Shown here piece by piece: positions 1 through 64,000 of a stretch of 64,000 nt of DNA (positions are counted from its first letter, which is position 1; each line of letters opens with the position of its first letter). Location of the stretch: assembly GCA_028290285.1 (NCBI GenBank), contig JAQGKD010000035.1, positions 54,122 through 118,121 on the forward strand, given 5' to 3'. The notes beneath the pieces are model-generated. The model ran no database searches, was not told the origin of the DNA, and saw only the letters and a program-made list of their open reading frames with translations. The position numbers and the translations under genes were made by a program. Source of the DNA: Hyphomicrobiales bacterium. Lineage in GTDB: Bacteria; Pseudomonadota; Alphaproteobacteria; Rhizobiales; Beijerinckiaceae.

Positions 1-975
1 ATGTTGCGATTGGCAATGGCGCTCGGCGTCGGCGGTCTCATGGCGATCGGGTCCGCCGCCGCGCAGACCTATCCGTCCAAACCCGTCACCGTGATCGTGC
101 CCTTCGCGGCGGGAGGGCCGACCGATGTCGCGGCGCGCATATATGGCGAGTTCTTCTCGCGCACACTCGGCCAGCAATTCGTCGTCGAGAACGCCGCCGG
201 GGCGGGCGGCACATCTGGCGCGATGAAGGCGGCCCGTGCCGCGCCCGACGGTTATGCGGTCTTTGTGCACAATGTCGCGCCGCTGGTGGCCGGCCCCGCG
301 CTCTACGCCAGTGCGCAATATGATCCGCTGAAAGCCTTCGAGCCCATCGGCACGCTCGCCTTCGCCGCGCATTACGTCGTCCTGCGCAAGGACTTTCAGG
401 CCAAGGACCTGAAGGAACTCATCGCCTATGCAAAGGCAAATCCCGGCAAGATCAACTACGGGTCGGCGGGCGCGGGTTCGGCGACGCATCTGGCCTGCGT
501 GCTCTTCGGCCAGCAGGCCGGTGTCGACATCCGGCATGTACCCTATCGTGGCACGGGACCGGCGCTGAACGATCTCGTCTCGGGCACGCTCGACATGATG
601 TGCGACCAGGGCCTCAACATGATGGGCCAGGTGCCGACCGGCAACGTCCGCCCGATCGCCATCGCGCAGGCGACGCGCTATGCGAAACTGCCGGACGTGC
701 CGACCAGCGCGGAAGCGGGCCTGCCGGGGTTCGAGGTTTCCGCCGCGACGGCTTTCTATGTGCCTGCCGGAACGCCGGCCGCCGTCAAGGCGAAGCTCGT
801 GGAGACGATGGCCGCCGCCTACAAGGATCCGCTGACGCGCAAGCGCATCGAGGATCTTGCGTCGGAAGTCCCGGCAGCGGGGCAGGATACGCCCGAGGCC
901 CTCGGCAAGTTCACGGCCTCCGAGATGGCCCGCTGGACCGAGGCCATCAAGGCAGGGGGCATCAAGGCGCAGTAA
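1..975 (+). CDS. Tripartite tricarboxylate transporter substrate-binding protein (Bug/TctC family)
   Basis: Periplasmic binding protein expected to capture a carboxylate or similar small organic acid and hand it to a TctA/TctB-type membrane pair. A Sec signal peptide covers roughly residues 1-22, with a cleavage-like AAA-Q site. The family-typical mature start YPSKPVTVIVPFAAGGPTD follows, and a GTGPALNDL stretch is present. The length of 324 aa is normal for the family. The ATG is the first base of the window, so the ribosome binding site and any extra N-terminal residues cannot be seen. No TctA or TctB gene follows, because the next gene is on the opposite strand. Such binding proteins are often encoded as orphans. 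The ligand cannot be predicted. Confidence 0.88.
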   Translation: MLRLAMALGVGGLMAIGSAAAQTYPSKPVTVIVPFAAGGPTDVAARIYGEFFSRTLGQQFVVENAAGAGGTSGAMKAARAAPDGYAVFVHNVAPLVAGPALYASAQYDPLKAFEPIGTLAFAAHYVVLRKDFQAKDLKELIAYAKANPGKINYGSAGAGSATHLACVLFGQQAGVDIRHVPYRGTGPALNDLVSGTLDMMCDQGLNMMGQVPTGNVRPIAIAQATRYAKLPDVPTSAEAGLPGFEVSAATAFYVPAGTPAAVKAKLVETMAAAYKDPLTRKRIEDLASEVPAAGQDTPEALGKFTASEMARWTEAIKAGGIKAQ

Positions 976-978
976 AGG

Positions 979-1698
979 TCAGGCGGGCGGGTCCGTCTCG
1001 GGCTCGCCCGTCCAGCCGCAGGCGCGAAGCCGCTCCTCCATGTGCGGGGGAACGGGCGCTGTCACCTCGATCGCGGGCTTGTTGTTGGAGATCGGGATCT
1101 TCACGCCACGCGCATGGAGATGGAGCGGCGGGCCGCCGCCGCACGGTCCCGAGCTGCCGTAGATGGGATCGCCGAGGATCGGCCAGCCCAGCGCGGACGA
1201 ATGGACGCGCAATTGGTGGGTTCGGCCGGTGAGGGGCTGGAATTCCATCCAGGCGAGTTTCGCGCCATCGATCTCGGCGCGACCCAGCACGCGATAGAGC
1301 GTCGTCGAGGGCAGGCCGGCGGGATCGACCTTCATCCACCAGCCACGATTGGTGTCGAGCTTGCCGAGCGGCAGGTCGATGGTGCCGGCCTCGTCCTCCG
1401 GGCCGCTCTCGACGATGGCCCAGTAGGTCTTGGAGATCTTGCCCTGCTTGAACAAAAGTCCAAGTTTCTCGAGCGCCTTGCGGTGGCGGCCGAGAACCAG
1501 GCAGCCCGAGGTGTCGCGGTCCAGACGATGAGCCAGCGAGGGACTGCGCGGGAGGCCGAAACGGAGCGCGTCGAAATCGTCCTCGAAGCTCGGTCCGCCC
1601 TTCGGCCCCTTGTGAACGGCGATGCCCGGGGGCTTGTCGACGACGAGCACAAGGCCGTCGCGATAGAGGAGACGGGCGTTGATCTCTTCGGGTGTCAT
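979..1698 (-). CDS. RluA-family RNA pseudouridine synthase
   Basis: Converts a specific uridine in rRNA or tRNA to pseudouridine. The catalytic motif HRLDRDTSG lies at residues 57-65, with Asp60 the expected nucleophile. An earlier VVDKPPGIAVHKG stretch and a later LTGRTHQLRVH stretch complete the family pattern. At 239 aa it lacks the N-terminal S4 domain of RluC/RluD and so resembles RluA/TruC-type enzymes. The RNA target is not predictable. It ends 3 nt from the binding-protein gene (convergent) and is divergent from ftsY. Confidence 0.9.
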   Translation of the reverse strand: MTPEEINARLLYRDGLVLVVDKPPGIAVHKGPKGGPSFEDDFDALRFGLPRSPSLAHRLDRDTSGCLVLGRHRKALEKLGLLFKQGKISKTYWAIVESGPEDEAGTIDLPLGKLDTNRGWWMKVDPAGLPSTTLYRVLGRAEIDGAKLAWMEFQPLTGRTHQLRVHSSALGWPILGDPIYGSSGPCGGGPPLHLHARGVKIPISNNKPAIEVTAPVPPHMEERLRACGWTGEPETDPPA

Positions 1699-1833
1699 CG
1701 CAGCTGAGCCGTTCTGTCTGATCGCCTTGCCTCTTCCGGTCCCGCGGCGAAAAGGCTATGCGAGAGGCGGACGGGACTTTTGGGTCCCGCGCGGCAGCGC
1801 AGGCCGCGCCTCCAGTGACATATCCGGGACGAG

Positions 1834-2988
1834 ATGGCGAGCGACGAGAGCGAAAAGACAAAGGCGGCAAAGGGCGGCTTCTTCGGGCGCCTGTTTGGCC
1901 GGGGCGAGCAGGCGGCGCCTGAGCCTGCGCCACAAGCGCCCGCCACGCCCGCGCCCGAGCTCCCGGCCGAGCCTGAGCCCGAGTCCGAACTTCCGCCCGA
2001 GATCGTCAGCCTGGCCGAACCCGTCGCCGTGGTGGAAGAGCCCGTCGCGACGAGCGAGCCTGCGCCGCGCACGTCCTGGTGGGAGCGGCTGCGCAGCGGC
2101 TTGTCGCGGTCCTCGTCGACCATCGGGCAGGGGATCGCCGACGTCTTCACCAAGCGCAAGCTCGACGCCGGGATGCTTGACGATCTCGAGGATATCCTGA
2201 TCCAGGCGGATCTCGGTGTCGCCATGGCGACCCGCATCCGCAACGCGGTGGGACAGGGGCGTTTCGACAAGGCCATCGACCCGCAGGAGGTGAAGCAGGT
2301 GCTCGCCCGCGAGATCGAGGCGGTGCTCACGCCCGTCGCCGTGCCGCTCTCCATCGCGCCGGGCAAGAAGCCGTTCGTGATCCTCGTAGTCGGCGTCAAC
2401 GGTTCCGGAAAGACGACGACCATCGGCAAGCTCGCGACCAATTTCGCCCGCGAGGGGAAGAAGGTCGTGCTGGCGGCGGGCGATACGTTCCGTGCGGCGG
2501 CCATCGAGCAATTGCAGATCTGGGGCGACCGCGTCGGCGCGGCCGTCGTGGCGCGTCCGCAAGGCGCCGACGCGGCGGGGCTCGCCTTCGACGCGATCCG
2601 CGAGGCGAGCGAAGGCGGGGCCGACGTCCTGCTGATGGACACCGCGGGGCGCTTGCAGAACCGCACTGAGCTTATGGCCGAGCTCGAAAAGATCGTGCGC
2701 GTCATGCGCAAGGTCGATGCGGAAGCCCCCCATGCGGTGCTTCTGGTGCTCGACGCTACGGTCGGCCAGAATGCGCTGAGCCAGGTCGAGATTTTCGGGC
2801 GCATCGCGGGCGTCACGGGACTCGTGATGACTAAGCTCGACGGCACCGCGCGCGGCGGCATTCTCGTCGCCATCGCCGAAAAATTCGCGCTTCCTGTTCA
2901 CTTCATCGGCGTCGGCGAAGGCGCGGAGGACCTCGAACCTTTCGAGGCCCGCGATTTCGCCCGCGCCATTGCCGGGCTCGACGCATGA
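1834..2988 (+). CDS. ftsY: Signal recognition particle receptor FtsY
   Basis: Membrane-associated GTPase that docks SRP-ribosome complexes at the inner membrane. Residues about 20-85 form a Pro/Ala/Glu-rich acidic A-domain, as in other FtsY proteins. The NG domain follows, with P-loop GVNGSGKTTTIGKLA (about 187-201), DTAGR (about 269) and TKLDGTARGG (about 333). The length is 384 aa. Its stop codon overlaps the yciB start in ATGA. Its partner ffh is encoded at 18.0 kb. Confidence 0.97.
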   Translation: MASDESEKTKAAKGGFFGRLFGRGEQAAPEPAPQAPATPAPELPAEPEPESELPPEIVSLAEPVAVVEEPVATSEPAPRTSWWERLRSGLSRSSSTIGQGIADVFTKRKLDAGMLDDLEDILIQADLGVAMATRIRNAVGQGRFDKAIDPQEVKQVLAREIEAVLTPVAVPLSIAPGKKPFVILVVGVNGSGKTTTIGKLATNFAREGKKVVLAAGDTFRAAAIEQLQIWGDRVGAAVVARPQGADAAGLAFDAIREASEGGADVLLMDTAGRLQNRTELMAELEKIVRVMRKVDAEAPHAVLLVLDATVGQNALSQVEIFGRIAGVTGLVMTKLDGTARGGILVAIAEKFALPVHFIGVGEGAEDLEPFEARDFARAIAGLDA

Positions 2989-3668
2989 GCGAGCGCCCGA
3001 CCGAGGATCGATCCATGAACGACGTGACGCCTACCACGCATCAACCGACTGGCACAGATCAGCCGACGGACGCCGCACCCGCGCGCAAGCCTGCCGCGCC
3101 GCAGAACCCGAAGTTGAAGCTCCTGCTGGAAATGGGGCCGCTCGTCCTGTTCTTCATCACCAACTGGAAGTTCGGGATCTTCCCCGCCACCGCCGTCCTG
3201 ATGGCCGGTGTCGTTGTCGCCCTGATCGCCTCGTGGATACTGACGAAGCACCTGCCGATCATGCCGCTGGTCACGGCGGTGGCCGTCGTCTTCTTCGGCG
3301 GCCTGACCTTCATCTTCCAGGACGATCTCTTCATCAAGCTGAAGCCGACCATCGTGAATACGATCTTCGGGACGGCGCTGCTGGGCGCGCTCGCCTTCGG
3401 CAAGCCGCTGCTTCCGGTGCTGCTAGACAGCGTGCTGCAATTGACCGAAGACGGGTGGCGCAAGCTGACGTTCCGCTGGGGCCTGTTCTTCTATGTACTC
3501 GCCATTGTCAACGAGGTGGTCTGGCGCACGCAGACGACCGATTTCTGGGTGAGCTTCAAGGCCTTCGGCATCATGCCGCTGACCATCGTGTTCGCACTGT
3601 CGCAGGTGCCACTGATCCTGCGCTACGAACTGAAAGCTCCCGCCGAGGTCGACCGCGACCATTGGTGA
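2985..3668 (+). CDS. yciB: Septation protein A / inner-membrane protein YciB
   Basis: Polytopic inner-membrane protein of the YciB (septation protein A, IspZ-like) family, linked to cell-envelope and division functions. A hydrophilic N-terminus of about 35 residues is followed by about five hydrophobic segments. The motifs LLLEMGPLVLFFITNWKFG and NEVVWRTQTTDFWVSFK are characteristic. The start at 2985 overlaps the ftsY stop by 4 nt. An internal ATG at 3015 (MNDVTPTT) is an equally good candidate and would give a protein 10 residues shorter. Translational coupling with ftsY is likely. Confidence 0.92.
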   Translation: MSERPTEDRSMNDVTPTTHQPTGTDQPTDAAPARKPAAPQNPKLKLLLEMGPLVLFFITNWKFGIFPATAVLMAGVVVALIASWILTKHLPIMPLVTAVAVVFFGGLTFIFQDDLFIKLKPTIVNTIFGTALLGALAFGKPLLPVLLDSVLQLTEDGWRKLTFRWGLFFYVLAIVNEVVWRTQTTDFWVSFKAFGIMPLTIVFALSQVPLILRYELKAPAEVDRDHW

Positions 3669-3677
3669 CGGGGACCT

Positions 3678-3728
3678 GAGCCCGGGACGACCCGGGCTCT
3701 CTCGAATGTCGCGCGGGGACGACCCTGC
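3678..3728 (+). promoter_or_regulatory. Candidate guanidine-II (mini-ykkC) riboswitch upstream of gdx
   Basis: Two hairpins, both capped by the tetraloop ACGA, lie in the leader of the guanidinium-exporter gene. Hairpin 1 is GAGCCCGGG-ACGA-CCCGGGCTC (perfect 9 bp, 3678-3699). Hairpin 2 is GCGGGG-ACGA-CCCTGC (6 bp with one G-U, 3713-3728). A 13-nt linker separates them, and 15 nt lie between hairpin 2 and the ATG. Tandem hairpins with ACGR loops directly upstream of sugE/gdx are the known architecture of guanidine-II riboswitches, which act on translation. Neither hairpin is followed by a T tract, so a plain terminator is less likely. The caveat is that GC-rich REP-like palindromes can look similar. 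Confidence 0.75.
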
Positions 3729-3743
3729 CGGGAATATCTCCTC

Positions 3744-4085
3744 ATGCTCGGGTTCCTCTCGTCTCCCTCCTTCGCCTGGATCTTCCTGCTGCTGGCCGGA
3801 CTGCTCGAAATCGGCTGGGCCCTAGGTCTCAAATACACAGACGGCTTTACGCGCCCCTGGCCGAGCCTGCTGACGCTGGCCAGCATTGCCGGGAGCCTCG
3901 GGCTGCTCGGCCTCGCCTTGAAGAACCTTCCGCTGGGCACAGCCTATGCGGTGTGGACGGGAATCGGAACGGTCGGGACGGCGGTGCTCGGCGTTGTGTT
4001 CTTCGGCGAACCGGCGACCGCCCTGCGGCTCGCCTGCATCGGCCTCATCCTTGCGGGCATCATCGGACTGAAGCTCGCGGGCTGA
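3744..4085 (+). CDS. gdx: Guanidinium exporter Gdx (SugE-type SMR protein)
   Basis: Small multidrug resistance protein of 113 aa with four membrane segments. It belongs to the SugE/Gdx subtype, which exports guanidinium in exchange for protons. The first helix carries the essential Glu in [16 protein letters not shown], and helix 3 has [11 protein letters not shown]. Both match the guanidinium-exporter subtype rather than EmrE-like polydrug exporters. A candidate guanidine-II riboswitch immediately upstream supports this substrate. The gene is convergent with ccmG (adjacent ends) and about 27 kb from the guanidine-assimilation operon in the same window. Confidence 0.92.
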
Positions 4086-4685
4086 TCAGGGCTTTGTTGC
4101 GCGAGCCGCTTCGATCGCGGGCATTATGTTCGTGCGCAGGGCCTCCTGCGTGATCGGCCCGATCTGCTTGTAGGCGATGGTGCCGTCGCCGCGCACCACG
4201 AAAGTCTCGGGCACGCCGTAGACGCCCCATTCGATGGCCGCGCGGCCCGGACGGTCGGCGCCGACGCGGGCGTAGGGCGTTCCCGACTGCGCCAGGAAGT
4301 CACGCGCGTTTTTCGGGTCGTCCTTGTAGTTCAGGCCGAAGAGCTGCACGCCCGCGGCCGCCAGTTGCGGATCCCTGGCGATCTGCATGAGCAGCGGATG
4401 CTCCTCGCGGCAGGGCACGCACCAGGATGCAAAGACATTCACCAGCGTCACGTGACCTGCCTTGAGGTCGGCGTCGGAAAAGCCTTCGCCCGCGAGCCCC
4501 TCTATGGGGGGCAAGGTGAAGGTGGGCACCTGCTTGCCGATGAGGGGAGAGGGCAGGCGCGAGGCGTCGCCCGCGCCCAGCCGCAGGACGAAGAGCCCGG
4601 CGAGAGCGACGAAGGCGAACAGGGGCAGCAGCGCCAGCCAGGGAAAGCGGCGTTCCGCAACAGGCTTCGTTTCAGCCTCGGTCAT
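4086..4685 (-). CDS. ccmG: Thiol:disulfide interchange protein CcmG/DsbE
   Basis: Membrane-tethered periplasmic thioredoxin that keeps apocytochrome c heme-binding cysteines reduced. One N-terminal anchor spans about residues 16-36. The thioredoxin-like domain has the active site WCVPC at 88-92 and a cis-Pro-type GVPETFVV segment. The length is 199 aa. It is the last gene of the minus-strand ccmABCDG cluster, and its start overlaps ccmD by 4 nt. Confidence 0.95.
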   Translation of the reverse strand: MTEAETKPVAERRFPWLALLPLFAFVALAGLFVLRLGAGDASRLPSPLIGKQVPTFTLPPIEGLAGEGFSDADLKAGHVTLVNVFASWCVPCREEHPLLMQIARDPQLAAAGVQLFGLNYKDDPKNARDFLAQSGTPYARVGADRPGRAAIEWGVYGVPETFVVRGDGTIAYKQIGPITQEALRTNIMPAIEAARATKP

Positions 4686-4846
4686 GCACGTTCATCCTCG
4701 CCGGTGCGCTCGCGCACTCCACCGAGGCGCGTGAGTTCGGCGCGCAGGCGCCGGTGGTCGATGACGATGGCGAGGATCATGCCGCCGATCACGCCGATGC
4801 AGACGAGATAGGACGCCAGGATGAAACCCCAGTGCGAGGCGCTCAT
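4682..4846 (-). CDS. ccmD: Heme exporter protein CcmD
   Basis: Small single-span membrane protein (54 aa) that helps release holo-CcmE from the CcmABC complex. The sequence has one hydrophobic helix (about residues 8-30) followed by a basic stretch HRRLRAELTRLGG, as in CcmD. It is visible only as the tail of a longer ORF in the track. The true ATG is at 4846, which overlaps the ccmC stop in ATGA. It also overlaps ccmG by 4 nt at its 3' end. Position between ccmC and ccmG is decisive for the assignment. Confidence 0.9.
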   Translation of the reverse strand: MSASHWGFILASYLVCIGVIGGMILAIVIDHRRLRAELTRLGGVRERTGEDERA

Positions 4847-5613
4847 GGCGCTGCTCCCGTCGCCGAAAGCCGGTGCGCAGGGGCGCCGGAGGTTCCGCCG
4901 CTCGCCGCCTGGATCGAAAGGCGGCGCACGCGGCGGCGCAGGATCTCGTTGCGTGTCGCCAGCAGATGCAGCGTCAGGAAGAGAAAGGTGAAGCCCAGCG
5001 CCATGACCAGCAGCGGCCAGAGCATGGAGGGCGCGATGGTCGGGCCGCCCAGCCGGAAGACGGAGGCAGGTTGGTGCAGCGTATTCCACCAATCCACCGA
5101 GAACTTGATGATGGGCAGGTTGACCACGCCGACCAGCGTGAGGATGGCGGCCGCTCGCGCCGCGCGCGAGGGCTCCTCGATGGTGCGCCAGAGTGCGATC
5201 AAGCCGAGGTAGAGCACGAAGAGCACGAGCACCGAGGTCAGGCGCGCATCCCACACCCACCACGTCCCCCACATGGGCTTGCCCCAGAGCGAGCCGGTGA
5301 CGAGGCAGATGAAGGTGAAGCCCGCGCCGATGGGGGCGGCGGCCTTTTGTGCGGCATCTGCGAGCGGGTGCCGCCAGACCAGCGTGCCAAGAGCCGAGGC
5401 CGTCATGCTGGCGTAGCAGAATGTCGACAGCCAGGCGGCGGGCACATGGATGTACATGATGCGGACCGTCTCGCCCTGCTGGTAGTCGGCGGGCGCGGTG
5501 AAGAACGCGCCCCACAGCCCGATGGCGAGGGTCAGCACCGTCAGTCCGGCGAGCCACGGCACGAGGCGGGCGACGAGACCGAGAAAGAGCGTTGGATTGG
5601 CATATTTCAGCAT
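4843..5613 (-). CDS. ccmC: Heme exporter/handling protein CcmC
   Basis: Six-helix inner-membrane protein that binds heme and transfers it to CcmE. The tryptophan-rich periplasmic signature WGTWWVWD lies at residues 115-122 and the conserved HVPAAW at 56-61. I prefer the ATG at 5613 (MLKYANP, 256 aa). The track's longer version starts from a TTG at 5661 and adds 16 residues that look unrelated to the family. It sits third in ccmABCDG and overlaps ccmD by 4 nt. Confidence 0.94.
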   Translation of the reverse strand: MLKYANPTLFLGLVARLVPWLAGLTVLTLAIGLWGAFFTAPADYQQGETVRIMYIHVPAAWLSTFCYASMTASALGTLVWRHPLADAAQKAAAPIGAGFTFICLVTGSLWGKPMWGTWWVWDARLTSVLVLFVLYLGLIALWRTIEEPSRAARAAAILTLVGVVNLPIIKFSVDWWNTLHQPASVFRLGGPTIAPSMLWPLLVMALGFTFLFLTLHLLATRNEILRRRVRRLSIQAASGGTSGAPAHRLSATGAAP

Positions 5614-5692
5614 GAAGACAGATCTATTGCGAGCCACGAGGAAAGGCAATTCACGAGGCAATGGGCTTCAGGAGTAAGGCCGGAGCGGGGCC

Positions 5693-6367
5693 TCACTCAC
5701 TCATGTGGCGCAGGGCGGCAGCCGCCGCGAAGGGCGCGGCTGCGAGCGTCCCGAGGCTGAGCGCGGCCAGGATCAGAAAGGGCGTGAGGAAAGGCACGGT
5801 GCCGGAGTAAGCGGCGGAGGCCGCCGAGACGCCGAAGATCAGGACGGGGATCGACAGGGGCATGACGAGGATGGCCATGAGCAGGCCGCCGCGCCGCAGG
5901 GTAACGGTGAGCGCCGCGCCGATGGCGCCGATGAGCGCAAGAGCGGGCGTGCCGACGAGGAGCGAGGCCGCGACGCCCGCCATGGCTTCCGGCTCCAACG
6001 CCAGCATCAGCCCGAAGAGAGGTGCGGCGACGACGAGCGGCAGGCCGGTGACGGCCCAATGTGCCAGGCATTTGACCAGCACGACGAGTTCGAGCGGCGT
6101 GTCGCTCATCAGTAGCAGATCGAGCGAGCCGTCTTCGTGATCGGCCTGGAAGAGGCGGTCGAGTCCTAGCAGCGTGGCCAGCAGGGCCGCGATCCACAGG
6201 ATGGCGGGACCGATGCGCGACAACAGGTTGAGATCGGGGCCGATCGCGAAGGGAACAATGGTGACGAGAATCAGAAAGAAGACGACACCCATCGTGCCGC
6301 CGCCGCCGATGCGGCGCGCGACCCTGATCTCGCGCAAGAACAGTGATGTCAGCGGGTGCGGTCTCAC
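5693..6367 (-). CDS. ccmB: Heme exporter protein CcmB
   Basis: Membrane permease subunit of the CcmAB ABC transporter used in cytochrome c maturation (system I). It has six hydrophobic segments and a motif FQADHEDGSLDLLL typical of CcmB. The track ORF begins far upstream at 6481. The likely start is a GTG at 6367 (VRPHPLTSLFLREIR), which overlaps the ccmA stop in GTGA. That gives 224 aa, close to the family norm of about 220. Confidence 0.93.
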   Translation of the reverse strand: MRPHPLTSLFLREIRVARRIGGGGTMGVVFFLILVTIVPFAIGPDLNLLSRIGPAILWIAALLATLLGLDRLFQADHEDGSLDLLLMSDTPLELVVLVKCLAHWAVTGLPLVVAAPLFGLMLALEPEAMAGVAASLLVGTPALALIGAIGAALTVTLRRGGLLMAILVMPLSIPVLIFGVSAASAAYSGTVPFLTPFLILAALSLGTLAAAPFAAAAALRHMSE

Positions 6368-6987
6368 GACAGCGCCTCCGCCTGAGGGGAGCCGAGTTCG
6401 AGATGCATGGCCTCTATGCCGAGCGGCGCATGGGTTGCCGCAACGATGAGGCCGCCGCTCGCCAGATGCTCGCGCATGCACTGTGTGAAGATCCGCTGCG
6501 CCTTTGCGTCGAGCGCGGTCATGGGTTCGTCGAGAAGCCAGAGCGGGCGCGGTGCAAGCAGCAGGCGGGCCAGTCCGACGCGGCGGCGCTGGCCGGCCGA
6601 GAGGTAGCCGACGGGCAGGTCCGCCACATGAGGGACCGCGAGACGCGCGAGTGCTTCGTCCGGTGACATTGGCGCCGGGAATCCGGGCAAGACGAGCATG
6701 GCTTGCCAGAAGGCCAGATTTTCACGCGCGGTGAGGGTGGCCTTGGACGCGTCGAGATGGCCCGCGTAATGGGCATGGGACGGGATGTCGACGCTTGCCT
6801 CGTCTGCGTCGAGGAGCCGGATGCGTCCGCTGGCGGGAGGTAGCAGACCTGCGAGGCTGCGGAGGAACGTCGATTTTCCAGAGCCGTTGTGCCCGGTCAC
6901 CACGAGCGCCTGTCCCGATTGAAGCGTCAGATCCAGCGATTCCAGCAGCATTCGCCCGCCGCGATCGAGCGAGAGAGATTGGGTCAT
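6364..6987 (-). CDS. ccmA: Heme exporter ATP-binding protein CcmA
   Basis: ATPase of the CcmABCD complex that drives release of heme-loaded CcmE. It has Walker A GHNGSGKST (residues 32-40), signature LSAGQRRRVGLARLL (from about 129) and Walker B LWLLDEP (149-155). The preferred start is the ATG at 6987 (MTQSLSLDRGG), which gives 207 aa as in known CcmA. The track version from 7026 adds 13 residues. It is the first gene of the cluster and is divergent from acnA. ccmE, ccmF and ccmH are not in this window. Confidence 0.95.
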   Translation of the reverse strand: MTQSLSLDRGGRMLLESLDLTLQSGQALVVTGHNGSGKSTFLRSLAGLLPPASGRIRLLDADEASVDIPSHAHYAGHLDASKATLTARENLAFWQAMLVLPGFPAPMSPDEALARLAVPHVADLPVGYLSAGQRRRVGLARLLLAPRPLWLLDEPMTALDAKAQRIFTQCMREHLASGGLIVAATHAPLGIEAMHLELGSPQAEALS

Positions 6988-7158
6988 CAACTGAAAATTT
7001 GAAAAACAGGCGGCTGACACGGGCATCCGGCGTTTGTGTTCTGAAACGGAGAGGGCTAGTTTCTCGCATGCGTACTTTAGTCCGTGTAGCGCGTGCGGGA
7101 TAAATTATCTATAAGCCGTGCGCACACCCACCTTTCTACAATCCCCGGGACGATATCG

Positions 7159-9888
<2,730 letters not shown>

Positions 9889-9921
9889 TCGCAGCGTTGT
9901 ACGACAGGTTTACGTCTTTCG

Positions 9922-9954
9922 CCGCCGGGGTCTCGACTCCGGCGGTTTCTTTTT
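9922..9954 (+). terminator. Intrinsic terminator of acnA
   Basis: A GC-rich stem of about 9-10 bp (CCGCCGG on the left, CCGGCGG on the right, extended inward by G-T/G-C/T-A pairs) is followed immediately by TTTCTTTTT. It lies 33 nt after the acnA stop codon. Confidence 0.9.
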
Positions 9955-10075
9955 GTCCTTAGTCTTTCGAATGAGAAGGCCAAGTCTAAATTGACGGGCC
10001 CGACTTAACAGGAGTTAATTCTTCACGCTGAAGCGGTCGCCATACTGAGAAGACTGCAGGCGGGGGGTACGTCAC

Positions 10076-11734
10076 ATGTGGTCACAGGTCTATAATCCAC
10101 TGGGCAGCGCGATGCTGTCGACGCTCGCAGCTGCCATTCCGGTCTTCACGCTGCTCATCCTGATCGCGACGGGGAAGGTGAAAGCGCATGTCGCGGCGCT
10201 GATCGCGCTCGCCGCGAGCCTTCTCATCGCTATCTTCGTCTTCACCATGCCGGCAGGACTTGCGATCCGCGCCGCTATCCTGGGCGCTGTCACGGGTTTC
10301 TTTCCGATCGGCTGGATCATCGTCAATGTGATCTTCCTATACCGGCTGACACTGGAAAAGGGCTGGTTCGGGCTGGTGCAGCAATCGATCGGCGGGGTGA
10401 CGGCGGATCGGCGCCTGCAGCTTCTGCTGATCGCCTTCTGCTTCGGAGCCTTCTTCGAAGGAGCCTCGGGCTTCGGCACGCCGGTCGCCGTCACCGGCGC
10501 GATCCTGATGGGCCTCGGCTTCTCGCCGCTCGCCGCCTCGGGCCTGTCGCTGATCGCGAATACGGCCCCGGTTGCCTACGGCGCCCTGGGCACTCCGATC
10601 CAGGGACTGGCGAGCGTCACCGGGCTCGACGCGTTCCAGCTCGGCGCGATGGTCGGGCGGCAGTTGCCGCTGTTCTCGCTGATCGTGCCGTTCTGGCTGA
10701 TCGCCGCCTTTGCGGGCCTTCGCGGCATGATGGCGATCTGGCCGGCCATCCTGGTCTGCGGTGTCTCTTTCGCCGTGCCGCAATTCCTGATTTCGAACTA
10801 CATCAATCCGTGGATCGTCGACATCGGCGCTTCCCTCATCTCGATGGGCTGCCTGACGCTGTTCCTCAAGGTGTGGCAGCCCAAGGAACTCTGGACCTCC
10901 CCGGCTCTTCGGACCAAGGACAATTCGGCAGCCAGCGCGCCCGTCGCTCCGTTGGTGCGCACGGGCACGCCCACCGAGATCATGTGGGCCTGGACTCCCT
11001 GGCTCATCCTCTCGGTCATCGTCGCAATCTGGGGGACGAACTGGTTCAAGGGCGTAGTCAACCCGATCTTCTCGCCCAAGATCCCGATCGAAGGTCTGCA
11101 TAACCTCATCTCGAAAGTGCCGCCCGTTGTCGCCAAGGCAGTCCCGGAGGGAGCCATCTTCGAGTTCAGCTTCCTGTCCTACACGGGAACGGGGATCCTG
11201 CTCGCGGCGATCCTGTCGGGCATTGTCATGCGCTATTCGCCAGTTCGCCTGGTCAAGGCCTATGGCGAGACGTTGTGGATCACGCGCTATTCGCTGATCA
11301 CCATCGCAGCCATGCTGTCGATCGGCACGCTGACGCGCTTTTCGGGCATCGACGCCACGCTCGGCCTTGCCTTCGCGGGGGCGGGCATCCTCTATCCCTT
11401 CTTCGGCACCCTGCTCGGCTGGCTCGGCGTCGCATTGACGGGATCGGATACGGCTTCGAACGTCCTGTTCGGCGGTCTCCAGAAGATCACCGCCGAACAG
11501 CTGGGGCTGTCGCCGATCCTGATGTCGGCGGCCAATTCGTCGGGCGGCGTCATGGGCAAGATGATCGACGCGCAATCGATCGTCGTCGCCTCAACCGCGA
11601 CCAACTGGTTCGGACACGAGGGCACGATCCTGCGCTTCGTGTTCTGGCACTCGATCGCGCTGGCCTGCCTCGTCGGCTGCTTCGTGATGCTGCAGGCCTA
11701 TGTCTGGCCGTTCACGGAAATGGTCGTGAAGTAG
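10076..11734 (+). CDS. lldP: L-lactate permease (LldP/LctP family)
   Basis: Inner-membrane lactate (possibly also glycolate) proton symporter of 552 aa with about 12-14 hydrophobic segments. Family hallmarks are FGAFFEGASGFGTPVA near residues 123-138, PVAYGALGTPI, and the C-terminal GSDTASNVLFGGLQ and SSGGVMGKMIDAQS. The start at 10076 (MWSQVYNPLGS) is typical. No lactate dehydrogenase or LldR regulator lies next to it. It sits between the acnA terminator and a perfect 12-bp hairpin, so it is probably monocistronic. Confidence 0.93.
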   Translation: MWSQVYNPLGSAMLSTLAAAIPVFTLLILIATGKVKAHVAALIALAASLLIAIFVFTMPAGLAIRAAILGAVTGFFPIGWIIVNVIFLYRLTLEKGWFGLVQQSIGGVTADRRLQLLLIAFCFGAFFEGASGFGTPVAVTGAILMGLGFSPLAASGLSLIANTAPVAYGALGTPIQGLASVTGLDAFQLGAMVGRQLPLFSLIVPFWLIAAFAGLRGMMAIWPAILVCGVSFAVPQFLISNYINPWIVDIGASLISMGCLTLFLKVWQPKELWTSPALRTKDNSAASAPVAPLVRTGTPTEIMWAWTPWLILSVIVAIWGTNWFKGVVNPIFSPKIPIEGLHNLISKVPPVVAKAVPEGAIFEFSFLSYTGTGILLAAILSGIVMRYSPVRLVKAYGETLWITRYSLITIAAMLSIGTLTRFSGIDATLGLAFAGAGILYPFFGTLLGWLGVALTGSDTASNVLFGGLQKITAEQLGLSPILMSAANSSGGVMGKMIDAQSIVVASTATNWFGHEGTILRFVFWHSIALACLVGCFVMLQAYVWPFTEMVVK

Positions 11735-11749
11735 CCGATCGCCGATCTT

Positions 11750-11777
11750 CGACGGCCGGACTCCTGTCCGGCCGTCG
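11750..11777. terminator. Hairpin between convergent lldP and DsrE gene
   Basis: A perfect 12-bp stem, CGACGGCCGGAC / GTCCGGCCGTCG, with a TCCT loop starts 15 nt after the lldP stop. It also lies just beyond the 3' end of the converging gene. There is only a weak T run, so it may act as a bidirectional terminator or 3'-end stabiliser. Confidence 0.65.
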
Positions 11778-11785
11778 TATTCCGA

Positions 11786-12295
11786 TCAGGGACGGATGTA
11801 GACGAAGCCCTGCTGTTGAAGCGCCGTGACTTCAGCGACGCCGGCCAGAACGATGTCCTCCGGCCTGACGTCATAGAGATCGTTGTCGGGATCGATGCCC
11901 TGGTTGAGCAGCGTGTTGCGGCAGACCAGGATCTTCATGCCCTGGTTTTTCAGGTCGTCGATCTTCTTGCGCAAGGCCTGATCGCCTTTGGCCGATTGCA
12001 GCAGCTTGACCCCGTCGCCCGCCAGCACCATGCGCAGATCGATGTTCTTTGCGCCCAGCGCCTTGATGTGATTGCCGGCCGTGCCGAGCACCCGGGCGCT
12101 GTAACCGCGGTTCAGCCAGCTTTCGCCATCCGTGACCTGATAGACGACCTTTTGCATGGGATAGGTCGAGAAGGTCATGGCCGCCACGCTGGACGGCGCT
12201 TCGCCGCGGGACGAGTGCGCAAAAAACAAGACGGACATGATGCCCAGGACGTTGGCGACCAAAACGGCCAGCCAGAAGGGGCGAGACTTCGACAT
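11786..12295 (-). CDS. Exported or membrane-anchored DsrE-family protein
   Basis: 169-aa protein with an N-terminal hydrophobic helix (about residues 8-26) and a DsrE/DsrF-like sulfur-relay fold. The pattern KVVYQV, GNHIKALGAKNIDLRMVLAG, GMKILVCRNTL and LAGVAEVTALQQQGFVYIRP matches exported COG1416-type proteins. A Cys occurs in VCRNTL at the position seen in these relatives. The function of the subgroup is not established. It stands alone, convergent with lldP. Confidence 0.75.
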   Translation of the reverse strand: MSKSRPFWLAVLVANVLGIMSVLFFAHSSRGEAPSSVAAMTFSTYPMQKVVYQVTDGESWLNRGYSARVLGTAGNHIKALGAKNIDLRMVLAGDGVKLLQSAKGDQALRKKIDDLKNQGMKILVCRNTLLNQGIDPDNDLYDVRPEDIVLAGVAEVTALQQQGFVYIRP

Positions 12296-12499
12296 GAAAA
12301 CACTCTCGGTGAATGCAGTGAGAAAATTGAATGTCTGAAAATATTGCCCGACTTTAATGCCGGGGTCTTAACATCCGCTTTCCGGGCCATGAGGCCGCGG
12401 TCCCGGTTCGCCTGCCGGTCCCGGGCGCTTGCCAAGCCCTGGCGCAGGGGCTAGCAATCCGCCTCCCCCTTCTTCGTTTTCTCCAGCGCGGGACTAGCC

Positions 12500-13612
12500 A
12501 TGGCGACGCACAATCTTCTTCTCCTGCCCGGCGACGGGATCGGCCCGGAAGTCATGGCCGAGGTCGTCAAGGTGGCCGACTGGTTCGGCGCGCAGGGCAT
12601 CGCCAGCTTCGAAACGCAGACGGGCCTCGTCGGCGGCTGCGCCTATGACGCCCACGGGCAGGCGATCAGCGAATCCGACATGGCGCTCGCGATGGCTGCA
12701 GATGCGGTGATCTTCGGCGCAGTCGGCGGCCCGAAATGGGATGGCGTTCCCTACGATGTGCGTCCGGAGGCGGGCCTCCTGCGCCTGCGCAAGGACATGA
12801 AGCTGTTCGCCAACCTGCGCCCGGCCATCTGCTATCCGGCGCTGGCGGATGCCTCGTCGCTGAAGCGCGAGATCGTCGAGAACCTCGACATCATGATCGT
12901 GCGCGAACTGACGGGCGGCGTCTATTTCGGCGAGCCCAAGCAGATCATCGATCTCGGCAATGGGCAGAAGCGCGGCATCGATACGCAGGTCTACGACACC
13001 TACGAGATCGAGCGCATCGGCCGCGTCGCCTTCGAGCTGGCGCGCAAGCGCGGCAACAAGGTGACGTCTTCCGAGAAGCGCAACGTCATGAAGTCGGGCG
13101 TGCTCTGGAACGAAGTCATCACCGCCCTGCACAAGCGCGACTACGCCGATGTGGAACTGGAGCACCAGCTGGCCGATGCGCTCGGCATGCAACTCGTGCG
13201 CTGGCCCAAGCAGTTCGACGTGATCGTGACGGACAATCTGTTCGGCGACATGCTGTCGGATGTCGCGGCCATGCTCACGGGATCGCTGGGCATGCTGCCC
13301 TCCGCCTCGCTCGGCGAGGCTGATCCCAAGACCGGCAAGCGCAAGGCGCTCTATGAGCCCGTGCATGGCTCGGCGCCCGATATCGCCGGCCAGGGCATCG
13401 CCAATCCGATCGCGATGATCGGTTCATTCGGGATGGCGCTGCGCTATTCCTTTGGACTGGGCGATGCAGCCGACATGGTCGACAAGGCCATCGCCAACGT
13501 TCTGGCCTCAGGCTTGCGCACTAAGGACATTGCGACGCCGGGACAGGCGACTGTCGGGACGGTCGAGATGGGCAATGCCATCGTGGCCGCTCTGCAGACT
13601 CTTTCGGCCTGA
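12500..13612 (+). CDS. leuB: 3-isopropylmalate dehydrogenase
   Basis: NAD-dependent oxidative decarboxylase of leucine biosynthesis. The length is 370 aa. It has N-terminal [16 protein letters not shown], the metal/substrate region [17 protein letters not shown], and the cofactor loop [14 protein letters not shown]. It stands apart from leuC (24.2 kb) and leuD (27.6 kb) in the same window and has its own strong terminator. Confidence 0.97.
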
Positions 13613-13616
13613 GGCA

Positions 13617-13653
13617 CAAAAAAAGCCGGCTGGTTTCCGCCAGCCGGCTTTTT
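13617..13653. terminator. Bidirectional intrinsic terminator after leuB
   Basis: The sequence AAAAAGCCGGCTGG-TTTCCG-CCAGCCGGCTTTTT forms a 10-bp GC stem flanked by A and T tracts. It can therefore serve leuB (+) and the converging small gene (-). Confidence 0.92.
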
Positions 13654-13667
13654 CCGAGCAGTTGAAA

Positions 13668-14021
13668 TCACGGCCCGCCGCGTCCCGTAGAAAATTCGAA
13701 CAGCGGCTGCGGGCGGCCCGGCGGGTCGAAGCGGCGGGGCAGAACGTCGCGTCCAAAGGAATCCGGCGCATAGGTCGCGTAGATCGGCAGGTTCAGGGTC
13801 GTGTTCGCGGTCATGTAATTGCTCATGCTTCCGACGGGGACGATCGGTCCGGGGTCGAGGAAGCTGCGGCGCTGGACGGTCAGCGGCGGCGCCAGCGGAC
13901 GGCGCGCCCTCTGCTGGGCTTCCGCAAGTGATGCGCAAAGGGTCAGCCCCGCCAGCGCGCCGGCGACCCAAGCCATGCGTTTGAAACCTGTCTGGCCTTG
14001 AAGTCTCGAAAATCCCGCCAT
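13668..14021 (-). CDS. Small secreted hypothetical protein
   Basis: Not recognised. The 117-aa product has a basic N-terminus and a hydrophobic core ending in an AEA-Q cleavage-like site (about residue 35). A short Pro/Arg-rich mature part includes TTLNLPIYATYAPDSFGRDVLPRR. A real gene is supported by the signal peptide, by the shared terminator beyond its 3' end and by the lack of a better competing frame. Probably periplasmic. Confidence 0.6.
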   Translation of the reverse strand: MAGFSRLQGQTGFKRMAWVAGALAGLTLCASLAEAQQRARRPLAPPLTVQRRSFLDPGPIVPVGSMSNYMTANTTLNLPIYATYAPDSFGRDVLPRRFDPPGRPQPLFEFSTGRGGP

Positions 14022-14106
14022 GCTGATTCCCCTTTGTCAGGTCGCTTACGGGATAACGCGCACGGCGACGTTTGGTTGATTGTTCTTTCGTATGGTCGAG
14101 CTCGCC

Positions 14107-15294
14107 TCACCGGACCGAGGCAATCCTGCCTCGCAGCTCCAGTCGGGTGGCTGGAATGATTGCCGAGCGCATTGCCCCACCACGTCCGCATTCGCGCCGC
14201 CGGCCCGCTTCGGCCAACGCGAAGAACGAGCCTGTCGCGCGGTCCCGTCCCGACGAAACGAGGTCTATGCGATCTATCATGCAGGACAGCGCTCCGCGGT
14301 CGATGCGCCTGTTCGGCGCCTCACATGCCAGGCCTTCGATGCGCACGCCCGGGTTGTTGGCGGCCAGCTGAAAGGCGAGGCAATCGAGGGCGCCGCGCTT
14401 GCTTCCGGGGGATCCCAGAACCACGTCAGCGACGGCGAACGCCCCGAAACGCGTCGGCAAAGGCGTCGCCTTCCCGCTGCGCAGGACGACAGTCCGGGAC
14501 AGTGCCGCCTGCCGCTCCAGAGCGGTGTCGAGGCCGCCCCCAAAGGGCGGTCCCCCTTCCGTTGCGATGGTGAGGTGAAGCCAGGGGCGATCCTCGCCAC
14601 GATGGGTGCCGAATGTCAGGGTATCGCTGCGGCCGGGACCGTCCTGGTCGCGGCTTGCAGCATAGCCTGTCGCGTCCGGGCCGAGATCGGGGTGGTCGAG
14701 GGAATAGATGCGGGCGGGCCGATTGATGGATGCCCAGACATGGCCCGGCGCTGTCCGCCCGGGCTCATCGATACGCCCGTCGGATGCGCCCGCGAGGATC
14801 GGCACCATTGCCACGCCGACGAAGAGCATGCCGCCGCTCGCGCCGAGGCTCGTTGCGGGCCAGCGCCGCGCCACGCGCCAGCATAACCGGCCGAGGTACC
14901 GGAGGATGCCAAGGGCGATCCACAGGAGGAAAGCTGTCGCACGCGCCAGCAGCCGGAAGGCAGGCATCGCCGGTCGCATCGAGGCGCAGCCCGCACGATG
15001 GGCGGCGTTCAAATGCGCGCGAGCGCTGCGCCAGATCCAGCCCGCATGGGCCCAAAGGCGATCCCGCCGGCGTGCAGGGACGACGGGCGTCGCCAGGGCA
15101 GCCGTTTCGACCGACGTTTCTTCAACAAAAACGGTCCCCAGCAGGCGCGGTTCGAGCGGCTTCGGCAAAGCCTGTTGAAAGGCTTCGGTGAAGCGCCGCG
15201 CCCCAGTGGCGACGGACGGGCGCCCCTCGTTCGTGACGAACTCAAACGCCGGCAGGCCCGCGCGCGGGCTCCCAGGAAAGCTGATGTCGGACAT
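14107..15294 (-). CDS. Hypothetical membrane protein
   Basis: Not recognised. The 395-aa product has a soluble N-terminal stretch of about 105 residues, then two hydrophobic segments (about 112-132 and 148-170). The rest is a probably periplasmic C-terminal domain. This domain has regularly spaced cysteines (LDCLAF, GLACEAP, LSCMID), which could form disulfides. The C-terminal half (TFGTHRGEDRPWLHLTIATEGG onward) looks like a globular secreted domain. Membrane topology suggests an envelope role, but no function can be given. Confidence 0.65.
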   Translation of the reverse strand: MSDISFPGSPRAGLPAFEFVTNEGRPSVATGARRFTEAFQQALPKPLEPRLLGTVFVEETSVETAALATPVVPARRRDRLWAHAGWIWRSARAHLNAAHRAGCASMRPAMPAFRLLARATAFLLWIALGILRYLGRLCWRVARRWPATSLGASGGMLFVGVAMVPILAGASDGRIDEPGRTAPGHVWASINRPARIYSLDHPDLGPDATGYAASRDQDGPGRSDTLTFGTHRGEDRPWLHLTIATEGGPPFGGGLDTALERQAALSRTVVLRSGKATPLPTRFGAFAVADVVLGSPGSKRGALDCLAFQLAANNPGVRIEGLACEAPNRRIDRGALSCMIDRIDLVSSGRDRATGSFFALAEAGRRRECGRGGAMRSAIIPATRLELRGRIASVR

Positions 15295-15709
15295 AAAGTC
15301 ACTGCGGTCAAAATGAGGGGGTGTTCTGCAATCCCTACAATTTGCGCCCAGGAGTTTGGCTGCTAGTTACCACGCGGAAACAAGCTGTAAACATGGGTAA
15401 CGCGGGGTTATTGCGGGCTTCGACCGGGCTCGCCGCAGCGGGCGAGCGATTGACATTGCTGTCGTGCCCGTGTTTTGAAATGCGCTGACGGTCCCCCGGG
15501 GACCGGGGTCCCCAAGCGGACCGGGAGCTTTGCGCCATGGCCTTGCGATCGATCGTTTCGACGACGTGCAAACGGCTCGCCACCCCTGGTGGCGGCACGG
15601 CCTGAGACACGCCCGTCGTCCCGCTCTCCTCCGCGGGTGCGGAGCGGAGACCGCATGATGCGGACGGCGGGGGAGAGGGCTTCAGTTCACGAACACGGGA
15701 TGTGAGAAG
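15295..15709. other. 415-bp divergent intergenic region
   Basis: Region between the hypothetical membrane protein (-) and asd (+). It should hold both promoters. I see no convincing gene. The track ORFs here are short and Arg-rich without family features. Short GC-rich self-complementary stretches occur (for example CTCCGCGGGTGCGGAG near 15630), but no recognised RNA motif. Confidence 0.6.
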
Positions 15710-16738
15710 ATGGGTTACAAGGTCGCCGTTGTCGGCGCCACGGGTAACGTGGGCCGCGAAATGCTCGATATCCTGGCCGAACGCAAGTTCCCGGCCGACG
15801 AGGTCGTGGCGCTCGCTTCCAGCCGCTCGCTGGGCACCGAGGTCTCCTACGGAGACAAGGTCCTCAAGTGCAAGGTGCTCGACAATTACGACTTCTCGGG
15901 CACGGATATCTGCCTGATGTCGGCGGGAGGCGAGGTCTCCAAGGTCTGGTCGCCCAAGATCGGCGCGCAGGGCTGCGTCGTCATCGACAATTCCTCGGTC
16001 TGGCGCATGGACTCCGAAGTGCCGCTGATCGTGCCGGAAGTGAATGCCGATGCGATCGTCGGCTTCCGCAAGAAGATGATCATCGCCAATCCGAATTGCT
16101 CGACCGCGCAGCTCGTGGTCGCGCTGAAGCCTCTGCATGACGCCTTTGTCGTCAAGCGCGTCGTCGTCTCGACCTACCAGTCTGTGTCGGGCGCGGGCAA
16201 GGAAGGCATGGACGAGTTGTTCTCGCAGACGCGGGCCGTCTTCGTGTCCGATTCAGTCGAGGGCAAGAAGTTCCCCAAGCGCATCGCCTTCAACCTCATT
16301 CCCCAGATCGACGTCTTCATGGAAGACGGCTTTACGAAGGAAGAGTGGAAGATGATGGCCGAGACCAAGAAGATTCTCGACCCGAAGATCAAGCTGACCG
16401 CGACCTGCGTGCGCGTGCCGGTGTTCATCTCGCATTCGGAATCGGTCAACGTGGAATTCGAGAAGCCGGTCACGGCGGACGAAGCCCGCGAGATCCTGCG
16501 CGAGGCGCCCGGCATTCTCGTCATCGACAAGCACGAGCCGGGTGGCTACATCACCCCGCATGAGGCGGCAGGCGAAGACGCGACCTATATTTCGCGCATT
16601 CGCGAAGATGCGACCGTCGAGAACGGCCTGGCCTTCTGGTGCGTGTCTGACAACCTGCGCAAGGGCGCGGCGCTGAATGCGATCCAGATCGCCGAAGTGC
16701 TGATCAACCGCAAGCTGATCTCGCCCAAGGCGGCGTAA
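15710..16738 (+). CDS. asd: Aspartate-semialdehyde dehydrogenase
   Basis: Catalyses NADPH-dependent reduction of aspartyl phosphate at the branch point to lysine, threonine, methionine and diaminopimelate. It has Rossmann motif VVGATGNVGREML, catalytic Cys130 in NPNCSTAQ, and the QSVSGAGKEGMDELF segment. The length is 342 aa. lysC, for the preceding step, is at the far end of the window. Its 3' end contains an unusual tandem palindrome. Confidence 0.97.
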   Translation: MGYKVAVVGATGNVGREMLDILAERKFPADEVVALASSRSLGTEVSYGDKVLKCKVLDNYDFSGTDICLMSAGGEVSKVWSPKIGAQGCVVIDNSSVWRMDSEVPLIVPEVNADAIVGFRKKMIIANPNCSTAQLVVALKPLHDAFVVKRVVVSTYQSVSGAGKEGMDELFSQTRAVFVSDSVEGKKFPKRIAFNLIPQIDVFMEDGFTKEEWKMMAETKKILDPKIKLTATCVRVPVFISHSESVNVEFEKPVTADEAREILREAPGILVIDKHEPGGYITPHEAAGEDATYISRIREDATVENGLAFWCVSDNLRKGAALNAIQIAEVLINRKLISPKAA

Positions 16739-16780
16739 GGGGCAGACCCTTACGCGGCGCAAGGGGCAGACCCTTACGCG
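16733..16780. repeat. Tandem palindrome at the asd / MBL convergent 3' ends
   Basis: A 9-bp hairpin, GCGTAAGGG-gcaga-CCCTTACGC, is followed by a second, near-identical copy (CAAGGGGCAGACCCTTACGCG). The first copy includes the asd TAA stop and the second includes the TAA stop of the opposing gene. It may act as a bidirectional 3'-end structure. Confidence 0.7.
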
Positions 16781-17766
16781 GGAACGTCGAACACCTCTCC
16801 GGGGCGGAAGACGCGGAATTTTTCCGCTGCGTGTCCGCCCCTTTCGAGCGCCGCCGCCAGCGCGAGTGGCGGCTCGTCCAGCGCCTCGTTGGTGAGCTGG
16901 AACGTGCCCCAATGATGTGCCATGGCGTGCCGCGCGCCGATAATTTCAAGAATGCGCAGGGATTCTGCAGGGTCCACATGCTGGTCGGCCATGAACCAGC
17001 GCGGCTCGTAGGCCCCGATGGGCAGGATCGCGAGGCGGAACTCGCCGTGCTTTTCGCGTGCGGCGTGAAACAGCCCGCCGTCCGCAAAGCCCGTATCGGC
17101 GATGTGATAGATCGAGCCTGCGGGTGTTTCGATCACGAATGCGCACCAGAGCGCCATTCGCTTGTCGAGAACGCCGCGTGCGGACCAATGGTAGGACGGC
17201 TCCAGATGCACCGCCACGCCGGGCGCGATCTCGACCCGTGCGTCCCAATCGTGCGGCTCGGCGCGGATTGCTGTGTCGTGGGCACGCATGATCGTGTCGT
17301 TGCCCAGCGGCGTGACGACCCGGCTGGGGCGGTTGGCGGCGAGCCACGACAGCATCTTCAGATCGAGATGGTCGTAGTGGTTGTGCGAGACCAGCACGGC
17401 GTCGAGATGCGGCAGATCCTCGCGCGGGATGCCCGGTGCGTTGACGCGCTTGGGGCCGGCGAAGGAGAAGGGGCTCGCACGTTCCGCCCAGACCGGGTCG
17501 ATCAGCAGGTTCACGCCCTGCGTCTGGATGAGGAGGGTGGCGTGCCCGACGTAGGACACGCGGAGAGCGTCACCGTGAACGCGAGCGGGAGGCCGGTCTT
17601 GCGCGGGGCCGGGAAAGCTCTCGGGCCATCTGGCGCGGGCTTCGCCGAACGACCATTTCAGCAGGTCGAGCGGGCTCTTGTCGCGGATGTGGCCGGGGAC
17701 GAAGAAACGCTTGCCGTCGTAATGGTCGGAGGCCGGGCCGTCGTAATAGGGATTCTTGCGTGGCAT
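16774..17766 (-). CDS. Metallo-beta-lactamase-fold hydrolase, NAPE-PLD-like
   Basis: Cytoplasmic metal-dependent hydrolase of the N-acyl-phosphatidylethanolamine phospholipase D-like/RomA-type branch of the MBL superfamily. The metal motif is SHNHYDHLD (HNHYDH at 128-133). The upstream pattern YVGHATLLIQTQGVNLLIDPVW and later DTGFADGG and AHHWGTFQLT fit this branch. The length is 330 aa and there is no signal peptide. The bacterial substrate is unknown. It is convergent with asd. Confidence 0.85.
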   Translation of the reverse strand: MPRKNPYYDGPASDHYDGKRFFVPGHIRDKSPLDLLKWSFGEARARWPESFPGPAQDRPPARVHGDALRVSYVGHATLLIQTQGVNLLIDPVWAERASPFSFAGPKRVNAPGIPREDLPHLDAVLVSHNHYDHLDLKMLSWLAANRPSRVVTPLGNDTIMRAHDTAIRAEPHDWDARVEIAPGVAVHLEPSYHWSARGVLDKRMALWCAFVIETPAGSIYHIADTGFADGGLFHAAREKHGEFRLAILPIGAYEPRWFMADQHVDPAESLRILEIIGARHAMAHHWGTFQLTNEALDEPPLALAAALERGGHAAEKFRVFRPGEVFDVPA

Positions 17767-18041
17767 GAAGGCTCCGGTGAGGGCGGCTCACGAAAACGAA
17801 TTTGGGGAACAGCCCTGAAACTATGTCGAATCGGGCGCTGCGCAAGGGCCGGGCTGCCGCGCAGGTTGACGGACGGGCCCGCTCCTTTTAGAAGAGCCTC
17901 ATCTTCGTCACTCTGACGACCCGATCCGCCGCCCAGCCCTCGAGGCTGGAGGCCCACGTCCGGCAGCGCGATGCGCCCCCGGGCGCATTCCCCTTTGGGA
18001 TCAGGCCGCCATAGGACGATGCAACCGAGGATGGACCCCGC

Positions 18042-19601
18042 ATGTTCGAAGGCCTGAGCGAAAAGCTCTCCGGCATATTCGACGCGCTGACACGGCGCGG
18101 CGCGCTGAGCGAAGAGGACGTGAACACCGCGCTGCGCGAGGTGCGTCGCGCCTTGCTCGAAGCCGATGTTGCGCTCGAGGTCGTGCGCGCGTTCACCGAC
18201 AAGGTGCGGGCCCGCGCGGTCGGCGCCAATGTCGTGAAGTCGGTCACGCCGGGCCAGATGGTCGTCAAGATCGTCAATGACGTGCTCATAGACACGCTCG
18301 GCGAGACCAGCGATCCCATCAATCTCGATGCCGCCCCGCCCGTCGCAATCATGATGGTCGGCTTGCAGGGCGCCGGTAAGACCACGACCGCCGCCAAGAT
18401 CGCCAAGCGCCTTCGTGATCGCGAGAAGCGCCGCGTGCTGATGGCCTCGCTCGACGTGAAGCGTCCGGCGGCGCAGGAACAGCTCGCCGTACTCGGCCGC
18501 CAGATCGGCATCGACACGCTGCCGATCATCGCGGGCCAGACGCCGGTGCAGATCGCACGCCGCGCCGAAGAGACCGCGCGCCTGCAGGGCTTCGACGTCG
18601 TCATCCTCGACACAGCCGGCCGCACGCATATCGACGAGCCGCTGATGGCCGAGATGGCCGAGATCAAGGCGGCCACGAACCCGCACGAAATCCTGCTCGT
18701 CGCCGACAGCCTGACCGGCCAGGACGCCGTCAATCTGGCGCGCAATTTCGACGAGCGCGTAGGCATCACCGGCATCGTGCTGACGCGCGTCGACGGCGAC
18801 GGGCGGGGCGGCGCCGCGCTCTCCATGCGCGCGGTCACCGGCAAGCCGATCAAGCTCATCGGTACGGGTGAGAAGGTCGACGATCTCGAGGAATTCCATC
18901 CGCAGCGGATCGCCAACCGCATTCTGGGCATGGGCGACATCGTCTCGCTCGTCGAGAAGGCGGCGCAGTCGATCGACGCGGAGAAGGCCCAGCGCATCGC
19001 CGACAAGATGCGCAAGGGCAAGTTCGATCTGGACGACCTGTCCGAGCAGCTGGCTCAGGTCGAGAAGATCGGCGGCCTCGGCGGCATCATGGGCATGCTG
19101 CCCGGCATGGCCAAGATGAAGGACCAGCTGGCGGCCGCCAATCTCGACGACAAGGTCATCAAGCGCCAGCGTGCGATCATCTCGTCGATGACAGCGCAGG
19201 AGCGCCGTAACCCCGACATCCTCAAGGCCTCGCGCAAGAAGCGCATCGCGGCGGGCTCGGGTACGAGCGTCGAACTCGTCAATCGCCTGCTCAAGCAGCA
19301 TCGGCAGATGGCCGACATGATGAAGGCCATGGGCGGCGCCAACAAGCGCGGGCCGATGGGCAAGATGGCGCAGATGTTCGGCCTGGGTGGAGGCGGCATG
19401 CCGCAGCCGACGCCCGAACAGATCGAGGCGATGCAGAAGCAGATGGGAGGCTCGATGCCCGCCATGCCGAAGCTGCCGGATTCGCCTCCGCCCGGCGCCT
19501 TCGCGCCCAAGCCGGGCCTGCCCGGGCTTCCGGGGCTCGGCGCCAAATTTCCGGGGCTTCCGGGCCTCTCAGGTTTCAACCCGTTGGGGAAGAAGAAGTG
19601 A
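18042..19601 (+). CDS. ffh: Signal recognition particle protein Ffh
   Basis: SRP GTPase that binds signal sequences and 4.5S RNA. The N domain is followed by a G domain with P-loop GLQGAGKTTTAAKIA (about 107-121), DTAGRTHID and TRVDGDGRGG. The Met-rich M domain covers about 325-430. At 519 aa it is clearly longer than the roughly 450 aa of typical Ffh. The extra C-terminus (from about 455) is rich in Met, Pro and Gly and carries repeated PGLPGL units ending in a Lys tail. No 4.5S RNA gene was found nearby. It heads the ffh-rpsP-rimM-trmD-rplS cluster. Confidence 0.97.
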   Translation: MFEGLSEKLSGIFDALTRRGALSEEDVNTALREVRRALLEADVALEVVRAFTDKVRARAVGANVVKSVTPGQMVVKIVNDVLIDTLGETSDPINLDAAPPVAIMMVGLQGAGKTTTAAKIAKRLRDREKRRVLMASLDVKRPAAQEQLAVLGRQIGIDTLPIIAGQTPVQIARRAEETARLQGFDVVILDTAGRTHIDEPLMAEMAEIKAATNPHEILLVADSLTGQDAVNLARNFDERVGITGIVLTRVDGDGRGGAALSMRAVTGKPIKLIGTGEKVDDLEEFHPQRIANRILGMGDIVSLVEKAAQSIDAEKAQRIADKMRKGKFDLDDLSEQLAQVEKIGGLGGIMGMLPGMAKMKDQLAAANLDDKVIKRQRAIISSMTAQERRNPDILKASRKKRIAAGSGTSVELVNRLLKQHRQMADMMKAMGGANKRGPMGKMAQMFGLGGGGMPQPTPEQIEAMQKQMGGSMPAMPKLPDSPPPGAFAPKPGLPGLPGLGAKFPGLPGLSGFNPLGKKK

Positions 19602-19606
19602 TCCCG

Positions 19607-19858
19607 ATGGAAATGAAAGTGAACATGTTCGAGGTGTTCAAGAGCATCAAGGTGCAACTGGATTCCGCGAATATCTACTACGACACGAAGGCGTATCGGG
19701 ACGATGCGTTTTCGTTCCTCGTGCATGTGCCCGGTGAATACTGGGAAATCGACGTGCGCGAGGACGGTTCAGTCGATGTCGAGGTCTTCAAGTCCGAAGG
19801 CATGCGAGACGACCCCTGGGCCGCGATCGAGCAATTGGTTGAAGACCATACCGGCTGA
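19607..19858 (+). CDS. Small conserved-looking acidic protein between ffh and rpsP
   Basis: Not recognised. About 83 aa from the ATG at 19607. An alternative GTG at 19598 overlaps the ffh stop in GTGA and adds three residues. It is acidic and probably cytosolic, with a compact alpha/beta pattern (VHVPGEYWEIDVREDGSVDVEVFKSEGM). Tight spacing to ffh and 31 nt to rpsP put it in the SRP/ribosomal operon. Its role is unknown. Confidence rests on good coding character, operon position and lack of competing frames. Confidence 0.7.
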   Translation: MEMKVNMFEVFKSIKVQLDSANIYYDTKAYRDDAFSFLVHVPGEYWEIDVREDGSVDVEVFKSEGMRDDPWAAIEQLVEDHTG

Positions 19859-19889
19859 AAACTGAAACGAACTCCCGAAAGGAAACATC

Positions 19890-20255
19890 ATGTCCCTCAA
19901 GATCCGTCTGTCGCGCGGTGGCGCCAAGAAGCGCCCCTTCTACCGTATCGTCGTCGCCGACTCGCGCATGCCGCGCGACGGCCGTTTCATCGAGCGCCTC
20001 GGCACGTTCGATCCCCTGAAGGCCAAGGATGACGCAGCACGCCTCGTGCTCGACGTCGAGAAGGCCAAGGACTGGATTACGAAGGGCGCCCAGCCGACCG
20101 ACCGCGTGTCGCGTCTGCTCGACTCCGTCGGCGCGCTGAAGCGCGAAGCCCGCGTCAACCCCGAGAAGGCGAAGCCGAAGAAGAAGGCGCAGGAGCGCCT
20201 GGCGACCGCGGCAGCAGCCGAAGCCGCTGCAGCCGCCGCTTCCGCCGCCGAGTAA
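19890..20255 (+). CDS. rpsP: 30S ribosomal protein S16
   Basis: Small-subunit assembly protein. It begins with the family signature [23 protein letters not shown] and includes [14 protein letters not shown]. At 121 aa it is longer than the roughly 80-residue core. The last 40 residues are a Lys-rich then Ala/Glu-rich tail, as often seen in alphaproteobacterial S16. Start and ribosome binding site (CCCGAAAGGAAAC) are clear. A 370-bp repeat-bearing gap separates it from rimM. Confidence 0.97.
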
Positions 20256-20326
20256 TATCGGAGCGCCGCTTTTCCCGGTGGGAGGAGCGGGCGCGACGTG
20301 TCCAAAGCCGGACACTCACGTTGTTG

Positions 20327-20411
20327 CCGTCATTGCGAGCGGAGCGAAGCCATCCAGAGCGGTCTCGCGACTCCTGGGTTGCTTCGTCGCTCACGCTCCT
20401 CGCAATGACGG
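20327..20411. repeat. REP-like palindromic repeat, copy 1
   Basis: Perfect 13-bp terminal inverted repeat CCGTCATTGCGAG ... CTCGCAATGACGG, with further internal complementarity (AGCGAAGC ... GCTTCG). This is the same family as the element at 60111-60193. Such CGTCATTGCGAGC elements recur in intergenic regions of alphaproteobacterial genomes. Confidence 0.85.
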
Positions 20412-20432
20412 GGCTACCCGGAAGGAGCGCAA

Positions 20433-20554
20433 CCCTTCTCCCAGTGGGAGAAGGTGGCTGCAGCGCAGCCGGATGAGGGGTTTCGACCCCGCCGGACAAA
20501 GCTCGTAACCCCTCATCAGTCGGCTCCGCCGACAGCTTCTCCCACCGGGAGAAG
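20433..20554. repeat. RIME-like mosaic intergenic repeat
   Basis: Composite of three palindromic units: CCTTCTCCCAGTGGGAGAAGG, then GATGAGGGGTT ... AACCCCTCATC, then CTTCTCCCACCGGGAGAAG. The outer and central arms suggest one folded element. It resembles mosaic intergenic repeats of rhizobia. It separates rpsP from rimM. Confidence 0.75.
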
Positions 20555-20627
20555 CGGGTCCCGCGCTTTTCAGTATGATCGTGGTAGACGACGGCGACGC
20601 GTTCGCTTTCAATTCCGGAGAATTGCA

Positions 20628-21173
20628 ATGCCGCAGAAACGTATTCTCGTCGGCATTTTCGGCGCACCGCATGGCGTGCGCGGGGAACTCCGGCTCAAAT
20701 CCTATACCGCCGATCCCATGACCATCGCGAGCTATGACGGGCTCACCGACGAGACCGGGACGCGCGCGTTCAAGATCGTGGCCGCGCGGCCCGTGAAGGA
20801 CGATTTGCTCGTCGTGCGGGTCGCCGGCGTCGCCGACCGCACCGCGGCCGAGAAACTCACCAATGTCGCGCTGAGCGTGGAGCGGGATTCTCTCCCGCCT
20901 GCCGAGGAAGACGAATTCTATCATGCCGATCTGCTCGGCCTGCGCGTCGAGACGCAGGACGGCGCCGTGCTCGGGACGATCGCCACTGTGCTGAATTTCG
21001 GCGCGGGCGATATTCTGGACGTGCGCCCGCCGGCGGGTGAAAACATTCTGCTGCCCTTCACCCGTGCGGTGGTCCCGGTGATCGATCTCGCGGGTGGCCG
21101 TGTCGTCGTGACGCCGCCCGCTGAAGTCGTCGTGAACGAAGAGGATGCGGCGCAGGATTCGGGAGAGGCCTGA
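20628..21173 (+). CDS. rimM: Ribosome maturation factor RimM
   Basis: 30S maturation factor that binds S19. It has an N-terminal RimM fold ([22 protein letters not shown]) and a C-terminal PRC-barrel with [23 protein letters not shown]. The track ORF starts at 20454 inside a repeat. The ATG at 20628, preceded by GGAG, gives the normal 181 aa. The stop overlaps the trmD start (TGATG). Confidence 0.95.
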
Positions 21174-21850
21174 TGTGGTCTGCCACCGTCTTCACGCTCT
21201 ATCCCGAGATGTTCCCGGGGCCCGCGGGCATGTCGCTTTCAGGCGATGCGCTCGCGCGCGGCATCTGGTCCCTCGAGACCCAGAACATTCGCGAACAGGG
21301 GCTCGGTCGTCATCGCGCCGTCGATGACACGCCTGCGGGCGGTGGCCCGGGCATGGTCATCCGCGCCGATGTGCTCGCTGCTTCACTCGATGCGCATCTT
21401 GCGGCCGAGGATCTGCGCCCGCGCCTTCTGATGAGCCCGCGCGGTGCGCCGCTCACGCAGGCGCGCGTGCGCTCCCTGTCGACTGGCCCCGGCGTCGTGG
21501 TCATCTGCGGGCGATTCGAGGGCGTGGACGAGCGCGTGATCGCCGGACGCCAGCTCGAAGAGGTTTCCATCGGCGATTACGTGCTGTCGGGCGGCGAGAT
21601 CGCCTCCCTCGTCCTGCTCGACGCCTGCGTGCGGCTGCTGCCGGGCGTGATGGGCAAGACCGATTCGGGCTCCGAGGAAAGCTTCGAGAACGGGCTGCTG
21701 GAATATCCGCAATATACGCGGCCCCGCGAGTGGGAGGGCCGTTCCATCCCGGAGATTCTCCTGTCCGGCGATCACGCAAAAATCGCCAAATGGCGACATG
21801 AGCAATCCGTGCGGCTGACGCGCGAGCGACGGCCCGACCTGCTGCCCTGA
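21173..21850 (+). CDS. trmD: tRNA (guanine-N1-)-methyltransferase
   Basis: Methylates G37 of tRNAs to prevent frameshifting, using S-adenosylmethionine and a trefoil-knot (SPOUT) fold. Motifs are [40 protein letters not shown] and the knot segment [19 protein letters not shown]. The length is 225 aa. Start overlaps the rimM stop by 1 nt, so translational coupling is likely. Confidence 0.96.
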
Positions 21851-21967
21851 GGCGGCTTTCCACAGAGGCGGCATCGACAAGGGGCCGTGCCTCGTGTATA
21901 GGCCCGCTTCCAACTCAAAACAGCGTTCCGAAAACGCACGCTCAAAAGAGCGAAACGGAGAGACCGA

Positions 21968-22402
21968 ATGAACATCATCGAGATCATCGACGCCGAACAG
22001 GCCGCCAGACTTCTGGCCGTTCGTGGCATCCCCGAATTCCAGCCCGGCGACACGGTCATCGTGAACGTCAAGGTGAAGGAAGGCGATCGCGCCCGTGTGC
22101 AGGCCTATGAAGGCGTTTGCATCGCCCGCAACGGCGGCGGCATCAACGAGAGCTTCACCGTTCGCAAGATTTCCTATGGCGAAGGCGTCGAGCGCGTTTT
22201 CCCGATCTTTTCGCCCATGATCGACTCCATCAAGGTCGTCCGTCGCGGCAAGGTGCGTCGCGCCAAGCTCTATTATCTCCGCGATCGCCGTGGAAAGTCG
22301 GCTCGTATCGCCGAGAAGATGGAGACGCCCGCCGAGAAGGCCGCGCGCGTCGAGGCGAAGACTGCTGCCAAGGCCGCAAAGACTGCTGCCGCCAAGGCGT
22401 AA
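21968..22402 (+). CDS. rplS: 50S ribosomal protein L19
   Basis: Large-subunit protein at the 30S-50S interface. It has the conserved core [43 protein letters not shown] and [23 protein letters not shown]. An Ala/Lys-rich tail brings it to 144 aa. It lies 117 nt after trmD and is closed by an intrinsic terminator. Confidence 0.97.
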
Positions 22403-22426
22403 GTCACTCTACTCTTTGGGACTTCA

Positions 22427-22454
22427 AAAGCGCGGCTCAGGCCGCGCTTTTTTT
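22427..22454 (+). terminator. Intrinsic terminator of rplS
   Basis: AAAGCGCGGC-TCAG-GCCGCGCTTT followed by TTTT lies 24 nt after the rplS stop, at the end of the ribosomal cluster. Confidence 0.93.
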
Positions 22455-22474
22455 ATGTCGGGATCGCCGGTCGC

Positions 22475-23485
22475 TCAGAGCACCGGATTCCATGCGATAG
22501 GCACGAGACGATAGCGGTCGCCGTCCTTCTCGACATGGCCGAGCGAGGGAAACGGGTAGTGGAAGCCCGCCACCAGCACCTTGTCGCTGGCGGCGCGGTC
22601 GTAGACCTTATGCCGGGTCTGCGCGGCCATCGGGCCGTCCATGTCGAAGCCCGCGTGCCAGTCTGGATTGCGCAGGAAGAGCGCCGGGTGGTTTGTGACG
22701 TCGGCCTGGATCAGGAGGCGGCCATTGCCGGATTGCAGGGCGACCGAGGTGTGGCCCGGCGTGTGGCCCGGCGTCGCAAAGGGGGTGAGGCCGGGTGCGA
22801 CCTCCTTGTCCATGTCGTAGCGGGTCACCTTGTCGGCGAGATCCTTGAAGACGCGGCGTGCATTGACGAAGCTCGCCTTGACCCCGCCCTCGGGTGCGCG
22901 GCCCATGTTGGCGTCATCCATCCAGAACGCCCATTCGGCGGCCGGGACCTTGATCTCGGCATTGGGGAAGGCGAGGCTGCCGTCGGCCAGGCGCAGGCCG
23001 TTGATGTGGTCGGGATGGAAATGGGTGATGAGGACGATGTCGATGGCCTTCGGGTCTATCCCGGCTGCCGCCAAGTTGGGCATGAGCTGGCCGACTTCGC
23101 CCTTGGGGTCCGCGCCGTTGCCGGTGTCGATCAGCACAAGCTTAGAGCCGGTGTTCACGAGCATGGGGTTGTAGACCAATGTCATGCGGTCGGCAGGCAT
23201 GTAGGCCTCGCCCAGCGCCGCGTTGATCTGGTCGCGGGACGCGTTGCGCACGAAGCCGTCTGGCAGGGGCATGGAGCGGGCGCCGTCGGTGATCTGGGTC
23301 ACCTCCATGTCGCCGATCTTGTGGCGGTAGAATCCCGGCGCCTGCTTGCCCGCGGGGAGAGCGGCGGCTGAGGCGGAGCCCAGGCCCAACCCGAAGGCAG
23401 ACGATCCAGCGGCAAGCGCGAGGCCCGAGCCGAGCCCTGTTAAAGCGCCGCGCCGTGTCGGCGCATTCCAGAGCGTCTCGGTCAT
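22475..23485 (-). CDS. Exported metallo-beta-lactamase-fold hydrolase
   Basis: Zn-dependent hydrolase of the MBL superfamily, 336 aa from the ATG at 23485, which has a good GAGAGGG ribosome binding site. The track start at 23551 is less likely. The N-terminus carries a twin-Arg-like TRRGALTG followed by a hydrophobic core, suggesting Tat export. The metal motif is THFHPDHING (HFHPDH at 155-160), with later TPGHTPGHTS and AGFHYPFP. It resembles the exported lactonase/quorum-quenching-like MBL group, but the substrate is unknown. It converges on the rplS terminator. Confidence 0.85.
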   Translation of the reverse strand: MTETLWNAPTRRGALTGLGSGLALAAGSSAFGLGLGSASAAALPAGKQAPGFYRHKIGDMEVTQITDGARSMPLPDGFVRNASRDQINAALGEAYMPADRMTLVYNPMLVNTGSKLVLIDTGNGADPKGEVGQLMPNLAAAGIDPKAIDIVLITHFHPDHINGLRLADGSLAFPNAEIKVPAAEWAFWMDDANMGRAPEGGVKASFVNARRVFKDLADKVTRYDMDKEVAPGLTPFATPGHTPGHTSVALQSGNGRLLIQADVTNHPALFLRNPDWHAGFDMDGPMAAQTRHKVYDRAASDKVLVAGFHYPFPSLGHVEKDGDRYRLVPIAWNPVL

Positions 23486-23626
23486 GTGGTTCCCTCTCAC
23501 GGTCTCGGCTTCTGGGCTCATTGGGAGCGGCACCGAGGATCGGACGCGCAACCGCCCGCCGCAAGTGGGTAGATTCGCGCTATTTATGCATTTCGTGCAT
23601 TCTCGCGCAGTCGTGATGGGCCAGCT

Positions 23627-24058
23627 TCAGCTGTTGGCGGGAGCGTTCAGCATCCAGCGGTGCCCGAAGGGATCGCGGATGACTGCGAAGCGGGTGCCCC
23701 AGAAGGAATTGGTCGGCTGGGTCTCGCCCTTGGCGCCGAGACTCGTCGCCTTGGCGAAGATGTCGTCGACCTCCTTCTTGGTGTCGAATTCCAGGCTCAC
23801 GGACATGGTGCAAGGCTCGCCGGGGATGGGCGTGCGGATCTGCCCGTATTCGGGGAAGGCGTCCGACAGCATGACCGCCGCGCCATTGATGCTCAACTCG
23901 CAATGCATGATTCGCATGCCGTCGAGGGCGGGCATGAGCGCGCGCTGCTGGGCACCGAAAACGGTCGTGTAGAAGGCAATGGCGGCAAGGGCCGGTGATA
24001 CCGTCAGATAAGGCGCAACTCGCGGGCGATCCTTCACTTTGTCAGACTCCAAACTCAT
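23627..24058 (-). CDS. VOC-superfamily (PhnB-like glyoxalase) protein
   Basis: 143-aa vicinal-oxygen-chelate fold protein of the PhnB/YdcB-like glyoxalase/bleomycin-resistance branch. Motifs are VAPYLTVSPALAAIAFYTTVFGA near the N-terminus, NGAAVMLSDAFPEYG, and WGTRFAVIRDPFGHRWML at the C-terminus. The reaction is unknown. It stands alone upstream of the exported MBL gene, 141 nt away on the same strand. Confidence 0.85.
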   Translation of the reverse strand: MSLESDKVKDRPRVAPYLTVSPALAAIAFYTTVFGAQQRALMPALDGMRIMHCELSINGAAVMLSDAFPEYGQIRTPIPGEPCTMSVSLEFDTKKEVDDIFAKATSLGAKGETQPTNSFWGTRFAVIRDPFGHRWMLNAPANS

Positions 24059-24229
24059 GAGGTGCTCCGAAGGTATCAGACGGGCCGGTGGTGACTATCT
24101 CAATTTAGGTTTATGCCGGGCGGAATATTGTGACGCGTCAAGGATCTTCCCTCGCGGCCCCCTTTTCGGATATGAAGACCCACCACATATGGCAAGCCCT
24201 CAATAAGTGGGCACTCCGGGACGCACCAA

Positions 24230-25633
24230 ATGGCCAAGCCTCGCACTCTGTACGACAAGATCTGGGACGACCACGTCGTCGACGTCCAGCCGGACGGCAC
24301 CTGCCTTCTCTACATCGACCGCCACCTCGTGCATGAAGTGACGAGCCCGCAGGCCTTCGAGGGGTTGCGTCTGGCAGGCCGCAAGGTCCACGCGCCGGGC
24401 AAGACGCTCGCCGTCCTCGATCATAACGTGCCGACCACGAACCGCACGCAGATCGACGATCCCGAGAGCAAGGCGCAGATCGAGCAGCTCGCCACCAATG
24501 CGCATGATTTTGGCATCGAATATTACGACGCCTTCGACAAGCGCCAGGGCATCGTCCACATCATCGGGCCGGAGCAGGGCTTCACGCTGCCCGGCACGAC
24601 GATCGTGTGCGGCGACAGCCACACCTCGACGCATGGCGCCTTCGGCGCGCTGGCTCATGGCATCGGCACGTCCGAGGTCGAGCACGTGCTCGCCACCCAG
24701 ACGCTGATCCAGTCCAAGGCCAAGAACATGCGCGTGACGGTGGACGGCAAGCTGCCGCCCGGCGTCACCGCCAAGGACATCATCCTGTCGATCATCGGCC
24801 AGATCGGCACGGCGGGCGGAACCGGCAGTGTCATCGAGTTCGCGGGCGAAGCGATCCGTGAACTGTCGATGGAAGGACGAATGACCGTCTGCAACATGAC
24901 GATCGAAGCGGGCGCCCGCGCCGGCCTCATCGCACCGGACGAGAAGACCTACGCCTACCTCAAGGACCGCCCCAAGTCGCCCAAGGGCGCAGCCTGGGAC
25001 GAGGCCGTTCGCTACTGGGAGACGCTGCATACCGACTCAGATGCGGTGTTCGACGCGGAGATCCGGCTGGACGCGGCCAGTCTGCCGCCCATCGTCACCT
25101 GGGGCACCAGCCCCGAGGATGTTGCGTCGATCACCGGCACCGTACCGCGCCTCGAGGATGCCACGACCGACCAGGGTCGCGCGAAGATCCAGCGCGCGCT
25201 CGACTACATGGGCCTGAAGGGCGGCGAGAAGATCACCGATATCTCGATCGATCGCGTCTTCATCGGCTCCTGCACCAATGGCCGCATCGAGGATCTGCGC
25301 GCGGCGGCGAAGGTCGTCGAGGGCAAGCATATCAGCGCCCATGTCAGCGCCATGGTCGTGCCGGGCTCGGGCCTCGTCAAAGAGCAGGCGGAGGCCGAGG
25401 GGCTGGACAAGATCTTCCTGGCCGCCGGCTTCGAATGGCGCGAGCCGGGTTGCTCCATGTGCCTGGCCATGAATCCCGACAAGCTGGCTCCGGGTGAGCG
25501 CTGCGCTTCGACATCGAACCGCAACTTCGAAGGTCGTCAAGGCTTTAAGGGCCGTTCGCACCTGGTCTCGCCGGCCATGGCGGCAGCCGCGGCGATCGCC
25601 GGTAACTTTGTCGACATTCGCGACTGGACCTGA
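24230..25633 (+). CDS. leuC: 3-isopropylmalate dehydratase large subunit
   Basis: Isomerises 2- to 3-isopropylmalate with LeuD in leucine biosynthesis, using a [4Fe-4S] cluster. Cluster cysteines are about 348 ([11 protein letters not shown]), 408 and 411 (GCSMCLAMN). The length is 467 aa. It starts [17 protein letters not shown], as usual. Four unrelated genes separate it from leuD. A strong terminator follows. Confidence 0.98.
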
Positions 25634-25655
25634 GCTTAAGATTTTGTTCATGATC

Positions 25656-25685
25656 AAAGCCGGCCTCAGGGCCGGCTTTTTTTTT
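25656..25685 (+). terminator. Intrinsic terminator of leuC
   Basis: AAAGCCGGCC-TCAG-GGCCGGCTTT followed by a run of Ts (about nine in all) lies 23 nt after the leuC stop. Confidence 0.95.
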
Positions 25686-25762
25686 GCCCGATTTTGTTAA
25701 GGGCGATTTTTCATGCGTTGTGAGCCGCGGGATTCCCGGCTCCCTGTTGATTGGAGCGTAAA

Positions 25763-26131
25763 ATGTTTGGACGAGTTGGGCCATTCATGGCCGCCTGCGG
25801 GCTTGCCATCGGCATATTATCCGCAACCCCGGTTGAAGCCCGCTTCGTGCCGAATGGCCACGCCGTGTCCCGTGCGGAGGGCGCCCAGAAAGCGCGTCAC
25901 GTCCGGCGTCATGCGCACCGTCCGCGCGTTCGGGCCGTGCGGGCCCGCCGTCACCACTGGCGTCACGGCCGCCACCATATGCGCCGGCATCATCGCCATG
26001 CGACATGGGGGCGTCCGCTCTTCGTCGCCTCGCCGGGGTTCCAGCCGGGCTGCACGGAAAGCCAGAGGCATTCCTACGTCGGGCATGGCTGGGTCCGGGT
26101 CGAGACGGTACGAGTCTGCTATTTCCGCTAG
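25763..26131 (+). CDS. Small secreted His/Arg-rich protein
   Basis: Not assigned to a family. 122 aa from the ATG at 25763, with GGAG in TTGGAGCG as ribosome binding site. The track uses a TTG at 25751. It has a signal peptide (about residues 1-24, ending TPVEA-R), then an extremely basic segment of Arg and His (RHHWRHGRHHMRRHHRHATW). A C-terminal part carries two Cys (PGCTES, VCYFR), which may pair. Similar small basic exported proteins are common in Hyphomicrobiales. Metal binding by the His cluster is conceivable but unproven. Confidence 0.7.
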   Translation: MFGRVGPFMAACGLAIGILSATPVEARFVPNGHAVSRAEGAQKARHVRRHAHRPRVRAVRARRHHWRHGRHHMRRHHRHATWGRPLFVASPGFQPGCTESQRHSYVGHGWVRVETVRVCYFR

Positions 26132-26179
26132 ACCTTCCCCGGTTTTCTGGATGCACGGGGCCTGCTAGGATCTGTCACG

Positions 26180-26422
26180 ATGGTTCATGAAAACGAACAG
26201 GACAGGCAGGCCCGCGAGGCGCGCGCGACGCTCGACAGGTTGTCGCGCGGTTCGGGCAGCGTGTTTGACTCCGCCATGCAACGCGGGTCGGACCATTTTG
26301 CCGCGAGCGATGCGCCTCGAGACGATTGGGTCGAGGTCTGGGGCCGTCGCGTCGGCCGCGCGCTCGGGCTGGTCTTTCTGGTGGTGCTCGTCATCAATCT
26401 GGCAACAGGCTGGTTCTTTTGA
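26180..26422 (+). CDS. Small single-span membrane protein
   Basis: 80-aa protein with a charged N-terminal half (QDRQAREARATLDRLSRGSGSVF) and one C-terminal hydrophobic segment (ALGLVFLVVLVINLATGWFF), so it should be tail-anchored. The family is not recognised. Its stop codon overlaps the start of the next gene by 4 nt (TTGA), so the two are probably translationally coupled. Confidence 0.75.
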   Translation: MVHENEQDRQAREARATLDRLSRGSGSVFDSAMQRGSDHFAASDAPRDDWVEVWGRRVGRALGLVFLVVLVINLATGWFF

Positions 26423-26847
26423 CAGACAAACCTGACGTTCTCACGGCATGGTCGACGCGCGCCGCCCCCTCGCTTGGAGACTTCCAGGTTCTGGCGGACG
26501 CGGCCTTCGCGGCGCTGCCTGATGAGTTTCGCGCGCTTTGCGAAGGCGTGGTCATCCTCATCGACGATTTTCCCGACGAGGACACCTGCCGGGAAATGGA
26601 GTGCGAGAGCGAGTTCGACCTGCTCGGACTGTTTCGCGGCCGTGGGCTCGCCCAGAGCGACGCCACCGCAGCCTCGGGGCAATTGCCGAACATGGTCTGG
26701 CTCTATCGCCGGCCGATCCTCGATTATTGGGCCGAGCACGACGAGACGCTGGGCGCGATCGTGACTCATGTCCTCGTGCACGAGATAGGCCATCATTTCG
26801 GCTTCTCGGACGAGGACATGGAAGGCATCGAAGAGGCGGCGCGATAG
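26419..26847 (+). CDS. Zincin-like metallopeptidase-family protein (COG3824 type)
   Basis: Predicted Zn-binding protein of 142 aa with the extended zincin motif HEIGHHFGFSD near the C-terminus, preceded by VTHVLV. The helix-turn and DLLGLFRG region fit the small bacterial metallopeptidase family with an MMP-like fold. I place the start at the TTG at 26419 (LTDKPDV). It overlaps the upstream stop. The track's upstream extension reads Arg/Gly-rich frame-shadow sequence. Protease activity has not been shown for most members. Confidence 0.85.
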   Translation: MTDKPDVLTAWSTRAAPSLGDFQVLADAAFAALPDEFRALCEGVVILIDDFPDEDTCREMECESEFDLLGLFRGRGLAQSDATAASGQLPNMVWLYRRPILDYWAEHDETLGAIVTHVLVHEIGHHFGFSDEDMEGIEEAAR

Positions 26848-26878
26848 GCCGCCTCCATTGCGGCTAAGACTTGGCGGC

Positions 26879-27379
26879 TCAGAACTTCACGACCTTGTTC
26901 TCGCCCATCTTCGGCATGTCACCCGTCAGGCGCGCTTTCGCATAGCCGTAGGCGATGATCATGGCCGAGGAGGGAGCGTCCCAGTATTCGGCCTCTTCAA
27001 CCTCGACGGCGAGCAGCGCGATTTCAGGATCGTCAGGCCCCTTGGGGAACCAGACGCGATCGGTCTCCGTCCACAATTCCTTGATCTTGGCCCTGTCGCG
27101 CACGACGCTCGCCGTGCCGGTGATCGAGACGTAATGCTGGGCCGGGGCATGCGCATAGGCCAGCAGGATCTTCGGGTTCTTCTCGATCTCGTCGATCTTG
27201 AGCGAATGCTCGCGGGTCATGAACCACAAAGTGCCGCCGAAATCCTTCTGCACCGAGGCCATCGGGCGGGAATGCATGGAGCCGTCCGATTCGGTCGTCA
27301 CCAGCATGGCAATCTTCATGTCCCGGACCAGATCCCACACCTTGGCCTGATCCTCTTTGCTGCTGGACTGCTCTGCCAT
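26879..27379 (-). CDS. Pyridoxamine 5'-phosphate oxidase-fold general stress protein
   Basis: 166-aa flavin-binding split-barrel protein resembling general stress protein 26 (COG3871). Motifs are KIAMLVTTESDGSMHSRPMA, TLWFMTREHSLKIDEI and VSITGTASVVRDRAKIKELW. The true start is the ATG at 27379 (MAEQSSSKED), with AAGGAGCCGACC upstream. The track's 27553 start extends into a palindrome-bearing intergenic segment. It is convergent with the metallopeptidase gene and divergent from leuD. Confidence 0.88.
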   Translation of the reverse strand: MAEQSSSKEDQAKVWDLVRDMKIAMLVTTESDGSMHSRPMASVQKDFGGTLWFMTREHSLKIDEIEKNPKILLAYAHAPAQHYVSITGTASVVRDRAKIKELWTETDRVWFPKGPDDPEIALLAVEVEEAEYWDAPSSAMIIAYGYAKARLTGDMPKMGENKVVKF

Positions 27380-27500
27380 GGTCGGCTCCTTCTGGGAAAA
27401 CTGCGGTGAGGCGTCGAGACCAAGCAACGGAGGGTGGCAGCGTTGGTTCCGAAGCGAGTGCCTTCCCCTTGACCGGAAGGCGCAAAGCCGCAATGAAAGA

Positions 27501-27552
27501 GTCATTCCCGCCGGCTTCCGGCGGCTCTCCGGCGGAGACGAGCCGGGACCCA
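27501..27552. repeat. GC-rich palindromic intergenic segment before leuD
   Basis: Contains CCGCCGG-CTT-CCGGCGG (27508-27524), followed by CTCCGGCGGAG-like complementary sequence and bounded by GTCATTCCCG. It looks like a small REP-type palindrome, possibly with part of the leuD leader. No coding potential. Confidence 0.5.
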
Positions 27553-27571
27553 AGTGACGGACCGAAACGAG

Positions 27572-28174
27572 ATGGATAAATTCAACACCCTGACTGGTGT
27601 CGCCGCGCCCCTGCCGATCACGAATATCGACACGGACATGATCATCCCCAAGCAGTATCTGAAGACGATTGCGCGCACCGGGCTAGGCGCAGGCCTGTTT
27701 TCGGAAATGCGCTTCAACGAAGACGGATCGGAAAATCCCGATTTCGTGCTCAACAAGCCGGCCTATCGCAAGGCGCAGATCCTGGTGGTCGAGGATAATT
27801 TCGGCTGCGGCTCGTCGCGTGAACATGCGCCCTGGGCGCTGCTCGACTACGGCATCCGCTGCGTGATCTCCACGAGCTTCGCCGATATTTTTTACAATAA
27901 CTGCTTCCAGAACGGCGTCCTGCCGGCCAAGGTCTCGCCCGAAGACCTCAAGAAGCTGATGGACGACGCCTCGCGCGGTTCCAACGCCACGCTGACGGTC
28001 GACCTGGAGACGCAGACGATCAAGGGGCCGGACGGCGGCACCGTGACGTTCGAGATCGAGGAGTTCCGGAAGCATTGCATGCTCAACGGTCTCGACGCGA
28101 TCGGCCTCACCATGGTCAAGAAGCCGAAGATCGATGCCTTCGAAGAGAAGCTTGGCCAGCGCGCCTGGTCCTGA
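27572..28174 (+). CDS. leuD: 3-isopropylmalate dehydratase small subunit
   Basis: Swivel-domain subunit that completes the LeuCD isomerase. Motifs are [35 protein letters not shown] and [17 protein letters not shown]. The ATG at 27572 ([15 protein letters not shown]) matches the usual N-terminus and gives 200 aa. A GTG at 27554 would add six residues. It is followed closely by the lytic transglycosylase gene. Confidence 0.96.
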
Positions 28175-28240
28175 GGTCTCATCGGCCCGTGGGGGCCTAT
28201 GGCATTCACCTCCGCGGGCTCCTGGGCTAGGGTCATCTCC

Positions 28241-29440
28241 ATGATCCGAATCGCACGGCCCGCGTCTTCCGCTTTTATCCTCGGCCTCCTCCTTTGCGCG
28301 GGCTCTCTCCCCGCGCGTGCCGGCTTCCAGGACTGCCTCGCAGAGCTGCGCGCAGCGGCTGCCACCGAGGGCGTCTCGGGCGCGGTCTTCGACCGCACGA
28401 TGCGCGGGGTTGAGCCCGACCCCAAGATCATCGAGCTGATGAACAACCAGCCCGAGTTCAAGACACCGATCTGGGATTATCTCGCCACGCTCGTCGATGC
28501 CGAAAAGGTCGCTGAAGGACGGGGCTTTCTGCGCCGCTACGACGGCGTGCTGCGGGCCGCCGAAGAGCGCTTCGGCGTCGACAGGCATGCGGTGCTCGCC
28601 GTCTGGGGCGTCGAATCCGATTTCGGCAAGATTTCCGGAAAGTGGTCGCTGCCACAGGCGCTTTCCACGCTCGCCTGCACGGCCACGCGGCGCCGCGATT
28701 ACTTCCGCGGCGAGCTGATGGCGACGCTGAAAATCGTGCAGCGCGGCGATCTCGCGCCCGAAAAACTGCGCGGCTCATGGGCCGGCGCCTTCGGCCATAC
28801 GCAGTTCATGCCATCGACCTATTTGCGCCTCGCGGTGGATGGCGATGGCGATGGGCGGCGCGATCTCGTCGATTCCATTCCCGACGCCTTATTCTCCACG
28901 GCCAATTATCTGGCGAAGGCGGGCTGGGTCACAGGTTCGCCCTGGGGCTACGAGGTCCAGGTGCCCAAGGGCTATTCCGGCCCCTCCGGCCGTGCGCGCA
29001 AGATGCCGCTTGCCAGCTGGTCGGCAAAAGGGATCAGGCGGCTTGGCGGCGGGGGGCTCTCGGGCACCGGCTCGGCGGGGTTGTTGATGCCGGCGGGCGC
29101 CGACGGTCCGGCCTTTCTCGTCTTCAAGAATTACGACGCGGCCTATTCCTACAACGGGGCCGATTCCTACGCTCTCGCCATCTCGCTGCTGTCCGACCGG
29201 CTGAAGGGTCTTCCGGGCGTCCAGACTCCCTGGCCGACTGACGATGCCGGGCTGTCGCGCGCGGAGCGGCGCGAGTTGCAGGTGTTGCTGCTGAAGCGCG
29301 GCTATGATGTGGGCGAGCCCGATGGCGCCATCGGGGCCAAGACGCGCGAGTCCATCGCCGACTTTCAGACCCGCTCAGGCATGCCGCGCGACGGACGGGC
29401 CGGGCAACGGGTCTTCAATGCGCTGAAACGCGGCGGCTGA
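28241..29440 (+). CDS. Lytic murein transglycosylase (MltB-like) with peptidoglycan-binding domain
   Basis: Cleaves the glycan backbone of peptidoglycan in the periplasm. The preferred start is the ATG at 28241 (MIRIARPASS). It gives a clear signal peptide ending PARA-G and 399 aa. The track start at 28199 adds 14 residues before it. The SLT/MltB catalytic domain has the expected Glu125 in AVWGVESDFGK and GAFGHTQFMPSTYL. A C-terminal PG_binding_1 domain (about 335-398: LQVLLLKRGYDVGEPDGAIG) follows. There is no lipobox, so it is probably soluble. Confidence 0.93.
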   Translation: MIRIARPASSAFILGLLLCAGSLPARAGFQDCLAELRAAAATEGVSGAVFDRTMRGVEPDPKIIELMNNQPEFKTPIWDYLATLVDAEKVAEGRGFLRRYDGVLRAAEERFGVDRHAVLAVWGVESDFGKISGKWSLPQALSTLACTATRRRDYFRGELMATLKIVQRGDLAPEKLRGSWAGAFGHTQFMPSTYLRLAVDGDGDGRRDLVDSIPDALFSTANYLAKAGWVTGSPWGYEVQVPKGYSGPSGRARKMPLASWSAKGIRRLGGGGLSGTGSAGLLMPAGADGPAFLVFKNYDAAYSYNGADSYALAISLLSDRLKGLPGVQTPWPTDDAGLSRAERRELQVLLLKRGYDVGEPDGAIGAKTRESIADFQTRSGMPRDGRAGQRVFNALKRGG

Positions 29441-29539
29441 GGGACGTTCTCACCCCAAATTGACTGGTTACGCTGACGTCGCGGGCTTATCCTGTGCCCT
29501 ACAGTCATTCCCGACCTCTCGAGCCTCCAGTTTCAGCCC

Positions 29540-30298
29540 ATGGTCCTTGCCGAGCGAGTGCGGAAGATTACCGGTTTCGCCGCCGTTCTGGCGTTGGGCC
29601 TGCTCGCAGCGGGCAGTGGTCGCGCGGCCGAACGCCCCGCAGTGATCGAGCTGTTTACCAGCCAGGGCTGTTCGTCATGTCCGCCCGCCGACCGGCTGAT
29701 GGGCGAACTCAGCCCGCAGCCCAACCTGATCGTGTTGTCCTTTCCCGTCGACATCTGGGATTACATTGGCTGGAAGGACACTCTGGCGAAGCCGGAATTC
29801 ACGGCGCGTCAGCGCGTCTATGCAGCGACGCGGGGCGATCATCAGGTCTACACGCCCCAGGCGGTCGTCGACGGCGTGATGCATGTCGTGGGCAGCGACA
29901 AGCAACAGGTGCTGGGCACCGTCGCGAAGACACGCGACGAACGCGCGGGCGTCGGCACATCGATCGCCTTGCATGAAGACCATGGCATGGTGGTCGTCGA
30001 TCTCGGCGAGGCCCACGGGGATGTCGGATCGGGCGGTGGCGTCTGGCTCCTGCGCGTGGCGCGCAGCCGCGCTGTCGCCATCGGGCGCGGCGAGAATTCG
30101 GGACACAAGGTCACCTACACCAATGTCGTCCGGTCAATCGCCCGCATGGGCTATTGGACCGGCGTGCCGGCACGCTTCGAATTGCCCCTCGCGGAGGCGC
30201 AGGGCGAGGGCGCCGATGGCTATGTCGTGCTGGTGCAGAAGAACTGGGGCGGCAAGCTCGGCCCCGTTCTGGCGGCTGCCAAGAGCAGCAATCTCTGA
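29540..30298 (+). CDS. Exported DUF1223 thioredoxin-like protein
   Basis: 252-aa secreted protein. The signal peptide (about 1-30) ends GRAA. The DUF1223 domain begins PAVIELFTSQGCSSCPPADR, with a CxxC pair at Cys44/Cys47 in a thioredoxin-like setting, and continues with VDIWDYIGWKDTLAKPEFTARQ and TPQAVVDG. A redox role in the periplasm is plausible from the CxxC but is not established. It lies just upstream of the guanidine operon leader, on the same strand, and is probably transcribed separately. Confidence 0.88.
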   Translation: MVLAERVRKITGFAAVLALGLLAAGSGRAAERPAVIELFTSQGCSSCPPADRLMGELSPQPNLIVLSFPVDIWDYIGWKDTLAKPEFTARQRVYAATRGDHQVYTPQAVVDGVMHVVGSDKQQVLGTVAKTRDERAGVGTSIALHEDHGMVVVDLGEAHGDVGSGGGVWLLRVARSRAVAIGRGENSGHKVTYTNVVRSIARMGYWTGVPARFELPLAEAQGEGADGYVVLVQKNWGGKLGPVLAAAKSSNL

Positions 30299-30397
30299 GG
30301 CGTCACATCTGCCTGTTTTTCGCGCTTGTGCCTGATTTACCGGCAGATCCTGCGCCGAGCGCAGCCGCATCGAGGCAGGTGCACTCGCCGGGGCGAC

Positions 30398-30413
30398 TGG
30401 CACGCGTCGTGCT
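30398..30413 (+). promoter_or_regulatory. Sigma-54 (RpoN) -24/-12 promoter of the guanidine operon
   Basis: TGGCACG-CGTC-GTGCT matches the sigma-54 consensus TGGCACG-N4-TTGCW except for one base, with the obligatory GG and GC ten bases apart. Transcription would start near 30424, about 10 nt before P1 of the riboswitch. This links the operon to nitrogen limitation (an NtrC-type activator is expected). I did not find a full NtrC dyad. A 7-bp dyad ATCTGCC/GGCAGAT at 30307/30342 is the only upstream repeat noticed. Confidence 0.8.
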
Positions 30414-30434
30414 TCCCAATCAGCATTGAGTTGG

Positions 30435-30546
30435 TGGCTAGGGTTCCGATCCCCGAGTGGGTTGACTGGTCCGAGAGCTGCCGCCCGAGCGGGAGAAATC
30501 CGCGCGGGGCACGGCGGGATAAAATCCCGGGAGACCTCAGTAGCCA
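30435..30546 (+). ncRNA. Guanidine-I (ykkC) riboswitch
   Basis: All conserved blocks of the ykkC/guanidine-I aptamer are present in order: CTAGGGTTCCG (30438-30448), CTGGTCCGAGAGC (30466-30478) and CACGGCGGGATAAAATCCCGGGAGA (30510-30534). P1 closes with TGGCTA (30435-30440) pairing TAGCCA (30541-30546). The aptamer binds guanidinium and usually turns gene expression on. Here it precedes the guanidine uptake and carboxylase operon and is followed at once by a terminator-like hairpin, which suggests control of transcription elongation. Confidence 0.96.
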
Positions 30547-30590
30547 GGAATTGGCATACTCAGGTCGTGCCAATTCCCCTTTCGTTTGTT
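30547..30590 (+). terminator. Riboswitch expression-platform hairpin
   Basis: A perfect 10-bp inverted repeat, GGAATTGGCA (30547-30556) / TGCCAATTCC (30568-30577), with an 11-nt loop is followed by the T-rich CCTTTCGTTTGTT. It abuts the 3' strand of riboswitch P1. It is the expected position for a regulated intrinsic terminator, although the T tract is interrupted. Confidence 0.8.
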
Positions 30591-30608
30591 GAAGACAGGG
30601 GATTTGCA

Positions 30609-31697
30609 ATGGTTTTCTCGAAAAATCTCACCCGCAGGACTGCGGCGGCCCTTCTCACCGCGGCCCTGCTCGCCGCGACCAGCCTCGCGACGCCCGCGCA
30701 GGCCGCGCCGAAGAAGGCGTTCAAACTCGCCTGGTCGATCTATGCGGGCTGGATGCCCTGGCAATATGCCGCCGACAGCGGGATCGTGAAGAAGTGGGCT
30801 TCGAAATACGGCATCGCCATCGATGTCGTGCAGGTCAACGATTACGTCGAGTCCATCAATCAATACACGGCGGGCGGCTTCGATGCCGTGACGGCGACGA
30901 ACATGGATTCGCTGTCGATCCCGGCGGTCGGCGGCGTCGATACGACCGCTGTCATCGTCGGCGACTTCTCCAATGGCAACGACGCGATCATACTGAAGGA
31001 CAAGACGAAGCTGGCCGATATCAAGGGCCAGAAGGTCAATCTCGTGCAGTTCTCGGTCTCGCATTACCTGCTCGCCCGGGCGCTGGCGAGCGTCGGCATG
31101 ACCGAGCGCGACGTGACGGTGGTCTCGACCTCCGACGCCGACATGACGGCGGCCTGGTCAACCCCCGACGTAACGGCCGTCGTCACCTGGAACCCGATTG
31201 TCGCCGACATCCTGGCGCTGCCCAAGGCGAACAAGGTGTTCGATTCCACGCAGGTTCCCGGCGAGATCATCGACCTCACCGTCGCCAATACCCAGGTGCT
31301 GAAGGACAACCCGAATTTCGGCAAGGCGCTCGCGGGCATCTGGTACGAGACGATGGCCGTGATGTCAGCCGACGACGCCAGGGGGAAGGCCGCGCGTGAG
31401 GCCATGGGCAAGGCTTCGGGAACCGATCTCCCCGGCTACGAGGCGCAACTCGCGGCGACGCGCATGTTCTACAAGGCGCCAGACGCAATGGCCTTCGTGA
31501 AGGGCGCCGAACTCGGCACCACCATGAACAATGTGCGCACGTTCCTGTTCGATCGCGGACTTCTCGGCAACGGCGCGAAATCCGCCGACGTCGTCGGCAT
31601 CGAGCTTGCCGACGGCAAGGTTCTGGGTGACGCGAAAAATGTGAAGCTGCGTTTCACCGACAGCTACATGGCTGCCGCCGCCGGCGGAAAGCTCTGA
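30609..31697 (+). CDS. Guanidine (urea-carboxylase-associated) ABC transporter substrate-binding protein
   Basis: Periplasmic binding protein of the NitT/TauT-like fold, in the subgroup tied to urea-carboxylase operons (annotated in databases as a putative urea ABC transporter binding protein). 362 aa from the ATG at 30609 with AGGGGA upstream. The track ORF starts inside the riboswitch. A signal peptide runs to about residue 29 (ATPAQA-APKK). The segment KLAWSIYAGWMPWQYAADSGIV is typical. Riboswitch control points to guanidine rather than urea as ligand; this is inference from context. Confidence 0.9.
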   Translation: MVFSKNLTRRTAAALLTAALLAATSLATPAQAAPKKAFKLAWSIYAGWMPWQYAADSGIVKKWASKYGIAIDVVQVNDYVESINQYTAGGFDAVTATNMDSLSIPAVGGVDTTAVIVGDFSNGNDAIILKDKTKLADIKGQKVNLVQFSVSHYLLARALASVGMTERDVTVVSTSDADMTAAWSTPDVTAVVTWNPIVADILALPKANKVFDSTQVPGEIIDLTVANTQVLKDNPNFGKALAGIWYETMAVMSADDARGKAAREAMGKASGTDLPGYEAQLAATRMFYKAPDAMAFVKGAELGTTMNNVRTFLFDRGLLGNGAKSADVVGIELADGKVLGDAKNVKLRFTDSYMAAAAGGKL

Positions 31698-31737
31698 GCC
31701 TTCGCCGGACACGCAACCTCACAGGCGGAATTGTGCC

Positions 31738-32559
31738 ATGCGTCTGATCAACCGGCGTCCCAACGCACGGGTTTCGCGGCTCATCGCCGCGATCCCCTTT
31801 GCGGCGACGATTCTGGCCTATCTGATCGGGTCGGGGGTGCGGCTCGCGGTCAATCCGTCGGACAAACTGCTGCCGAGTCCGCTCAGCCTGTTCGAGGCCA
31901 TCAAGCGCATGGCCTTCCAGATCGACCAGCGCACGGGCGATATCCTCATGCTGGTGGATACGACCGCGAGCCTCGGGCGCATCTTCGCGGCGCTCGCGAT
32001 TGCGACCGTGATCGCGCTGGTGCTCGGCGTCAGCGTCGGCCTGCTGCCCTATCTGCGCGCGCTGTTTGGCAGCTACATCACCGTGCTGTCGATGGTGCCG
32101 CCGCTCGCGCTGCTGCCGATCCTGTTCATCACGATGGGGCTCGGCGAGAGTTCGAAGATCGCACTGATCGTCATCGGCGTCGCGCCGTTCATGGTGCGCG
32201 ACCTCGCGCTTCGAGTGGAGGAATTGCCGCCGCAGCAGCTCATCAAGGCGCAGACGCTGGGGGCGTCCACCTGGCAGATCATCCTGCGTGTGGTGCTGCC
32301 GCAGGTGCTTCCGCGTCTCATCGACGCGCTGCGCCTGTCGCTCGGGCCGGCATGGCTGTTTCTCATCGCGGCCGAGGCCATCGCGTCAGAATCCGGCCTT
32401 GGCTATCGCATCTTCCTCGTGCGCCGTTTTCTGGCGATGGATGTGATCATTCCGTATGTCGCGTGGATCACGCTGCTCGCCTTCCTGATGGACCGCGCGC
32501 TCGTCGTGTTGCAGCGGCGCAGCTTTCCCTGGTTCGCCGTCGCGAGGGCGCAGGGATGA
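31738..32559 (+). CDS. ABC transporter permease for guanidine uptake
   Basis: 273-aa inner-membrane permease of the NitT/TauT (SsuC-like) family with about six hydrophobic segments. The EAA-type loop is EELPPQQLIKAQTLGASTWQIILRV, shortened here as AQTLGASTWQIILRVVLPQV. The start follows the binding protein by 40 nt. Its stop overlaps the ATPase start in ATGA. Works with the flanking binding protein and ATPase. Confidence 0.92.
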   Translation: MRLINRRPNARVSRLIAAIPFAATILAYLIGSGVRLAVNPSDKLLPSPLSLFEAIKRMAFQIDQRTGDILMLVDTTASLGRIFAALAIATVIALVLGVSVGLLPYLRALFGSYITVLSMVPPLALLPILFITMGLGESSKIALIVIGVAPFMVRDLALRVEELPPQQLIKAQTLGASTWQIILRVVLPQVLPRLIDALRLSLGPAWLFLIAAEAIASESGLGYRIFLVRRFLAMDVIIPYVAWITLLAFLMDRALVVLQRRSFPWFAVARAQG

Positions 32560-33389
32560 GCGCGATCTCCGTAAAGGGGGTCTGGAAGGAGTATGACGAC
32601 CACGTCATCCTCGAGCAGATCGATCTCGAAATTCCCACCCGCTCATTCGTGGCGCTCGTGGGTCCCTCCGGCTGCGGCAAGACGACATTCCTGAAGATGC
32701 TGCTGTCGGAAGAAAACCCGACGCGCGGCATCATCGCGATCGACGGCGTGGAACTGGCGCGCGAACCCGATGCCGATCGCGGTGTGGTGTTCCAGCGTTA
32801 TTCGGTGTTTCCGCACCTGACCGTGCTGGGCAATGTGCTGCTCAGCCTCGAACTCGCGCAGTCGCCGTTTCTGGGCAAGCTGTTTGGCGGGCGCAAGCGG
32901 GCGGCGGAAGAGGAGGCGCGCGCGTTTCTCGTCTCCGTCGGCCTCGGTGGCGCCGAGGGCAAATATCCGAGCCAGTTGTCGGGCGGCATGCAGCAGCGTC
33001 TCGCGCTCGCTCAGGCGCTCGTGGCCAAGCCGAAAGTGCTGTTGCTCGACGAGCCCTTCGGCGCGCTCGATCCCGGCATTCGCGCCGACATGCACAAGCT
33101 CATGCGCCAGCTCTGGCACGACCGGGCGCTGACGGTGGTGATGGTGACGCACGACATGAGCGAGGCCTTCACGCTCGCCACCCGCGTCATCGCCTTCGAA
33201 CGGCGGCGCAACGAGCCCTCCGATGCGGGGCGCTACGGCGCCAGCATTTCGCGCGACATCGACATCTGGCCGCCGCGCCTCGCGCGTTCGCTGGCCCAGA
33301 CCACGCCCACATCTGCGCGCCGGGACGACCCGGATGCGATTTCCCAAGACGTCCGGGACGACCTGGCAAGCCAAGGAACCGGAGCATGA
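32556..33389 (+). CDS. ABC transporter ATP-binding protein for guanidine uptake
   Basis: 277-aa NitT/TauT-type ATPase. It has Walker A GPSGCGKTT (36-44), signature LSGGMQQRLALAQAL (141-155), Walker B VLLLDEP (161-167) and H-loop VTHD. The track's 31731-33389 ORF is a frame fusion. The real start is the ATG at 32556, overlapping the permease stop. After the conserved DIDIWPPRL block, the last 30 or so residues form an unusual polar tail with two RDD units. Their codons build the ACGA hairpins described at 33320. The stop overlaps the next start by 4 nt. Confidence 0.93.
   Translation: MSAISVKGVWKEYDDHVILEQIDLEIPTRSFVALVGPSGCGKTTFLKMLLSEENPTRGIIAIDGVELAREPDADRGVVFQRYSVFPHLTVLGNVLLSLELAQSPFLGKLFGGRKRAAEEEARAFLVSVGLGGAEGKYPSQLSGGMQQRLALAQALVAKPKVLLLDEPFGALDPGIRADMHKLMRQLWHDRALTVVMVTHDMSEAFTLATRVIAFERRRNEPSDAGRYGASISRDIDIWPPRLARSLAQTTPTSARRDDPDAISQDVRDDLASQGTGA
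33320..33366 (+). promoter_or_regulatory. Candidate guanidine-II (mini-ykkC) riboswitch inside the ATPase 3' end
   Basis: Two ACGA-capped hairpins are CCGGG-ACGA-CCCGG (33320-33333) and CCGGG-ACGA-CCTGG (33353-33366, one G-U pair), with a 19-nt linker. The second ends 19 nt before the ATG of the first deiminase gene and 6 nt before its AAGGA ribosome binding site. This matches the tandem ACGR-hairpin layout of guanidine-II riboswitches, known upstream of urea/guanidine carboxylase genes. What is odd is that both hairpins lie within codons 255-271 of the ATPase. Stems are short (5 bp), so chance or a REP-like palindrome is not excluded. Confidence 0.62.
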
Positions 33390-34210
33390 CAGCTCACGTT
33401 GAAACGGCCGCCTCCATCAATGCAAACCGGAAGCGCTACGAAGACCTGAAGGCCGCGGGAAACAGCGCCCCGCGCAAAGTCCTGCCCGGCCCGACGCCGC
33501 GCGACGGTGCGCCCCTGCAAGAGGCCAACATCGCGCATCGCGAGATCATCCCGGCGGGCTGGTACTGGACGACGAAAATCGCACGCGGGCAGGGCCTGCG
33601 CCTGCTCAACACCTCGGGCACGCCTGGCGTGTCGCTGTTCTGCTGGAACGCCGCCGATACGAGCGAGCGCTACAACAGTGCCGATACGATCAAGATCCAG
33701 TGGACGGCGGAGATGCGCAAGGGGCGCGTGCTGTTCTCGGACATGGGGCGCGTGCTGTTCTCGATCGTCGAGGATACGTGCTGCGCGCATGACACGGTGG
33801 CGGGCGGCTCGACGCCTGCGTCCAATTTCGCAAGATACGGCGATGCCGCGCTGCGCTCCACCGGCGAGAATTTCGTTCTGGCGGCGGGCAAGCATGGGCT
33901 GACGCGCCGGGATCTCGCGCCCGTCATCACCTTTTTCGCACCGGTCTCGGTCGGCGCGGAAGGGCAGCTCGGATGGAGGGAGGGAGCGGTGAAAGCAGGC
34001 GATTTCGTCGATCTGCGCGCGGAACTCGACCTTATCGTCGCGGTCTCCAATTGCCCGCATCCGCTGGCACCCGATGCGCCCACGGCGTCCGGCGCGATGG
34101 AGGCCATCGTGCATCGGCTGCCTGCGGCTGGTGACGACGATCTCTGCCGCACGGCCAGCGCCGAAGCCGCGCGCGGCTTCGACAATAATGCGCTTTTCCT
34201 GCGCGCCTGA
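33386..34210 (+). CDS. Carboxyguanidine deiminase subunit (urea amidolyase-associated protein 1, DUF1989)
   Basis: 274-aa DUF1989 protein. In characterised guanidine-degrading bacteria two such proteins form a deiminase that converts carboxyguanidine to allophanate and ammonia. Motifs shared with its neighbour are DTSERYNSADTIK, GRVLFSIVEDTCCAHDT and GKHGLTRRDLAP. The second cluster of potential metal ligands seen in the paralogue (CSCEAN) is replaced here by STPASN, so this may be the non-catalytic partner. That role split is inference. The start overlaps the ATPase stop (ATGA), and a candidate guanidine-II element lies upstream. Confidence 0.9.
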   Translation: MTAHVETAASINANRKRYEDLKAAGNSAPRKVLPGPTPRDGAPLQEANIAHREIIPAGWYWTTKIARGQGLRLLNTSGTPGVSLFCWNAADTSERYNSADTIKIQWTAEMRKGRVLFSDMGRVLFSIVEDTCCAHDTVAGGSTPASNFARYGDAALRSTGENFVLAAGKHGLTRRDLAPVITFFAPVSVGAEGQLGWREGAVKAGDFVDLRAELDLIVAVSNCPHPLAPDAPTASGAMEAIVHRLPAAGDDDLCRTASAEAARGFDNNALFLRA

Positions 34211-34224
34211 CGGGAGGGATCGAC

Positions 34225-34857
34225 ATGAGCATGACCACATCCCAACCGGCGATCCACGATTTCGTCATCCCCGCCAATCGTCCCTGGTCCGGGCTCGTCA
34301 AGCGCGGACAGATCCTGCGCATCGTCGATCTCGAGGGGCAGCAGGCCATCGATACGCTGTTTTATGCAGCTGACGACACGAGCGAGCGCTACAGCGCGCA
34401 GGACACGATTCTGGCTCAGGGCGCACCTTACGTGACCACGGGCACGAAACTGGTCGCCAATACGGGCCGCGTCATGGCCTGCGTCGTCGCCGATTCCTGT
34501 GGGCGTCACGACACGTCGGCGGGCGCCTGTTCCTGCGAGGCGAACACCGTGCGCTTCGGGCATCACACACGCTACATGCATGCGTGCCGCGAGAATTTCC
34601 TGGTCGAAGTCGCGAAGCACGGCATGAGCAAGCGCGACATCGTGCCCAACATCAACTTCTTCATGAACGTGCCCATCGAGCCCGACGGACGTCTCGCCAT
34701 CGTCGATGGCGTGTCGGCCCCCGGCGATCACGTCGATATCCGCGCGGAGATGGACGTGCTCTGCGTGATCTCGAATTGCCCGCAGGTGAACAATCCCTGC
34801 AACGGCTTCAATCCGACGCCGGTGCGCGTGCAGATCTTCGCGTCCGGGGTGGCATGA
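34225..34857 (+). CDS. Carboxyguanidine deiminase subunit (urea amidolyase-associated protein 2, DUF1989)
   Basis: 210-aa DUF1989 paralogue of the preceding protein and its likely heteromeric partner. It shares DTSERYSAQDTIL and VAKHGMSKRDIVPNINFFMN. It carries two Cys/His clusters, DSCGRHDTSAG and CSCEANTVRFGHHTRYMHAC, that could hold a metal ion, suggesting the catalytic subunit. It begins 14 nt after the previous gene with a GGGAGG ribosome binding site and ends 4 nt before the carboxylase. Confidence 0.9.
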   Translation: MSMTTSQPAIHDFVIPANRPWSGLVKRGQILRIVDLEGQQAIDTLFYAADDTSERYSAQDTILAQGAPYVTTGTKLVANTGRVMACVVADSCGRHDTSAGACSCEANTVRFGHHTRYMHACRENFLVEVAKHGMSKRDIVPNINFFMNVPIEPDGRLAIVDGVSAPGDHVDIRAEMDVLCVISNCPQVNNPCNGFNPTPVRVQIFASGVA

Positions 34858-34861
34858 GGCC

Positions 34862-37800
34862 ATGTTCAAGAAAGTCCTCATCGCCAACCGGGGCGAAATC
34901 GCCGGTCGCGTCATCCGTACGCTGCGCCGTCTGGGCGTGGCCTCCGTCGCCGTGTATTCCGAAGCGGATCGCTTTACGCGGCCCGTGCTCGATGCTGACG
35001 AGGCCGTGGCTATCGGTCCCGCCCCGGTCAAGGAGAGCTATCTCGATGTCGACGCCATCATCGCCGCGTGCCTGCGCACGGGGGCCGAGGCAGTGCATCC
35101 GGGCTATGGCTTCCTCTCGGAGAATGCACGCTTTGCCGAGCGGCTCGCCGAACACGGCATTCGCTTCATCGGCCCGCGCCCGGAGCATCTGCGCGAATTC
35201 GGGCTGAAACATACGGCGCGCGAAATCGCGGCGCGCTCGGGCGTCCCGCTTCTGCCCGGCAGCGGGTTGCTGGACGGCATGGAAGAGGCGGTGAGGGCGG
35301 CCGACGAGATTGGATATCCCGTCATGCTGAAGAGCACGGCGGGCGGCGGTGGCATCGGCATGCAGCTGTGCCACGATGCGGCGGAACTGGTCGCGAAATT
35401 CGCAGCCGTGCAGCGCATGGCCGGGGCGAGCTTCGGCGATGCGCGCGTCTATCTCGAACGCTTCGTCGCGGTCGCGCGTCACGTGGAAGTGCAGATCTTC
35501 GGCGACGGCAAGGGCCATGTCGTGGCGCTCGGCGAACGCGATTGCTCGTTGCAGCGTCGCAACCAGAAGGTTGTGGAAGAGACGCCCGCGCCGAATATTT
35601 CCGACGCTCTGCGTCGACGCCTGCATGAGGCGGCAATCGCGCTGGGGCGGGCCGTATCCTACGAATCCGCTGGTACCGTGGAGTTCATCTACGATGTCGT
35701 GCGGCAGGATTTCTCCTTCCTCGAAGTGAACACGCGCTTGCAGGTCGAGCATCCGGTGACCGAGGCCGTGTTCGGCGTCGATCTCGTGGAATGGATGATC
35801 CGCCAGGCGGCGGGTGAACTCGTGCTTCCCCCCCAAGCCGCGCTGGTGCCCAAGGGCGCGGCGATGGAAGTCCGCGTCTATGCGGAAAATCCGCAGGCCG
35901 ATTTCCGTCCCTCGACCGGATTGCTGACGCAGGTGACCTGGCCGGACGGCGTGCGCGTCGATGGCTGGGTCGAAACCGGCACGGAGGTCTCGTCCTATTA
36001 CGATCCGATGCTCGCCAAGCTCATCGTCTCTGGGGCGGATCGTCCCGCCGCGCTGGACGCGTTGCGAACCGCCTTGGCGGGCACAGCGATCCACGGCATC
36101 GAGACCAATCTCGATTACCTGCGGGCCGTCGTGGGCGCGCCCGCATTCACCAACGGCGATGTCTCGACCGATGTGCTGAAGCGCTTCGTCTTCACCCCGC
36201 GCGCCATTGAGGTGATCGCACCCGGCGCGCAGACGAGCGTGCAGGACTGGCCGGGGCGTCTCGGCCTCTGGGATGTCGGCGTGCCGCCGTCCGGTCCCAT
36301 GGACGAGCGCTCGCATCGTCTCGCCAATCGCATCGTCGGCAATACCGAGGCCGCTGCTGCGCTGGAATGCACCGTCAATGGGCCGACGCTGCGTTTCCAC
36401 CATGAGGCAATCGTCGCGCTGACAGGCGCGGAGATGACCGCGCGGCTCGATGGCGTGCCCGTGCGCTTCTTCGAGCCGGTCCGCGTGGGCGCCGGTCAGG
36501 TGCTGTCGCTGGGCGCCATCGAGGGGGCGGGACAACGCTGCTACCTCGCCGTGCGCGGCGGCATAGATGCTCCCGTCTATCTGGGCTCGCGCGCGAGCTT
36601 TTCGCTCGGGCGCTTCGGCGGCCATGCGACGGGTCTGCTGCGGGCTGGCGAGGTGCTGAAGATCGACCGTCTCAGCGAGGCCGAGCCACGGCCCGCTTCA
36701 CCCGACGAGGTCGCGCCGCTCACGCGCGAATGGACGATCGCCGTGCGCTCGGGTCCGCATGGCGCGCCGGATTTCTTCACGTCGGGCGATATAGAGGCGC
36801 TGTTTTCCGCGCGTTACGAAGTGCATTTCAACTCGGCGCGAACGGGCGTGCGGCTGATCGGACCGCAGCCGGAATGGGCGCGGCGGGATGGTGGCGAGGC
36901 GGGGCTGCATCCCTCCAACATCCACGACAATGCCTATGCGATCGGCGCTATCGATTTTACCGGCGACATGCCGATCATCCTGGGACCCGATGGCCCAAGC
37001 CTCGGCGGCTTCGTTTGTCCGGCGGTTATCGCGCGCGGCGATCTCTGGAAGATGGGCCAGCTGAAACCTGGCGACGGCGTGCGCTTCGTGCCTGAAGACG
37101 GCTACGCGGCGCTGAGCGCGTCGCCCATGCGGGCAGGGGCCGTGCAGAGCCCTATCCTGCAATGTCTCGAGGACGGGCCCGTGCGCGTCGTCTATCGGCG
37201 CGCGGGCGACGACAACCTGCTCGTGGAATACGGTCCGATGGCGCTCGATCTCGCCTTGCGCCTGCGCGTGCATCTGCTGGCGCAGGCGGTGCTGGAGGCG
37301 CGACTGCCCGGTGTGATCGACATGACGCCGGGCATCCGCTCTCTGCAGATCCATTTCGACAGTTCTGCGCTTTCCGGCACGCGGCTGATTGATGTCCTGC
37401 GCGGCATCGAGGCGGGGCTTCCGGCGGCGGAGGACGTGACGGTGCCGAGCCGCATCGTGCATCTGCCCCTGTCCTGGAACGATCCGTCGATCCGCCTCGC
37501 CATGCGCAAATATCAGGAGCTGGTGCGGCCCGATGCGCCGTGGTGCCCCGACAACATCGAGTTCATCCGCCGCATCAACGGTCTTCAGTCGATTGAGGAT
37601 GTGCATCGTATCGTCTTCGAGGCCGATTATCTGGTGCTGGGCCTCGGGGATGTCTATCTCGGCGCGCCGGTGGCGACCCCCATCGATCCGCGTCATCGGC
37701 TGGTGACCACGAAGTACAATCCCGCTCGCACGTGGACACCGGAGAACGCGGTCGGCATCGGGGGCGCGTATCTCTGCGTCTACGGCATGGAGGGGCCGGG

Positions 37801-38401
37801 CGGCTACCAGCTGTTTGGCCGCACGATCCAGATGTGGAATTCGTGGCGCTCGACGCCGGAGTTCAAACCGGGCCATCCATGGCTCCTGCGCTTCTTCGAC
37901 CGGATCAAGTTTTTCCCCGTCGGGGAGCGCGAGTTGATGGAGGCGCGCGAGGCGTTTCCGCATGGGCGCTATCCCATCCGCATCGAGGAGACGACCTTCT
38001 CCTACCGCGATTACGCGGCCTTCCTTGCGCAGAACGAAGCCAGCATTGCGACGTTCAAGGGCACGCAGCAGGCGGCGTACGAGGCCGAGCGCGCCGACTG
38101 GAAAGCGCGGGGGCTCGACAGTTTCGTCAGCGACGACGGCGGCCCGCCAGTCGCGCAGGACGAAGTGCTTCCCGAAGGTGTGAGCGCGATTTGCGCGACC
38201 ATAACCGGCAACGTCTGGAAGATTCTCGTGGAAGAGGGCGATGTCGTCGAGGCCGGGCAGCCGGTCGTGATCGTCGAGTCGATGAAGATGGAAATGCCGA
38301 TCGCAAGCACGATCGCGGGCCGGATCTCCGGCCTTCGCTGTCAGCCCGGACGTACCGTTCGCGCGGGAGATGTCGTCGCACTTATTGAAGGGGTCTCATG
38401 A
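34862..38401 (+). CDS. Biotin-dependent guanidine carboxylase (urea carboxylase family)
   Basis: 1179-aa multidomain enzyme that carboxylates guanidine (or urea) at the expense of ATP and bicarbonate. The biotin carboxylase domain spans about 1-450 (VLIANRGEIAGRV, GYPVMLKSTAGGGGIGM, EVNTRLQVEHPVTE). Two KipA/KipI-like carboxyltransferase halves cover about 455-1080 (TSVQDWPGRLGLWDVGVPPSG; GIGGAYLCVYGMEGPGGYQLFGR). A C-terminal biotinyl domain carries Lys1142 in VESMKMEMP. Unlike yeast urea amidolyase, the hydrolase is a separate gene. Guanidine is favoured over urea because of the riboswitches and the two DUF1989 genes. Overlaps the next gene by ATGA. Confidence 0.93.
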   Translation: MFKKVLIANRGEIAGRVIRTLRRLGVASVAVYSEADRFTRPVLDADEAVAIGPAPVKESYLDVDAIIAACLRTGAEAVHPGYGFLSENARFAERLAEHGIRFIGPRPEHLREFGLKHTAREIAARSGVPLLPGSGLLDGMEEAVRAADEIGYPVMLKSTAGGGGIGMQLCHDAAELVAKFAAVQRMAGASFGDARVYLERFVAVARHVEVQIFGDGKGHVVALGERDCSLQRRNQKVVEETPAPNISDALRRRLHEAAIALGRAVSYESAGTVEFIYDVVRQDFSFLEVNTRLQVEHPVTEAVFGVDLVEWMIRQAAGELVLPPQAALVPKGAAMEVRVYAENPQADFRPSTGLLTQVTWPDGVRVDGWVETGTEVSSYYDPMLAKLIVSGADRPAALDALRTALAGTAIHGIETNLDYLRAVVGAPAFTNGDVSTDVLKRFVFTPRAIEVIAPGAQTSVQDWPGRLGLWDVGVPPSGPMDERSHRLANRIVGNTEAAAALECTVNGPTLRFHHEAIVALTGAEMTARLDGVPVRFFEPVRVGAGQVLSLGAIEGAGQRCYLAVRGGIDAPVYLGSRASFSLGRFGGHATGLLRAGEVLKIDRLSEAEPRPASPDEVAPLTREWTIAVRSGPHGAPDFFTSGDIEALFSARYEVHFNSARTGVRLIGPQPEWARRDGGEAGLHPSNIHDNAYAIGAIDFTGDMPIILGPDGPSLGGFVCPAVIARGDLWKMGQLKPGDGVRFVPEDGYAALSASPMRAGAVQSPILQCLEDGPVRVVYRRAGDDNLLVEYGPMALDLALRLRVHLLAQAVLEARLPGVIDMTPGIRSLQIHFDSSALSGTRLIDVLRGIEAGLPAAEDVTVPSRIVHLPLSWNDPSIRLAMRKYQELVRPDAPWCPDNIEFIRRINGLQSIEDVHRIVFEADYLVLGLGDVYLGAPVATPIDPRHRLVTTKYNPARTWTPENAVGIGGAYLCVYGMEGPGGYQLFGRTIQMWNSWRSTPEFKPGHPWLLRFFDRIKFFPVGERELMEAREAFPHGRYPIRIEETTFSYRDYAAFLAQNEASIATFKGTQQAAYEAERADWKARGLDSFVSDDGGPPVAQDEVLPEGVSAICATITGNVWKILVEEGDVVEAGQPVVIVESMKMEMPIASTIAGRISGLRCQPGRTVRAGDVVALIEGVS

Positions 38402-40215
38402 TGCTGCCCGTTTTCCTCGATCTCGCAACATTGGACGCGGGCTATCGCGATGGCCGTTTCACCCCGCTAGACGTGGTCGAGGCGGTCATCGAGCGCCATG
38501 CGACATGGCCCGACGATGCGGTCTGGATCAGCCGCGTGGCGAATGATGAGCTCCGCGTGCAGGCGCGTGCGCTGATCGCGGCGGGCGGTCCTTCCGCCGA
38601 CCAGCCACTCTGGGGCATTCCCTTCGCGGTGAAGGACAATATCGATTGCGCCGGGTTGCCCACGACGGCGGCCTGTCCGGCCTTCGCCTATCTGCCTGCC
38701 ACGGATGCATTCGTGGTGGCGCGGCTGAAGGCGGCGGGCGCGATCCTCGTCGGCAAGACCAATCTCGATCAGTTCGCCACAGGCCTCAACGGCACGCGTT
38801 CGCCCTATGGCGCGCCGCGGTGCGTCTTCGATGCGCGCTATGTTTCGGGCGGCTCGTCGTCCGGTTCGGCGGTGGCCGTCGGCTCGGGCCAAGTGGCCTT
38901 CGCGCTGGGCACGGACACTGCGGGCTCCGGGCGCGTGCCCGCGGCCTTCAACAATCTCGTCGGCCTCAAGCCGACGCCGGGGCTTGTCTCGACAAGCGGT
39001 CTCGTGCCGGCCTGCCGCAGCCTCGATTGCATCACGGTTCTCGCAGGAAATGTGGGGGATGCCGACAAGGTGTTCCGCGTCATGCGCGGCTACGATGCGG
39101 GGGACGCCTTTTCTCGCGAAATGCAGCCGTGCGACCTGCCACGGGCCGGACTGCGCTTCGGCGTGCTGGGTGCGAGCGAGCGGGAGTTCTTCGGCGACCG
39201 CGAGACGGAGGCGCTTTACGACGCTGCCATCGCCGGGCTCGAAAAGCTCGGTGGCTCCAGGGTCGAGATCGACTATGCGCCGTTCCGCGAAAGCGCTTTC
39301 CTGCTCTATGGCGGCCCGTGGGTCGCCGAGCGGCTCGCCGCCATCGAGAGCTTCGTCGAGGCGCATGCGGACGCGATGGATCCCAATGTCCGCGCCATCG
39401 TCGAGGCCGCGAAGGACAAGAGCGCGGTGGAGGCGTTTCGCGGTGTCTATCAGCTCGCGCAATTGCGCCAGAAGGCGGCGCGCGAATGGGCGAAGATGGA
39501 CGTGATGCTGCTGCCGACTGCGCCGACGATCTACACGGTCGAGGCGATGCAGGCCGATCCCATTGCGCTCAATTCCAATCTCGGGCGTTACACGAATTTC
39601 GTGAACCTGCTCGATTGCTGCGCCATCGCCATCCCCGGCGGGTTCCGCGAGGATGGCCTGCCCGGCGGCGTGACGCTGATCGCGCCGGCTTTCTGCGACG
39701 ATGCGCTGGCCGCGCTCGCCGACCGGCTGCATCGCGCCGCGCCCTTCGGGATGGGCTGCGATGTGGCCGCTGTTCTGCCGGACGCGAGCAAGGTGGTGGC
39801 TCCGGCGGGCCGCGGCATCGAGATCGTCGTTGTCGGCGCTCATCTTTCGGGGATGCCGCTCAATCATCAGCTGACGAGCGGGGGAGGGTCGCTTGTGCGT
39901 CGGTGCCGCACGGCCGGCGATTACCGCCTGTTTGTGCTGCCCGACACCGTGCCGCCGAAGCCCGGCCTCGTTCGCGAGCCCGGCTTTGCAGGGGCGGGGC
40001 TCGACGTCGAGGTTTGGTCGCTGCCCGCCGCGTCCTTCGGCGCCTTCGTCGATGCCATTCCGGCGCCGCTGGGCATCGGCAAGGTCACGCTCGACGATGG
40101 CGCTACCGTGAGCGGGTTCCTGTGTGAAGCGCACGGCGTCGAAAGCGCGCGCGAGATCACCCAGCTAGGGGGGTGGCGGGCCTATATCGCGGAGAAGACC
40201 GGAGGAGCCGCCTAG
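38398..40215 (+). CDS. atzF: Allophanate hydrolase
   Basis: 605-aa amidase-signature enzyme hydrolysing allophanate to ammonia and CO2, the last step of the pathway. The Ser-cisSer-Lys triad is visible: Lys79 in PFAVKDN, cis-Ser at about 153 in GGSSSGSAVA and Ser177 in GTDTAGSGR. The C-terminal allophanate-hydrolase domain starts near residue 475 (IVVVGAHLSGMPLNHQL). The start overlaps the carboxylase stop in ATGA. Its stop overlaps the stop of the convergent TPM gene (CTAG), leaving no room for a separate terminator. Confidence 0.95.
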   Translation: MMLPVFLDLATLDAGYRDGRFTPLDVVEAVIERHATWPDDAVWISRVANDELRVQARALIAAGGPSADQPLWGIPFAVKDNIDCAGLPTTAACPAFAYLPATDAFVVARLKAAGAILVGKTNLDQFATGLNGTRSPYGAPRCVFDARYVSGGSSSGSAVAVGSGQVAFALGTDTAGSGRVPAAFNNLVGLKPTPGLVSTSGLVPACRSLDCITVLAGNVGDADKVFRVMRGYDAGDAFSREMQPCDLPRAGLRFGVLGASEREFFGDRETEALYDAAIAGLEKLGGSRVEIDYAPFRESAFLLYGGPWVAERLAAIESFVEAHADAMDPNVRAIVEAAKDKSAVEAFRGVYQLAQLRQKAAREWAKMDVMLLPTAPTIYTVEAMQADPIALNSNLGRYTNFVNLLDCCAIAIPGGFREDGLPGGVTLIAPAFCDDALAALADRLHRAAPFGMGCDVAAVLPDASKVVAPAGRGIEIVVVGAHLSGMPLNHQLTSGGGSLVRRCRTAGDYRLFVLPDTVPPKPGLVREPGFAGAGLDVEVWSLPAASFGAFVDAIPAPLGIGKVTLDDGATVSGFLCEAHGVESAREITQLGGWRAYIAEKTGGAA

Positions 40216-40820
40216 ATCACGTAGACTCGGTTGGGCAGCAGGTTCTCGTCGCCCCCGGGCGGATAATGTTGCGCCATAACCTCCGCGCAGATGTTCATGG
40301 CGGCGATGAAGCCATCGGCGACGCGATCCTCGCGGGCATGCGTCACGAGCGTGTCGATCGCCTGCTGCCATTCCGCCTGCTGCGCCTTCGCGGCAATGCC
40401 CTCGTCGGCCACAATGCGCGCGTAGTGCTCGGCGAGCGAGACATAGATCAGGATGCCGTTGCGCTCTTTCGTGCGGCTCAGCCCGCGCGTGAAGAATTGC
40501 TCGACAGCGGCGCGATGGGCGCGTGCGCGGCGCACGCTGCGCGGCACCAGCATCATGCGCAGCGCGGGCAGGGAGAGTAGCAGCGTCAGCGCCACGAAGA
40601 CGGCGATCTGGGCGAGGAAGATCCTCTGCACCGAGAGGTCGGTGAGTGCCATCAGCGGCCAGGGCGCGGCGAGCGCGCCGACCGCGCCCCAGAGCACAGG
40701 CACATGGCTATAATCGGAGGAGCTTCGCGCGAAGACGCAGACGATTTCCCCACTGGTGCGCGTCTCGGCGACCCGGATGGCGTCCGAGATGCGTGCGTGG
40801 TCAGCGGTCGAGAATTCCAT
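40212..40820 (-). CDS. TPM-domain membrane protein
   Basis: 202-aa protein of the TPM (TLP18.3/Psb32/MOLO-1) domain family. The N-terminus STADHARISDAIRVAETRTSGEIVCVFARSSS begins the TPM domain. Two hydrophobic segments lie in the middle (about 40-85), and ERNGILIYVSLAEHYARIVADEGI follows. The real start is the ATG at 40820; the track version from 41114 reads a Gly-rich neighbour out of frame. Start overlaps the stop of the upstream TPM gene by 1 nt. Last gene of the lemA operon. Confidence 0.88.
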   Translation of the reverse strand: MEFSTADHARISDAIRVAETRTSGEIVCVFARSSSDYSHVPVLWGAVGALAAPWPLMALTDLSVQRIFLAQIAVFVALTLLLSLPALRMMLVPRSVRRARAHRAAVEQFFTRGLSRTKERNGILIYVSLAEHYARIVADEGIAAKAQQAEWQQAIDTLVTHAREDRVADGFIAAMNICAEVMAQHYPPGGDENLLPNRVYVI

Positions 40821-41617
40821 CACCAGCCCCCCGATGCGCCGCCGCCGCCCGACGAACCGCCGCCGCCGGAAAAGCCACCCCCGCCGGAGAAGCCGCCGCC
40901 CCAGCCCGATCCCGAGCCGGAGCCCCAGCTGCCGCCGCTGCTGGGCGGAAAGAAAACGCCGCCCGGTCCGCCGCCGCCCCAGCGCGAGCGCTGTCCGCGC
41001 GCGTTGCGGATCATCATCCAGATGACGAAAATGAAGAGGCCCAGCACGATGAGCGGCATCAGCTGGTCCGCCAGGCCGGGTTCCTCGGCGCGAAGGCTCG
41101 GGCGCATCTGCCATTCGGCCGCGTCAGTGGTGAGGACGGTGATGATGTCCTCCACGCCGCGCGTGATCCCGCCGCCGAAATCGCCCGCCTTGAAGCGCGG
41201 CGTGATCGCATTGGCGATGATGATTTTCGACAGCGCATCGGTCAGCGTGCCTTCGAGGCCGTAACCGACTTCTATGCGCACGCGCTTTTCGTTTGGCGCG
41301 ACGAGGAGGAGGAGGCCGTTGTTCTTCTTGGTCTCGCCGAGCTTCCAGTCGCGGAAAAGCCCGTTCGCGTATGGCTCGATTTCGATACCGCCGAGGGAAG
41401 CGACGGTGGCGACGACGAGCTGGATGCCGGATTTGTCTTCCAGATCCTTCAGCTTGGTGTCGAGCGCCTGGCTCGTCTCAGCTGGAATGATCCCGGCGCC
41501 GTCGACGACGCGGCCTGTCAAAGCAGGCCAGGCAGGCGCAGCCAACGCGCCCACCGTGCACATGAGCAGCAGCGCCGCCAGCCAGCCGGCCCGCGCTCTC
41601 GCCAGGAATCGCACCAT
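40820..41617 (-). CDS. Exported TPM-domain protein (YgcG-like) with Gly/Ser-rich tail
   Basis: 265-aa protein with a signal peptide (about 1-26, ending ALAA). A periplasmic TPM domain (GRVVDGAGIIPAETSQALDTKL to about 165) carries KNNGLLLLVAPNEKRVRIEVGYGLEG. One transmembrane helix (LMPLIVLGLFIFVIWMMI) is followed by a cytoplasmic tail of almost pure Gly/Ser/Trp repeats ending SGGGGASGGW. The layout is typical of YgcG-family proteins paired with LemA. Molecular function is unsettled. Confidence 0.92.
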   Translation of the reverse strand: MVRFLARARAGWLAALLLMCTVGALAAPAWPALTGRVVDGAGIIPAETSQALDTKLKDLEDKSGIQLVVATVASLGGIEIEPYANGLFRDWKLGETKKNNGLLLLVAPNEKRVRIEVGYGLEGTLTDALSKIIIANAITPRFKAGDFGGGITRGVEDIITVLTTDAAEWQMRPSLRAEEPGLADQLMPLIVLGLFIFVIWMMIRNARGQRSRWGGGGPGGVFFPPSSGGSWGSGSGSGWGGGFSGGGGFSGGGGSSGGGGASGGW

Positions 41618-41634
41618 GGCGCCCTCGCTCCCGG

Positions 41635-42258
41635 TCAGAACTTGACCGGAGGTGGCGTCTGCGAGCCCTCGGTGGCAGCGAAGGTCGCCATGGGCTTGCT
41701 GGAACGGAAGGCGGTCATCGCCCAGAGCATGGTCGGGAAGGTGCGCAGCGAGGTGTTATATTCCCGCACGGACTCGATGTAGTCGCGCCGGGCGACGGCG
41801 ATCCGGTTTTCGGTGCCCTCGAGCTGCGATTGCAGGGCGAGGAAGTTCTGGTTGGATTTCAGGTCGGGATAGTTTTCGCTGACCGCGAGAAGCCGGCCGA
41901 GCGCGCCCGAAAGCTGGTTCTGCGCATCCTGGAACTGCTTCAGCTTGTCGGGATCGGTCAGCTGCGATGCGTCGATCCTGATCTGCGTCGCCTTGGCGCG
42001 GGCCTCGATGACGGCCGTCAGCACGTCCTTTTCCTGCTTGGCGTAGCCCTGCACGGTCGCGACGAGATTGGGGATGAGGTCGGCGCGGCGCTGGTACTGG
42101 TTCTGCACCTCGGACCATTGCGCCTTGGCATGCTCCTCGAGGGTCGGAATCGTGTTGTAGCCGCAGCCGGCGACGAGCAGGCCGAGGCCGACCGCTACGA
42201 GCAGGGCGCGGGCGCGGGCGAAGCTGACGGGGGAGGCAAGGCTTCGTGTCATGGACAT
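41635..42258 (-). CDS. lemA: LemA-family lipoprotein
   Basis: 207-aa LemA protein with a lipobox-like LLVAGC near residue 32, so it may be a lipoprotein. It has the family core VQNQYQRRADLIPNLVATVQGYAKQEKDVLTAVIEARAKA and LSGALGRLLAVSENYPDLKSNQNF, mostly helical. It sits 17 nt upstream of the YgcG-like gene. LemA and TPM proteins are usually encoded together, but their activity is unknown. The ECF sigma gene is 30 nt upstream. Confidence 0.93.
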   Translation of the reverse strand: MSMTRSLASPVSFARARALLVAVGLGLLVAGCGYNTIPTLEEHAKAQWSEVQNQYQRRADLIPNLVATVQGYAKQEKDVLTAVIEARAKATQIRIDASQLTDPDKLKQFQDAQNQLSGALGRLLAVSENYPDLKSNQNFLALQSQLEGTENRIAVARRDYIESVREYNTSLRTFPTMLWAMTAFRSSKPMATFAATEGSQTPPPVKF

Positions 42259-42288
42259 AGGGGTAACTCCCGATTGAACTTCGGAGGA

Positions 42289-42864
42289 CTATTCGGCTTC
42301 GACCACGCCTCCCGCCTCAAGCGCCCTTCGGAGGCGGGTGAAGGCGAGGCGTATCCTTGACTTGACTGTTCCGAGCGGGAGGCCGGTGCGCTCCGCGATC
42401 TCAGAATGTGACAGGCTTTCGAAAAAGGCGAGCCGCACGAGGGCCAGTTGCTCCTCGGGCAACCCCGACAAAGCCGAGCGCAGGACGTCGTCGCGCGCCT
42501 GCTGGTCGATCATGCGCTCCGCATCGATGGTTGATTCGTCGGGAATATCGAGTGCGAAATCATCGGGATCGACGAAATCGACGCGATCGCGCCGAAGCAC
42601 GTCGATGCGGCGGTTGCGCGCGATTCGGTACAGCCATGTCGCCAGCGAGGATTTCTCGGGCTCGAAGAGATGCGCCTTCCGCCACAGCGAGAGCATCGCG
42701 TCCTGCGCGATCTCCTCGGCGGCGGCGCGGTCGCAGCCGAGCCTGAGCAGATAAGCGTTGAGCCTCGGGCCGAAATAGTCGAACAGCCGCGTAAACGCTT
42801 CGCGGTCGCGCTTCTCTGCCACGGCGGCGACGAGCGCGGCATGTTCGGAAGCGAGTGGCGTCAT
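42289..42864 (-). CDS. ECF-type RNA polymerase sigma factor
   Basis: 191-aa extracytoplasmic-function sigma factor. Region 2 is at about 22-90 (FTRLFDYFGPRLNAYLLRLG, SSLATWLYRIARNRRIDVLRR). Region 4 is at about 130-185 (LSGLPEEQLALVRLAFFESLSHSEIAERTGLPLGTVKSRIR). No anti-sigma gene (ChrR, NrsF or FecR type) is adjacent. Instead, lemA and two TPM genes follow on the same strand. It may control this envelope operon, but that is inference. Confidence 0.94.
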   Translation of the reverse strand: MTPLASEHAALVAAVAEKRDREAFTRLFDYFGPRLNAYLLRLGCDRAAAEEIAQDAMLSLWRKAHLFEPEKSSLATWLYRIARNRRIDVLRRDRVDFVDPDDFALDIPDESTIDAERMIDQQARDDVLRSALSGLPEEQLALVRLAFFESLSHSEIAERTGLPLGTVKSRIRLAFTRLRRALEAGGVVEAE

Positions 42865-43108
42865 CCCGGAATTGTTCTCTCGTTTACACGGCGCCGGTTG
42901 CCTGCGAGACTTCGCCGCGGCAATCGATCGGGAAGCCCGGTTCGGCAGGGTGGACTTCCGTGCGTGATTGTTGCACGTCTGCGTCCGTTTGCGAACCCGG
43001 CACCTCGAAGCTCAGCTGTGGCACCTGGAAGCCGCCGGGAAACAGCGCCGCGGGGGACGGTTTTCAGATCCCTCTCGCATGCTGACAAGCAGGGAGTATC
43101 ATCGGCGC

Positions 43109-43861
43109 ATGATTCGCCAAGCTCAGAAGAAACTCACACGCCGGGCCATGGCCCGCCTGCTCGCTGCGGCGATCTTCGCCGCCGGGGCCGTCCCGCTGCT
43201 GCCCGCTCTGGCGCAAGACAGCCAGCCAGCCCGCACGACGCCCAAAAAGGACACGAAGGCGCCAGCCAAGCCCGGCGCAAAGGACGCGCCTGCCGCGGCC
43301 AAGCCGAGTCTTGCCGCCAAGCCAGGCGCAGCCAAGCCTGCGGCCGGCGGTAAGCCTGCCCCCGCCAAGGACGCAGCGGGCAAGGCCGCGCCCGAGAAAG
43401 ACGCAGCCAAATCCGGCCCCACAGGCAAGCCGACGCTGGTCGCCAGCGTGGGTGACTGGGGAGTTTACGCCACGCCGGCCGGACGCGAGCGGACCTGCTA
43501 CGCGCTCGCCCAGCCCAAAGAAAGGGCTCCGGCCGCGTTGAAGCGCGATCCAGCCTATCTTTTCATATCGACCCGTCCGGCCGAGAACGTCCGCAACGAA
43601 GTGTCCATCATCATGGGTTTCGACGTGAAGACCGAGAAGATACCCGCCGAGGTCTCTGTCGGCACCCGCAAATTCGCCATGGCAGCCCAGGGCAGCCATT
43701 TGTGGGTCCAGGATTCTGGCGCGCCTATCGTCGATGCGATGCGCGGCGGCTCCAAGCTGACGGTGAAGGCCGCCTCGGGGCGCGGCAACCAGACGACCGA
43801 TTCCTATTCGCTCGCAGGGCTCAAGCCGGCGCTGGAACGTGTCCAGAAGGAATGCCCCTGA
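43109..43861 (+). CDS. IalB-family (invasion-associated locus B) exported protein
   Basis: 250-aa exported protein from the ATG at 43109; the track start at 42968 runs through the intergenic region. Basic N-terminus LTRRAMARLL and a signal core end LPALA-Q. A long Ala/Lys/Pro-rich low-complexity linker covers about residues 35-110. The C-terminal IalB domain is WGVYATPAGRERTCYALAQPKERAPA ... YLFISTRPAENVRNEVSIIMGF, with two conserved Cys. The family is widespread in non-pathogenic Hyphomicrobiales, so an invasion role should not be assumed. Confidence 0.87.
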   Translation: MIRQAQKKLTRRAMARLLAAAIFAAGAVPLLPALAQDSQPARTTPKKDTKAPAKPGAKDAPAAAKPSLAAKPGAAKPAAGGKPAPAKDAAGKAAPEKDAAKSGPTGKPTLVASVGDWGVYATPAGRERTCYALAQPKERAPAALKRDPAYLFISTRPAENVRNEVSIIMGFDVKTEKIPAEVSVGTRKFAMAAQGSHLWVQDSGAPIVDAMRGGSKLTVKAASGRGNQTTDSYSLAGLKPALERVQKECP

Positions 43862-43968
43862 GGCGTTTTCCGAGCTTGCCGGAGGCCGCTAGAGGACTTC
43901 GGCAACCCTTCCCGGCGACTTGTCCGAATGTCTCGCGACCAAAGTTTGAGCGCTGACGGCTTGTTCGT

Positions 43969-44035
43969 GGGCTGCGCATTTGCATAATGCAGCGCACAAT
44001 CCATGAGCAAAGTTCGCTGAGTGCAAAGTACTCAG
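43969..44035. promoter_or_regulatory. Palindromic motifs in the acs leader
   Basis: Two dyads lie in the 200-bp leader of acs: TGCATAATGCA (43981-43991), set in a larger imperfect palindrome GCTGCGCATT...AATGCAGCGC, and CTGAGT-gcaaagt-ACTCAG (44017-44035). Both are candidate operators for an acetate/short-chain-acid regulator. No regulator can be named. Confidence 0.35.
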
Positions 44036-44062
44036 GTGCGTGTCCCGCGGGGAGGGAACAAC

Positions 44063-46000
<1,938 letters not shown>

Positions 46001-46076
46001 CGCACGGGCCCTCGCAGCCAGTCTCTTAACCCTGCCCACAGCCTCCTCTGCGGGCGGGCAGCATTCTTGCTAATTT

Positions 46077-46117
46077 GAAAGCGCTGGAGCGGATGACCCG
46101 CTCCGGCGCTTTCTTTT
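46077..46117 (+). terminator. Intrinsic terminator of acs
   Basis: A long stem, GAAAGCGCtGGAGCGG / CCGCTCCgGCGCTTTC with a small ATGAC loop, is followed by TTTTT, 76 nt after the acs stop and 24 nt before the next start. Confidence 0.9.
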
Positions 46118-46140
46118 TGGTGCTGCGTGCGGAGCGTCAC

Positions 46141-46668
46141 ATGAGTGGTCGGCTGGTCGTGGGACTGATGCTGCGGGCATCGCTGGTTGCCGCTCTTGGC
46201 ATGTTCATGGCGGCTCACGCCAAGGCGCGCGAAATTGTGCCGCTGCGGACCGACTATCCGGCGGGCGTCATCATCATCAAGCAAAGCGAAAAGAAGCTCT
46301 ATCTGACGGTCGGTCCTGGCGTGGCCATCCGCTACCCGATCGCCATCGGCAAGGCCGGCAAGGCATGGTCGGGCGTGGCGCGGGTCGACGGCAAATACGT
46401 CGAGCCGGCATGGTCGCCTCCCGCCGTGGTCAAGCGCGACAATCCCCGGCTGCCCTCCGTCATCCCGGGCGGATCGCCAGGCAATCCGATGGGTGCGCGG
46501 GCGCTGACGCTCGATCGAGAAGAGATCGCCATCCACGGCACCACTCAGGCCATGCGCGCTTCTGTCGGAACGGCAGCCTCCTATGGCTGCATCCGCATGT
46601 ACAACGAGGATGTCATAGACCTGTTCGAACGCGTGGCCGTGGGCACGCCGGTCGTCGCCATCCGCTGA
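46141..46668 (+). CDS. Exported L,D-transpeptidase (YkuD domain)
   Basis: Forms 3-3 crosslinks in peptidoglycan or attaches proteins to it. 175 aa from the ATG at 46141; the track start at 46075 lies in the acs terminator. The signal peptide ends about residue 28 (AAHAKA-R). The YkuD domain (IIIKQSEKKLYLTVGPG onward) has catalytic His132 and Cys150 in HGTTQAMRASVGTAASYGCI. Convergent with the nuclease-like gene, with 7 nt between them. Confidence 0.95.
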   Translation: MSGRLVVGLMLRASLVAALGMFMAAHAKAREIVPLRTDYPAGVIIIKQSEKKLYLTVGPGVAIRYPIAIGKAGKAWSGVARVDGKYVEPAWSPPAVVKRDNPRLPSVIPGGSPGNPMGARALTLDREEIAIHGTTQAMRASVGTAASYGCIRMYNEDVIDLFERVAVGTPVVAIR

Positions 46669-46675
46669 CGCCGGC

Positions 46676-47227
46676 TCAGCGCGCCGCGGCCATCTTCCCG
46701 CACCAGCTTTCGCGATGGCCACCCGAATAGGGGCGGCCCTGTCCCGCCGCGAGCATCAGGCTTGCGACGTCAGTATCGATGCCATCGGCCAGACGCACGC
46801 GCACGCTGGACACGACACGGCCGAAATATTTGTCGGGCGCGATATCGGTCAGGGTGACGGGTCCGCTGGCGAGAATATCCCTCAACATCTCGGTTGCTTC
46901 CTGCGCTCCACGAGCCTCCGACGGGCAGGCCGCCGCGCGCTCGGGTGCATCAAAGCCGCGAATGCGAATCGAGCTGTGCACCTCCTGCCCGAACCACACA
47001 CGGACCCGCGCCTCGAAGGTATCGCCGTCGATGGTGCGCAGGACTTCCGCAGGCAATGGACCGGCGAAGGCGACGCGACGATGGGCCTGGACGGATGCCG
47101 TTGGGATCTCAGCGGGTTGCGGCTCGCTTGCTGGCGCGCGAGCGGACAAGGTCGCGCCGACGCCCAGCAGCAGAACTGCCGCCGCCACGACCAAACCAAA
47201 GGGCTGATGATGCCGCGTCAGGATCAT
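46676..47227 (-). CDS. Exported SNase-like (thermonuclease-family) protein
   Basis: 183-aa protein with an N-terminal hydrophobic export helix (about 8-30) and a staphylococcal-nuclease-like OB domain. VLRTIDGDTFEARVRVWFGQEV and IRIRGFDAPE carry the conserved Asp/Arg of the family. A C-terminal SGGHRESWC follows. Two Cys (AACPSEARG, SWCG) may pair in the periplasm. The nuclease active-site triad is only partly recognisable, so activity is uncertain. Confidence 0.85.
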   Translation of the reverse strand: MILTRHHQPFGLVVAAAVLLLGVGATLSARAPASEPQPAEIPTASVQAHRRVAFAGPLPAEVLRTIDGDTFEARVRVWFGQEVHSSIRIRGFDAPERAAACPSEARGAQEATEMLRDILASGPVTLTDIAPDKYFGRVVSSVRVRLADGIDTDVASLMLAAGQGRPYSGGHRESWCGKMAAAR

Positions 47228-47254
47228 AATCCCAACGGCAGCATATTAAGCCGG

Positions 47255-47267
47255 ATATTGTCAATAT
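47255..47267. promoter_or_regulatory. Perfect 13-bp palindrome upstream of the SNase-like gene
   Basis: ATATTG-T-CAATAT lies 28 bp upstream of the minus-strand start codon in an unusually AT-rich stretch, the place expected for promoter and operator. No known regulator is identified from it. Confidence 0.35.
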
Positions 47268-47313
47268 GGTCCTACAACTATTGGGCGCATTAGGTTGCAG
47301 GCCGCTCGCGATG

Positions 47314-47517
47314 TCAGAAGTCGCTGATCAAGCCTTTGATTTCCCAGTCGCCATAGCGGACAGGGTCGAGCCCGCCGCGACCGTTGATTTCACGGGCTGC
47401 TTCCTGCCGGCGGAGTTCTGCGACGCGGCGGCGTTCGGCCGCCTCGGCGAGCGCGCGCTGCGCCTCCGGGGTGAGCGCCTTGCGCGGGGTCTCTGTCGTT
47501 GTGGTTTCGTCTGTCAT
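47314..47517 (-). CDS. DUF1674 / succinate dehydrogenase assembly factor 4 homologue
   Basis: 67-aa protein with the C-terminal DUF1674 signature GRGGLDPVRYGDWEIKGLISDF, preceded by an Ala/Arg-rich helix. Mitochondrial SDHAF4 of this family protects flavinylated SdhA during SDH assembly. The bacterial role is inferred from that. The ATG is at 47517; the track ORF from 47796 runs into the opposing htpX leader. Confidence 0.88.
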   Translation of the reverse strand: MTDETTTTETPRKALTPEAQRALAEAAERRRVAELRRQEAAREINGRGGLDPVRYGDWEIKGLISDF

Positions 47518-47629
47518 TGTCGATTGTCTTCCCGTCTTGAAGCCGGGGCTACGGTGACCCCACATATAGGGCGCGCGTCCTCCCGTCGACCAGAGGGGTG
47601 CGTCATCGTCGTGCTGGAGACCCGTCGCC

Positions 47630-48670
47630 ATGAATTTCATGCGCACCGCCGTGCTGCTCGCGGCCATGACAGCCCTGTTCCTCGTGGTCGGCGCCGCGCT
47701 CGGCGGCCGGGGCGGGATGATGGTCGCCCTGATCTTTGCGATTGGCACCAACGTCTTCGCCTGGTGGAACTCGGATCGAATGGTTCTGGCCGCCAACGAT
47801 GCCCGCGAGATCGGCGCGGCGCAGGCGCCCGATCTCTACGCGCTGGTGCGCGACCTCGCGGCCCGCGCGCAGATCCCGATGCCGCGCGTCTTCGTGATCG
47901 ACAGCGACCAGCCCAATGCGTTCGCGACAGGGCGCGACCCTGCGCATGGCGCGCTGGCGGTCAACACCGGGCTCCTGCGGATGCTGACACGCGAGGAACT
48001 CGCGGGCGTGCTCGCTCATGAACTCGGCCATATCAAGAACCGTGACACGCTGACCATGACCGTGACGGCGACGCTCGCGGGCGCCATTTCCTCCATCGCG
48101 CAATGGGGCATGTTCTTCGGCGGCTCCCGCCGGGAGAATGGGCTCGGGGTGATCGGCACGGTTGCGCTCGCGATCCTCGCGCCGATCGCGGCCATGATCG
48201 TGCAGATGGCGGTGAGCCGTGGGCGTGAATACGTCGCCGACCGCGCGGGCGCAGAGATCTGCGGAAATCCGCTGTGGCTGGCGGGCGCGCTCGCCAAGAT
48301 CTCGCAAGGGGCCGCCGCCATTCCCAACGAACGGGCGGAGGCCAACCCCGCCATGGCACATATGTTCATCGTCAATCCGCTGCACGGCACCGGCGTCGAC
48401 AATCTGTTCTCGACCCATCCGAATGTCGAGAACCGCATCGCCGCCCTGGAGGATCTGGCGCGCCGGATGAACATCGCGCCGTCCTCGCCGGCCTCTGGCG
48501 CGGGCTGGGCGCCGTTTCGCGACGAGGGGCCGTCGGGTCCCCTGCCGGGCACGGCATGGGGCCGCGCGCGCGGGGGCTTCCTGTCGGGTGAAGGAATCTC
48601 GCCGTGGCGCGGGAACGCCGATCGTGATACCCGCAGAGACAATGGACAACGGCGCGGCCCGTGGGGATGA
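47630..48670 (+). CDS. htpX: Membrane-bound zinc metalloprotease HtpX
   Basis: Heat-shock-type membrane protease that degrades damaged membrane proteins. Two N-terminal hydrophobic segments (about 4-22 and 26-42) are followed by the active site [19 protein letters not shown]. Another pair of helices and the third zinc-ligand region [15 protein letters not shown] come next. At 346 aa it is longer than the usual 290-320. The extra C-terminus after residue about 290 ([13 protein letters not shown]) is Gly/Arg-rich. Confidence 0.95.
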
Positions 48671-48773
48671 CCTTCCCCGGGCCCGGGAATGCGGAAGATC
48701 TTGGCATGACATCCTCTCAGACGACGAGACGCAGGATCGCGCAGTGCCTTGCCGTTCGCCGGGCGCGCGTTTC

Positions 48774-50153
48774 GTGAGCGAAAAGGGACGCCCCCGTTCA
48801 GGCTACGGCTTCAACAAGCGGCCGGCGCAGGTCGTCGAGACCGTGCCGGGCCTCTCGGTACGCCTTGCCGCTGCCGCCGTGCTCGCCGAAGTGGCGGGCA
48901 ATGGCCAGAGCCTCGACGAGCGTTTCGCGCCCGGTGCTGGGCCCGAAGCGCTGAGCGGGCTCGATCCGCGCGATCGCGCGCTGGTGCGCTCCATCGTGCT
49001 GGTGTCGCTTCGGCATCTGGGCACGTTGCGCGCCGCGCTCGCTGCGACGCTCGAAAAGGGGTTGCCGCGCAAGGCGCAGATTCTCGAATGGACGCTGGTG
49101 ACCGGCGCGGCGCAGATCCTGTTCATGGATGTGCCCGATCACGCTGCCGTAGATCTCGCGGTGCGGGCGGCGCGGCGCGATGCGCGCACGACGCCGTTCG
49201 CGGCGCTGGTCAATGCCGTGCTGCGCAATATCGCGCGGCGCCGCGATGAACTCGCCGTCGTCAACGACGCTTTTCTCGATACACCGCAATGGCTCTCGAC
49301 CCGCTGGCGCAAGACCTATGGCGGGGAGGTCGCCGCGCGAATCGCGATGGCGCATCGCGACGAGCCGACACTTGATGTCACGCTCAAGCCGGGCGACGAC
49401 TCCGCGAGGCCGGAGGGAATTCTGCTGCCGACGGGTTCGTTGCGGCTGACCTCGCACGATCCGGTGAGCGACCTCGAAGGCTATGGCGAGGGTGGCTGGT
49501 GGGTGCAGGATGCGGCGGCCGCCATGCCCGCGCGCCTCCTGAACGTGCAGCCGGGCGAACGCGTCGCGGATCTCTGCGCGGCTCCCGGTGGGAAGACTGC
49601 GCAGCTCGCATCCGCCGGGGCGCTTGTGACCGCGCTCGACCGCTCGGCCGAAAGGTTGAAGCGGCTCACCGCTAACCTCGAGCGTCTCGGCCTCTCGGCA
49701 GAAATCCAGGTTGGCGACGTGCTGAATTTCGAGGCGGCGCCGTTCGACGCGATCCTTCTGGACGCGCCGTGTTCCGCGACCGGCACCATTCGCCGGCATC
49801 CCGATGTCGCGTGGACCAAGAAGCCCGGCGATATCGCGACACTCGCAGCGGTGCAGGCGAAGATGCTCGACCGGGCCGCAACGCTGGTTCGCCCGGGTGG
49901 ACGAATCGTCTATTGCACCTGTTCGCTGGAGCCCGAAGAGGGCGAGATGCAGATCGCGCAATTGCTTCGCCGCAATCCCGATCTCGCACGCGTGCCGATC
50001 ACGGCGGAGGAAGTCGGCGGCCTCGTCGAATGCCTGACGCCGGACGGCGATCTGCGGACGCTGCCATTTCACCTGCAGGGTGAGACACCGCGTCTCTCGG
50101 GGCTCGACGGTTTTTATGCGGCGCGCCTGAGGCGACGCGAGAATGGTGTGTGA
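48774..50153 (+). CDS. rsmB: 16S rRNA m5C methyltransferase RsmB-like (NusB-fused RsmB/NOP2 family)
   Basis: S-adenosylmethionine-dependent methyltransferase for cytosine C5 in 16S rRNA (C967 in E. coli). It has an N-terminal NusB-like RNA-binding domain (about 15-150). The Rossmann methyltransferase domain follows, with DLCAAPGGKTAQLAS, LLDAPCSATGTIRRHPDVAW (motif IV PC) and IVYCTCSLEPEEGE (motif VI TC). The preferred start is the GTG at 48774 (459 aa). The track start at 48588 overlaps htpX and reads non-conserved sequence. Exact start uncertain. Confidence 0.92.
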   Translation: MSEKGRPRSGYGFNKRPAQVVETVPGLSVRLAAAAVLAEVAGNGQSLDERFAPGAGPEALSGLDPRDRALVRSIVLVSLRHLGTLRAALAATLEKGLPRKAQILEWTLVTGAAQILFMDVPDHAAVDLAVRAARRDARTTPFAALVNAVLRNIARRRDELAVVNDAFLDTPQWLSTRWRKTYGGEVAARIAMAHRDEPTLDVTLKPGDDSARPEGILLPTGSLRLTSHDPVSDLEGYGEGGWWVQDAAAAMPARLLNVQPGERVADLCAAPGGKTAQLASAGALVTALDRSAERLKRLTANLERLGLSAEIQVGDVLNFEAAPFDAILLDAPCSATGTIRRHPDVAWTKKPGDIATLAAVQAKMLDRAATLVRPGGRIVYCTCSLEPEEGEMQIAQLLRRNPDLARVPITAEEVGGLVECLTPDGDLRTLPFHLQGETPRLSGLDGFYAARLRRRENGV

Positions 50154-50282
50154 ACTTTCAATCTTTCTCTGAGAATTTTCGGCGAATCACCTGATAAGAG
50201 AAAAGTAGCGTGCTATCAGGTCGATAGGTGTTCGCGTCGTCGCAAAAGGCACGGCTGACTGTCCCCCGAAGGAGCAAGCGCT

Positions 50283-51998
50283 TTGGCATCGTCGAATGTC
50301 GCCGAGCGGATTCGGCTCGTACGGCTCGTTGCCGGGCGCGGTTTGAACTGGGCCTGGCGTGGCGCGGGCAAGCCGCTGCGCGCCGTCTCGTCCTTCCGCG
50401 CGCCCGCACCCGAGCGGCTGCTGATCGCGCCACAGGACATCCGCACCACGGATCCGACCATCGCGGCGGATATCTATTCCGGCTATTTCGGCTTTGCCGG
50501 AAAGGCCGTGAACACGCATGGGCAATCGCCTTTCGAGGTCGAGGCACCCTCCGCGATCTGGGAGATCACGCTCGCGGGGTTCAGCTGGCTGCGCCACCTG
50601 CGGGCGGCTGACACCGCGCTGGCGCGCGCCAATGCGCGGGCGCTGGTGGGGGACTGGATTACCACGCGCAGCAAGGATCTCGACGGGATCGACTGGGAGG
50701 CGGGCGTCGCCGCACGACGCCTCCTGTCCTGGCTCAGCCAGTCGCCGCTGATCCTCGAGGGCGCGGACCGCGTCTTCTACCGACGCTTCATGCGCAGCAT
50801 CGGAATGCATGCCGCCCATCTCCAGCGTTGCCTCTCCGAGGGGCTGGAGGGCGAAGCCCGACTCGTCAGCGCCATCGCGCTGGCGGAGCTCGGTCTGTGC
50901 GCGGAAGGTATGCCCAAGCTGATGCGCCGGGGCACGAAAGTCCTCACCGAAGAACTGACGCATCAGATCCTGCCCGATGGCGGGCATCTGGGCCGCAACC
51001 CGCAGATGCTGGTCGACCTGCTGCTGGATCTCCTGCCGCTGCGCCAGGCCTATGCCGCGCGGGGGCTCAGTGCGCCCCAGCAATTGCTCAATTCCATCGA
51101 CCGCATGATGCCGATGCTGCGCCTTTTTCGGCATGGCGATGGCGCGCTGGCCCTGTTCAACGGCATGGGGCCCACCGCGCCGCATACGCTGGCGACCGTG
51201 CTCGCCTATGACGATGCCCGCGCCGTGCCGCTCGCCAATGCGCCGAGCTCCGGCTATCAGCGGATGGAGGCCGCCGGCACGATCGTCATCGCAGATTTCG
51301 GCGCGCCGCCACCGCCGCGCTTTTCCTGCGACGCCCATGCCAGCGCGTTGGCTTTCGAAATGTCGAGTGGCCAGCACCGCCTCGTCGTCAATTGCGGGAT
51401 CCCCGCCTATCCGCGGCCGGCGCTGCGCGAGGCGTCCCGACTGACGGCGGCGCATTCCGTGCTGGTGATCGGGGATGTCTCGTCCTGCCGCTTTGCATCC
51501 CAGGCCGGTCTCGATCGCTGGCTGCATGGGCAGATCCTCGCCGGCCCTTCGCCGATTGTCGTGCGACGCACTGAGGACGCCAGCGGCGTCGAAATCGAGG
51601 CTGCTCACAACGGCTACGAGCGCCGCTTCGGCGTCCTGCACGAGCGCCGCCTGACGTTGTCGGCGGGGGGCAACCGTCTCGAAGGCGAGGACCGGTTGCG
51701 CAGTTCGGGCCGCCGCGTGCCCGGCGCCATCAACGCCGATTATTCGCTGCGCTTCCACCTGCATCCGGGCGTGCGTACCGAACTCGTCGAAGAGGGACGT
51801 GCCGTCTACCTTGTGCTGCCCGACGAGCAGGAATGGATTTTCCGGGCCAGCGGCCTGCCGGTCGCGCTGGAGGAGAGCATTTTCCTCGGTGGTCAGGAGG
51901 GGCCGCGCAACACGGACCAGATCGTGGTCGCCGCCCGCGTGCGCGAATGTCCGAGCGTGGTCTGGACGTTCCAGCGGCTGGAGCCGCGCCGCGACTGA
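50283..51998 (+). CDS. Heparinase II/III-family protein
   Basis: 571-aa protein with the architecture of bacterial heparinase II/III-like proteins, a polysaccharide lyase fold. The N-terminal toroid domain (FEVEAPSAIWEITLAGFSWLRHLRAA, LTHQILPDGGHLGRNPQML) is followed by a C-terminal beta domain (HNGYERRFGVLHERRLTLSAGGNRLEGEDRL). The start is a TTG at 50283 with AAGGAG upstream. It lies between rsmB and purH, a conserved position in many Hyphomicrobiales. No signal peptide is evident. Substrate and activity are unknown. Confidence 0.85.
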   Translation: MASSNVAERIRLVRLVAGRGLNWAWRGAGKPLRAVSSFRAPAPERLLIAPQDIRTTDPTIAADIYSGYFGFAGKAVNTHGQSPFEVEAPSAIWEITLAGFSWLRHLRAADTALARANARALVGDWITTRSKDLDGIDWEAGVAARRLLSWLSQSPLILEGADRVFYRRFMRSIGMHAAHLQRCLSEGLEGEARLVSAIALAELGLCAEGMPKLMRRGTKVLTEELTHQILPDGGHLGRNPQMLVDLLLDLLPLRQAYAARGLSAPQQLLNSIDRMMPMLRLFRHGDGALALFNGMGPTAPHTLATVLAYDDARAVPLANAPSSGYQRMEAAGTIVIADFGAPPPPRFSCDAHASALAFEMSSGQHRLVVNCGIPAYPRPALREASRLTAAHSVLVIGDVSSCRFASQAGLDRWLHGQILAGPSPIVVRRTEDASGVEIEAAHNGYERRFGVLHERRLTLSAGGNRLEGEDRLRSSGRRVPGAINADYSLRFHLHPGVRTELVEEGRAVYLVLPDEQEWIFRASGLPVALEESIFLGGQEGPRNTDQIVVAARVRECPSVVWTFQRLEPRRD

Positions 51999-52083
51999 GG
52001 CTTCGGCCCGACGCCCTTTGCCCCTGCGGGCCTGACGTGCTAATCGCGCCCCTTATGTTCCGTAAGCTTGCGAGAGATCCCTC

Positions 52084-53676
52084 ATGCCCACTCATCCGCG
52101 CCGCGTCACCCGCGCCCTTCTCTCCGTCTCGGACAAGAGCGGGCTCATCGAGTTCGCCCGCGCGCTGCACGATCTGGGCGTCGAACTCGTCTCGACGGGC
52201 GGTACCCGCAAGGCGCTGGCCGATGCGAGCCTGCCGGTCAAGGACGTGGCGGATCTCACGGGCTATCCCGAGATGATGGACGGCCGCGTGAAGACGTTGC
52301 ATCCGCGCGTCCATGGCGGGCTTCTCGCGATTCGCGAAAACCCGGAGCATGAGGCGGCGATGCTGGCCCATTCGATCCAGCCCATCGACCTGCTCGTCGT
52401 CAATCTCTATCCGTTCGAGGCGACCGTAGCCAAAGGCGCGGATGAGGAAGAGTGCATCGAGAATATCGACATCGGCGGCCCGGCCATGATCCGCGGAGCG
52501 GCCAAGAACCACGGCGATGTCGCCGTCGTGGTCGACGTCGAGGATTATGCGCGTGTGCTGGACGTGCTTGTCGAAAACAAGGGCTCGACCACGCTGACGC
52601 TCCGCCGCGCTCTCGCACAGAAAGCCTATGCCCGCACTGCGGCCTATGATGCGGCGATTTCGAACTGGTTCGCGCAGGCCATAGGCGAGACCGCACCTGA
52701 CTATCGCGCCATCGGCGGACGGCTCGCCGAAAAAATGCGCTATGGCGAAAACCCGCATCAGGCGGCTGCGTTCTACCACACACCCGAGAAGCGGGCCGGC
52801 GTGTCCACCGCACGTCAGGTGCAGGGCAAGCAGCTCTCCTACAACAATGTCAACGACACGGACGCCGCCTTCGAATGCGTCTCGGAATTCGATCCCGCGC
52901 GCACGGCGGCTGTGGCCATCATCAAGCACGCCAACCCTTGCGGCGTGGCGGAAGGTGCCTCGCTTGTGGAGGCCTATGAGCGCGCCCTGCGCTGCGATCC
53001 CGTCTCGGCCTTCGGCGGCATCGTCGCGCTGAACCGCAAGCTCGATGTCGCCGCCGCGCGCGAGATCGTGAAGATCTTCACCGAGGTGATCATCGCGCCC
53101 GACGCCGATGAAGAGGCCATCGCGCTGGTTGCCTCCAAGAAGAACCTGCGCCTGCTGCTGACGGGCGGACTGCCCAATCCGCGCGCCGGCGGCCTCACCT
53201 TCAAGACGGTTGCAGGCGGCCTTCTCGTGCAGGGCCGGGACAATGCCGTCGTCGACGACATGGACCTGCGGGTGGTCACCAAGCGCGCCCCTACCGCGCA
53301 GGAATTGTCGGATTTGAAATTCGCCTTCCGCGTCGCCAAGCACGTCAAGTCCAACGCCATCGTCTATGCGCGTGACGGCGCAACGGTCGGGGTGGGGGCG
53401 GGACAGATGAGCCGCGTCGATTCCTCGCGCATCGCCGCCTGGAAGGCCGCCGAGGCCGCCAAGGCCGCGGGGCTGCCGGAGACGCTGGCCAAGGGCTCGG
53501 TCGTCGCCTCGGACGCTTTCTTCCCCTTCGCGGACGGGTTGCTGGCGGCCGCCGAAGCGGGCGCGACGGCTGTCATCCAGCCGGGTGGCTCCATGCGCGA
53601 CGACGAAGTCATCAAGGCCGCCGACGAGGCCGGACTGGCGATGGTGCTCACCGGGCACCGGCATTTCCGCCACTAG
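52084..53676 (+). CDS. purH: Bifunctional AICAR formyltransferase / IMP cyclohydrolase
   Basis: Catalyses the last two steps of de novo IMP synthesis. The MGS-like IMP cyclohydrolase domain covers about 1-195 ([45 protein letters not shown]). The AICAR transformylase domain follows to 530 ([26 protein letters not shown], ending LTGHRHFRH). Starts 85 nt after the heparinase-like gene. Confidence 0.98.
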
Positions 53677-53814
53677 GTCAGACTTCATTAAGCATAACCG
53701 GCGCAATTTTATCGATACGGCGGATTTCGCCGTGTCGCTGACCATGTTTCGCCATCAAGTTTCGTGAAAGGTCTTCCTGCTAGGAACATCCTGGTTCTCA
53801 CGAGGTCTTGGGTT

Positions 53815-54102
53815 ATGCTTATCTCTTATTCAGACACGATCGATGGCGCTGAAGGCTTTACTGCCATCGGTCGTATCCGCGCCGCCGCCGGCTGGCACGC
53901 CGTCTCCGCCCGCGAGCTGCGCGAGGGGCACTGGAAAGAGGCAGCCTTGCAGCAGCTCATCCGCACGGCGGAAGACTTCGACGCCGATGCCATCGTCGGC
54001 GTGGATTACCAGATCGACGGAACCACGGATGTCGAACTGACCGGCATCGCCCTGCAGCGGGTCGCAGCGACCGGTGTCGCAGTGAGGCTGCGCCGCAGCT
54101 AA
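53815..54102 (+). CDS. YbjQ-like (UPF0145) small protein
   Basis: 95 aa from the ATG at 53815 (MLISYSDTIDG); the track start at 53764 adds 17 residues. The segment RTAEDFDADAIVGVDYQIDG resembles the YbjQ/UPF0145 core, annotated in databases as heavy-metal-binding-like. Its function is unknown. It ends 7 nt from the converging gdhB. Confidence 0.72.
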   Translation: MLISYSDTIDGAEGFTAIGRIRAAAGWHAVSARELREGHWKEAALQQLIRTAEDFDADAIVGVDYQIDGTTDVELTGIALQRVAATGVAVRLRRS

Positions 54103-54109
54103 GCCTCCC

Positions 54110-57100
54110 TCAGCTGCGCAAGAGGTCGCCCAGCAGGCCTGCCGCCACGGTCAATCTGGCCAGCGACAGGTCTCCGCCCGCGATCTCATTCAGGAGGGCG
54201 CGCGCGCGCAAGGGTTCAGGTCCGTGTGCTGCGAGCCAGGCGTTGACAGCGGCTGTTCCCGACAATTTCGCCGAACCTGCGAGGATCGTCGCCGTCAGGC
54301 GGCTCCGCGCCGAATCGATCTGTGCGAGCGCACGGTCGCGGGCGATGCGGTCGAAGGGATCGGCCGCGTTGAGCGTGCGCGCACCCGAGACGAGCGCGCC
54401 CAGCTCATAGGTCTCATCCACCGCGAAGAAGGTCGCCGCGACTTCGGCCAGCGGCCGCTTCGATCGTTCGGCCACGAGCACGATGTCTGGCGCTGCGACG
54501 AGCGCGGGCAGGATTGCGAGGCGACGGGCTAGATCCGCGGGGACGCCGGCACGCTGCCATTCGCGCTCCTGGTCTTCGTTGGCCGCGCGCTGCGTGGGCG
54601 GCAGGTCTGTTCCTATACTGCCCGTCAGGCTTTCGATCGCCGTGCGGAAGCGGTCGCCAGCTGCTGCGATGCCGGCTGAGAGATCGGCGTTGCGAACGAA
54701 CCAGGGCAGGCGCGCGATCAGGAGGTCCTGCAGGCGTCCATAGAGATCGAGCTGCAGAAGACCCGGTACATGATTGTCCAGCGCGTCAATGGCGGTTTCG
54801 AGCTCGCCAAGCCCATATGCCTCGCGCAGCACCAGGAAAGCGCGGGCCACGAGCGGCGCGTCAGCGCCCGTCTCGTCGGCGAGGCGTGACACGATCGTCG
54901 GGCCGCCCCGGTCGATCAGGGCGTTTGCCAGTGCGGTGACGACGATCTCGCGGCGCAGCCGATGCGATTGAATAGCATCCGTGAAGCGCTCGACCATCGC
55001 CGCCGGGAAATAGCGGACGAGTTCGCGCGACAGGAAGGGATCGTCGGGCACGTCGCTTTCGAGCAGGGCTTCGTGCGTTGCGAGCTTCGCATAGGCCAGC
55101 AGCACCGACAGTTCCGGGCGGGTCAGGCCGAGGCCCGATCGCGCGCGGGCGACGAGGGAGGCGTCATCGGGCAGGAATTCAACCGCGCGGTCGAGCCTGC
55201 CGTGCTTTTCGAGCGACTGCATCAAGCGGATTGCAAAACCCGTTTCCTCCGGCCCCCGCCGTTGCGACAGCGAGAGCGCGAGCGGCTGGCTGTAATTGTT
55301 GCGCAGCACGAGTGCCGCGATATCGTCCGTCATCGAGGCCAGCAGGGCGTTGCGCCCCTCCAGATCGAGGCGTCCGTCGCCCATGGGGACGCTGAGGGCG
55401 ATCTTGATGTTGACCTCGATGTCCGAGGTGTTCACGCCGGCCGAATTGTCGATGGCGTCGGAATTCAGCCTGACGCCTGCCATGGCCGCTTCGATGCGGC
55501 CGCGCTGGGTGAGGCCGAGATTGGCGCCCTCCCCAATGACCTTGCAGCGCAGGTCGGCGGCTGTGATGCGCACGGCATCGTTACTGCGATCCCCGGCCTG
55601 CTCGTCGCTCTCCTGGGTCGCCCGCACATAGGTGCCGATGCCGCCGAACCAGAGCAGATCCACCTTGGCGCGCAGGATGGCGCGGATGACCTCGTGGGGC
55701 GTCGCCTGGACCTGATCGAGGCCGAGCAGCGCACGTAGTTCCGGCGAGAGAGGTATCTGCTTGGCGGAGCGTGCGAAGACGCCGCCGCCCTTGGAGATCA
55801 GCCCGGCGTCGTAATCCTGCCAGCTCGAGCGCGGAAGGGCGAAGAGGCGGGCCCGCTCGGCGAGTGCTTTCTCCGCCTGCGGGTGGGGGTCGAGGAAAAT
55901 GTCGCGATGGTCGAAGGCTGCGACAAGGCGGATCTCGGGTGAGAGCAGCATACCGTTGCCGAAGACATCGCCCGACATGTCGCCAACGCCTGCGACGGTG
56001 AAGGGGACGGTCTGAATGTCCGTATCGATCTCGCGGAAATGGCGCTTCACAGCTTCCCATGCGCCGCGCGCGGTGATGCCCATCTTCTTGTGGTCGAAGC
56101 CTGCCGATCCGCCCGATGCGAAGGCATCGCCCAGCCAGTGGCCGCGTTCGAGGGAAATGCAATTGGCAATATCGGAAAACGTGGCCGTGCCCTTGTCGGC
56201 TGCGACCACGAGATAGGGATCTTCGCCATCGTGGCGAAGCGTATCTTGCGGCGGCGCGATCTTGCCTTCCACTAGATTGTCCGTGAGCTCGAGGAGCGCG
56301 CGGATGAAAATTTCATAGGCGGCCACGCCTTCAGCCATGAAGGCCTCGCGGTCGGATGCGGGCGGCAGCCGCTTCGGGACAAAACCACCCTTGGCGCCGA
56401 CCGGTACGATGACGGCGTTCTTCACCTGTTGCGCTTTCACGAGGCCCAGTACCTCGGTGCGGAAATCCTGCGGACGATCCGACCAGCGCAGGCCGCCGCG
56501 GGCGACCTTGCCGAAGCGCAGGTGTATGCCCTCGACACGCGGCGAATAGACGGTGATCTCATAGAGGGGACGCGGCAGCGGCAGTTCGTCGATGCGGCAG
56601 CTTTCGAACTTGAACGAGATGGTCTCGCGCGGGCCGCCATCATTCGTCATCTGGAAATAATTTGTGCGTACGGCGGCGCGGATGACGTTGAGAAAGCGCC
56701 TGAGGATGCGGTCTTCGTCGAGGCTGGTGACGGCGGTGAGCTTGCCTTCGATCTGCGCGACGATTTCGATCTCGCGGGCTTCGCGCCTGGCCCTGTCGAT
56801 GTCGAGGTCGGGATCGAGGCGTGCATATACGAGGCGCAGCAGCGCGTCGGCAATCTCGGGATTGCGCGTAAGCGCCTGCCAGAGATAGCTCAGCGAGAAG
56901 GCGAGCCCGGTCTGGCGCAGATAGCGGGCGAGCGCACGCATCAGTGCGATGTCGCGCCACAGGAAGCCGGGGTTTATCACCAGCGCGTTGAACCCGTCGC
57001 TTTGCACATCGCGCCGAGCGATGGCGCGAAGCAGGGATTCGATGCCGATGCCGCGTTCTGCGATAACCGAAGCGTCCGCCGCATGATCGAGCGCCATGTC

Positions 57101-58867
57101 GTGCAGCCAGACGTCGCCCTTGGCTGTCCTGATGTCGGCGGTTTGTTCGCTGACGACGCGGAAGCCGAGGTTCTCCAGCGCGGGCACGCGAGCCGACAGA
57201 GGCACGGGCCGGCCCAGCGAGAAAACGCGCAGCGAGGAACGCGTGGCTTCGTCATGGGGCGGGCCGATCACGAAGGCATAGGGGGACTCGCCCGTCAGCT
57301 GCTCGAGAATGCCGATGTCGCTCATGGCCTGCAGGGCGCCATAGCGCGCCATGTAGTCGGCGGAGAATGCGTCGCCATAGGCAGTGGCGAGCGTCGCGCC
57401 CTGGTCGCCCCGTGTCAGAAGCGCCTCTCGCAGCGCGTCGTTCCACGTGCGCGAGAGGGCAGCGAGACCCGCTTCCAGCTGGTCGCGGGGGATGACCGGC
57501 GTCTTTTCCCCGTCGCGTCCGATAATGAAGTGGATGCGCACGAGCGGGCCCTCCGGATAGAAGGGATAGACCGCCGACACGCGACCGCGATAGATCTCCG
57601 CCAGCCAGGCCTCGGCCTTGCGGCGCACCTGCGAATCGTAGCGGTCGCGCGGGAGGTAGGCGAGGATCGACACGAAGCGGTCGAAGCGGTCGAGCCTGGC
57701 CAGCGCGCGGAGCCGGGGCCGATCGGCAAGCAAGGCGATCTCGCGCGCGAATTCCGAAAGCGTGGGGATGTCGATCTGGAACAATTCGTCACGCGGAAAG
57801 GTCTCCAGCACAGAGGCTAGCATCTTGCCCGAGTGGCTCTGCGCGTCGAAATGCGCGGCGTCCAGAACGCGGGCGACCTTATGGCGGATGTAGGGGATCG
57901 TGGTCGTCGAATGCGTGTAGGCGGTGGAGGTGAAGAGGCCGACGAGGCGCAGTTCGCCGCATAGCCCTCCGTCCGCATCGAATTGTTTGATGCCGATATA
58001 ATCCATGTGCACGCGCCGATGGATGCGCGACCGCACATTGGCCTTGGCAATGATGAGAGCATGCGGTTCGCGCAGGAATTCCAGCACTTCGGGCGTGATG
58101 GTGACGAGTTCGCGCCCGCGCCGCAGCACCTTCACATCGGGGTCGCGCAGGATGCCGAGGCCGGATCCGCCGACCGCGTCGAAATCGGGCGCGCTTACGG
58201 AGCCGATTTCTTCGAGCCGGTATTCGCGGACGCCGAGAAAAGTAAAATTGTCGGCCGCGACCCAGTCCAGAAACTCGACGGCTTCCGCAAGTTCGTCGAC
58301 CGGCAGATTGGGCGGAGAGTTGCGATAGGTGCGGGCCGCGCTGGCGACCCGCTCGCGCATGGCCGCCCAATCTGTGAAGGCGAGGCGCACCGCGTCGTAG
58401 ACCCTACCCAACTCTTCCGCGAGGCGTGCCTTGCGAGCTTCGTCTCCGAGCCGCGTGACGTGGACGTGGATAAGGCTTTCGCGCGTGGTTCCGGCCCCGG
58501 GCTCGGTCGCCAGCGAGAGGAGAGTGCCGTCGGCTGCGCGTGTCAGATCGACAATGGGATGGGCGACGAGCCGGAGCTCGTAACCCTGGTGACCGAGTTC
58601 GGCCAATGTCGAATCGAGCAGGAAGGGCATGTCGTCGTTGACGACCTCGAGCACGGTCACCGTGGCGAGATCGGCCGCATCCGGGTCGATTATCCGCAGG
58701 CTGACCTGTCCGGGCTGGCGCGGCTCAGCCAGGTGCTGCCAGGCGGCTGCGGCGAGGGTTGCGAGGGCGTGGGGGCTGTATTGCGCAAGGTCCTCGCGTG
58801 CGCTCTCTCCGAAGAGGGCGGAGGCGAAGCCCGCCGGTGTGTCGCCCGTGCCCGTGCTGCCAGTCAT
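54110..58867 (-). CDS. gdhB: NAD-dependent glutamate dehydrogenase (large, 180-kDa class)
   Basis: 1585-aa catabolic glutamate dehydrogenase releasing ammonia and 2-oxoglutarate, of the large class typical of proteobacteria and actinobacteria. The long N-terminal regulatory part (about 1-700) includes ACT-like segments ([23 protein letters not shown]). The central catalytic domain has [12 protein letters not shown], the nucleotide-binding part [22 protein letters not shown] and [15 protein letters not shown], and [18 protein letters not shown]. A helical C-terminus follows. It sits downstream of prfA on the minus strand, 106 nt away. Confidence 0.97.
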   Translation of the reverse strand: [1585 protein letters not shown]

Positions 58868-58973
58868 CGCGGCCTCCCTTGCACATGCATGAGAAGGCGA
58901 ACGGGGGCGGCGTGCAAGCTTGGGCGGATGGGCGCTGGCGCGCCTGGCCTCAATTCATTGTCGTTGCCGGTCT

Positions 58974-60044
58974 TTAGTTTTGAGCTGCGAGTTGCGCGGC
59001 CTGATGCTCCGTGATCAGCGGATCGATGATCTCGTCCAGCGCGTCACCTGCGATCACCTTGTCGAGCTTGTAGAGCGTCAGGTTGATGCGGTGATCGGTC
59101 ACGCGACCCTGCGGGAAATTATATGTACGGATGCGCTCGGAGCGATCGCCAGAGCCGACCTGGCTCTTCCGGTCGGCGGCGCGGACCGAATCGAGCTTCT
59201 GGCGCTCGTCGTCGTAGAGGCGGGCGCGCAGCAGCGACATCGCGCGGGCGCGGTTCTTGTGCTGCGATCGCTCCTCCTGCACGAAGACGATGGTGCCGGT
59301 AGGGACATGGGTGATCCGGATCGCCGATTCCGTCTTGTTGACGTGCTGTCCGCCTGCGCCCTGCGCGCGCATCGTATCGATTTTCAGATCGGCTTCATTG
59401 ATGGCGACATCGACATCCTCCGCCTCGGGCAGGACGGCGACCGTCGCCGCCGAGGTGTGGATTCGCCCCTGCGTCTCCGTGTCTGGCACGCGCTGCACGC
59501 GGTGGACGCCGGATTCGAATTTCAGCCGCGCGAAGACGCCCCGTCCGATGACCGAGGCGATGAGTTCCTTGTAGCCGCCGGCCGTGCCTTCGCTGGCCGA
59601 GAGCAATTCCATCTTCCACCCATGCAGGTCGGCATAGCGTTGGTACATGCGGAAGAGATCGCCCACGAAGAGGGCGGCCTCGTCGCCACCCGTGCCCGCG
59701 CGCAGTTCGAGGATGGCACCGCGCTCGTCGGCGACATCGCGCGGCAGCAGGGCGACACGGATCTTCTGTTCGAGATCGGCGAGGCGAGCCTGCGCGTCCG
59801 CCAGCTCTTCCTCCGCCAGCGCGCGCATCTCCGCGTGTGTCGCGGGATCGGCGAGCAGGCCTTCCGTTTCCGCGAGGTCGCGCATTCCCGTGCGCCAGGC
59901 ACGGATCGCTGTGACGACGGGATCCAGCTCGGACAGTTCACGCGAGAGCGCGACGAACTCGCTTCCGGTCACGTTGCCGGCAAGGCGAGCGGAGAGTTCG
60001 TCGTGACGGCGCGATATGAGGTCGAGCTTGTCTTGCGGGAGCAT
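58974..60044 (-). CDS. prfA: Peptide chain release factor 1
   Basis: Terminates translation at UAG/UAA. The catalytic GGQ is at 231-233 in [15 protein letters not shown]. The stop-codon-reading tripeptide position (PxT) reads PDT at 187-189 in [15 protein letters not shown]. The length is 356 aa. prmC (hemK), which modifies the GGQ Gln and usually follows prfA, is not here; gdhB follows instead. A REP-like element separates it from ptsP upstream. Confidence 0.97.
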
Positions 60045-60110
60045 GGGAACCTCGGTGTGGGGGACCCTCGGCGAAGCTCTCTGCGGCGCGGGCGGGAGGT
60101 GGGCATCCAG

Positions 60111-60193
60111 CCGTCACTGCGAGGAGCGGAGCGACGCGGCAATCCAGGGTCGCGGGTCCGTACTGGATTGCTTCGCTTCGCTCGCAATGACGG
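60111..60193. repeat. REP-like palindromic repeat, copy 2
   Basis: Terminal arms CCGTCACTGCGAG / CTCGCAATGACGG (one mismatch) and inner arms AATCCAG / CTGGATT. Same family as 20327-20411. It lies in the ptsP-prfA gap and could fold in the transcript. Confidence 0.85.
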
Positions 60194-60272
60194 CGTTGTT
60201 CGCCGTGCAAAGGTCTTCGGTCGAGAAAGTCATGGAACGGGTCGAACTGGGAAATGCGCGCAGGGAGCGTCC

Positions 60273-62540
60273 CTACAAGGGCACGCCCTTGGCCTCCGCG
60301 AAGGCGCGCAGTTCCTCGCGGATCGAGGCCGCGCCGGTCTTCGCGTCGATCAGGGCGCCGACATGCGCGGCGATCTCGCTGGCGTCGAGGGCCAGCAGCA
60401 TGGCCTTCACCGGGCCGATCGAGGCGGCCGACATCGAGAGGCCGCGATAGCCGATGCCAATGAGCGCCATGGCTTCCAGCGGGCGGCCGCCTATCTCGCC
60501 GCAGAGCGTCACGGGCGTTCCCGTCACGGCCGCCTTGTCGGTGATCGACTTGAGCGCGCGCAGAACTGGCGGGGAGAGCGGATCGAAACGGTCGGACACG
60601 CGGCGATTGTCGCGGTCAGCGGCGTAGAGATATTGCACAAGGTCATTCGAGCCGACCGAGATGAAATCGACCCGCTCCAGCATCTCCTCGAGCTGCCAGA
60701 GAACCGAGGGCACCTCGACCATGATGCCGAGCTTCAGGTCGCGCGGCAATTCGTAGGCATGGCGGCGCAGATGGGTCAGCTCGCGCTCCACGATGACCTT
60801 CGCCGCGTCGAATTCTGCGCAGGTGGCGACCATCGGGAACATGATGCGCAGGTCGCGGCCCGCGCCCGCACGCAGCATGGCGCGCAGCTGGGAGCGCAGC
60901 AGGCCTGGACGGTCGAGCCCGATGCGGATCGCGCGCCAGCCCAGCGCCGGATTGTCCTCCTCGAAAGCCGCCATATAGGGCAGGATCTTGTCGCCGCCGA
61001 TGTCGAGCGTGCGGAAGGTCACGGGACGGTCTGGCACCGCGTCCATGACGGTCTTGTAGAGCGCCAGCTGCTCCTGCATGCGCGGGAACTGCGGCGCGAT
61101 CATAAATTGCAGTTCGGTGCGGAAGAGGCCGATGGACGCGGCATTGGTCTCGGCGACATGGGGCAGGTCGACGAGCAGGCCTGCATTCATGTGCAGCTCG
61201 ATTGCAACGCCGTCGCGGGTCATGGACGGGACTTCGCGCAGCTTGTGGTACTGCTCCTGCCGCCGGGCGCGCAGGCGCGCCTTCTCGCCATAGGCGGCCT
61301 CGACATCGGGCTGCGGGCGAAGCTGCACCTCGCCGCTGGTCCCGTCGACGATGATGGCGTCGTTGGGCTCGACGAGATCAACAATGTTGGCGACGTCCCC
61401 GACCATGGGGATGCCGAGTGCGCGGGCGACGATTGCCACATGGCTCGAGGGGCCGCCGTCCTCCAGGATGAGGCCGCGCAGCTTCTTGCGGTCGTAATCG
61501 AGCAGGGCCGCCGGGCCCATGGTGCGGGCGACGAGGATAGCGTTGTCGGGCATGTCCTCGTTTGCGACGACGAAACTCTCGCCGGTCAGGGCATGCAGCA
61601 GGCGGTTGGCGAGATCGTCGAGATCGTGCAGGCGCTCGCGCAGATAGGGGTCGGTGCGCCGCTGCAGCTTGGCGCGGGCGTCGTTCTGCACCCGCTCGAC
61701 GGCCGCCTCGGCGGTGAGGCCGGACATGACCGCCTCCCGCAACCGGCGCAGCCAGCCGCGGTCGTGCGCAAACATCCGGAAGGTCTCGAGCACTTCCAGG
61801 TGCTCACCGGGGCCCGCCTGGTCGCCACGGTCGATCAGCGCGTCGATGGTGTGGCGCACGGCCTCGATGGCGACGTCGAGCCGTGCCTGCTCCTTGGCCG
61901 GATCGTCGGAGATCAGCTGCTTGATGATGACGCGCGGCTCGTGCAGCACGACATGACCGAGGCCGACGCCGTCGGCGATGGCGGAGCCTTTCAGTGCGAT
62001 GGCGCGGCGCAGCGCGATGTCGTTGCCCGGCCGCACGATGGACTGCAGCTCGCCCGAGGCAATCATCTCGGCCAGCAGCATGGCGGTGGTCTGGAGGGCC
62101 TCCACCTCCTCTTCCGAATAGGTGCGGCGCGCCTTGTTCTGGACGACGAGCACGCCCAGCGTATTGCCGCCGCGCAGGATCGGCACGCCCAGGAAGGAAT
62201 GGTAGATCTCTTCGCCCGTCTCCGGCTTGTAGGAGAAGGCGGGGTGCGCCTGCGCGTCAGACAGGGCCAGCGATTCGGCGGTTTCCGCGATCAGGCCGAC
62301 GAGGCCCTCGCCCGAGCGCATGGTTGTCAGATGGACCGCTTCGCGGTTCAGGCCCTCGGTGGCGAAGAGTTCGAGCCGGCCGTCGTCGCGCAGCACATAG
62401 ACCGAGCAGACCTCCGCCACCATGTTGGAGGCGATGTGAACGACGATCTTGTCGAGGCGCACCTGTGCATGGACCGGCTCCGCCATGGCTTCGCGGATCC
62501 GGCGTAGCAGCAGACGCGGTCCGCCGAGAGCGCCACGCAT
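60273..62540 (-). CDS. ptsP: Nitrogen-PTS phosphoenolpyruvate-protein phosphotransferase (EI-Ntr)
   Basis: First phosphocarrier of the nitrogen-related PTS, passing phosphate from PEP to NPr. The N-terminal GAF domain spans about 20-165 (VCSVYVLRDDGRLELFATEGL). EI domains follow. The phosphorylated His is in GGPSSHVAIVARALGIPMV. PEP-binding motifs are SIGLFRTELQFM, FRTLDIGGDKILPYM and FISVGSNDLVQY. The GAF domain may sense nitrogen metabolites (glutamine in studied homologues). Length 755 aa. The lysC-ptsP-prfA order is conserved in Hyphomicrobiales. Confidence 0.97.
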   Translation of the reverse strand: MRGALGGPRLLLRRIREAMAEPVHAQVRLDKIVVHIASNMVAEVCSVYVLRDDGRLELFATEGLNREAVHLTTMRSGEGLVGLIAETAESLALSDAQAHPAFSYKPETGEEIYHSFLGVPILRGGNTLGVLVVQNKARRTYSEEEVEALQTTAMLLAEMIASGELQSIVRPGNDIALRRAIALKGSAIADGVGLGHVVLHEPRVIIKQLISDDPAKEQARLDVAIEAVRHTIDALIDRGDQAGPGEHLEVLETFRMFAHDRGWLRRLREAVMSGLTAEAAVERVQNDARAKLQRRTDPYLRERLHDLDDLANRLLHALTGESFVVANEDMPDNAILVARTMGPAALLDYDRKKLRGLILEDGGPSSHVAIVARALGIPMVGDVANIVDLVEPNDAIIVDGTSGEVQLRPQPDVEAAYGEKARLRARRQEQYHKLREVPSMTRDGVAIELHMNAGLLVDLPHVAETNAASIGLFRTELQFMIAPQFPRMQEQLALYKTVMDAVPDRPVTFRTLDIGGDKILPYMAAFEEDNPALGWRAIRIGLDRPGLLRSQLRAMLRAGAGRDLRIMFPMVATCAEFDAAKVIVERELTHLRRHAYELPRDLKLGIMVEVPSVLWQLEEMLERVDFISVGSNDLVQYLYAADRDNRRVSDRFDPLSPPVLRALKSITDKAAVTGTPVTLCGEIGGRPLEAMALIGIGYRGLSMSAASIGPVKAMLLALDASEIAAHVGALIDAKTGAASIREELRAFAEAKGVPL

Positions 62541-62735
62541 AGGTTCATCCTGTCCGGCCCGTCGGCCCCAGAGCCCATCAGGCCCGCATCACTCCGTCCC
62601 GCCGGCACAGCCGTTCGGTCCAGCCTTCCTAGCTCGTATACGAATGCAGGCCCCGGACCGCAAGCGGCAGGGTGGCTGGAAGATGGGTGCAGGCCCGAAA
62701 TGGGTTCTCGCGGGGCCGGAAATAACCCGTAAGTA

Positions 62736-63971
62736 TCAGGTCTTGTCCAGCCCATAGAGCGTGTGGAGGGTGCGCACGGCCAATTCGGTGTATTCCGCAT
62801 CGATCAGCACCGAGAACTTGATCTCGCTGGTCGTGATGGCGCGAATGTTGATGCCCTTGTCGGACAGGGCCTTGAAGGCGCGCGCCGCGACGCCCGCGTG
62901 CGAGCGCATGCCGATGCCGATGGCAGAGACCTTGACCACGTCGGTCGCCCCGTGAATGCCGGCGTAGCCGAGGGCATCCCTGGCGCTTTCCAGGATCTTG
63001 CGGGCGCGATCGTAGTCGGCAGTCGGCACGGTGAAGGTGAGGTCGGTGGTCTTCGCATCGTCCGAGACGACCTGGATGATCATGTCGACGTTGATGTTGG
63101 CTTCCGCCAGGGGCACGAAGATCGCCGCGGCCACGCCGGGCTTGTCGGCCACGTCGCGCAGGGTGATCTGGGCTTCGTCCTTGGAATAAGCGATGCCGGT
63201 GACAACCTGCTGTTCCACGATATCCTCCTCGTCGCAAATGAGCGTGCCAGGCTTGGGATCAGCCGGATCGTCGAAGGACGAGCGCACGAAGGTCTTGATC
63301 TTATGCACCATGGCCACTTCGACCGAGCGCACCTGAAGCACCTTGGCCCCCAGCGAGGCCATTTCAAGCATTTCCTCGAAAGCCACCCGGTCGAGCCGCC
63401 GCGCCTTGGGCACGATGCGCGGGTCCGTCGTGTAGACGCCGTCCACATCCGTATAGATGTCGCAGCGGTCGGCATGGATGGCGGCGGCGATGGCGACTGC
63501 GCTCGTATCCGAGCCGCCGCGCCCCAGCGTCGTCAGGCGGCCAGATTCCGCGTGGATGCCCTGGAATCCTGCGATCACCGCCACTTCGCCGCGCGAGAAT
63601 CCCTCGATCAGGCCGTCGCCGTCGATGCTCTCGATGCGGGCCGAACCATGGGCGTCCGACGTGCGGATGGGGATCTGCCAGCCCTGCCACGAGCGGGCGG
63701 GGATGCCCATTTCCTGCAACACGATGGCGAGCAGCCCCGAGGTGACTTGTTCGCCCGAGGCAACCACGGCGTCATATTCGCGCGGATCGTAGAGAGCAGA
63801 GCCCTCCTTGCACCAGCCGACCAGCTCGTTGGTCTTGCCCGACATGGCGCTGACGATGACGATGACGTCGTAACCGCGCGCAATTTCGGCTTGCACCTTG
63901 CGCGCGGCGTTTTCAATGCGGCCCAGATCGGCGACCGAGGTGCCGCCGAATTTCATTACCAGAAGCGGCAT
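62736..63971 (-). CDS. lysC: Aspartate kinase
   Basis: Phosphorylates aspartate, the first step to lysine, threonine, methionine and diaminopimelate; asd in this window is the next step. The catalytic domain spans about 1-245 (VMKFGGTSVADLGRIENAA, GRGGSDTSAVAIAAA, YTTDPRIVPKARRL). Two ACT domains (about 265-411) imply allosteric feedback by lysine and/or threonine. Length 411 aa. The promoter region is cut by the window end. Confidence 0.97.
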   Translation of the reverse strand: MPLLVMKFGGTSVADLGRIENAARKVQAEIARGYDVIVIVSAMSGKTNELVGWCKEGSALYDPREYDAVVASGEQVTSGLLAIVLQEMGIPARSWQGWQIPIRTSDAHGSARIESIDGDGLIEGFSRGEVAVIAGFQGIHAESGRLTTLGRGGSDTSAVAIAAAIHADRCDIYTDVDGVYTTDPRIVPKARRLDRVAFEEMLEMASLGAKVLQVRSVEVAMVHKIKTFVRSSFDDPADPKPGTLICDEEDIVEQQVVTGIAYSKDEAQITLRDVADKPGVAAAIFVPLAEANINVDMIIQVVSDDAKTTDLTFTVPTADYDRARKILESARDALGYAGIHGATDVVKVSAIGIGMRSHAGVAARAFKALSDKGINIRAITTSEIKFSVLIDAEYTELAVRTLHTLYGLDKT

Positions 63972-64000
63972 GGTGGTATCCTTCGCCCTGCCGTGAATTT

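Follow-up and report, generated by a model that had tools for sequence, protein, structure and literature searches.

A sigma54 promoter conserved directly ahead of a guanidine-I riboswitch points to two-input nitrogen control of a guanidine carboxylase operon

Guanidine carboxylase operons with a guanidine-I leader and an internal guanidine-II riboswitch have been described in Vreelandella boliviensis, Raoultella and Klebsiella (PMC12508155, PMC12186494), while the NtrC/sigma54 regulon is known to include glnK-amtB, urease and nas genes (PMC5343134, PMC5491218). In Burkholderia cenocepacia H111, RNA-seq of an ntrC mutant under nitrogen limitation showed the urea carboxylase gene I35_7286 down by log2 6.0 and the gene of a urea-carboxylase-related ABC binding protein (I35_7283) at zero reads, with 95% of the top 150 NtrC genes also being sigma54-regulated (PMC5491218). 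The H111 genes were read as urea utilisation and no riboswitch was mentioned (PMC5491218); a guanidine-I aptamer in H111 is unconfirmed. For Rhizobiales, atzF was named as a predicted NtrC target in 2016 (PMC5343134), and in 2025 COG3665 'urea carboxylase' genes were predicted to be under sigma54 control (PMC12316311). The parts themselves are thus not new, and similar operons have been predicted to respond to NtrC. What would be new is the joining of promoter and riboswitch: among the open-licence literature we found no paper connecting a guanidine riboswitch to sigma54 or NtrC, an absence that is no proof.

The operon analysed here lies in a 64,000-nucleotide stretch of DNA from a Hyphomicrobiales bacterium, the whole of which we call the window, and its features are collected in Table 1. 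The carboxylase, UAAP1, UAAP2 and the allophanate hydrolase all score above their NCBIfam cut-offs, and the presence of UAAP1 and UAAP2 together with guanidine riboswitches indicates that the operon encodes the guanidine carboxylase pathway (PMC12186494, PMC12508155). In such carboxylases an Asp at the active site marks guanidine and an Asn urea as the substrate (PMC12186494). The ATPase stop codon ends at 33389, the UAAP1 ATG is at 33386 and the guanidine-II aptamer is situated within the ATPase frame. This in-frame position is common to 10 of 11 relatives checked with Rfam, the aptamer of Xanthobacter being located after the stop, and both ACGA loops commonly share one codon phase in the relatives, encoding RDD twice. 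The internal riboswitch thus overlaps coding sequence, is crossed by translating ribosomes, and would represent a third control layer absent from the preliminary description of this DNA. A second guanidine-II riboswitch (3679-3727, 46.9 bits) precedes a small SMR-type exporter gene (3744-4085), probably Gdx. Detoxification and assimilation are consequently both represented in the window, the exporter locus (L211) being without a sigma54 site.

Table 1. Features of the guanidine operon and its control region, in window coordinates.
Feature	Position	Strand	Basis
Upstream activator (NtrC-type) dyad 1, TGCCTGTTTTTCGCGCT	30310..30326	.	offset -88 from the sigma54 site; leave-window-out matrix score 8.15, rank 10 in window
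Upstream activator (NtrC-type) dyad 2, TGCCTGATTTACCGGCA	30329..30345	.	offset -69 from the sigma54 site; leave-window-out matrix score 10.75, rank 5 in window
sigma54 (RpoN) -24/-12 promoter, TGGCACG-N4-GTGCT	30398..30413	+	motif match; conservation in 78/80 relatives
Predicted transcription start (+1)	30424	+	inferred from sigma54 geometry, 12 nt after -12 GC
Guanidine-I (ykkC) aptamer	30427..30535	+	Rfam RF00442, 80.8 bits vs gathering score 63, E 8.3e-13, full length
Expression platform: antiterminator-like hairpin 30533-30566 overlapping terminator-like hairpin 30547-30577, then CCTTTCGTTTG	30533..30577	+	folding
ABC transporter substrate-binding protein (putative guanidine importer)	30609..31697	+	TIGR03427 ('putative urea ABC transporter'), 540.5 bits vs cut-off 333.9
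ABC permease	31738..32559	+	
ABC ATPase	32559..33389	+	
Internal guanidine-II (mini-ykkC) aptamer, 3' end of ATPase reading frame	33317..33366	+	Rfam RF01068, 32.9 bits vs 32
UAAP1 (carboxyguanidine deiminase subunit)	33386..34210	+	TIGR03425
UAAP2 (carboxyguanidine deiminase subunit)	34225..34857	+	TIGR03424
Guanidine carboxylase (annotated urea carboxylase)	34862..38401	+	TIGR02712, 1851.6 bits
Allophanate hydrolase AtzF	38398..40215	+	NF006043 / TIGR02713

The control region contains a near-consensus sigma54 site immediately upstream of the guanidine-I aptamer. The 16-mer at 30398-30413, TGGCACGCGTCGTGCT, differs from TGGCACGNNNNTTGCW by a single mismatch (G for T at position 12) and ends 13 nt before the aptamer at 30427-30535. 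Its GG (30399-30400) and GC (30411-30412) are separated by N10, as in the consensus TGGCACG-N4-TTGCW. The preliminary description had given this site as one base off consensus with GG-N10-GC spacing, which can be read directly in the sequence, and had predicted a start about 10 nt before P1, in agreement with the approximate position 30424 proposed here, 9 nt ahead of the first P1 base (30433 in the Rfam alignment). We judged the frequency of the motif from the window, shuffles and surveys. Sigma54-like sites with at most two mismatches show no enrichment across the window, where 8 were counted and 11.3 would be expected, and the site ties for the best score, one reached by two of about 128,000 window positions. 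The window alone consequently provides a position-specific argument that is suggestive only. Position 12 of the site is G, against T in 56 of 59 distinct sites of relatives, and as the -12 element GTGC departs from the usual T, the window's copy of the promoter may be weaker. The organism's own genome yields two full-length rpoN matches above cut-off with nearly equal scores, on contigs C31 and C43; given an estimated contamination of 7% for the assembly, one of the two may be foreign.

The sigma54 site is conserved at a fixed distance from the aptamer. Using the operon's binding protein, we fetched 80 named alphaproteobacterial relatives, among them Rhizobium, Kaistia, Bosea, Devosia, Niveispirillum, Azospirillum, Methylocystis and Aquabacter. 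A site is located 36-40 nt ahead of the aptamer core in 78 of these, both exceptions being Xanthobacter (L041, L045). Across the 59 distinct sites of the relatives TGG, A5, T13, G14 and C15 are invariant and C4 is found in 58, with flanks mostly below 1 bit; the site of locus L101, for example, is TGGCACGATGATTGCT. In a survey at family, class and phylum level, with a score of at least 19 as site threshold, 49 of 86 guanidine-I loci of Pseudomonadota, a set that takes in weak Rfam matches and loci ahead of other genes, carried a site, compared with 1.4% of shuffled regions. At an equal threshold none of 30 guanidine-II loci did (9 before SMR exporters, 17 before UAAP1 and 4 other). Both counts back the earlier placement of an RpoN promoter immediately before a guanidine-I aptamer. 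Chance could account for the motif taken alone; the reality of the site is confirmed by its conservation across the sequences compared.

Spacing differs between classes. Most of the surveyed alphaproteobacterial loci have the site beginning 20-30 nt upstream of the aptamer, while the distance is about 50-78 nt in other classes, including beta- and gammaproteobacteria, indicating that the arrangement was not simply inherited as a single block. Caballeronia sp. NK8 (beta) has the site TGGCACGCTTATCGCA about 50 nt and Pantoea agglomerans (gamma) the site TGGCACGCCATTTGCT about 55 nt before an Rfam-confirmed guanidine-I aptamer. At two loci of family f16 (L157, L162), a guanidine-I aptamer is followed by a TonB-dependent receptor-like gene, and a near-perfect sigma54 site stands 25 nt upstream of the aptamer. 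Standing where the ABC importer would be expected, this gene is a candidate for an outer-membrane guanidine receptor.

Upstream of the promoter, a conserved dyad is found at a characteristic distance. We profiled 62 non-redundant upstream regions for a 17-bp dyad of about the form TGCYYAAAWATTRRGCA. Its positional profile has a main peak at -86 to -90 relative to the promoter (z about 7) and a second, weaker one at -67 to -70; at the -88 position the dyad is present in 46 of the 62. The window carries two copies at the conserved distance. A search for an upstream NtrC dyad conserved among relatives, suggested in the preliminary description, has thereby found one. Convincing dyads are absent at several sigma54-positive loci, for example L167, L177 and L204. 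The enterobacterial NtrC consensus TGCACC-N5-GGTGCA showed no excess over shuffles as upstream activating sequence (UAS), and the alignment-derived dyad was used instead; the NifA UAS TGT-N10-ACA was found in 2 of 83, no more than chance. An IHF consensus separates the UAS from the promoter in 31 of the 62 regions (0.34 expected), nearly all of them Rhizobium, with 29 sites fixed at -18 from the sigma54 site in Rhizobium-type loci; in the window none was found. Elsewhere in the window, at 43936-44159, three high-scoring NtrC-like dyads surround the start of an acetyl-CoA synthetase-like gene (44021-46000). No top-scoring sigma54 site is near this cluster, which may be due to chance.

The organization of the leader suggests that initiation and readthrough are controlled by separate signals. 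The two alternative folds of the expression platform are nearly equal in predicted stability (-17.0 and -16.5 kcal/mol). The window has a strong hairpin with a competing fold and a weak T tract that was not flagged in a consensus terminator scan; a hairpin and T run occupy the equivalent place in many relatives, where terminators are clear. A pairing seen in the window's fold between the conserved GAGTTGG before P1 and the 3' strand of the terminator was discarded, its complement not being kept in the relatives' terminators. From the sequence features, their fixed geometry and conservation, and the dyad shared with glnK-amtB promoters, we consider it very probable that NtrC/sigma54 initiation and guanidine-dependent readthrough form an AND gate, as proposed in the preliminary description, with the internal guanidine-II riboswitch gating translation of the enzyme genes. 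Under nitrogen limitation, NtrC-P bound to the two dyads, which lie some 80-115 bp ahead of the predicted start, would activate sigma54 polymerase at 30398-30413. Transcription is predicted to begin about 9 nt ahead of P1, at most about 10 nt from the guanidine-I aptamer, so that the aptamer would be made first. With guanidine bound, the terminator hairpin at 30547-30577 would be avoided and RNA polymerase would read into the operon, where the internal aptamer (33317-33366) would gate translation of UAAP1 and downstream genes. Expression of the operon would then require both nitrogen limitation and guanidine, a logic that the published loss of expression in the B. cenocepacia ntrC mutant strengthens.

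Both elements could be real without forming a strict gate if a basal second promoter or a leaky terminator lets one input suffice, which we regard as rather unlikely. The weak T tract of the window would fit such leakage, and the B. cenocepacia operon mRNA, which is NtrC-dependent, is detectable under nitrogen starvation in a medium for which no guanidine is mentioned (PMC5491218), suggesting some readthrough without added ligand. In V. boliviensis, on the other hand, growth on ammonium in place of guanidine leaves the operon proteins either absent or reduced by about 1000-fold (PMC12508155), a contrast that does not tell the two inputs apart.

The dyad of the guanidine operons is also that of the glnK-amtB promoters. 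We retrieved the amtB loci of 28 genomes that had also been used for the guanidine operons. The glnK promoters there are of the sigma54 type, and the guanidine-operon matrix marks them strongly (mean best score 13.8, compared with 3.0 +/- 3.5 for shuffled sequences). Since glnK-amtB is a core NtrC target (PMC5343134), we take the dyad to be these organisms' NtrC box. The organism's own genome encodes NtrC (G000:C24:10620-12059, 697 bits with a cut-off of 558.6) with an intact GAFTGA loop, and no local activator gene with such a loop was found within about 6 kb in the window and at loci L001-L110, making a global activator likely. At one Caballeronia locus (L269), a sigma54-interacting regulator gene is located about 3 kb upstream. 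That a real sigma54 promoter is instead served by another enhancer-binding protein, for example NtrX, and thus couples in a signal other than general nitrogen limitation, appears improbable. The dyad, TGCYYA-N5-TRRGCA, does differ from the enterobacterial form, which few alphaproteobacterial loci match well, and further proteins of the organism's genome match the NtrC model below cut-off, two of them with GAFTGA. Against this stand the match to glnK-amtB, the lack of a local activator gene and the ntrC dependence of the corresponding B. cenocepacia operon, all of which favor NtrC.

Some relatives have an equivalent operon or guanidine-I locus without a sigma54 site, namely genus g33 of the family, Xanthobacter and genus g9, indicating that the coupling of promoter and riboswitch is not obligatory. 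An NtrC-type dyad is nevertheless present, nearer to the aptamer at 61-93 nt before it, at the sigma54-negative loci L005, L006, L007, L013, L019-L021, L041 and L045; many of these dyads are strong, with scores such as 19.5 (L013), 15.1 (L005) and 13.6 (L045). The NtrC of Caulobacter lacks GAFTGA. A similar loss was considered for the sigma54-negative relatives, but all 14 checked keep GAFTGA or GSFTGA, arguing that lost sigma54 contact is not why their sites are missing. We tentatively propose, as a possibility somewhat short of even, that guanidine-I riboswitches of Pseudomonadota are preferentially wired to NtrC/sigma54 promoters in assimilation, that alphaproteobacterial transcription starts within a few nt of the aptamer, and that lineages losing the sigma54 site kept the dyad closer to the aptamer, nitrogen control outlasting a change of promoter class.

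It is highly improbable, and largely refuted by the conservation seen among the aligned sequences, that the -24/-12 likeness is due to chance or belongs to some other element, such as an operator (palindrome GCACG-CGT-CGTGC), with the operon on a sigma70 promoter: the window does contain the perfect inverted repeat GCACGCGTCGTGC, is as a whole unenriched for sigma54-like sites, and has sister lineages that appear to use other promoters at a nearly equal place, but TGG, A and TGC are invariant in the 59 distinct sites, the palindrome is not conserved among relatives, no sigma70-type site was found in 30280-30640, and the UAS is at a conserved distance.

If NtrC/sigma54 initiation is indeed joined to guanidine sensing, one transcript would bring riboswitch and general nitrogen regulator together in a natural AND gate that is conserved across distantly related Proteobacteria and accounts for the use of guanidine only when it is needed. 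Published 'urea carboxylase' matches in NtrC/sigma54 regulons would be recast as guanidine assimilation, and the operon would offer a ready system to test combined control of initiation and elongation. Preferential wiring of guanidine-I to NtrC/sigma54, if true, would make this two-stage (initiation plus elongation) nitrogen logic a general rule.

The locus resembles the known two-riboswitch operons in riboswitch classes, genes and layout. The internal guanidine-II riboswitch is found between cgdB and gca in V. boliviensis, whereas here it is inside the ATPase frame before UAAP1. The review cited for that layout (PMC12508155, PMC12186494) contains no NtrC or sigma factors, while here initiation is assigned to NtrC/sigma54 and the promoter-aptamer distance is fixed. 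With the NtrC/sigma54 regulon (PMC5343134, PMC5491218) the locus shares a -24/-12 promoter, upstream NtrC dyads and an ammonia-releasing operon; it differs in having a substrate-sensing riboswitch directly after the promoter, which would add a specific signal post-initiation. The closest logic is that of gifB in cyanobacteria, where NtcA and a glutamine riboswitch likewise combine a global nitrogen regulator with a nitrogen-metabolite leader riboswitch on one mRNA (PMC6316151). In that system NtcA represses under nitrogen limitation and glutamine turns expression on, such that both inputs report nitrogen excess, and no sigma54 is involved (PMC6316151). In contrast, the two inputs of the guanidine operon would be independent, one reporting general need and the other a specific source of nitrogen.
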